Below, piece after piece: positions 1-36,061 of a stretch of DNA of 36,061 nt. Within the stretch, counting starts at the first letter, position 1; the number at the start of each line of letters is the position of its first letter. Source of the DNA: Bacillota bacterium (GTDB lineage Bacteria; Bacillota; Dethiobacteria; Dethiobacterales; Dethiobacteraceae). The stretch is taken from assembly GCA_012800795.1 (NCBI GenBank), contig JAAZIQ010000077.1, forward strand, positions 1-36,061. Reading direction: 5' to 3'. Under the pieces are notes generated by a model. The model worked only from the letters and a program-made list of their open reading frames with translations. It was not told the DNA's origin and ran no database searches. A program made the translations under genes and the position numbers.

Positions 1-61
1 CTTTTAATATTTCTTCCGCAACCAAAAGGATTTTTGTTTCTACTAGACGAATTACATCCAT
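1..61 (-). CDS. N-terminus of a protein of the repeated element (putative transposase, partial)
   Basis: An ATG at 61-59 opens a frame of 20 codons to the window edge, beginning MDVIRLVETK. An AGGAGG ribosome site lies upstream on the minus strand, around 74-79. The same start codon and first residues recur at 36049 in the inverted copy. I do not recognise the family from these residues; transposase is inferred from the repeated, mobile-looking context. Confidence 0.45.
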   Translation of the reverse strand, partial: MDVIRLVETKILLVAEEILK

Positions 62-118
62 GAGGAACCTCTGCCTCCTTCTAGGGGGTATTCATTCTGC
101 TAGAATGTGAGGTTCCTC
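62..118 (-). promoter_or_regulatory. Leader hairpin enclosing the ribosome site of the element ORF (left copy)
   Basis: On the minus strand the leader has GAGGAACCTC (118-109) and its exact complement GAGGTTCCTC (71-62), which directly abuts the ATG. The loop holds a small hairpin, CATTCT-AGC-AGAATG, and the AGGAGG ribosome site. A CCCCCT just before AGGAGG could pair with it (5 of 6). A transcript containing the whole stem would bury the initiation region. Known parallels are the IS10 and IS50 leaders that block translation from read-through transcripts; function here is inferred. Confidence 0.5.
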
Positions 119-259
119 TTTCTATTTTAAATAGATTTTTCCTTCAAAAACCTATAGTAATTTTACACTAACAGTGATGGCAAATGCAGGTAGTGAGAAG
201 TAGTGGTGTGTTTGGGATAAAATGGGACATACTATAGCAAAAAAGGCTGAGGGGTAATA

Positions 260-1378
260 ATGAAAAAAGCCCATATTCTTTTGGTGGTACGTCCGGCTGT
301 CGGAGGAATGTACCGACATTTGCATGTACTGATTAATTACCTGCAGAATGATTTTAATTTTAGCGTAGCTTGTCCTACTGAGCAGATTAATGCTTACCAG
401 AATTTGCCCTGTCGGGTAATAGGATTGCCTTTATTAAGCGGCTTAAATCTTTATTATGATTATCAGTCTGTCAAACAGCTTATCTGTATGCTGCAGTCAG
501 ATTCCATTCAATTTATTCATGCCCATGGCTTTAAGGCGGGATTTATTGCGCGGCTGGCAGGACGCTACTGTAAAGTGCCTTGCTTAGTAACAGTACATAG
601 TGATTTTGTACAAATTGAGAATACCCGGCTGCCAGCCGTATATCTACTGACAGAACGATTTTTGGCAAATTGGACCGCAGAGTATATTACTGTTTCTGAG
701 TGGTTGGCATCTAAATTAATCTCTATGTTAAAAATTAAAAAGGAGCGCATTAATGTCATCCCTAACGGCGTGGGAACTACAACTAAAAATCCCTTGCCGC
801 CATTAACATTGCCCTTCCCGGAAGAGACAGTATTGGTAGGGACTGTAGCCAGACTGGCTCCACAAAAAGGGGTAGAAACATTTATACGTGCAGCAGCCAT
901 TTTGTTGCCGCATTTTCCCCATGCTCGTTTTGTGGTGGCAGGTTCCGGGCCGTTACTTTTAACACTTAGGCAATTAGCTAAACAATTAGGTTTAAATGAA
1001 TATCTACTATTTTTAGGACATTGTGAGCAGATAAATTCTCTGCTGGCAAAGTTAACTGTCTTTGTACTTCCTTCGCTGAGTGAGGCTCAGGGCATTGCCG
1101 TGCTGGAAGCAATGGCTGCAGGATGCCCTGTTGTTGCTAGTTCTGTGGGGGGGTTACGGGAAATAATCCAACATAAGCGTAACGGGCTGCTTGTGCCGCC
1201 TGGTGACGCCAAATCACTTGCTTCTGCCATCCAAACTTTACTTTTACAACCGCGTTTGGCCGCACGCTTGGCTGCACAGGGAAAGCTCGATGTGGCACGC
1301 TTTAGTTTAGCAGAGAGCATGAGAAAAACTAAACTGGTCTATGAAAGGATTTTGGGAGGCAGGCTTGAAGATAGATGA
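260..1378 (+). CDS. Family 4 (GT-B) glycosyltransferase
   Basis: This 372-residue protein should transfer a nucleotide-activated sugar to a lipid or glycan acceptor at the cytoplasmic membrane face. An N-terminal glycine-rich acceptor-side loop (GGMYRH, residues 16-21) fits the GT-B fold. The C-terminal half has VARLAPQKG near residue 197 and the donor-binding E-x7-E type motif SEAQGIAVLEAMAAG starting near 273, typical of GT4 enzymes. The ATG at 260 follows GAGGGG. Its stop overlaps the next start in an ATGA, so it is translationally coupled to the membrane protein at 1375. Sugar and acceptor cannot be told. It is the first gene after the left repeated element. Confidence 0.88.
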   Translation: MKKAHILLVVRPAVGGMYRHLHVLINYLQNDFNFSVACPTEQINAYQNLPCRVIGLPLLSGLNLYYDYQSVKQLICMLQSDSIQFIHAHGFKAGFIARLAGRYCKVPCLVTVHSDFVQIENTRLPAVYLLTERFLANWTAEYITVSEWLASKLISMLKIKKERINVIPNGVGTTTKNPLPPLTLPFPEETVLVGTVARLAPQKGVETFIRAAAILLPHFPHARFVVAGSGPLLLTLRQLAKQLGLNEYLLFLGHCEQINSLLAKLTVFVLPSLSEAQGIAVLEAMAAGCPVVASSVGGLREIIQHKRNGLLVPPGDAKSLASAIQTLLLQPRLAARLAAQGKLDVARFSLAESMRKTKLVYERILGGRLEDR

Positions 1379-3543
1379 AAAAAATTTTTCAGGTATTGGT
1401 TTTTATTTCTATGCTAATATTTTTGCCCGGCAAGGCTTATGCTGCCGGCAAAGTAGTTATTTTTTCTTTAAACTGCGTTAGTCTGGAACAGTTATTGGAA
1501 AATAAAGAAATAAATTATTGGCTGACACAGGGAAGTGTAGGATTATTGAATACTGGCACTGCCGCAAGTGCCGGCAGCCGTCATCTTGCGGTGACGCTGG
1601 GGGCCGGCTCACGTGCCTTAGGCACTGATCATACCCGTTTAGCGTTGCAGCAGGAAGAAAAATATGAGGGAATTGCTGCCGACATCATTTTTCACAGACA
1701 CCAGGGGATAATGCCCCAGGGCAGGATTGTCCATCTTGGAATGGCGGAATTAATTGCTGCCAATAAAGAACTTCCTCATCCTGTGCAGCCGGGCTTACTA
1801 GGTGATACTCTGCATGTCTTTGGGAAAAAAACTGCCGTGCTGGGAAATGCGGATACTTTGCAGCATCAACGTGAGATGGCAGCTGTCTTGGCTGACAGTA
1901 CGGGCCAAATTGATTTTGGGCAGGTTAGTGAGGCTATTTTGGTAGAAGATGATAGTTTTCCTTATGGCCGGCGGATTAATAAAGAAATGCTCTGGCAGGC
2001 ATATAGTGATTTATACCCTTTTTCTGATGTTTTGTTGATTGATTGGGGGGATACCGCGCGTTTAGATGCTTATCGTTTAAAATTACGTGAAGATGTGGCA
2101 AGTAAGATAGAAGCAAAAATATTTGCCGATATTAACTGGTTTTTACAGCGCCTTATTCCTGCCTTAGGACCAGAAGATGTTCTGTTGATTATGGCAGCAG
2201 TTCCTCCGTCCCAAAAAAGCGGAGCAGAAACGCTGGGTTTTATTGCTGTTTTCGGAAAGACATTTCCGGCAAATCATTTACTGACGTCTGCAACAACACA
2301 GCGTGCCGGTCTGGCCAGTGTAACTGATATCGCGCCTTTTATACTGTCACATTTGGGACTGCCTCAGCCTCAAGATATGCTTGGCTGTCCTTTGACATTA
2401 GCGGAAAAAGGGGATATTGACGATTTATTAACAATGCGCAATACAATCGACCGCATCTATCGTTTACGGCCGCCGCTGCTTAAAACTTATGTTGTTTTGC
2501 AGATTATTTTTGTGTTGGGGGCCTTACTAAACTTATTTGTGCAAATACTGGCCGCGCATTTTTTCGAAGCAGTATTATTGGGATTAATGACAGTCCCCTT
2601 ACTTTTGCTTTATTTACCATTGGGGAAGATTTCGCTTGTGGCCGGCTTTTTTGTTACAGTGGTGGCAGTGCTGATAACGGTAATTGTTTTGCTGCGTTTT
2701 GTTCCGAATGTGGTAGTACGTTTTGCCATCATCGGTATTGCCACTTCTATTTCTTTGTTGGTGGATATAATTTGTAATGCACAACTAATGAAAGTATCAG
2801 TTTTAGGTTATGATCCGGTTGCGGGAGCACGTTATTACGGTATGGGGAATGAATATATGGGTGTTTGGGTTGGAGCAACCATCTTGGCTGCAGCGGCGGT
2901 TTCGGAATTATTTCCGCATTTTCGCCGTAAAATTCTGATACCCATTATCATTTTTTTTCTCATGATTATTTTTTTGCTGATATTACCTACGACCGGTGCT
3001 AATTTTGGCGGGACTCTGACGGCAATTAGTGCTTTTACTATTTCAGTTTTACTGTGGGCAAATTTTAGACCAAGCTGGAAAAATATAGGTTTTATTTTGT
3101 TGTTTTTGGCAGCAGTGGGTATTTTGGCAGTGTTTATCAATCTAGCTGTGCCCCAAAGACTGCAGTCTCATCTTGGACGGACTTTAGTATTGCTGCAGCA
3201 TAATGGGTGGCAAATTTTAAAGGATATCATCATACGCAAGGCAAAAATGAATATAAAGCTATTTCGCTATTCCCAATGGAGTCGTGCTTTGCTTGCATTT
3301 TTACTTATGCTGGCCGTATTGTTTTACCGACCGCGCGGTATTTTAAAAGACATATCTAAAAAGTATCCCATGTTGTCTGTCGGGTTCTGGGGAGTAATCG
3401 CAGGCAGCATTACTGCGTTTTTAGTTAATGATTCCGGTGTGGTAGCAGCTGCGACTACGCTTTTATATGCAGGTGTGCCCATTATTATTTTAGCCGGCAG
3501 AGTAAATAGCGAAATTGGCACAGAAAAGAGCTTGTATAAATAA
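1375..3543 (+). CDS. Signal-peptide protein with a degenerate alkaline-phosphatase-like N-domain and a polytopic membrane C-domain; function unknown
   Basis: I do not recognise a characterised homologue of this 722-residue protein. Residues 1-23 form a signal peptide (MKKIF..., ending AYAA). Residues 25-345 look like an extracytoplasmic alkaline-phosphatase-superfamily domain: VVIFSLNCVS sits where metal-binding members have a DG-containing strand, followed by TLGAGSRALG and a late segment SVTDIAPFILSHLGLP. The usual first-metal Asp appears replaced by Asn, so it may not hydrolyse phosphate. From about 370 onward there are ten or so hydrophobic helices carrying polar motifs that look conserved: YYGMGNEYMG, TTGANFGG and LVNDSGVV. 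GGGAGGC precedes the ATG, and a four-base overlap couples it to the glycosyltransferase. An envelope glycan or glycolipid role is inference from context. Confidence 0.75.
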   Translation: MKKIFQVLVFISMLIFLPGKAYAAGKVVIFSLNCVSLEQLLENKEINYWLTQGSVGLLNTGTAASAGSRHLAVTLGAGSRALGTDHTRLALQQEEKYEGIAADIIFHRHQGIMPQGRIVHLGMAELIAANKELPHPVQPGLLGDTLHVFGKKTAVLGNADTLQHQREMAAVLADSTGQIDFGQVSEAILVEDDSFPYGRRINKEMLWQAYSDLYPFSDVLLIDWGDTARLDAYRLKLREDVASKIEAKIFADINWFLQRLIPALGPEDVLLIMAAVPPSQKSGAETLGFIAVFGKTFPANHLLTSATTQRAGLASVTDIAPFILSHLGLPQPQDMLGCPLTLAEKGDIDDLLTMRNTIDRIYRLRPPLLKTYVVLQIIFVLGALLNLFVQILAAHFFEAVLLGLMTVPLLLLYLPLGKISLVAGFFVTVVAVLITVIVLLRFVPNVVVRFAIIGIATSISLLVDIICNAQLMKVSVLGYDPVAGARYYGMGNEYMGVWVGATILAAAAVSELFPHFRRKILIPIIIFFLMIIFLLILPTTGANFGGTLTAISAFTISVLLWANFRPSWKNIGFILLFLAAVGILAVFINLAVPQRLQSHLGRTLVLLQHNGWQILKDIIIRKAKMNIKLFRYSQWSRALLAFLLMLAVLFYRPRGILKDISKKYPMLSVGFWGVIAGSITAFLVNDSGVVAAATTLLYAGVPIIILAGRVNSEIGTEKSLYK

Positions 3544-3660
3544 TTGCCTGTAATCTACGTAAAATAGTAGCACCGGCAGGATTTTGCCCGCAAAAAGGGA
3601 ATAAGTCTATTTGTCAACTTGTCTGGAATTTAATTGCATTTTGTTGAAGGAGGAACAATT

Positions 3661-4938
3661 TTGGCTAATTTTCAGCGCAGACGTTTGGATAATGGCATAA
3701 ATGTCTTTATTCATCCCACGGATAAATTTAAGACTATTTTGGTGCAGCTGATTTTTCACCGCCGGCTGCATAAAGAAGAAGTGACGCAGAGTGCGCTTTT
3801 ACCTTCCATCCTGCAGCGCGGAAGTAAAAATTATCCTACAAGACAAAAGCTTTCTTCAGCATTGGAGGAGCTATATGGTACAGAATTAATGTCTGAGGTA
3901 ATAAAAAAGGGCGAACGGCAATTAATTTCCTATAGTATGGAGCTTGTACATGATCAGTATCTGCCGGGGGAGAATCAACTGCTACGTAAAGGTTTGGAAA
4001 TTTTTAAAGATCTCCTGACTAATCCGCTTTTAGAAGGAAATGCTTTTAGAGCCGATTACGTTAAACAGGAAAAAGAGCAGCATGAAAGGGTTATCAAAGG
4101 TATAATCAACGATAAAATTGCTTATTCAGTGGAACGCTGCCTGCAGGAAATGTGTCAGGCAGAACCCTTTAGTATTTTTAAATATGGCACCGTTGAACAA
4201 CTGGCTCAGGAAACTCCAAAATCTTTGTACGACTTTTACCGCCGGTTTATGCAGGAAACTCCGGCAGACTTGCATGTAATTGGCGATCTAGATGTAGAAA
4301 AGACTTTTGCTTTAATAGAAAAACTTTTTAACTATCAACGTGGGGAGGATCTGGCTGTACCGGATACTCAGGTTGACATTCAACCGCGTGAGGTGCGTTA
4401 TGTTAAAGAAGAAATGGATGTAAATCAGGGCAAATTGGTTTTAGGTTATCGCACGGGGCTAAGTTACGGTGATGAGGATTATTTTGCTTTATTAATGTAT
4501 AACGGTATTTTAGGCAGCTTTCCCCATTCCAAACTTTTCCAGAATGTGCGTGAAAAAGCAAGTCTTGCTTATTATGCTTATTCCCGCCTGGAAAAGCATA
4601 AAGGTTTGATGGTTATTTCTTCAGGGATAGAGTCCGATAATTATGAACGGACATTGGAGATTATACACCGGCAGGTGCAGGCCATGAAAGAAGGTGATTT
4701 TTCACAGGAGGACTTGGATAATACGCGCAGTGGTTTGCGCAATCAATTTTTAGTGGAAGAGGATAATCCCTATGCTATTATTAATCGCACTTTGGATGGA
4801 ATGCTGGTGGGGCAGGTATGGGAAACCGATGAGCTGCTGCAGCGGCTGAATGCCGTTACACGTGATGATATCGTCAGAGTAGCTGAAAATATAAAACTGG
4901 ATACTGTTTACTTTTTAACTGGTATAGGGGGCGTTTAA
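3661..4938 (+). CDS. M16-family zinc-peptidase-like protein without catalytic motif (YfmF-like)
   Basis: The protein has the M16 layout of two tandem alpha/beta half-domains over about 425 residues, but no HxxEH is present where the active member has it: the segment after the first strand reads RRLHKEEVTQSALLPSIL. It is therefore probably the non-catalytic partner of the next gene, as YfmF is of YfmH in Bacillus, where the pair is linked to aminopentanol-type modification of elongation factor P. I choose the TTG at 3661 because GAAGGAGG lies six to seven bases upstream; a TTG at 3634 has no ribosome site. The stop is followed immediately by the next ATG. No efp gene is in the window, so the EF-P link is by family only. 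Confidence 0.8.
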   Translation: MANFQRRRLDNGINVFIHPTDKFKTILVQLIFHRRLHKEEVTQSALLPSILQRGSKNYPTRQKLSSALEELYGTELMSEVIKKGERQLISYSMELVHDQYLPGENQLLRKGLEIFKDLLTNPLLEGNAFRADYVKQEKEQHERVIKGIINDKIAYSVERCLQEMCQAEPFSIFKYGTVEQLAQETPKSLYDFYRRFMQETPADLHVIGDLDVEKTFALIEKLFNYQRGEDLAVPDTQVDIQPREVRYVKEEMDVNQGKLVLGYRTGLSYGDEDYFALLMYNGILGSFPHSKLFQNVREKASLAYYAYSRLEKHKGLMVISSGIESDNYERTLEIIHRQVQAMKEGDFSQEDLDNTRSGLRNQFLVEEDNPYAIINRTLDGMLVGQVWETDELLQRLNAVTRDDIVRVAENIKLDTVYFLTGIGGV

Positions 4939-6234
4939 ATGAAAACACAAATAATTGAACAGAGCCTCTTAAAAGAAAAAATATATTGGCGACGGGTTGA
5001 GCCTGGCTTAAAAGTATTTGTTCTGCCCAAAAAAGGCTATAATAAAAAATATGCCACTTACTCCGCCAACTTTGGTTCCATTAATTCCCGCTTCATTGTG
5101 GAAGGAGAAAATGAGGAGCTGCAGGTGCCGGACGGTGTGGCACACTTTCTTGAACATAAACTATTTGAAGATGAGGAAGGAAATGCTTTTGATCGTTTCG
5201 CGGTTTTAGGAGCTTCAAGCAATGCCTTTACAAATTTCACCAATACAGCTTATCTTTTTTCTACGACGGAAAATTTTTACCGGTGCCTTGATTTACTACT
5301 GGATTTTGTGCAGACACCTTACTTTACAGATGAAAGTGTGGAAAGAGAAAAAGGAATTATAGGTCAAGAAATCCGGATGTATGAAGACAACCCGCAGTGG
5401 CGCCTTTTTTTTAACTTGCTGGGGGCACTTTATCAATATCATCCTGTGAAAATCGATATTGCAGGAACAATAGAAAGCATTAACCAAATCAATAAAGAGA
5501 TTCTATACAAATGTTACCGTACTTTTTATCATCCCAGCAATATGGCTGTTTTTGTCGTAGGAGATGTGGATGTAGAAAGAGTATTGGATCAGGTGGAAGC
5601 CAATATTCAAAATCGCAACTATCGGCCTTTAGGCGAAATTAAACGCCTTTTTCCCACTGAACCGCCTGAAATTGCCAAGGAATATGTGGAGCAGTCCCTG
5701 GCAGTTTCTCAACCTTTACTTAATATAGGGTTTAAAGAACAAGATTTGGGTTATGACGGACCGCTGCTTTTGAGGCGTGAAATTGCCACGGATATGATGC
5801 TGGATATTGTTTTTGGTTCCAGCTCTAAGCTTTATAATGAATTGTACGAAGAAGGTTTAATTGATGATGAATTTGATACCGGTTATGTGGCAGAAAAAGA
5901 TTTTGGTCATTCCGTTATTGGCGGGGAAACTTCAGATCCGGATAAATTGTTTGAACGGCTGGTGGAAGGGATAAAACAAGCCCAGCTGGATGGAATTTCT
6001 GCAGCTGCCTTTGAGCATCAGCGGCGGAAAGCCATGGGGGAGTTTTTAAAAAGTTTTAACTCCCTGGAGTTTATTGCCAATAATTTCCCGGCTTATTATT
6101 TTAAAAAAATTAATTTCTTTGACTACCTGCAGGTACTGCATGAAGTAACCCTAGATGAAGTAAATCAGCGTTTACAAGATCACTTGGCGCTTGATCGGAT
6201 GGCTCGCTCTGTAATTTGGCCAAAAACAAGATAA
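4939..6234 (+). CDS. M16-family zinc peptidase (YfmH-like)
   Basis: A 431-residue M16 peptidase. The inverted zinc motif HFLEH is at residues 69-73 (His69 and His73 as ligands, Glu72 as base). The later acidic helix IIGQEIRMYEDNPQWR (about 140-155) supplies the third ligand region, so it should be catalytically competent. It starts on the base after the upstream stop, with GGGGGC as ribosome site, which argues for co-translation with the inactive M16 protein and a heterodimer. The family includes processing peptidases, PqqF-like enzymes and YfmH; YfmH fits best from size and pairing. The substrate is not evident. Confidence 0.85.
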   Translation: MKTQIIEQSLLKEKIYWRRVEPGLKVFVLPKKGYNKKYATYSANFGSINSRFIVEGENEELQVPDGVAHFLEHKLFEDEEGNAFDRFAVLGASSNAFTNFTNTAYLFSTTENFYRCLDLLLDFVQTPYFTDESVEREKGIIGQEIRMYEDNPQWRLFFNLLGALYQYHPVKIDIAGTIESINQINKEILYKCYRTFYHPSNMAVFVVGDVDVERVLDQVEANIQNRNYRPLGEIKRLFPTEPPEIAKEYVEQSLAVSQPLLNIGFKEQDLGYDGPLLLRREIATDMMLDIVFGSSSKLYNELYEEGLIDDEFDTGYVAEKDFGHSVIGGETSDPDKLFERLVEGIKQAQLDGISAAAFEHQRRKAMGEFLKSFNSLEFIANNFPAYYFKKINFFDYLQVLHEVTLDEVNQRLQDHLALDRMARSVIWPKTR

Positions 6235-6246
6235 TATTTTACTCTC

Positions 6247-6276
6247 AAGCAGGGCAGGCTTTTTTCTGCCTTGCTT
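6247..6276 (+). terminator. Hairpin after the M16 pair, terminator-like
   Basis: AAGCAGGGCAG (6247-6257) pairs with CTGCCTTGCTT (6266-6276) through 11 pairs including one G-U, 12 bases after the stop. The eight-base loop carries the T-run, and no T-run follows the stem. It may act as a weak terminator or as a 3'-end stabilising hairpin. Confidence 0.4.
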
Positions 6277-6387
6277 CATATCAAGCAATAGTGATTCCGA
6301 TTGTTAATTTGCGTATAAAGGTAATAGCAGGATTTTTTTTAATTATTGTGGAATTGCTTCGTTATCATAAGATGAGGAGAGGTAAAT

Positions 6388-7773
6388 ATGGGTAAATTGT
6401 ATACAATCTCCGATCTGCCGCAGCTTACACGTAAGCAGGTTAGGGAGAATTTTAAAAATCATATGAATCCTGGTTTATGCACTTATCTGGGATTGCTTGA
6501 TTTTGATAAACATTATGTAAGGGCTGAAGGAGTACAGGTTTGGGACTCTGACGGTATTTGCTATTTAGACTTTTTAGGCGGATATGGTTCTTTAAATTTA
6601 GGACATAATCATCCTTATGTAATTGCTGCGCTGCAAAAAGTAGCTTCCATGCCCAACTTACTGCAGGCATCAATGAATGGCGTGGCCAGTGCGTTGGCTA
6701 CAAATCTGGCGCTCATTACACCCGGCAAACTTAATAATACTTTTTTCTGCAATAGCGGTGCTGAAGCAGTGGAAGGTGCCCTTAAATTAGCACGGATCGC
6801 AACGGGCAGAACACGTGTTATTTCCTGCCTTAGCAGTTTTCATGGTAAAACCATGGGCGCCCTGTCTTTAACGGGACGTGAAAAATATCATTCCGGCTTT
6901 AAACCATTAGTGCCTGACTGCGATGTGGTGCCATACGGGGATGTAGATGCCTTAGAAGAAAAACTTAAAAACGAAGATGTGGCTGCTTTTATTGTCGAAC
7001 CTATTCAAGGTGAAGGCGGTGTTATTGTCCCGCCGGAAGGCTACCTCAGCGCTGCACGGGAAATGTGTCATCGCTATGGCACCTTATTTATTGCTGATGA
7101 AATCCAGACAGGCTTGGGGCGCACAGGTAAAATGTTTGCTTGTGAACATGAAGGAGTTGAACCTGACATTATGTGCCTTGCCAAGTCCCTTGGTGGAGGG
7201 ATAATGCCCATCGGTGCCCTGATAACAACGGAAGAAATTTGGAATAAAGCTTATGGTGGCGTGGAAAAATGTTTACTGCATACTTCCACTTTTGGCGGCA
7301 ATACTTGGGCAACTGCTGCCGGCATTGCTGCCTTAGAAGTGATTTATAAAGAAAAGCTGGTTGAACGGGCAGCGGAAATGGGTGATTATTTACTGAATGG
7401 CCTGCGCAGCCTTCAAGAGCAGTATCCGCTTATTCGTGAGGTGCGGGGGCGCGGCCTGCTGGTGGGGATAGAATTTGATCAGCCGGCTAAAGGCGTATTG
7501 GCAAAATTAGCCGGCTCTGTCAATAAATTGGCTAAAGAGTATTTGGGTTCAATGGTGGCCGGCGTACTTCTCAACCAGTACCGAATAATTACTGCGTATA
7601 CTCTTAATAATCCCAATGTCATTCGTTTGGAACCGCCTTTAGTAGTGACAAAAGAACAAATAGATGTTGTGCTGAATGCACTTGACGATACTTTTAAAAA
7701 GAATCGCTCTATTTTAAGTTTTGGTCTGGCTTCCGGAAAAACTTTTCTTTCGGGTATGTTTGGCAAGAAATAA
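6388..7773 (+). CDS. Class III PLP aminotransferase, putrescine aminotransferase-like
   Basis: A 461-residue class III (ornithine/acetylornithine/putrescine type) aminotransferase. [15 protein letters not shown] (122-136) binds the PLP phosphate, [13 protein letters not shown] (151-163) follows, [14 protein letters not shown] (234-247) carries the Asp that contacts the pyridine nitrogen, and Lys266 in LAKSLGGG is the Schiff-base lysine. Length and the N-terminal extension resemble PatA/YgjG, which moves an amino group from putrescine or cadaverine to 2-oxoglutarate. It differs clearly from the argD product at 22122, which lacks the extension. ATG follows GAGGAGAGG. Other diamine or omega-amino acid substrates are possible. 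Confidence 0.85.
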
Positions 7774-7843
7774 AATATAATTAAAAGACTCATTTGCTTA
7801 AAAACGAAACCGGGGGAAGCTACCAATTAAAAGGAGGCGGTTT

Positions 7844-8092
7844 ATGAAATACGATGGTGCTGAACACTGGGTTTCTGTTTTTGAAGCAGCAACATGGGAA
7901 GAAGCGGCCATGATAAAAGGGGTGCTTGAAGCAGCAAAAATTCCCGTAATGTTGGATAGAGATTCACTAAATAAAGGTTACAGCTTATCTTTGAGCGTAA
8001 TGAGTGAAGTTTTAATCAAAGTGTCAAGGAACATGGCATCAAGAGCAGCTCATCTTCTGCACAGCAAGTCATTTAATTTATCTCATGACTAA
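7844..8092 (+). CDS. Small DUF2007-like protein
   Basis: This 82-residue protein reads WVSVFEAATWEEAAMIKGVL, then EAAKIPVMLDRDS and a terminal beta-alpha unit with VLIKVSRNMASRAAHLL. That matches the small beta-alpha-beta fold of DUF2007, often annotated as a putative signal-transducing protein; no function is established that I can name. It has no signal peptide or membrane segment. The ribosome site AAGGAGGCGG is strong. It lies 70 bases after the aminotransferase and before a terminator, so it could be the last gene of that transcript. Confidence 0.75.
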   Translation: MKYDGAEHWVSVFEAATWEEAAMIKGVLEAAKIPVMLDRDSLNKGYSLSLSVMSEVLIKVSRNMASRAAHLLHSKSFNLSHD

Positions 8093-8108
8093 AAGCAGCA
8101 TTTTTCGT

Positions 8109-8144
8109 GAAGCCGTAACTGTAAGCAGTGGCGGCTTCGTTTTC
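8109..8144 (+). terminator. Rho-independent terminator after the DUF2007-like gene
   Basis: GAAGCCG (8109-8115) pairs with CGGCTTC (8132-8138). An inner ACTG/CAGT extends the helix, and TTTTC follows from 8140. It separates the aminotransferase transcript from cysK. Confidence 0.75.
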
Positions 8145-8175
8145 TAATAAACTTAAATGAAGGCAGGGGGAAAAG

Positions 8176-9099
8176 ATGAGAATCGCAAATAGCATTGCAG
8201 AATTAATTGGTCAAACTCCTATGGTTAGGCTTAATCGAATTACAGAAGCAGGTATGGCTGAAGTTGTTGTTAAATTGGAATATTTTAATCCTGGCGGCAG
8301 TATAAAGGACCGCATTGCTATGAGCATGATTTTAGCGGCAGAAAAAGCCGGCAAATTAAAGCCGGGTGATACCATTTTAGAGCCCACCAGCGGTAATACG
8401 GGTATCGGTTTGGCTATGCTGGCGGCTGCACGTGGTTTTCGACTTATTTTGGTTATGCCGGATACAATGTCGGTAGAACGGCGCAACCTGCTGAAAGCTT
8501 ATGGTGCCAAATATATTCTTACACCCGGTGCCAAAGGGATGCAGGGGTCGATAGAAAAGGTGGAAGAAATTTTGCAGGAACACCCTGAATATTTTGTGCC
8601 TCAACAATTTGCCAATCCTGCTAACCCTGAGGTACATCGTCACACTACGGCCAGGGAAATATTAGAGCAGACAGAAGGGAAAATTGATGCTTTTGTGGCA
8701 GGCGTAGGTACAGGTGGCACCATTACCGGTGTGGGCGAAGTTTTAAAGCGGGAACTTCCAAAGGTTCAGATCTGTGCTGTGGAGCCGGCCACTTCTCCCG
8801 TTTTAAGCGGCGGGCAGCCGGGGCCGCATAAGATACAGGGGATAGGTGCCGGTTTTATTCCGTCAGTGCTGAATACAAGAATTATTGATCAAGTTATTCC
8901 GGTTAGTAATGAAGATGCTTTTGCCACGGCTAGGAAACTGGCAGAAAAAGAAGGTATGTTGGTGGGAATTTCCAGCGGGGCTGCAGTATTTGCCGCTTTA
9001 CAAGTGGCACGTCGCTTAGGACCCAATAAAAGAGTAGTGGTTATAGCTCCCGATACCGGAGAGCGCTACCTGACAACAGAACTATTTAACAAACACTAG
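8176..9099 (+). CDS. cysK: Cysteine synthase (O-acetylserine sulfhydrylase)
   Basis: This PLP enzyme makes L-cysteine from O-acetylserine and sulfide. The 307 residues contain every landmark: Lys44 in GGSIKDRIA for the Schiff base, TSGNTG (71-76) for the substrate carboxylate, GTGGT (178-182) for the cofactor phosphate, and GISSGAAV near the C-terminus. Length matches the CysK family, with no CBS domains. ATG follows AGGGGG. It sits between two terminators and is probably monocistronic. Its last base pair of stem begins in the stop codon. A CysM-like preference is possible. Confidence 0.95.
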
Positions 9100-9124
9100 A
9101 GCGGGTATTCCGCTCTCTTTTCCT
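9098..9124 (+). terminator. Rho-independent terminator of cysK
   Basis: AGAGCGG (9098-9104) pairs with CCGCTCT (9110-9116) across a five-base loop, followed by CTTTTCC. The stem starts inside the cysK stop codon. Confidence 0.8.
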
Positions 9125-9149
9125 CTTGACAACCTACATAATTGGAAAA

Positions 9150-9179
9150 TTGACCCTTTCCGGTCTGGTATGATATAAT
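9150..9179 (+). promoter_or_regulatory. Vegetative promoter of proS
   Basis: TTGACC at 9150-9155 and TATAAT at 9174-9179 are separated by 18 bases. A TG at 9171-9172 makes it an extended -10 promoter. The start would fall near 9186, giving a leader of about 45 bases, too short for a T-box. A further TTGACA at 9126 is too far from this -10. Confidence 0.82.
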
Positions 9180-9230
9180 TTCCTAGATTATACTCAAGAT
9201 CGCAGGTCCAGTTAGAAGGAGGAGTCCATA

Positions 9231-10685
9231 ATGGGCAAACAAGATAAAGAATTTGTTAAGGAAATAACACCGCGGAGCCAGGATTATTCGCAGTGGTATT
9301 TAGATGTCGTTCTTAAAGCACAGATGATGGATTATGCGCCGGTAAAAGGCTGCATGGTTATTCGGCCTTACGGTTATGCATTATGGGAAAACATGCAGCA
9401 GGGACTGGATAGGCGCATTAAAGATACCGGACACCAAAATGCTTATTTTCCTCTTTTTATCCCGGAGAGTTTATTGCAAAAAGAGGCAGACCATGTGGAA
9501 GGTTTTGCACCGGAAGTAGCCTGGGTGACGCACGGTGGCAATGAAAAATTGACAGAAAGATTAGTTGTCAGGCCCACTTCGGAAACCATTATTTGTGAAA
9601 TGTACAGCCGTTGGATTCAGTCTTACCGTGATTTGCCGGTATTAATTAACCAATGGTGTAATGTGGTGCGTTGGGAGAAAGTTACGCGTCCTTTTTTACG
9701 TACCACTGAATTTTTATGGCAGGAAGGGCATACTGCCCACCGCAATGAGGAAGAAGCGGAGGAAGAAACCAGAAAAATGCTGGAGGTTTACCGGGATTTT
9801 GTGGAAAATGATTTAGCGGTACCGGTAATATGTGGGCAAAAAACGGAAAAAGAAAAATTTGCAGGAGCACTGCGTACCTATTCAATAGAAGCATTAATGA
9901 GTGACGGTAAAGCACTGCAGGCCGGCACTTCTCACAATTTAGGCACACATTTTGCAAAAGTATTTGATATTACTTACCTTGACAGTGATGGTGAACTGAA
10001 ATATGTCTGGCAAACTTCTTGGGGAGTAACTACCCGCTTGATTGGTGCCATCATCATGGTGCACGGTGATGATCGTGGGCTGATGCTACCGCCTAAAGTA
10101 GCCCCGATACAAGCTATTTTAATCCCCATTACGCCGAAAAAAGCCCGCAAGCAAGTTCTGAGTAAAGCTGCAGAAATTTTTGCTGTCTTAAAGGAAAGCG
10201 GCCTCCGCATTGAAATGGATGATCGGGAAGAATATTCTCCCGGTTGGAAATTTAATGAATGGGAAATGAAAGGCGTGCCGCTCCGTATAGAACTGGGGCC
10301 GCGCGATTTGGAAGCGGGACAGGCTGTGCTGGTGCGTCGAGATAACGGTGAAAAAGAAACCGTTGCCCTCTCAGAATTGACACAATATATACCTGTGCTG
10401 TTGGAAAAGATTCAAACCAATATGTATCAGAAAGCAAAGCAATTCATGGAAGAAAATACTCATCGTACCGATGATTATCAGGAATTCAAGCAAATTATGG
10501 AAGAAAAACGCGGTTTTCTAGTTGCCGGCTGGTGCGGTTGTGTTGAGTGCGAAAATGCCGTTAAGGAAGAGACAAAGGCTACCATTCGTAACATTCCGTT
10601 TCATTTGCAGCAGGAAGATCCTGGGCGCTGTATTTATTGTGGACAAGATGGTAAGCATCTTGTTATTTTTGCTCGCGCCTATTAG
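9231..10685 (+). CDS. proS: Prolyl-tRNA synthetase, archaeal/eukaryotic-type (short form)
   Basis: Class II synthetase charging tRNA-Pro, 484 residues. It is the short form without the editing insertion found in the long bacterial type. RPYGYALWENM early and RPTSETIICEMYSRW (motif 2 region, about 112-126) are present. The anticodon-binding domain begins near 285 (PIQAILIPITPKKARKQ). The C-terminal domain has a Cys cluster (C435, C437, C440, C467, C470) like the zinc site of archaeal-type ProRS, and ends in a Tyr as is usual for this type. GAAGGAGGAG precedes the ATG. It probably shares a transcript with the next gene. Confidence 0.95.
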   Translation: MGKQDKEFVKEITPRSQDYSQWYLDVVLKAQMMDYAPVKGCMVIRPYGYALWENMQQGLDRRIKDTGHQNAYFPLFIPESLLQKEADHVEGFAPEVAWVTHGGNEKLTERLVVRPTSETIICEMYSRWIQSYRDLPVLINQWCNVVRWEKVTRPFLRTTEFLWQEGHTAHRNEEEAEEETRKMLEVYRDFVENDLAVPVICGQKTEKEKFAGALRTYSIEALMSDGKALQAGTSHNLGTHFAKVFDITYLDSDGELKYVWQTSWGVTTRLIGAIIMVHGDDRGLMLPPKVAPIQAILIPITPKKARKQVLSKAAEIFAVLKESGLRIEMDDREEYSPGWKFNEWEMKGVPLRIELGPRDLEAGQAVLVRRDNGEKETVALSELTQYIPVLLEKIQTNMYQKAKQFMEENTHRTDDYQEFKQIMEEKRGFLVAGWCGCVECENAVKEETKATIRNIPFHLQQEDPGRCIYCGQDGKHLVIFARAY

Positions 10686-10734
10686 GTGCCGGTCTAAAAT
10701 GCGGTAGGTAAGATTGCAATTTAGAGGTGAAATA

Positions 10735-11322
10735 ATGACAAGGAAGGAAAAGAAAAAGCAATTGCGCCAAGCAGTTTTACAGCAACGAGATTTGCTTACT
10801 GCAGCAGAGATAGAGGCGCATAGTGAAAGTATTAAGGAAAAATTATTTTCCCTGCCGGAATATCAGGCGGCGCAGACTATTATGTTTTTTTTAAATTTCG
10901 GCAAAGAAGTTATGACATTAAAAATGTTGCCCCAGGCATTAAAGCAGGGAAAGAGGGTTGTTGTGCCTAAAACGGTCCCCAAAGAGAAGCGCATGATCTT
11001 ATCGGAAATTTACGATATAGAAAAGGATCTTGCCCCCGGTTTATGGCAGATTCCGGAACCTAAAGAAGATTCTTTACGTCCGGTAGCCCCTCAGGAGATA
11101 GATTTTGTGGTGGTGCCGGGAGTAGCTTTTGATTTATCTGGAAATCGCCTTGGTTATGGAGGCGGTTATTATGATCGTTTTTTCCCACAGCTCCGTCCCG
11201 GTGTGCCTCTGGTGGCTTTAACTTTTGAGCTGCAGCTTGTTGAACAAGTTCCCGTTGATTCATGGGATCGTCAAGTTGACCTTATTATTACTGAAAAGCG
11301 GATAATAGATTGCAGAAAATAA
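10735..11322 (+). CDS. 5-formyltetrahydrofolate cyclo-ligase
   Basis: Converts 5-formyl-THF to 5,10-methenyl-THF using ATP, returning stored folate to the one-carbon pool. A basic N-terminus (TRKEKKKQLRQAVL) is followed by the nucleotide and folate motif GYGGGYYDRF near residues 140-149, the family signature. The ATG at 10735 follows AGAGGTGA; a TTG at 10714 would add seven residues but lacks a ribosome site. The product is 195 residues, usual for the family (YgfA/YqgN). It follows proS by 49 bases with no terminator between. Its position before formate dehydrogenase fits one-carbon metabolism, though a terminator intervenes. Confidence 0.92.
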   Translation: MTRKEKKKQLRQAVLQQRDLLTAAEIEAHSESIKEKLFSLPEYQAAQTIMFFLNFGKEVMTLKMLPQALKQGKRVVVPKTVPKEKRMILSEIYDIEKDLAPGLWQIPEPKEDSLRPVAPQEIDFVVVPGVAFDLSGNRLGYGGGYYDRFFPQLRPGVPLVALTFELQLVEQVPVDSWDRQVDLIITEKRIIDCRK

Positions 11323-11417
11323 GAAAAAGGCCCAAACATGAAAGCCGCTGCACTGTAAAAGATTGGTCATTGAAAGCATTGAAGGGATACAGTACAATAA
11401 ATATGAGCTTATAAAAA

Positions 11418-11459
11418 TATTTCCCCTGGGAAGCTTTTATGCGAACCGGGGAATTTTTT
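11418..11459 (+). terminator. Terminator-like hairpin upstream of the formate dehydrogenase genes
   Basis: TTCCCC (11421-11426) pairs with GGGGAA (11448-11453), followed by six T. GG/CC pairs can extend the stem inward past one bulged base. It ends the cyclo-ligase transcript or, lying about 90 bases before the next start, could act as an attenuator. The 95 bases before it (11323-11417) show an ACTGTA/TACAGT pairing and a tandem CATTGAA, but no riboswitch class I recognise. Confidence 0.6.
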
Positions 11460-11549
11460 GCGTTCTTTGCAGGAATAAAGGGAACTATAGAGAATCTTAC
11501 TTGAATTGGTATTATTTTTTTTGATATCAAGAAAAGGGGGTATAGGACA

Positions 11550-12041
11550 TTGACGGAGGCACAGAAATGTTATGCAGAAGATCCTTTTGATTATGGGCCC
11601 GTTGATGAGATTTTAGAACGTTTTCGCGGCGAAAAAGGTACTACTATTCCAATCTTACAGGCTATTCAGGAGGTTTATGGGTACCTGCCTCGTCAAGCTT
11701 TGGAATATGCGGCAAAAAAATTAAAAACGCCTTTAAGCCGTATTTATGGCGTTGCTACTTTTTATGCCCAATTTCATCTGCAGCCTCGCGGAGAAAATAT
11801 TATCCGTGTATGCCAGGGCACAGCATGTCATGTGCGCGGGGGAGCTAAAATTATGGATGCATTGAAAGATCAATTGGGCATTGGCGTCGGGGAAACAACT
11901 GAAGACAGGAAGTTTACTTTGGAATCAGTTGCCTGTATCGGCGCCTGTGGATTGGCACCCGTTATTATGATTAATAACGATACTTTTGGACGCCTGACAC
12001 CGGAAAAAATTAAAGAAATTCTTAAAAATTATCAAGATTAA
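11550..12041 (+). CDS. NuoE-like [2Fe-2S] subunit of NAD(P)-linked formate dehydrogenase
   Basis: A 163-residue thioredoxin-fold ferredoxin of the NuoE/HydC family. The four cluster ligands are Cys88, Cys93 (CQGTAC), Cys129 and Cys133 (CIGAC). The N-terminal helical region (TIPILQAIQEVYGYLP) is standard. It would pass electrons between the flavin subunit and the rest of the complex in the cytoplasm. The start is TTG at 11550 after AAAAGGGGG; no in-frame ATG lies nearby. The next gene begins 37 bases downstream. In other bacteria this module also serves [FeFe]-hydrogenases, but the third gene here is a formate dehydrogenase. Confidence 0.92.
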   Translation: MTEAQKCYAEDPFDYGPVDEILERFRGEKGTTIPILQAIQEVYGYLPRQALEYAAKKLKTPLSRIYGVATFYAQFHLQPRGENIIRVCQGTACHVRGGAKIMDALKDQLGIGVGETTEDRKFTLESVACIGACGLAPVIMINNDTFGRLTPEKIKEILKNYQD

Positions 12042-12078
12042 GCTTCCGCCATTATTGAGGAGAAGGAGGATTGCAGCT

Positions 12079-13851
12079 ATGGAGGCTCAGACTTATAGGG
12101 TCAGAGTTGGTCTGGCAACTTGCGGTATTGCTGCCGGTGCCAGCAAAACTTATGATAAATTGCTGCCACTACTGGCAGAACATGGGATTGTACCAGAAAG
12201 AACCGGCTGTATGGGCATGTGTTTTAGTGAACCGCTGGTGGAAGTTATTTCTCCGGCAGGTGAAACATTCCTGTATGGCAATGTAACAGAAGATAAAGCT
12301 GAAATTATTGTGGAACAGCATATTGTCGGTGGTAAGCCCGTCGAGGATTTACTTGTGTTGTCTAATGTTAAAGAAACCGAAAACAGTCATTTTATGGCAA
12401 AGCAGGAGCGTATTCTGCTTAGCCATATGGGGGTTATTGATCCTGAAAGCATTGAAAGCTATTTGGCCTATGATGGTTATAAAGCGCTTGCTAAGGCAAT
12501 GCAAATGAGCTCGGAAGATGTCATTAAGGAAGTGCAAAAATCCGGGCTGAGGGGACGTGGCGGTGCCGGATTCCCCACAGGGATGAAATGGAATTTCGCT
12601 TACCAAGCTAAAGGTGATAAAAAGTATGTCGTCTGCAATGCTGACGAAGGTGATCCCGGGGCCTTTATGGACCGCAGTGTTTTAGAGGGCAATCCGCATG
12701 CTGTAATTGAAGGCATGACCATCGCCGCCTATGCCATCGGTGCAGATGAAGGTTATATTTACGTCCGTGCCGAATATCCGCTGGCAATTAAAAGGCTTCG
12801 CAAAGCCATTAAGGAAGCCAATGAACATGGCTATTTAGGGAATAAAATTCTTGGTACAGATTTTTGTTTTCAGTTGAAAATTAAGGAAGGTGCCGGTGCT
12901 TTTGTGTGCGGTGAAGAAACAGCTCTTTTAGCTTCAATTGAAGGTGAAAGAGGCATACCGCGTCCACGGCCACCATTTCCGGCAACTTCCGGTTTGTGGG
13001 GTAAGCCTACCCTTCTCAATAACGTGGAAACCTATGCCAATGTACCGGCTATTTTCCGTCTCGGTGCTGAGCAATATAGCAAAGTTGGGACTGAACGCAG
13101 TAAAGGCACTAAGGTGTTTGCCTTAACCGGCAAAATCAAAAAGACCGGTTTAGCAGAAGTACCCATGGGTATTACCATGCGGGAAATTATTTATGACGTT
13201 GGTGGAGGCGTTCAGGATGATAAAGAATTTAAAGCCGTACAAATTGGCGGTCCGTCTGGTGGCTGCTTGCCGGCAGAACTTTTGGACTTACCCGTAGACT
13301 ATGATTCCCTTACAGCAGCAGGAGCAATGATGGGCTCCGGCGGTCTCGTGGTTATGGATGAGACCACCTGTATGGTTGATGTGGCTAAATTCTTCTTAAC
13401 TTTTACACAAAGTGAATCTTGTGGTAAATGTACGCCTTGCCGTGAAGGGACTAAACGCATGTTGGAAATTTTAGAGCGTATAACCGAAGGTAATGGGCAG
13501 CCCGGCGACATTGAAACACTCGAAGAATTGGGTGAGGCAATTAGAGACAGTGCACTTTGCGGTTTAGGTCAAACTGCACCTAATCCGGTGCTAAGTACAC
13601 TGCGCTATTTCCGACATGAATACGAAGAGCATATTAATGAAGGCAAATGCCGCGCCGGTGTTTGCACCAACCTGATAACTTATTATATTATTCCGGAGAA
13701 ATGTACAGGCTGTACGCTGTGCGCCAGAAATTGCCCGGTTAATGCCATTTCCGGAGAGCGTAAACAACCACATGTTATTGACCCTTCTGTCTGCATTAAA
13801 TGTGGTGTCTGTATGGAAAAATGTAATTTTGATGCAATTATATTGAAATAG
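12079..13851 (+). CDS. NuoF-like flavin/NAD(P)-binding subunit of formate dehydrogenase
   Basis: This 590-residue diaphorase subunit should bind FMN and NAD(P)(H). Domains in order: a thioredoxin-like N-domain (about 1-85) with Cys15, Cys44 and Cys48; the NuoF core with GLRGRGGAGFPTGMKW (156-171) for FMN and the NAD region CNADEGDPGAF (186-196); a [4Fe-4S] site at C448, C451, C454 and C494; and two C-terminal [4Fe-4S] ferredoxin motifs (C542/545/548/552 and C572/575/578/582). The N-domain shows only three of the four Cys expected for a [2Fe-2S] cluster. AGAAGGAGG supports ATG 12079; a TTG at 12055 lies before that site. The architecture equals HydB and the flavin subunits of bifurcating enzymes. 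Confidence 0.93.
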   Translation: MEAQTYRVRVGLATCGIAAGASKTYDKLLPLLAEHGIVPERTGCMGMCFSEPLVEVISPAGETFLYGNVTEDKAEIIVEQHIVGGKPVEDLLVLSNVKETENSHFMAKQERILLSHMGVIDPESIESYLAYDGYKALAKAMQMSSEDVIKEVQKSGLRGRGGAGFPTGMKWNFAYQAKGDKKYVVCNADEGDPGAFMDRSVLEGNPHAVIEGMTIAAYAIGADEGYIYVRAEYPLAIKRLRKAIKEANEHGYLGNKILGTDFCFQLKIKEGAGAFVCGEETALLASIEGERGIPRPRPPFPATSGLWGKPTLLNNVETYANVPAIFRLGAEQYSKVGTERSKGTKVFALTGKIKKTGLAEVPMGITMREIIYDVGGGVQDDKEFKAVQIGGPSGGCLPAELLDLPVDYDSLTAAGAMMGSGGLVVMDETTCMVDVAKFFLTFTQSESCGKCTPCREGTKRMLEILERITEGNGQPGDIETLEELGEAIRDSALCGLGQTAPNPVLSTLRYFRHEYEEHINEGKCRAGVCTNLITYYIIPEKCTGCTLCARNCPVNAISGERKQPHVIDPSVCIKCGVCMEKCNFDAIILK

Positions 13852-13866
13852 TGAAGGAGGGATAGC

Positions 13867-16545
13867 ATGAGCAAGGTAAACATTACTATTAATGGTCAAG
13901 CACTGCAGGTTGACGCCGGCATGACCATTTTGGAAGCAGCACAGGCCGCTGGAATTGATATTCCCACATTCTGTCATGATCCGGAATTAACCCGAGCCGG
14001 TGCTTGCCGCATTTGCGTGGTTGAAGTGGCCGGTGCGCGGAATTTGCCTGCTTCCTGTACTACTCCCGTAGCTGAGGGAATGGTGATTGAGACAGAGTCG
14101 GAGCGCGTGCAAAAAGCGCGTAGAAGCATTTTGGAATTAATCTGGGCAGACCACCCCCATGATTGTTTAACTTGCGAAAAAACAGGTTCCTGTAAACTGC
14201 AGGATTACAGCTATCGTTATAATGTTAAAGAAAGTCCTTATAAAGGTGAGGCTAGGGATATCCCATTGGATGATACTAATCCATTTTTCTTCCGTGACCT
14301 CAATAAATGTATTCTTTGCGGTAAATGCATACGCAAATGCCATGAGATTAACGGTGCCGGTGCCATTGATTTTATGTACCGGGGCTTTGGCACTAAAGTT
14401 ACTACCGCATTTGATGATCCCATCGAAGAATCTTCATGTGTATTTTGCGGCATGTGTGTGGATATTTGCCCCGTTGGCGCTTTAATACCTAAGCAGGGAT
14501 TGCAACAAGGTCGTTCTTGGGAAGTGGATAAAGTACTGACTACTTGCCCATACTGTGGTTGTGGCTGTACTTTCTATCTCCATGTACGCAACGATAAAAT
14601 TGTTGGTGTAACACCGAATTTTGACGGCCCGATGAAAGGTCATCTGTGCGCCAAAGGGCGCTTTGGCTGGGATTTTGTAGACAGCCCGGATCGTTTACAA
14701 ACGCCTCTGATTAAAAAAGACGGGGAATTTGTTGAGGCCAGCTGGGAAGAAGCCTTAGACCTTATTGCCGCTAAATTAAAGGAGGTGAGGGCACAATACG
14801 GCGCAGATGCCATTGCCGGGTTATCTTCAGCACGGATAACCAACGAAGAAAACTATCTCTTCCAGAAGTTACTGCGCAGTTTAGGCACTAATAACGTCGA
14901 TCATTGTGCCCGTTTGTGACACGCTCCCACTGTGGCCGGTCTGGCCACTGCATTTGGTAGCGGTGCAATGACAAATACTATTGATGATATTGAAAAGACC
15001 GAGGTCATCTTTGTAATTGGCTCCAACACTACGGAGAACCATCCGGTAATTGGTTACCGTATTAAACAAGCGGTGAAAAAAGGTGCCAAATTAATTGTTG
15101 CTGACCCGCGCTATATTGAGTTATGCGACTATGCAGATGTGCATCTGCAAATTAAACCAGGTACAAATGTTGCTTTGTTAAACGCCATGGCCCATGTTAT
15201 TATCAAAGAGGGCTTGGCAGATGAAGAATTCATTAGGGAAAGAACGGAAAACTATGCGGCATTAAGAGTAACTGCCAGAGATTATACTCCCGAATATGCT
15301 GCTGAAATTACCGGTGTTCCGGCTGAGGATATTGTAAGGGCCGCTCGCCTTTACGGTGCAGCAGAGGCAGCCATGATTTTCTACACCATGGGTATTACTC
15401 AGCATACTACCGGTACTGACAACGTCTTGGCTGTTGCTAACTTAGCACTGCTGACGGGCAATGTTGGCAAGCCCGGTAGCGGTGTGAACCCCCTGCGAGG
15501 ACAGAATAATGTGCAGGGTGCCTGTGATATGGGAGCCCTTCCCGATGTTTTCACTGGTTACCAGCCTGTAACTGATGAGTCTGTGCGGGCTAAATTTGCC
15601 AAAGCTTGGGGCGTTGAACTTTCCGGAAAAGTCGGCCTAACCGTAACGGATATGTTTACGGCTGCCGGTGCTAAAAAAATCCGGGCCATGTATATTGTCG
15701 GTGAAAATCCCTATCTTTCTGATCCTGATTCAGCTCATGTCCGCCAGTGTATGGATACTTTAGATTTCCTGGTGGTACAGGATATTTTCATGACAGAAAC
15801 GGCTCAATATGCCGATGTGGTTTTGCCGGCCGTTACTTGGGCCGAAAAAGAAGGCACATTTGTGAATACTGAGCGCCGTGTGCAAAAAGTAAATCAGGCA
15901 TTGCGGCCGCGTGGCAATGCTAAGGCTGATTGGCAGATTTTTGTTGAGCTTGCCAATAAGCTGGATTTTGACTGGAATTACACTTGTGCCGAAGATATTT
16001 TTAAAGAAATTACAGCGCTGACTCCAAGCTATGCCGGCATCACTTACGACCGTTTGGGTGCAAATGGTATTCAATGGCCTTGCCCCGGCGCAGATCATCC
16101 CGGCACGCCAATCCTGCATGTTGGAAAGTTCAGTAAAGGTTTTGGGCATTTTAGTGCTGTGGAGCACCAGGATTCTGCAGAACTTCCCGATGCAGATTAT
16201 CCCTTTATTTTAACAACAGGCCGTATTCTGCATCATTACCATACCGGTACAATGACACGCCGCAGTAAGCCTCTGCGCTTTGTACAAGATGAGGAATTTA
16301 TGCAGATTAACCCCCTTGATGCTAAAGCTTTAGGTGTGACGGAATGCGATATTGTGAAAGTAAGTTCCCGCCGCGGTTCAGTAAAGACGCGTCTGAAGAT
16401 TACCGATAGTGTACCTCCAGGAGTAGTCTTTATGACATTCCACTTTAAAGAAACAGCCGCCAACCTGCTTACTAATCCACAGACATGCCCAACGGCAAAA
16501 ATTCCTGAACTAAAAGCCTGCGCTGTCAACATTGAAAAAATATAA
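13867..16545 (+). CDS. fdhA: Formate dehydrogenase catalytic subunit, selenocysteine-containing
   Basis: Interconverts formate and CO2 at a Mo/W-bis-pterin centre. The frame runs 892 residues if the TGA at 14917-14919 is read as Sec351; context NNVDHCARL-Sec-HAP matches the active site of Sec-type FdhF enzymes. The N-terminus is NuoG-like: [2Fe-2S] at C36/47/50/64; His-Cys3 [4Fe-4S] at H96/C100/C103/C109; two ferredoxin clusters at C148/151/154/158 and C191/194/197/201; then the catalytic-domain [4Fe-4S] at C227/230/234/261. A C-terminal molybdopterin dinucleotide domain follows (about 770-890). Start ATG follows GAAGGAGGG, 15 bases after the flavin subunit. This is the electron-rich, NAD(P)-linked cytoplasmic type known from acetogens. 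Bifurcation with ferredoxin is possible but not shown. Confidence 0.95.
14917..14952 (+). promoter_or_regulatory. SECIS element for selenocysteine insertion at UGA 14917
   Basis: Directly after the UGA, GTGGCC (14932-14937) pairs with GGCCAC (14943-14948) around the loop GGTCT. The Escherichia coli fdhF SECIS has the same GGUCU loop motif. The loop GGU here starts 21 bases after the U of UGA, which as I recall the fdhF sequence is the same spacing. This is what SelB needs to recode the stop. Confidence 0.9.
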
Positions 16546-16556
16546 TTGCAAGGAAT

Positions 16557-16585
16557 AAGCGGGTGCTTGAGGCACCCGCTTTTAT
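16557..16585 (+). terminator. Rho-independent terminator between fdhA and fdhD
   Basis: AAGCGGGTGC (16557-16566) pairs perfectly with GCACCCGCTT (16572-16581) over a five-base loop, followed by TTAT. The T-run is short, so read-through into fdhD is plausible. Confidence 0.8.
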
Positions 16586-16600
16586 CCTAAGGAGGAGAAA

Positions 16601-17383
16601 ATGGATCAGCGGACGGAAATAAAGCAGATAGTGAGTGTAAAAGCCGGAAAAGCTCTTATGGTAGAGGATCCGGTTATCCGTGAAGTACCCTTAACTATTT
16701 ATCTTAACGGTCGGGAATTTGTTACTTTGCTATACACGCCGGAGATGCCGGAAATGCTGGCAATCGGCTTTTTGCGTTCAGAGGGTTTAATCAAGGATGC
16801 TGCCGATATTATCTCTTTGCGCTTTGATGAAGAACAGAGCTTTATTTTCGTAGAAACCAAAGGCGGAGATTTAGTGGAAAAATTGTATGGCAAAAGAACC
16901 ATTACCAGCGGTTGCGGTAAGGGGACAGTTTTTTACAGCGTCCTCGATGCCTTAAAGAGTAATCCTGTACAGTCTGATTTTTCCCTGACTTCAGAACAGG
17001 TGATGCAGTTAATGAAAAAACTGCAGGAAAAGGCGATTTTATTTAAACAAACAGGAGGAATTCATAGCGCCGCCTTATGTTCAGATGAGGATATTCTCTA
17101 TTTTTGCGAAGACATTGGCCGCCATAATGCTGTAGATAAACTGGTTGGTATGTGTCTAAAGGACAAAATAGAAATTACAGACAAAGTACTGGCAACCAGC
17201 GGGCGCGTATCATCGGAAATCCTCGTTAAAACAGCAAAATTGGGCATTCCTGTCCTCATTTCTCGAGCTGCACCAACAACGCTAAGCATAGAACTGGCAG
17301 AAAAGCTAGGGATAACGCTGGTAGGCTTTGTTCGCGGCAGGCGGTTTAATATTTATGCAAATCATGAACGTATAATCTTATAA
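16601..17383 (+). CDS. fdhD: Formate dehydrogenase accessory sulfurtransferase FdhD
   Basis: FdhD delivers sulfur from a cysteine desulfurase to the molybdenum cofactor of formate dehydrogenase, which is needed for activity. This 260-residue copy has the family landmarks: EMLAIGFLRSEGLI (51-64), the sulfur-carrying loop TSGCGKG (102-108), and a C-terminal GRHNAVDKLVG and TSGRVSSE region. The loop has a single Cys (Cys105) where E. coli FdhD has a CxxC pair; from memory such single-Cys loops are not rare in Clostridia. The ATG follows AAGGAGGAG. It lies just after the fdhA terminator, so expression may depend on read-through or a promoter I cannot pick out. Confidence 0.94.
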   Translation: MDQRTEIKQIVSVKAGKALMVEDPVIREVPLTIYLNGREFVTLLYTPEMPEMLAIGFLRSEGLIKDAADIISLRFDEEQSFIFVETKGGDLVEKLYGKRTITSGCGKGTVFYSVLDALKSNPVQSDFSLTSEQVMQLMKKLQEKAILFKQTGGIHSAALCSDEDILYFCEDIGRHNAVDKLVGMCLKDKIEITDKVLATSGRVSSEILVKTAKLGIPVLISRAAPTTLSIELAEKLGITLVGFVRGRRFNIYANHERIIL

Positions 17384-17402
17384 TATCAGGGGGAAGAGAG
17401 TA

Positions 17403-18425
17403 TTGAAAACAATAGACTTACGCAGCGATACCGTTACAAAGCCGTCACAGAAAATGCGTGAAGCTATGATGAACGCTGAAGTGGGAGATGATGTTTACGG
17501 TGAAGACCCGACAGTAAATTTGTTGGAGGAAAGAGCAGCAGAAATAGTTGGTAAAGAAGCGGCCCTTTTTGTGCCAACAGGCAGCATGGGCAACCAACTT
17601 GCCATTATGACTCATTGTGAACGAGGCGTAGAGGTAATTTGTGATTCATTGGCTCATGTCTACCATTATGAAATGGCTGCCGCTGCCATGTTTTCCGGTA
17701 TACAGCTACATCCGGTTGATAATCTTCATAATGATCTTGGTATTTCCAACTTAAGAGAGCATATTCGCGACCCGCAAAGTTTTTTCCCCAAAACGAGACT
17801 TATTTGCCTGGAGAATACCCTTAATCGTGCCGGCGGCACTGTGATGCGGCCTGAACAAATGGAGGCTGTCTATGGTTTGGCACAGGAATACAGTTTAAGA
17901 GTGCATTTGGACGGAGCGCGGATTTTTAATGCCGCCTTGTATTTACAGTGCGATGTAAAAGATTTAACGGTTTATGCCGATTCAGTCATGTTTTGTTTGT
18001 CAAAAGGGCTTGGTGCACCGGTCGGCTCAATTTTAGCCGGATCAAAAGATTTCATTGTCCAGGCACGCCGTTATCGCAAAGCCATGGGGGGCGGTATGCG
18101 GCAGGCAGGTGTTTTAGCGGCAGCCGGTCTAGTAGCTTTAGACAATACTGCTCTTTTAAGCCATGATCATGAAAAAGCACGCTATTTTGCCGCAGAGCTG
18201 TCAGAGCTTCCTGGATTAAAAATAGATTTGGATACAGTACAGACTAATATGGTAATGGTGGAGACGGAAAAAATGACGGCCTGGGAATTTGTTGAAAAAC
18301 TAGCTGCAGAGGGAGTTTTGGTCGGCACAGCCGGTACATATACCGTTCGTTTTGTAACACACTTAGATGTAAGTATGGAGGATATACAAAGAGCGGTGGA
18401 AATAATAAGAAAGGTTGTGTCATAG
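17403..18425 (+). CDS. ltaE: Low-specificity L-threonine aldolase
   Basis: PLP enzyme splitting L-threonine or L-allo-threonine to glycine and acetaldehyde. The 340 residues begin with the family signature IDLRSDTVTKP (4-14), continue with VGDDVYGEDPTV (27-38), HLDGARIFNA (168-177), and Lys201 in FCLSKGLGAPVGS as Schiff-base lysine. The start is TTG at 17403, preceded by GGGGGAAGAGAG; no better start fits the conserved N-terminus. It lies 19 bases after fdhD, so the two may be cotranscribed. Glycine from this reaction could feed one-carbon metabolism (inference). Confidence 0.93.
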   Translation: MKTIDLRSDTVTKPSQKMREAMMNAEVGDDVYGEDPTVNLLEERAAEIVGKEAALFVPTGSMGNQLAIMTHCERGVEVICDSLAHVYHYEMAAAAMFSGIQLHPVDNLHNDLGISNLREHIRDPQSFFPKTRLICLENTLNRAGGTVMRPEQMEAVYGLAQEYSLRVHLDGARIFNAALYLQCDVKDLTVYADSVMFCLSKGLGAPVGSILAGSKDFIVQARRYRKAMGGGMRQAGVLAAAGLVALDNTALLSHDHEKARYFAAELSELPGLKIDLDTVQTNMVMVETEKMTAWEFVEKLAAEGVLVGTAGTYTVRFVTHLDVSMEDIQRAVEIIRKVVS

Positions 18426-18610
18426 AAGTCCTTGTATTATTTTTGTTTTTATAATAAGTGGTATACTCCCCAAGCTGTGTCGGGGATAGACCCTTATGAC
18501 ATTAATGAGTTATGAGCTGGAAATAATAGCTGCATTAAAGAAATAAATAAGAAAAAAATAATAAGCAAGATTTTGTAAACGCAGCATAAAATAGCTAATA
18601 AAATTGGTAC
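18426..18610 (+). other. Gene-free stretch before the T-box promoter
   Basis: No coding frame is convincing here. A TGGTATACT extended -10-like sequence lies at 18459-18467 without a well-spaced -35. A TCCCC/GGGGA pairing (about 18467-18486) could form a short hairpin. There is no clear ltaE terminator. The remainder is A/T-rich and I see nothing assignable in it. Confidence 0.4.
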
Positions 18611-18639
18611 TTGACATTTCTTTGTAGCAGTGTTAACCT
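18611..18639 (+). promoter_or_regulatory. Probable promoter of the arginine operon
   Basis: TTGACA at 18611-18616 is a perfect -35. At 17 bases the -10 would be TAACCT (18634-18639), preceded by a TG one base upstream, a weak match. TAGTAT or TATATT near 18655-18663 are alternative -10 candidates for another -35. Either way, transcription would begin just before T-box Stem I. Confidence 0.5.
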
Positions 18640-18665
18640 ATAGCTTAATTAATTTAGTATATTTG

Positions 18666-18916
18666 TGAAGGCAATGATGAGGAGAGTAGGTATACTGGAA
18701 GCTCAGCGAAGCGGGGATGGTGGGAGCCCGCTGTGGAAGGTATACTGAAGCGCACCTCTGAGCCGTGTGCCAAACGGCGTCTGCTTAGTAGGTTACACCG
18801 GGTAAGCCCGTTAACGCTGTCTGTGTCTTGGCACAGGGAAAGTTGGGTCATTTTGGCCAATGAAGGTGGTACCGCGAGATATACCTCTCGTCCTTTAGGG
18901 ATGGAGAGGTTTTTTG
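18666..18916 (+). ncRNA. T-box leader, apparent tRNA-Arg (CGC) specifier
   Basis: The consensus T-box AAGGTGGTACCGCG is at 18863-18876. Stem I is visible: GAGG 18679-18682 with CCTC 18755-18758, then GTATAC 18690-18695 with GTATAC 18740-18745. The specifier loop between them has AGTA (18685-18688) opposite GAA (18747-18749), the loop-E arrangement. After GAA and one G comes CGC (18751-18753), followed by the conserved A. CGC encodes arginine, matching the operon. The distal GCGGG/CCCGC arm with GATGGTGGGAG and a Stem III-like CGGG/CCCG are also present. Uncharged tRNA-Arg would stabilise the antiterminator and allow transcription of argC onward. Confidence 0.95.
18883..18916 (+). terminator. 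T-box regulated terminator
   Basis: ACCTCTC (18883-18889) pairs with GAGAGGT (18904-18910), followed by TTTTT to 18915. It directly follows the T-box sequence, which would compete for pairing in the antiterminator form. Confidence 0.92.
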
Positions 18917-18946
18917 TTTAAGAAAAACTTTAAGGTGGTGTTTGAA

Positions 18947-19966
18947 ATGTTGAAAGTGGCAGTAATAGGTGCAACAGGATATGCAGGTAAAGAGTTGGTA
19001 AGCATTTTGGCTCATCATCCCTATGCACGGCCTTATTACATAAGCAGTGAAAGCTTCAGTGGTCAGCGTTTTGATCAAGTCTACCCGGAATTTCGTTCTG
19101 TTTGCGAGTTGCCGCTGGAAAAGTTTGATTTAAAAAAAGCGGCAGCCTGTGATTTCATTTTTACTGCCCTGCCGCATGGCTTGTCGGTTAAAGAAGTGCC
19201 CAAACTTTTAGATACAGGTAAAAAGATAGTGGATTTTAGCGGTGATTTTCGGTTAAAAGAGCCTTCCTTGTATCCGACCTGGTATGGTTATGAACACAGC
19301 AGTAGGGAAAACTTGGCAGTGAGTGTTTATGGTCTGCCAGAATATAATCGTGAAAAGATTAAAGAGGCAAAATTGATTGCCAATCCCGGCTGCTATCCTA
19401 CCAGTGTTTTACTGGCGCTTAAACCACTGCTGGCCGAGGGCCTGATTGAGACTGAAGATATTATTGTGGATGCCAAGTCCGGTGTTTCCGGTGCCGGCCG
19501 TTCACCTAAACTGGCGTATCATTTTCCGGAGTGTACGGAAAACTTCAAGGCTTATAAGGTAGCAGCTCATCAGCACACCCCGGAAATTGAACAGGAGTTG
19601 AGTAATATAGCCGGCAGGAATATTACTTTACTTTTTATCCCGCATTTAGTGCCCATGATTCGCGGCATACTTTCCACCATTTATGTGCGCAGTGCGGCAA
19701 GAGTAGATGAAGCCACCATTAACGCCGCTTATCAAAAGCATTACGCTGATGAACCCTTTATTCGGTTGTTACCTCAAACAGAACTGCCGGAAACAAAACA
19801 TGTCAGCGGCACCAATTTCTGCGATATAGCTTTTCGACTGGATCCCCGTACAGGGCGGCTAATAGTTGTTTCTGCCATTGACAACCTGGTCAAAGGTGCG
19901 GCAGGCCAGGCTGTGCAAAATATGAATATCATGATGGGTTGGCCCGAAGAAGCGGGTCTTGTGTAG
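18947..19966 (+). CDS. argC: N-acetyl-gamma-glutamyl-phosphate reductase
   Basis: NADPH-dependent reduction of N-acetylglutamyl phosphate to the semialdehyde, third step of arginine synthesis. It has 339 residues: the Rossmann start VAVIGATGYAGKELV (4-18), catalytic Cys149 in ANPGCYPTS, and the later HQHTPEIEQEL segment with the active-site His. I choose ATG 18947 because AAGGTGG lies seven to nine bases upstream; a TTG at 18914 lies inside the terminator T-run. It is the first gene after the T-box leader, and argJ follows after 14 bases. Confidence 0.97.
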   Translation: MLKVAVIGATGYAGKELVSILAHHPYARPYYISSESFSGQRFDQVYPEFRSVCELPLEKFDLKKAAACDFIFTALPHGLSVKEVPKLLDTGKKIVDFSGDFRLKEPSLYPTWYGYEHSSRENLAVSVYGLPEYNREKIKEAKLIANPGCYPTSVLLALKPLLAEGLIETEDIIVDAKSGVSGAGRSPKLAYHFPECTENFKAYKVAAHQHTPEIEQELSNIAGRNITLLFIPHLVPMIRGILSTIYVRSAARVDEATINAAYQKHYADEPFIRLLPQTELPETKHVSGTNFCDIAFRLDPRTGRLIVVSAIDNLVKGAAGQAVQNMNIMMGWPEEAGLV

Positions 19967-19980
19967 GAGGAAAAGTAGCG

Positions 19981-21189
19981 ATGAAATTTCGTAAAGTTGA
20001 AGGGGGAGTAACGGCTGCTAAGGGTTTTTGGGCGGCAGCTACTGCCAGCGGGATAAAAAAACAGGCTGAGAAAGATTTGGCGCTGATTTATTCCCAAGTT
20101 CCAGCGGCAGCCGCTGGAATGTTTACCCAGAATCGTTTTCAGGCTGCACCCGTTACTATCAGCCGTAAGCATTTGGCTGACGGCAGAGCACAAGCTATTA
20201 TTGTCAATAGCGGCAATGCCAATGCCTGTACCGGAGAACAAGGTCTTAAAGATGCACAAAAAATGACAGAATTGACGGGCAAACTACTGGGACTTTTACC
20301 GCATGATGTGTTGGTAGCTTCAACCGGTGTGATTGGTCAGTTCCTGCCCATGACAAAGTTAGAAAGAGGTATTCGGGCCATAGTAGGGCAGCTTAAAGCT
20401 GACGGCGGGCCGCTGGCAGCCGAAGCCATTTTGACAACAGACCTTGTATCTAAGATTACTGCTTACGCGCTGGAAATTGGAGGGCAAACGGTTACCGTGG
20501 GAGGCATTGCTAAAGGGTCCGGTATGATTCATCCCAATATGGCTACGATGTTGGCCTTTATTACCACTGATTGCGCCATTACTCCTTCTCTGCTACAGAA
20601 GGCTTTACAGTATACGGTTGATCGTTCTTATAATTTAATTACCGTTGATGGTGATACGAGTACCAATGATTCAGTAATGGTTTTAGCCAATGGAATGGCC
20701 GGCAACCCAATAATTGAAGAAGAAAATGAAGATTATCATCGTTTTCTGATGCTGCTGCAGCGGGTTAATAGTGAACTGGCGCAAAAAATTGTACGCGATG
20801 GTGAAGGGGCAACCAAATTTATAGAAGTTACTGTAAAAAATGCTGCTACTGAACTTGACGCGAAAAAATTGGCACGGGGTATTCTGACTTCCAATCTGGT
20901 AAAAACGGCTTTTTTTGGTGAAGATGCCAACTGGGGCCGCATTGTAGCGGCCATGGGGCAGACAGAGGTAGAACTTTATCCGGAGCGGGTGGATATTTAC
21001 TTAGGAAATTTACCAGTAATGCAGGCCGGCCAGGGCCTTGATTTTGCTGAAGAAGAGGCAAAGGAAATATTAAAGCAGAAGGACATTCGGATTATCATAG
21101 ATTTACACATGGGTAATGCAAAGGTTACAGCCTGGGGCACCGATTTAAGCTATGAATATGTAAAAATTAATGCCAGCTATCGCAGCTAG
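19981..21189 (+). CDS. argJ: Glutamate N-acetyltransferase / ornithine acetyltransferase
   Basis: Moves the acetyl group from acetylornithine back to glutamate, making the pathway cyclic. It has 402 residues. The self-cleavage site is in HPNMATMLAF, between Ala188 and Thr189, with Thr189 becoming the nucleophile; KGSGMI just before is the conserved lead-in. NSGNANACTG (76-85) is also typical. TAGGAGG supports ATG 19981; longer in-frame starts would overlap argC. Whether it also uses acetyl-CoA (bifunctional type) cannot be read from sequence. No argA or argE is in the window, consistent with a recycling pathway. Confidence 0.97.
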   Translation: MKFRKVEGGVTAAKGFWAAATASGIKKQAEKDLALIYSQVPAAAAGMFTQNRFQAAPVTISRKHLADGRAQAIIVNSGNANACTGEQGLKDAQKMTELTGKLLGLLPHDVLVASTGVIGQFLPMTKLERGIRAIVGQLKADGGPLAAEAILTTDLVSKITAYALEIGGQTVTVGGIAKGSGMIHPNMATMLAFITTDCAITPSLLQKALQYTVDRSYNLITVDGDTSTNDSVMVLANGMAGNPIIEEENEDYHRFLMLLQRVNSELAQKIVRDGEGATKFIEVTVKNAATELDAKKLARGILTSNLVKTAFFGEDANWGRIVAAMGQTEVELYPERVDIYLGNLPVMQAGQGLDFAEEEAKEILKQKDIRIIIDLHMGNAKVTAWGTDLSYEYVKINASYRS

Positions 21190-21197
21190 AAGCTGCG
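21181..21197 (+). repeat. Perfect inverted repeat across the argJ stop codon
   Basis: CGCAGCT (21181-21187) and AGCTGCG (21191-21197) form a seven-pair stem with a three-base loop that contains part of the argJ TAG. There is no T-run, so it is not a terminator. It may affect mRNA processing or translation between argJ and argB. Confidence 0.45.
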
Positions 21198-21216
21198 AAA
21201 AAAGGGAGGTGTAAAT

Positions 21217-22110
21217 ATGGTTAATGAGATGAAGAAGTTAATTGAGAAAGCGGGTGTTTTAATTGAAGCCTTGCCCTATATACGTACTTTTGTGAACAAA
21301 ACTTTTGTTATAAAGTATGGCGGTCAGGCCATGATTTCCGATGAATTAAAAAAATCAGTCATGATGGATATTATTCTTTTAAAATTCATTGGCATTAACC
21401 CAATTCTGGTGCATGGCGGAGGCTCAGAGGTAACGCGGATGTTGCAGCGCTTGGGAAAAGAAGCTGTTTTTGTTAATGGCTTACGTGTAACAGACGCCGA
21501 AACCGTGGAAGTAGCGGAAATGGTGCTTACAGGCAAGGTAAATAAGGAAATTGTCAGTCTTATAAATCAATTTGGCGGTAAGGCAGTGGGTCTTTCCGGT
21601 AAAGATTCAAATTTATTGGTGGCTCGCCGCCGTGGCCCTGAACGGATGAACGGCAGCTCGGAAACGGTTGATCTGGGTTTTGTAGGCGACATCATAAAAG
21701 TTAATCCTGATGTTTTATATACTTTGAGCCGTGAGGGTTATATCCCTGTAATTTCTTCCATTGCTGTCGGCCTGGAAGGGGAAAGTTTAAATGTTAACGC
21801 TGATCATGTTGCCGGAGAACTGGCGGCAGCACTGCAGGCGGAGAAATTAATTATCTTAACGGATGTGGAGGGAATTTTTGCCAATGCACAAAAGCCGGAT
21901 TCGCTTATTTCAGCTTTGCCGCGGGCGAAAGCACTGGAAATGATCGAAGAAGGAAAAATCAATAAAGGAATGATCCCAAAAGTTGAGGCCTGCCTACGTG
22001 CGCTGGAGCATGAAGTGAGCCGTACCCACATCATTGATGGCAGAGTTCCCCATTCTTTACTGCTGGAGATTTTTACTGATCACGGCATTGGCACCATGGT
22101 AACTAGTTAG
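21217..22110 (+). CDS. argB: Acetylglutamate kinase
   Basis: Phosphorylates N-acetylglutamate with ATP. The 297 residues show the amino-acid kinase fold: KYGGQAM (33-39) with Lys33, VHGGGSEV (65-72), and a late ATP-site segment NKGMIPKVEACLRAL. About 28 residues precede the first strand (KLIEKAGVLIEALPYIRTF), the N-terminal helix known from arginine-inhibited hexameric kinases such as those of Pseudomonas and Thermotoga, and absent in the shorter E. coli enzyme. Feedback inhibition by arginine is therefore likely. GGGAGGTG precedes ATG 21217. Confidence 0.97.
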   Translation: MVNEMKKLIEKAGVLIEALPYIRTFVNKTFVIKYGGQAMISDELKKSVMMDIILLKFIGINPILVHGGGSEVTRMLQRLGKEAVFVNGLRVTDAETVEVAEMVLTGKVNKEIVSLINQFGGKAVGLSGKDSNLLVARRRGPERMNGSSETVDLGFVGDIIKVNPDVLYTLSREGYIPVISSIAVGLEGESLNVNADHVAGELAAALQAEKLIILTDVEGIFANAQKPDSLISALPRAKALEMIEEGKINKGMIPKVEACLRALEHEVSRTHIIDGRVPHSLLLEIFTDHGIGTMVTS

Positions 22111-22121
22111 GAGGGAGAGTT

Positions 22122-23306
22122 TTGGACTTAAAAAGCTTGGACCGTTTGCATATTATCAATACCTATAACCGGCAGCCGGAAACTACTCTACTGCTGAAAA
22201 GGGGGCAGGGCGTTTATGTCTGGGATGAGCAAGATAAACGCTATCTTGATTTTGTTTGCGGTTTAGCCGTAAATAATTTGGGACATTGTCATCCACAAAT
22301 TGTCAGTGCCATTTGTCAGCAGGCACAACAACTAATGCATACTTCAAATCTGTATTATACGGAGCCGCAAATCCGCCTTGCAGAGCGGCTTGTAAAAAAT
22401 TCTTGTGCCGAGAAAGTTTTCTTTTGCAACAGTGGAGCCGAGGCTAATGAGGCAGCCATAAAATTAGCACGTAAATACGGTAAACAAAAAAAAGGTGAAG
22501 CCTTTGAAATTATTACTGCCCACAGATCTTTTCACGGCCGTACTTTAGCCACGGTTACGGCAACCGGCCAGCCTAAATACCATAAAGGGTTTGAACCCAT
22601 GCTGCCTGGTTTCCGCTATGCCGAGTTTAATAATTTGCAGTCATTTGCAGACCAAATCAATGATAAAACATGCGCCATTTTGGTGGAACCCGTTCAGGGT
22701 GAAGGGGGCGTCTATCCTGCCACAGCAGAATTTCTGCAGGGCCTGCGGCATTTATGCGATGAGTATGATTTACTTTTGATTTTTGATGAGGTGCAGTGCG
22801 GCATGGGTAGGACAGGTAAGATTTTTGCTTACGAGCATTATGGCGTAGAACCAGATGTTTTTACTTTAGCGAAAGCTTTGGGTGGAGGTCTGCCCATTGG
22901 TGCTATGTGCGTCAAAGCTAAGGCGGCGGAAATACTGGCTCCGGGCGAACATGCTTCAACCTTTGGCGGAAATCCTGTTGTTTGTGCCGCAGCCAATACG
23001 GTACTGGATATTTTACTGGCAGATGGTTTTCTTGAACAGGTAAAGTATTTGGGAGATTATTTCCAACAAAAACTGGCGCAATTGTCATCTCCCCGGATTG
23101 TTTCCATCAGAGGACTCGGTTTAATGATAGGGTTAGAAATTAATGGCGACGGAGCAAAAGTTGTGTCATTGTGTCAGGAACAGGGGCTTTTAGTAAATTG
23201 TATTGGAGGGAAAACTTTACGCTTTCTGCCACCGCTAATTGCCACAGAAGCTGATTTTGATGCAGCTGCGGAAATACTACAAAAAGTATTTACAGCATTT
23301 GATTAG
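22122..23306 (+). CDS. argD: Acetylornithine aminotransferase
   Basis: Class III PLP aminotransferase converting N-acetylglutamate semialdehyde to N-acetylornithine with glutamate as donor. It has 394 residues: [16 protein letters not shown] (103-118), [13 protein letters not shown] (137-149), [14 protein letters not shown] (219-232) and Schiff-base Lys251 in [13 protein letters not shown]. Compact length and the lack of an N-terminal extension separate it from the PatA-like paralogue at 6388. The start is TTG at 22122, with AGGAGGGAG upstream; argB ends 11 bases before. Position inside the arg operon supports the assignment. Such enzymes can also serve lysine synthesis. Confidence 0.96.
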
Positions 23307-23320
23307 AAGGAGGCGCGAAA

Positions 23321-26300
23321 GTGCCGAAAGCAGAGGGATTGCAAAAAGTTTTAGTCATTGGTTCCGGTCCTATTGTAATCGGGCAGGCAGCTGAATTTGA
23401 TTATGCCGGTACACAAGCCTGTAAAGCGCTGCATGAAGAAGGCTGCGAAGTAGTACTGGTTAACAGCAATCCGGCCACCATTATGACTGACCCGGAGATT
23501 GCAGAGCGCGTCTACCTGGAACCCCTTACTGTGGACTTTTTAGCAAAAATTATTGCCAGGGAACGCCCTGACGGCCTACTACCCACATTGGGTGGGCAGA
23601 TAGCTTTAAATTTAGCAAAAGAACTGGCTGAAAAAGGTGTGCTGGCAAAATATAATGTTCGCCTTTTAGGAACACCATTAGCTGCGATTAAGCGTGCCGA
23701 GGATCGGGAGCTTTTTAAGGAAATGATGCTGGCAATAGGTGAACCTGTTCCTCCCAGTGCCATCGTTTCTTCAGTTGATGAAGCATTATCTTTTGCCGCA
23801 CAGGTTGGCTATCCTCTGATTGTTCGTCCTGCCTATACCCTAGGCGGTTCCGGCGGCGGTTTTGCCACAGATGACCAATCATTAAGGGATGTAGTTGCAA
23901 GAGGTTTAAAATACAGTTTGATTAAGCAGGTTTTGCTGGAAACCAGTGTGGCGGGTTGGAAGGAAATTGAATTTGAAGTAATGAGGGATGCTTTAGATAA
24001 TTGCGTTACCATATGCTCCATGGAAAATTTTGACCCGGTAGGCGTGCATACAGGGGATTCTATCGTATTTGCACCGGCCCAAACTTTATCTGCGGCAGAA
24101 TATCAACTGCTGCAGGCGGCAGCATTGAAAATAATCAGTGCGCTGGAGATAGAGGGTGGCTGCAATGTCCAATTTGCTCTGCACCCCCACGGCAAAGAAT
24201 ATTTTGTAATAGAGGTTAATCCTCGCGTCAGCCGTTCCAGCGCTTTAGCCTCCAAAGCCACAGGCTATCCCATCGCTAAAGTGGCGACAAAAATAGCCAT
24301 TGGTTTGCATCTGCACGAGATATTTAATAATGTCGGTAAAACCCCGGCTTGTATGGAGCCGAGTATAAATCATGTAGTAACAAAGATTCCCCGCTGGCCT
24401 TTTGATAAGTTTCATGTGGCCGATAGGCGTTTGGGAACGCAAATGAAAGCTACAGGCGAAGTGATGGCCATTGGATACACCATAGAAGAATCTTTACTTA
24501 AAGCGGTTCGCTCGCTGGAGATTGGCCAAAGCGGCCTACGCATGCCTGCACTTGCACAAATCAGTGAACATAGTTTGCTGGAAGAGTTAAAAAAGCCAAC
24601 TGATGAACGTCTTTTTATCTTGGCAGAAGTATTGCGCCGTGGCCTGTCAGTGGAATATATAGCAAGTATTACCGGCATTGCTCCATTTTTTATTAAGAAA
24701 ATTAAAAATATCACGGATGCTGAAAAAAAACTGCAAACCTTATCACTTGCGCAATTAACAGCAGAGCAGTTACGCCACTATAAACAATTAGGCTTTGCCG
24801 ATAGTGAAATTGCTGCCTGTATGGGCGTAGCAGCGGAGGAAATTGGGGCAAAACGTCGGGAGTTTGAACTTTTTCCGGCATTTAAAACCGTTGAAAGTTA
24901 TGCAGATCGTTTTTCACCCTATTATTTTTCAACTTATAACCGAAAAGGAAAATTAGCAGACGATAAACAGGAGAAAATACTTGTTCTTGGTGCAGGTCCC
25001 ATTCGCATTGGGCAGGGAATAGAGTTTGATTATTGTTCTGTTCACAGTGTCTGGGCCATCAAAAAAACCGGACGCCAGGCCATTATCATCAATAATAATC
25101 CGGAGACAGTGTCTACTGATTTTGATTGTGCCGATAAACTTTATTTTGAGCCCCTTACGGTAGAAGATGTGCTGGCGGTGGTGGCAAGGGAGCAGCCTGA
25201 AGGAGTAGTTGTTCAATTTGGCGGCCAGACAGCTATAAATTTGGCAGGCGCACTGGCAAAAGCAGGAGTAAAAATTCTAGGCACATCCGTAGAGGCCATT
25301 GATCTAGCTGAAGATCGAGAGAAATTTAATAAGCTGCTACTGCTTTTAGGAATACCGCAGCCGGATGGGGTGGCCGTTTCTTCCCGGCATGAAGCGCTTG
25401 GTGTTGCCAACCGTCTGGGTTTTCCGCTCTTGGTTCGCCCTTCCTATGTGATTGGCGGGCGGGCCATGCAAATTGTACACAATGAAGAACAGCTTTTTAC
25501 TTATTTGAAGCTGGCAGCCAATATATCACAAGAACATCCCGTTTTAATTGATCGCTACTTATTGGGTACAGAAGTAGAAGTGGATGCAGTCTGTGACGGT
25601 ACCACTGTGCTGATTCCCGGAATTTTTGAGCATATTGAACGTGCTGGTGTCCATTCAGGAGATTCCATGGCTGTTTTCCCGCCCCAATCCCTTTCAGAGC
25701 AAATAATAGCAACTATTACAGAATATACAGTGCGTATTGCTTTAGCTTTAGGTATACGCGGTTTAGTTAATATCCAATATGTAGTCTGGCAGGACAGGGT
25801 ATATGTGCTGGAGGTTAACCCGCGGGCCAGCCGCACCGTTCCTATTATCAGCAAAGTGACGGGAATACCTTTGGTGTCCCTGGCAACACGGATTATGCTG
25901 GGGGAAACTTTAAGTGACATGGGATACGGACATGGTTTGGCGACGCCTCCACCCTATGTAACAGTTAAAGCTCCTGTATTTTCCTTTGCCAAACTGCAGC
26001 AGGTAGATATTTCCTTGGGGCCGGAAATGAAATCCACAGGTGAAGTATTGGGTATTGATGATGAATTTGCAGATGCATTATACAAAACTATGCTGGCCAG
26101 CGATTTTTCTTTCCCGACAGAAGGAAGAATCCTTGCCAGTGTGGCCGACAAAGATAAAAAGGAACTGATTAGTGTACTTTTACAGGCCTATGATGCCGGC
26201 TTTAAAATTTATGCTACTTCCGGTACGGCACAGGCGCTGCGCATGGCGGGAGCAGCCAACATTGAAATTGTCAATAAAGTGGGGGAGGGTCTGCCCAATG

Positions 26301-26539
26301 TGCTTGATTTAATTCGTACAGGGCAAGTTGATTTTGTTGTCAACACACCCACCTATGGTAAAAATATAACCACCACAGGATATCAGGTGCGGCGAACATG
26401 TGTGGAATATAACGTGCCCTGTTTAACGGCAGTTGATACAACTACAGCCTTTTTTAAAATTTTACTGCGTAAAGCCACAGGGCATCTGCATCCGAAGGTC
26501 ATTTCCTTGCAGGAATATTTACAAAAACAGCGGCGATAA
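23321..26539 (+). CDS. carB: Carbamoyl-phosphate synthase large subunit
   Basis: Makes carbamoyl phosphate from bicarbonate, ammonia and two ATP. The 1072 residues show both ATP-grasp halves: [19 protein letters not shown] (15-33) opens the carboxyphosphate domain, with [12 protein letters not shown] near 170 and [20 protein letters not shown] near 300. The second half opens with [20 protein letters not shown] near 560, with [11 protein letters not shown] near 830. The C-terminal allosteric MGS-like domain starts near 936 and has ATSGTA and TPTYGKN. Start GTG 23321 follows AAGGAGGC. The small glutaminase subunit CarA, usually adjacent, is absent from the window. Place in the operon shows a role in citrulline formation. 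Confidence 0.96.
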
Positions 26540-26559
26540 AGAAAGGGAGAGAGAGGAAA

Positions 26560-27489
26560 ATGGGCGGATTAAGGGGCAGGGATTTTTTAACGGTTAATGA
26601 TTTTACCCAGGCTGAACTCCAGGAGTTACTTGATTTTGCCCTTTTGCTCAAAAAAGATTGGCAGGAAGGGAAACCTCAGCTTCTTTTGCCGGGGAAAACG
26701 CTGGGCATGATTTTTCAGAAGGCTTCTACGCGAACTCGTGTTTCCTTTGAAGTAGGAATGGTGCATTTGGGTGGTTATGCACTTTTTTTAAATGCTAGTG
26801 ACTTGCAAATAGGACGCGGCGAAAGCATTAGAGATACAGCGCGTGTTCTTTCCCGCTACTTAGATGGACTTATGATCCGTACTTTTGCTCACGCCGATGC
26901 TCTGGAATTGGCAGAGCATGCCGATATCCCCATTATCAACGGACTGACTGATTTACTCCACCCCTGTCAAGCCATGGCAGATTTACTGACAATTTGGGAA
27001 CATAAAGGGAGACTGCAGGGCTTAAAATTGGCGTATGTCGGTGATGGCAATAATGTGGCCCATTCTCTGCTTTTAGCCTGCAGTAAAATGGGAATGCATG
27101 TGGCGGTTGCCAGTCCACGGAATTATCAGCCCCAGGCAGAGATTGTGACGCAAGCTCTGGAAAATGCAAAAGTTCATGGCAGCACTGTTTTAGTTACTAC
27201 TAATCCCAAAGCTGCTGTCGAAGATGCCGATATAATCTATACTGATGTCTGGGTGAGTATGGGGCAGGAAGAGGAAAGAGAAAAGCGCTTGGAAATATTT
27301 AAGCCATATCAGGTAAATGCAGATTTAGTGGCAGAGGCGGCAAAAGATGCTGTTATTATGCATTGTCTGCCGGCGCATCGCGGTGAAGAAGTAACGGAAG
27401 ATGTGCTGGAAGGACCGCAGTCGGTTGTTTTTGCCCAGGCGGAGAACCGTTTGCATATGCAAAAAGCAATTTTGGCTAAATTATTATAA
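26560..27489 (+). CDS. argF: Ornithine carbamoyltransferase
   Basis: Joins carbamoyl phosphate and ornithine to give citrulline. The 309 residues carry the carbamoyl-phosphate loop STRTR (56-60), HPCQAMADLLT (134-144), DVWVSMGQEEE near 228-238 for ornithine, and HCLPAHRGEEV near 268-278 with the catalytic Cys. These separate it from aspartate carbamoyltransferase. GAAAGGGAGAGAGG precedes the ATG. It follows carB by 20 bases, so the producer and consumer of carbamoyl phosphate are co-expressed. Confidence 0.97.
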   Translation: MGGLRGRDFLTVNDFTQAELQELLDFALLLKKDWQEGKPQLLLPGKTLGMIFQKASTRTRVSFEVGMVHLGGYALFLNASDLQIGRGESIRDTARVLSRYLDGLMIRTFAHADALELAEHADIPIINGLTDLLHPCQAMADLLTIWEHKGRLQGLKLAYVGDGNNVAHSLLLACSKMGMHVAVASPRNYQPQAEIVTQALENAKVHGSTVLVTTNPKAAVEDADIIYTDVWVSMGQEEEREKRLEIFKPYQVNADLVAEAAKDAVIMHCLPAHRGEEVTEDVLEGPQSVVFAQAENRLHMQKAILAKLL

Positions 27490-27511
27490 TAACTGAAAGG
27501 GAGGAATGGCT

Positions 27512-28714
27512 ATGAAAAAGATAGTATTGGCTTACTCTGGCGGTTTGGATACATCAATCATTATAAAGTGGCTTAAAGAAACTTATCATGCCGAAGTTAT
27601 TGCCATGGCAGCCGATGTGGGGCAGGGCGAGGAATTGGCGCCGCTGGAGGAAAAAGCACTGCAGTCAGGTGCCAGCAAAATATATATTGAAGACCTACGT
27701 GATGAATTTATGAGCGACTTTATTTTTCCCCTCTTGAAATCAGGTGCGTTGTATGAGCAAAAATATTTGTTGGGCAGTGCTATTGCCCGTCCGGTTATTG
27801 CGAAGCGTTTGGTGGAGGTGGCGTTAAAAGAGGGGGCTGAGGCTGTAGCGCATGGTGCCACAGGAAAAGGTAACGACCAGGTGCGTTTTGAATTAACAAT
27901 TAAAGCTTTAGCCCCGCAGTTAAAGATTATTGCTCCCTGGCGCCTTTGGAATATCAGATCGCGCGAGGATGCCATAGATTACGCGGCAAAGCACGGCATT
28001 CCGGTCCCGGTGACAAAAGATAAGCCCTACAGTATGGACCGCAATCTTTGGCACATCAGTTATGAAGGCGGCATTTTGGAGGATCCTAATGTGGAACCCG
28101 AAAAAGATATGTTTCTGCTAACAACGGATCCGGCTGAAGCGCCGGATACTCCGGAGTATGTGGAAATTGGCTTTAAAGAAGGTGTACCGGTTAGTGTTAA
28201 CGGTGAAAATCTTGATCCGGTAGCTTTGCTGATTACTTTAAACAACATCGCAGGACGCCATGGTGTAGGAAGGGTCGATATGGTGGAAAATCGTTTAGTG
28301 GGCATGAAATCACGTGGTATTTACGAAACACCGGGCGGCACGCTGCTTTATTATGCGCACCGTGAGCTTGAAGCACTGACTTTGGATCGTGAAACTGCCC
28401 ATTTTAAAGAAATGGCAGCCGTTAAATACGGCGAACTGGTTTATTACGGTCTTTGGTATACGCCGCTGAGAGAGGCTTTGGATGCCTTTTTTGACTGTAC
28501 ACAGCGCAATGTAACCGGAACAGTGCGGTTAAAACTATATAAAGGCAATGTAATGGTGGCCGGCCGCTCATCAGACTACTCCCTCTACCGGGAAGACTTG
28601 GCTACTTTTGAAGCCGATGACATATATAACCAGCGGGATGCAGAAGGTTTTATCAATCTGTTTGGACTACCCCTAAAAGTGCAGGGGTTGATGAAGAAAG
28701 AGTATAAGGAGTAG
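27512..28714 (+). CDS. argG: Argininosuccinate synthase
   Basis: ATP-dependent condensation of citrulline with aspartate. The 400 residues open with the PP-loop [12 protein letters not shown] (4-15), followed by [13 protein letters not shown] (about 112-124), the conserved ATP and citrulline site segment. ATG 27512 is eight bases after AAAGGGAGG; the ATG at 27506 is only two bases from it and would add two residues. Typical full length with no breaks. The next start is five bases after the stop. Confidence 0.97.
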
Positions 28715-28719
28715 ATCTC

Positions 28720-30093
28720 ATGAAACTTTGGGGCGGGAGATTTGATAAAGAAACCGATTCCTTGGTGGAGGAATTTAATGCCTCCATTAGTTTTGATCAA
28801 AGGCTTTATGAGGAGGATATCCGCGGCAGTATGGCGCACTGCCGGATGCTGGCGGCCTGTGGGATCATTACTGCGGAAGAAGCTGAATTGATCAATAAGA
28901 CGTTGGCCGAAATACTGGTGGAGATTAAAGAAGGCAAACTGGAGCTTACGGCAGAGCTGGAAGATATTCACATGCATGTGGAAAAGCGCCTCCTGGATAA
29001 AATCGGTCCGGTTGGCGGCAAGCTACATACAGCCCGTTCCCGTAATGACCAGGTGGCGCTGGATATGCATCTTTATGTCAAAAAAGAAATTGAGGAGACA
29101 GTAGCTTTAATCAAAAATCTGCAGCAGGTACTACTAACGGTAGCGGAAGAAAATTTAGACGCTGTGATGCCCGGCTATACACATTTGCAGCGCGCACAGC
29201 CGGTGCTTTTTGCACATCATTTATTGGCATACTTTTGGAAACTGCAGCGCGACAGGGAGCGTTTTTGGGATGCGTATAAACGTGCCGACTATTCACCCTT
29301 AGGTGCCGGCGCCCTTGCCGGAACCACTTTTCCCATTGATCCTAAAATGGTTGCGGCTGAATTAGGTTTTACCTATGTTTATGAAAACAGTATGGATGCT
29401 GTTAGCGACCGTGATTTTGTGGTGGAATTTTTGGCCAATGCTTCCTTACTAATGACTCACTTGAGCCGCCTAAGTGAAGACATTATTCTTTGGAATTCGC
29501 AAGAATTTGGCTTTATTCAATTGGATGATGCTTTCGCCACCGGCTCTAGCATTATGCCGCAAAAGAAAAATCCGGATGTAGCTGAACTGGTAAGGGGAAA
29601 AACCGGCAGGGTGTATGGGCATCTTTTGGCGCTTTTAACTACGCTGAAAGGTTTACCGCTGACATATAATAAAGATTTGCAGGAAGATAAAGAAGGCCTT
29701 TTTGATACGGTTGATACCATTAAAAATTGTTTAGCTCTCTATGCTGCGCTGCTGCGAACAATGAAAATAGATAAACAAAGAATGTATAAAGCCGTAGCGG
29801 GTGATTTTGCCATTGCCACCGACTTGGCTGATTACTTGGTGCGTAAAGGCTTGCCTTTTCGCGAAGCACATGCTGTTGTGGGGCGCCTGGTGAGAAAATG
29901 CATTGCTGAAAAACGCCTCCTTACTGATTTAACGGTGACAGAATTAAAGGCACATAGTGCACTTTTTGCTGAGGATGCCCTTACTTGCCTCACACCGCAT
30001 GCATGTGTGGAGGCGCGTTCTTCCTATGGCGGTACCGCGCAAAGTGCAGTAAAAGAGCAGCTGAAGCAGGCAAAAATAGCTTTAAATAAATAA
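28720..30093 (+). CDS. argH: Argininosuccinate lyase
   Basis: Releases arginine and fumarate from argininosuccinate. The 457 residues begin with [12 protein letters not shown], contain [13 protein letters not shown] near 106-118, and carry the fumarase-superfamily loop [11 protein letters not shown] near 276-286, whose first Ser region is the catalytic base. Start ATG follows AAGGAG, five bases after argG. It is the last gene of the arginine operon. Its TAA lies at the edge of a bidirectional terminator shared with the convergent gene. Confidence 0.97.
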
Positions 30094-30124
30094 AAAGTGC
30101 GTTCGCGAAAAGAACGCACTTTTT
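30092..30124. terminator. Bidirectional terminator between argH and the UbiB-family gene
   Basis: AAAAAGTGCGTTC (30092-30104) and GAACGCACTTTTT (30112-30124) form a perfect 13-pair stem over a seven-base loop, with A-run and T-run at its ends. It works on both strands and overlaps the stop codons of both convergent genes. Confidence 0.93.
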
Positions 30125-31805
30125 ATAGTTTACCACTGCGGTGAATTGCCAACAGCAGCCAGATGGCCATACCGATTGCCACAATAAAACCAATTTCTAT
30201 AATGGGCAGCCGCCAGAGAATAACATTTTCTCCGGCAATGGAAGTTACCATGCCTGCACCGATAATTAGAGCGGCCATAATAATGCTGAAAGACAATAAA
30301 ACAATACTAAAAGTGAGGCGGTTGGCTAAACGGTCGAGATGCCGGATGGTTTCTTTCCAGTCGGGAAAATGCATTTGAAACGGCAGACCTTCTGTATCTA
30401 AACGGTCCAAAAGTTCATTAAGCCGTCGTGGCAGTGAGAAGAAAAAGTCGGTTGTTTCAAAAAAATGTTCCGTTACTACTTCTTTTATTGCTTCAGCTGA
30501 AAAACGATCCCGCGTTAGCCGACCTGCATAAGGATGCAGCAAATCAATTAGTTTAATATCCGCATCAAGATCCTCAATGACTCCCTCCAGCGTCATAATG
30601 GTTTTGCCCAGTAAGGTAAACTCTGCCGGGATACGAATATGATACCGGTATGTAAGGGAGAAGATTTCTGCCACTGCTTTGCCAATATTTATTTTTTTTA
30701 AGGCAGTATCAAGATATTTATCCAGTAATCTTTCCACATCACGCCGCAGTGCTTTACGGTCAACATGATGAGATAAAACTCCCATATTTTGCAGTGAACT
30801 TACTAAGTGGCGCGGGTTTTTGGTAACAATGCCCAACAGGAAAAGAATAAATTGGCGTTTGCGTTCCCCCCTGAGGCGTCCCATTACCCCAAAATCCATA
30901 AAGATTATGCGTCCATCGTCAGCAACTGCTATATTGCCGGGGTGTGGGTCAGCGTGAAAAAAACCATGGTCGAAAATCTGTGTATACATTATGTCTACCA
31001 GTTTATGGATAATATGTGTGGGATTATGGCCGGCTTTTCTCAATTGCTGTGGATTATTTAATTTAATGCCTGGTACATATTCCATTGTTAAGACAGCTTC
31101 TGTGGTTTGTTCCCAGTAGATTTTAGGGATCAGGACATCTTGCCGATAGCGAAAGTTGTGGCGCATCTGTTCAGCATTTTCTGCTTCGAGCAAATAATCT
31201 AGCTCCTCTTCAATGGAATGCTGCAGCTCCAAAGCAATATCGCTTAAATGATACATTTTCCCCCAGCTTGTTCTTTGTTCGGCTAAACGGGAAATATTCA
31301 AAAGTATTTCTAAATCCATTTGCATTTGTTCAATAATATGGGGGCGTCGAACTTTAACTACAACTTGTTCTCCGTTACAAAGGCGGGCACGATGGACTTG
31401 TCCAATGGAAGCAGCAGCCAAAGGTTCGGAGTCAAAGTCCGTATATATTTCTTCCGGAGGAGAAGCCAGTTCCTCACGAATAATGGATTGAACATCTGCG
31501 AAAGGAAAAGAAGGAACACGATCCTGTAGATGCGACAGTTCGTCAAGTATATCACGCGGCAGTAAATCAGGACGAGTCGAAAGCAATTGTCCTAATTTAA
31601 TAAAAGTTGGCCCCAATTCTTCTAAAAGCATGCGTAGACGCTGTGCCCGTGAATACTGCAGGATGGCCTGATCTGATTCACGAGCACTGCGAACGGAGGG
31701 CAGCAAATGTGCCAAGCCTAATTGTGTAATAAAATGTCCAAAACCATGACGGACAACACTATTGGCAATTTCGCGGTAACGCTTAAAATGGCGGTATTTT
31801 GGCAT
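30123..31805 (-). CDS. UbiB/ABC1/AarF-family atypical kinase-like membrane protein
   Basis: This 560-residue protein has the atypical kinase signatures of the family: the KxGQ motif in FIKLGQLLSTRPDLLP (about 67-82), an Ala-rich nucleotide loop AAASIGQVHRA, FHADPHPGNI near 283-292 as catalytic loop, and FMDFGVMGRL near 301-310 for metal. Two hydrophobic helices close the protein (LTFSIVLLSFSIIMAALIIGAGM and IIEIGFIVAIGMAIWLLLAI, shown only to mark them), so it is anchored by its C-terminus. Relatives support quinone or isoprenoid-lipid metabolism, but no quinone genes lie nearby. ATG 31805 follows GGAGGTGG; a longer frame upstream runs through its promoter. Confidence 0.9.
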   Translation of the reverse strand: MPKYRHFKRYREIANSVVRHGFGHFITQLGLAHLLPSVRSARESDQAILQYSRAQRLRMLLEELGPTFIKLGQLLSTRPDLLPRDILDELSHLQDRVPSFPFADVQSIIREELASPPEEIYTDFDSEPLAAASIGQVHRARLCNGEQVVVKVRRPHIIEQMQMDLEILLNISRLAEQRTSWGKMYHLSDIALELQHSIEEELDYLLEAENAEQMRHNFRYRQDVLIPKIYWEQTTEAVLTMEYVPGIKLNNPQQLRKAGHNPTHIIHKLVDIMYTQIFDHGFFHADPHPGNIAVADDGRIIFMDFGVMGRLRGERKRQFILFLLGIVTKNPRHLVSSLQNMGVLSHHVDRKALRRDVERLLDKYLDTALKKINIGKAVAEIFSLTYRYHIRIPAEFTLLGKTIMTLEGVIEDLDADIKLIDLLHPYAGRLTRDRFSAEAIKEVVTEHFFETTDFFFSLPRRLNELLDRLDTEGLPFQMHFPDWKETIRHLDRLANRLTFSIVLLSFSIIMAALIIGAGMVTSIAGENVILWRLPIIEIGFIVAIGMAIWLLLAIHRSGKL

Positions 31806-31827
31806 TTTAAGCCACCTCCGTAGTTTT

Positions 31828-31856
31828 ATTATCTTTGTAATTGAAGGGAATGTCAA
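31828..31856 (-). promoter_or_regulatory. Promoter of the UbiB-family gene
   Basis: On the minus strand TTGACA (31856-31851) and GATAAT (31833-31828) are spaced by exactly 17 bases. Transcription would start near 31821, leaving a leader of about 15 bases with just the ribosome site. Confidence 0.8.
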
Positions 31857-32089
31857 GCAAGGCCGTAATACGAGCAACTTTAAGGTGCTGTTTTTGTGAA
31901 AATAAATGTATAAAAACATATCTAAAGTATATACTATCCCTGTTGTATGCAAAATTTTCCCCTGTTGGCTTTTTCTTGTTATTTAGCAAAAGAAAATAGA
32001 GGAAAAAGAAGATAATAGAAGAAAAACGCCATAATATTGTGTTAATATGTAATAAATGCGACTTATTGCTAAAATATTACTTCCGGTGG
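31857..32089. other. Divergent intergenic stretch with no visible gene
   Basis: This A/T-rich sequence separates the divergent UbiB-family and groES promoters. I see no ribosome site with a credible frame, and no stable long hairpin or RNA gene. TATACT-like boxes occur on both strands and may be secondary promoters. Confidence 0.4.
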
Positions 32090-32091
32090 AT

Positions 32092-32118
32092 TTGCTTTTC
32101 AACTTTTTTTTATATACT
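32092..32118 (+). promoter_or_regulatory. Probable promoter of groESL
   Basis: TATACT at 32113-32118 is a good -10. TTGCTT at 32092-32097 is the best -35, at a slightly short 15-base spacing; TATAAC at 32118 is an alternative -10. The start would fall just before or in the CIRCE operator, the usual arrangement for HrcA control. Confidence 0.55.
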
Positions 32119-32134
32119 ATAACTAATGTGACTA

Positions 32135-32161
32135 TTAGCACTCGCAGGTAGGGAGTGCTAA
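32135..32161 (+). promoter_or_regulatory. CIRCE operator (HrcA binding site)
   Basis: TTAGCACTC (32135-32143), nine bases, then GAGTGCTAA (32153-32161): an exact copy of the CIRCE inverted repeat. HrcA repressor bound here would shut off groESL until heat or unfolded protein draws GroEL away. hrcA itself is not in the window. Confidence 0.98.
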
Positions 32162-32200
32162 CAACAATACACCCACTTAAAATAAAGGAGGTCTCACAGT

Positions 32201-32488
32201 ATGAGAATTAAACCTTTAGGTGATCGCGTGGTCATCAAACCATTGGAGGTTGAAGAAAAAACGGCCAGCGGAATAGTTTTGCCGGAAAAGGCTAAAGAAA
32301 AACCCCAGGAAGGCGAAGTTGTCGCCGTAGGTAGTGGCCGCATCTTAGATAACGGTACCCGTGTTGAAATGGATGTTGCCGTGGGTGATCGCGTCCTTTT
32401 CTCGAAATATGCAGGTACTGAAGTAAAATTAGATGGTGTCGAATACTTAATTATGCGCCAGGATGATATCTTGGGCAAATTAGTTTAA
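32201..32488 (+). CDS. groES: Co-chaperonin GroES
   Basis: The 95-residue lid of the GroEL chamber. The N-terminus [14 protein letters not shown] is classic; the mobile loop ([21 protein letters not shown] region, about 16-36) contacts GroEL; and the C-terminal strand region [14 protein letters not shown] is intact. AAAGGAGGTC lies before the ATG. The CIRCE operator sits 39 bases upstream, and groEL follows after 42 bases. Confidence 0.98.
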
Positions 32489-32506
32489 ACAGCACATAGC
32501 AACTAA

Positions 32507-34150
<1,644 letters not shown>

Positions 34151-34153
34151 GAT

Positions 34154-34190
34154 AAAAAAGAGTACTTGCTTTTGCAAGTGCTCTTTTTTT
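34154..34190 (+). terminator. Rho-independent terminator of groESL
   Basis: A 16-pair stem (34154-34169 with 34174-34189, one G-U pair) has a four-base loop, an A-run on the 5' side and seven T on the 3' side. It could act in both directions. Confidence 0.93.
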
Positions 34191-34398
34191 GTCGGAGAGA
34201 AAGAATTATTATATTTTTTGATTTTAAAAGAGAGTCATTTATGCATAAAGAATGTAATTTGCTTGATGCTACTAGTGAACTAGGGCCGGCCTTGCCAATG
34301 TTTTCTCTGCCCCTAAGCAGGTATCTTGTTTTTTATGTCGAAGAAGGGGAATCTGTAGTAGATTATAAAAGCTGAGTATAGTAGGTGAGGTGGAAAAT

Positions 34399-35934
34399 TT
34401 GGCATATGATAAAGTGCTTGTTTTAGATTTTGGCGGACAATATACACAGCTTGTCGCGCGCCGCATCAGGGAGCTTAATGTTTACTGTGAAATACTGCCT
34501 TATACTGCTGATATTGAGCAAATCAAAACTTCAAGCCCGCAAGCATTAGTGTTTTCCGGGGAGGCTAAAAGCTTGTACGATGAGGACAGCCCGGCAGCAG
34601 ATCTGCAAATTTATCAGTTGGGCATACCGATTCTGGGGATTTGCTATGGAATGCAGTTAATGGCCAGAGACTTAGGGGGGGTAGTTCATCCTGTCAGGTC
34701 GTCGGAATACGGTCAAACTACATTATCTATTCTTGACCATCAAGATCTTTTTGCCGGCTTAGGAAATGAAACAACTGTCTGGATGAACCAGAGCGATTAT
34801 GTGCAAAAAGCACCGCCAGGATTTTCAGTTACTGCTTCTACTGACAACGTGCCGGTGGCGGCAATGGCTAATGCAGAGAAAAAGTTTTATGCTGTCCAGT
34901 TTCACCCCGAAGCAATTAATACTGCAGGTGGTATGGATATTCTGAAAAATTTTTTATTTAAAGAAGCTAAATTGACAGGTAATTGGACTATGAAGTCTTT
35001 TATTGAGGCTACTGTAAAACAAATCAGGGAAACCGTGGGAAAAGATGAGAAGGTGGTGTGCGGGCTATCAGGAGGTGTTGACAGTTCGGTAGCTGCAGTT
35101 TTAGTGCATAAGGCCATCGGGGACCGCTTAACCTGCATCTTTGTTGATCATGGCCTGCTGCGTCAAGGGGAAGCTGACCAAGTCATGGATACTTTTTCCC
35201 GCCTTTTTAAAATGAAAGTAATTAAAGTTGATGCTGCTGACGAATTTTTAAACAAGTTGGCAGGAGTAACGGATCCGGAAGGGAAACGCAAAATCATAGG
35301 CAACCAGTTTATACGCGTTTTTGAACGGGAAGCTGCCAAAATTGGTAAAATTGATTATTTGGTGCAGGGCACGGTCTACCCCGATATTATTGAAAGCGGC
35401 ACAGCCACCTCCGGTGTGATAAAATCTCATCATAACGTGGGCGGGCTGCCGGAAGATTTACAGTTTAAATTAATTGAACCTTTAAAATACCTTTTTAAAG
35501 ATGAAGTGCGGCGTGTAGGGGAAGAACTAAAATTACCGGCAGATCTTGTTTGGCGGCATCCTTTCCCCGGGCCGGGCCTCGCTATCCGGATCTTAGGGGA
35601 AGTAACGCCGGAAAAATTAGCTGTTTTGCGGGCTGCAGATGCCATCATGGTGGAGGAAATAAAAAATGCAGGACTTTATCGTGAGATTTGGCAGGCTTTT
35701 TGTGTGCTGCCTAATATCCGTTCTGTAGGCGTAAGCGGGGATAAACGTACTTATGCCTATACAGTTGCGCTGCGTGCTATCACCAGCCAGGACGGCATGA
35801 CGGCCGATTGGTATCGTTTCCCCTATGAATTATTGGCAACTATCTCCAACCGTATTGTCAATGAAGTGCCGCATGTTAATCGCGTTGTTTACGATATTAC
35901 CGGTAAGCCTCCAGCCACAATCGAGTGGGAATAA
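34399..35934 (+). CDS. guaA: GMP synthase (glutamine-hydrolysing)
   Basis: Converts XMP to GMP with ATP and glutamine. It has 511 residues. The class I glutaminase half has Cys82 in GICYGMQ, with His169 and Glu171 in FHPE completing the triad. The PP-loop synthase half has SGGVDSS (224-230) and a C-terminal dimerisation region ending PATIEWE. The segment normally reading SGGP is SGEAKSLY (53-60), unusual for the family because a Gly next to the oxyanion site becomes Glu. I choose TTG 34399 since GAGGTGG is five bases upstream; GTG 34390 is too close to any ribosome site. No purine riboswitch is evident in the 200 bases before it. Confidence 0.95.
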
Positions 35935-35991
35935 AAGGTTAGTGTAAAATTACTATAGGTTTTTGAAGGAAAAATCTATTTAAAATAGAAA

Positions 35992-36048
35992 GAGGAACCT
36001 CACATTCTAGCAGAATGAATACCCCCTAAAAGGAGGCGGAGGTTCCTC
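35992..36048 (+). promoter_or_regulatory. Leader hairpin enclosing the ribosome site of the element ORF (right copy)
   Basis: GAGGAACCTC (35992-36001) pairs with GAGGTTCCTC (36039-36048), directly before the ATG. AGGAGG (36031-36036) and the inner CATTCT/AGAATG hairpin lie in the loop. Both bases that differ from the left copy fall outside the outer stem. Confidence 0.5.
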
Positions 36049-36061
36049 ATGGATGTAATTC
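36049..36061 (+). CDS. Start of the repeated-element ORF (partial)
   Basis: The ATG at 36049 opens MDVI before the window ends, the same first residues as the left copy. Family not assignable; a transposase is inferred. Confidence 0.4.

Follow-up and report, generated by a model that had tools for sequence, protein, structure and literature searches.

A conserved two-gene system of a GT4 glycosyltransferase and an uncharacterised pseudo-phosphatase membrane protein in Bacillota

Analysis of a 36,061-nucleotide stretch of DNA from a Bacillota bacterium (contig JAAZIQ010000077.1; the whole stretch is hereafter called the window) revealed that the genes for a GT4 glycosyltransferase and a 722-residue membrane protein constitute a real, conserved and uncharacterised two-gene system. 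The reading we favour, with a rough probability of 0.42, is that the membrane protein is an outward-facing transferase (polymerase or ligase) of lipid-linked glycans, which has a pseudo-phosphatase domain for binding, receives its substrate from the GT4 enzyme and is found mostly in spore formers. We infer the substrate, the chemistry and the spore role of the pair, while its topology and membrane fold are predicted.

Results

Organisation and identity of the gene pair

The features of the unit and of the N-terminus of its second product are as follows.

260 to 1378, + strand: gene for the GT4 glycosyltransferase, first of the unit, 372 amino acids, with the EX7E motif SEAQGIAVLEA
1375 to 3543, + strand: gene for the alkaline phosphatase (AP)-like/polytopic membrane protein, 722 amino acids, with a 4-bp overlap with the GT4 gene
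1375 to 1446, + strand: signal peptide-like N-terminus, residues 1-24, recognised by eye; residues 2-16 form a helix in the model

The coordinates of the two open reading frames showed that they share the four bases ATGA, the overlap on which the first-pass annotation had based its coupling of the two products. The Pfam search of the GT4 protein returned Glycos_transf_1 (E=7.6e-42, 143.2 bits against a cut-off of 26.4), so that this domain and the EX7E motif, the two marks of the GT4 family, are both present. Its best matches among PDB sequences were generic GT4 enzymes, including BshA, PimA and PglA, and its likeness to characterised enzymes is partial only.

Searches with the 722-residue protein gave no match of note in Pfam and NCBIfam and none by sequence in the PDB, in agreement with the initial remark that no characterised system of this layout is known. 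The profile constructed from 49 relatives retrieved only a sulfatase fragment from the PDB (E=0.16) and nothing relevant to the membrane half, while seven to ten relatives, scanned singly, gave weak matches to the AP-superfamily Pfam models PF01676 and PF16347. A literature search on the family, including the Clostridioides difficile homologue, found no paper. The full-length model (pLDDT 94.6, pTM 0.91) begins with a helix, which is followed by an alpha/beta domain (residues about 25-345) and then by 11 helices of membrane-spanning length; the proposed order of signal peptide, AP-like domain and membrane helices is borne out by it, and the original count of about ten helices becomes 11.

The AP-like domain is a pseudo-enzyme

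1453 to 2409, + strand: degenerate AP-superfamily domain, residues about 27-345, assigned by Foldseek and placed outside the cell by the predicted topology

Foldseek comparison of the alpha/beta domain gave 24 matches with E<=0.001, all of them to the AP superfamily (iPGM, sulfatases, MCR-1, GacH and YejM, the last through its periplasmic domain, 6vat), and the AP core fold is present. Enzymes of this superfamily need His ligands. The metal ligands of an active AP enzyme, His included, were not found in the domain: no alignment column holds a conserved His (the best reaches 34 of 87 relatives), the sole conserved His of the entire protein, H599, lies in the membrane half, and the first metal-Asp position is occupied by N33. 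Since the AP fold is combined with a family-wide absence of conserved His, the N-terminal half is a pseudo-enzyme, its fold taken from a confident model and its loss of His from the alignment. The first-pass annotation had rightly called it a pseudo-phosphatase, and had pointed to loss of the first metal Asp (SLNCVS). That loss is real in this protein, but Asp is present at the position in 60 of the 87 relatives, so that the change is local to the lineage; as the reason for inactivity across the family it was rejected, the real loss being that of the His ligands.

Other positions of the domain are retained, namely D226 (86/87), R229, G157 and T308 (87/87 each) and T62. Their conservation indicates that the domain is not free to drift and, as judged from the alignment, that it is probably a binding domain.

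The membrane domain carries invariant residues on its predicted outer face

2422 to 3540, + strand: 11-helix membrane domain, residues 350-722; model of the membrane half alone with pLDDT 94.0 and pTM 0.93
2764 to 2862, + strand: outer segment with D464 and GARYYGxGNEYMG, residues 464-496; D464, R486, Y488, G489, N492, E493 and G496 in 86/86
2986 to 3012, + strand: outer segment P..GANFGG, residues 538-546, from the alignment of 86 relatives
3145 to 3273, + strand: long outer loop with H599, R621-K622 and N626, residues 591-633; H599 and K622 in 86/86, R621 in 85/86
3427 to 3438, + strand: outer NDSG motif, residues 685-688; N685, D686 and G688 in 86/86

Analysis of the loops revealed that the inner ones mostly carry a net charge of +1.2 to +2.6 (the C-terminal tail +0.3), while the short outer ones are close to zero or negative. 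This positive-inside distribution predicts that the N-terminus of the membrane domain is outside and its C-terminus inside, with the AP-like domain outside the cell.

Alignment of 86 relatives revealed that R365, D464, G484, R486, Y488, G489, G491, N492, E493, G496, G541, H599, K622, N685, D686 and G688 are invariant, while R621, M625, N626, W635, G545, G546 and S687 are nearly so. The three polar motifs singled out at first reading are thus conserved, GNEYMG through G491, N492, E493 and G496 and VNDSG through N685, D686 and G688, all in 86/86, and GANFGG through G541 (86/86), N543 (77/86) and G545 and G546 (85/86 each), which is not a chance pattern. Every conserved polar residue is placed by the prediction either in an outer segment or at the outer end of a helix. 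Because the motifs lie on this predicted face beside invariant Arg, Asp, His and Lys residues, an outward active site is favoured over a transport path, and the membrane half, as modelled, looks like the carrier of a conserved, outward-facing, active site-like cluster.

Foldseek comparison of the membrane domain with the PDB gave RodA (6pl5) as the best match, with a probability of 0.99, a TM-score of 0.42-0.46 and an E value of 0.09, which is below significance. The FtsW structures 8p1u and 8bh1 followed with probabilities of 0.77 and 0.38, and the other folds among the matches listed had probabilities of at most 0.24. The Pfam search showed neither PF01098 (SEDS) nor PF04932 (Wzy_C) in the domain, and hhalign comparison with SEDS or Wzy_C detected no homology above decoys: the domain scored 14.4 against WZY, as compared with 22.0 against its own reverse and 16.8 for WZY against the reversed domain, while the same set-up detected the known SEDS-WZY kinship with a score of 32.4. 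Homology to Wzy_C, suggested by a full-length hhalign alignment of RYYGMGNEYMG with R-y--gNPN, was rejected since the reversed decoy scores as high or higher.

Conservation of the GT4 pairing

Pairing was scored in 88 distinct members of the 722-residue family with enough flanking DNA, a GT4 gene being counted when it lay no more than 200 bp away and on the same strand. An adjoining GT4 gene was present in 68 of them (77%), across many families, upstream in 59 loci and downstream in nine, so the coupling proposed from a single locus holds in both gene orders. Neither outcome named in the first-pass annotation as refuting it, a confident assignment to a characterised family or a lack of conservation of the pair or the motifs, was observed. 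With three GT4 genes in the 1.67-Mb source genome, the chance of adjacency to the membrane gene by accident is well under 1%. In the GT4 tree, drawn as open, a single group with support 83/81 contains 35 of the 38 paired GT4 proteins, and the small number of other GT4 proteins included lie outside it. A wider functional cluster around the pair was considered and rejected, the neighbours being unrelated housekeeping genes that vary by lineage.

Members with no adjacent GT4 gene were those of Paenibacillus, second paralogues (L059, L060) and that of C. difficile. The C. difficile homologue (WP_004453973.1, annotated 'hypothetical protein') follows clpC-radA-disA and a PIN/TRAM gene. It also occurs on records labelled as plasmids, for example NZ_CP149721.1, 15650-17827 (L192); as these carry clpC-radA-disA, they are probably misassembled pieces of the chromosome.

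A four-gene version of the unit was observed at L069:3803-10667 and L073:8123-14960, where a gene of 322-324 amino acids and the GT4 gene lie between two divergent paralogous genes for the membrane protein. On contig JAGVAS010000151.1 (L004), labelled as a Desulfovibrio MAG, the GT4 and membrane genes hardly differ from their Dethiobacter (L007) counterparts, and this genome is probably mis-binned or mislabelled.

Distribution and relation to endospore formation

The profile of the 722-residue family matched 246 genomes (about 60%) in a phylum-wide sample of 399, and the family, which also occurs in C. difficile, is without a Pfam or NCBIfam entry or a known role. When SpoIVA was taken as the marker of endospore formation, the family was present in 229 of 336 SpoIVA-positive genomes, a count that excludes 11 marginal matches, and in six of 63 SpoIVA-negative ones (odds ratio about 20); among these six are two drafts with a completeness of 61% and 75%. 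The control envelope polymerase Wzy_C was found in 255/336 SpoIVA-positive and 34/63 SpoIVA-negative genomes, the figure of 34 being read by hand from the listing (odds ratio 2.7). Because the sampled genomes are related by descent, the p-value of the association is too favourable; even so, the family differs widely from the control. The family thus tracks endospore formation, with the exception of families f106 and f133 and one actinomycete relative. Scans for sporulation promoters provided no usable signal: there was no excess for SigE, SigG or SigK, and the apparent excess for SigF overlaps ribosome-binding sites.

The actinomycete relative, from Nonomuraea (L197:2621-4819, profile E=1e-47), has the same layout. 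Inspection by eye indicated that it keeps D464, R486, N492, H599, R621-K622 and N685-D686 and lacks E493, and that its AP-like domain has a D-H-G stretch. Not every member therefore has this Glu, nor is the link of the family with endospores a strict one; the family either predates them or has been transferred. The gene of this relative is followed by one coding for a protein with NAGPA phosphodiester-glycosidase and metallophosphoesterase parts (L197:4847-8257), a possible clue to a role of the family in the handling of glycan phosphodiesters.

Other features of the window

Two listed open reading frames at 13867-16545 are one gene of about 892 amino acids for the alpha subunit of an NAD-dependent formate dehydrogenase, interrupted at 14917-14919 by an in-frame TGA which, in its ARL-U-HAPT context, is very likely a selenocysteine codon. 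NuoE/NuoF-like subunits are encoded upstream and FdhD downstream. The region 18914-30093 contains a compact operon for arginine biosynthesis with argC, argJ and genes for an aminotransferase, the carbamoyl-phosphate synthase large chain, OTC and argininosuccinate lyase.

Discussion

Proposed mechanism and alternative explanations

We propose that the pair forms a self-contained system for an envelope glycan or glycolipid, in which the cytoplasmic GT4 enzyme would add a sugar to a membrane-carried acceptor, probably polyprenyl- or lipid-linked, and the product would then cross the membrane. An outer site of the 11-helix protein, comprising R486, N492, E493, H599, R621-K622 and N685-D686, may transfer or polymerise this product in the manner of SEDS proteins or O-antigen ligases (GT-C_B), with Arg and Lys gripping the phosphate of the lipid and the acceptor being activated by H599 or some other polar or acidic residue. 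The AP-like domain, its metal chemistry gone, would bind the glycan or phosphate on the outside or bring it into position. A broader version, in which an unrecognised and widespread transferase family combining AP-like and SEDS/O-antigen ligase-like parts works with a dedicated GT4 enzyme to make a previously undescribed glycan, either of endospores or of the envelope of spore-forming Bacillota, is put forward tentatively and is on the doubtful side. If true, an enzyme family distinct from the polymerase clans described so far would give spore formers a glycan or glycolipid at their surface for which no one has searched.

The membrane domain could instead be a flippase or exporter of the glycolipid made by the GT4 enzyme, with the AP-like domain as an outer receptor or gate. 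The GT4 pairing, the conserved polar residues and the 11 helices fit this explanation, and catalysis is unproven; on the other hand, neither MurJ nor SecY profiles matched the membrane domain, transporter folds matched it in Foldseek only at low probability, and in the predicted topology the invariant polar residues all lie towards the outside instead of following a transmembrane path, so we regard it as rather unlikely. Less credit is given to a membrane regulator or checkpoint, in which a pseudo-phosphatase sensor similar to YejM/PbgA controls envelope or spore synthesis through a non-catalytic membrane domain. The lack of conserved His, the YejM fold match and the association with sporulation would agree with a sensor, but conservation peaks in the membrane domain, where it is active site-like, and YejM-type proteins place the AP domain after the helices.

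It is improbable that the AP-like domain still transfers phospho- or phosphonate groups through an unusual metal-free site, after the fashion of the GPI ethanolamine-phosphate transferases, MCR and GacH. Its fold, the retained T62, D226, R229 and T308 and the order of parts shared with PIG-N/O/G speak for such activity, while the absence of a conserved His, which leaves only D33 (60/87) and D226 as possible ligands, speaks against it. That two envelope genes lie side by side by chance would suit the unrelated housekeeping genes around them, but conservation in 77% of the testable members, in many families and both orders, with three GT4 genes in the genome, renders this highly improbable.

Comparison with known systems

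The 722-residue family resembles the AP superfamily in its fold and in an iPGM-like stretch, DIAP(F/T)IL...LGLPxP, at the C-terminal end of the AP-like domain, and differs from it in having no conserved His ligand and, here, N33 in place of the first Asp. YejM/PbgA likewise has an AP-like domain on a membrane protein and is a precedent for a regulatory role, while its helices precede that domain and its membrane part differs. In the GPI ethanolamine-phosphate transferases PIG-N/O/G an N-terminal outer AP domain is followed by many helices, and PIG-N-type enzymes retain the metal site. The likeness to them is one of architecture only; there is no sequence match, and our protein is bacterial, coupled to a GT4 enzyme and devoid of that site.

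The SEDS proteins RodA, FtsW and SpoVE (CAZy GT119, PF01098) include the best fold match of the membrane domain, which is below significance. In the membrane domain, outer segments that precede helices 5 and 7, a long outer loop ahead of helix 9 and a motif ahead of helix 11 are conserved; allowing for one extra N-terminal helix, these four would match PL2, PL3, PL4 and PL5 of RodA, and GAR lies beside the segment where SEDS proteins have RRW. The functional residues of RodA are R101/W102/Q111 in PL2, D159 and R210/D262 (PMC10449877). Unlike SEDS proteins, the 722-residue protein has 11 helices, an outside N-terminus and a fused AP-like domain, and its long loop carries the invariant H599 and R621-K622 and no invariant Asp, while SEDS have their catalytic Asp in PL4; moreover, its His precedes the basic pair, an order opposite to R210...D262. 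In the GT-C1/GT-C2 polymerase and ligase clans the conserved residues lie on the outer face only and a long outer loop is situated near the C-terminus (PMC10920833), a GT-C_B-like layout that the membrane domain shows in its predicted topology. Like WaaL/Wzy_C (GT121-GT135), it has in that loop an invariant His together with basic residues (PMC10920833), while PF04932 does not match it and its hhalign score is not above the reversed decoy. The relation of the membrane domain to SEDS and WaaL is one of resemblance and not of membership.
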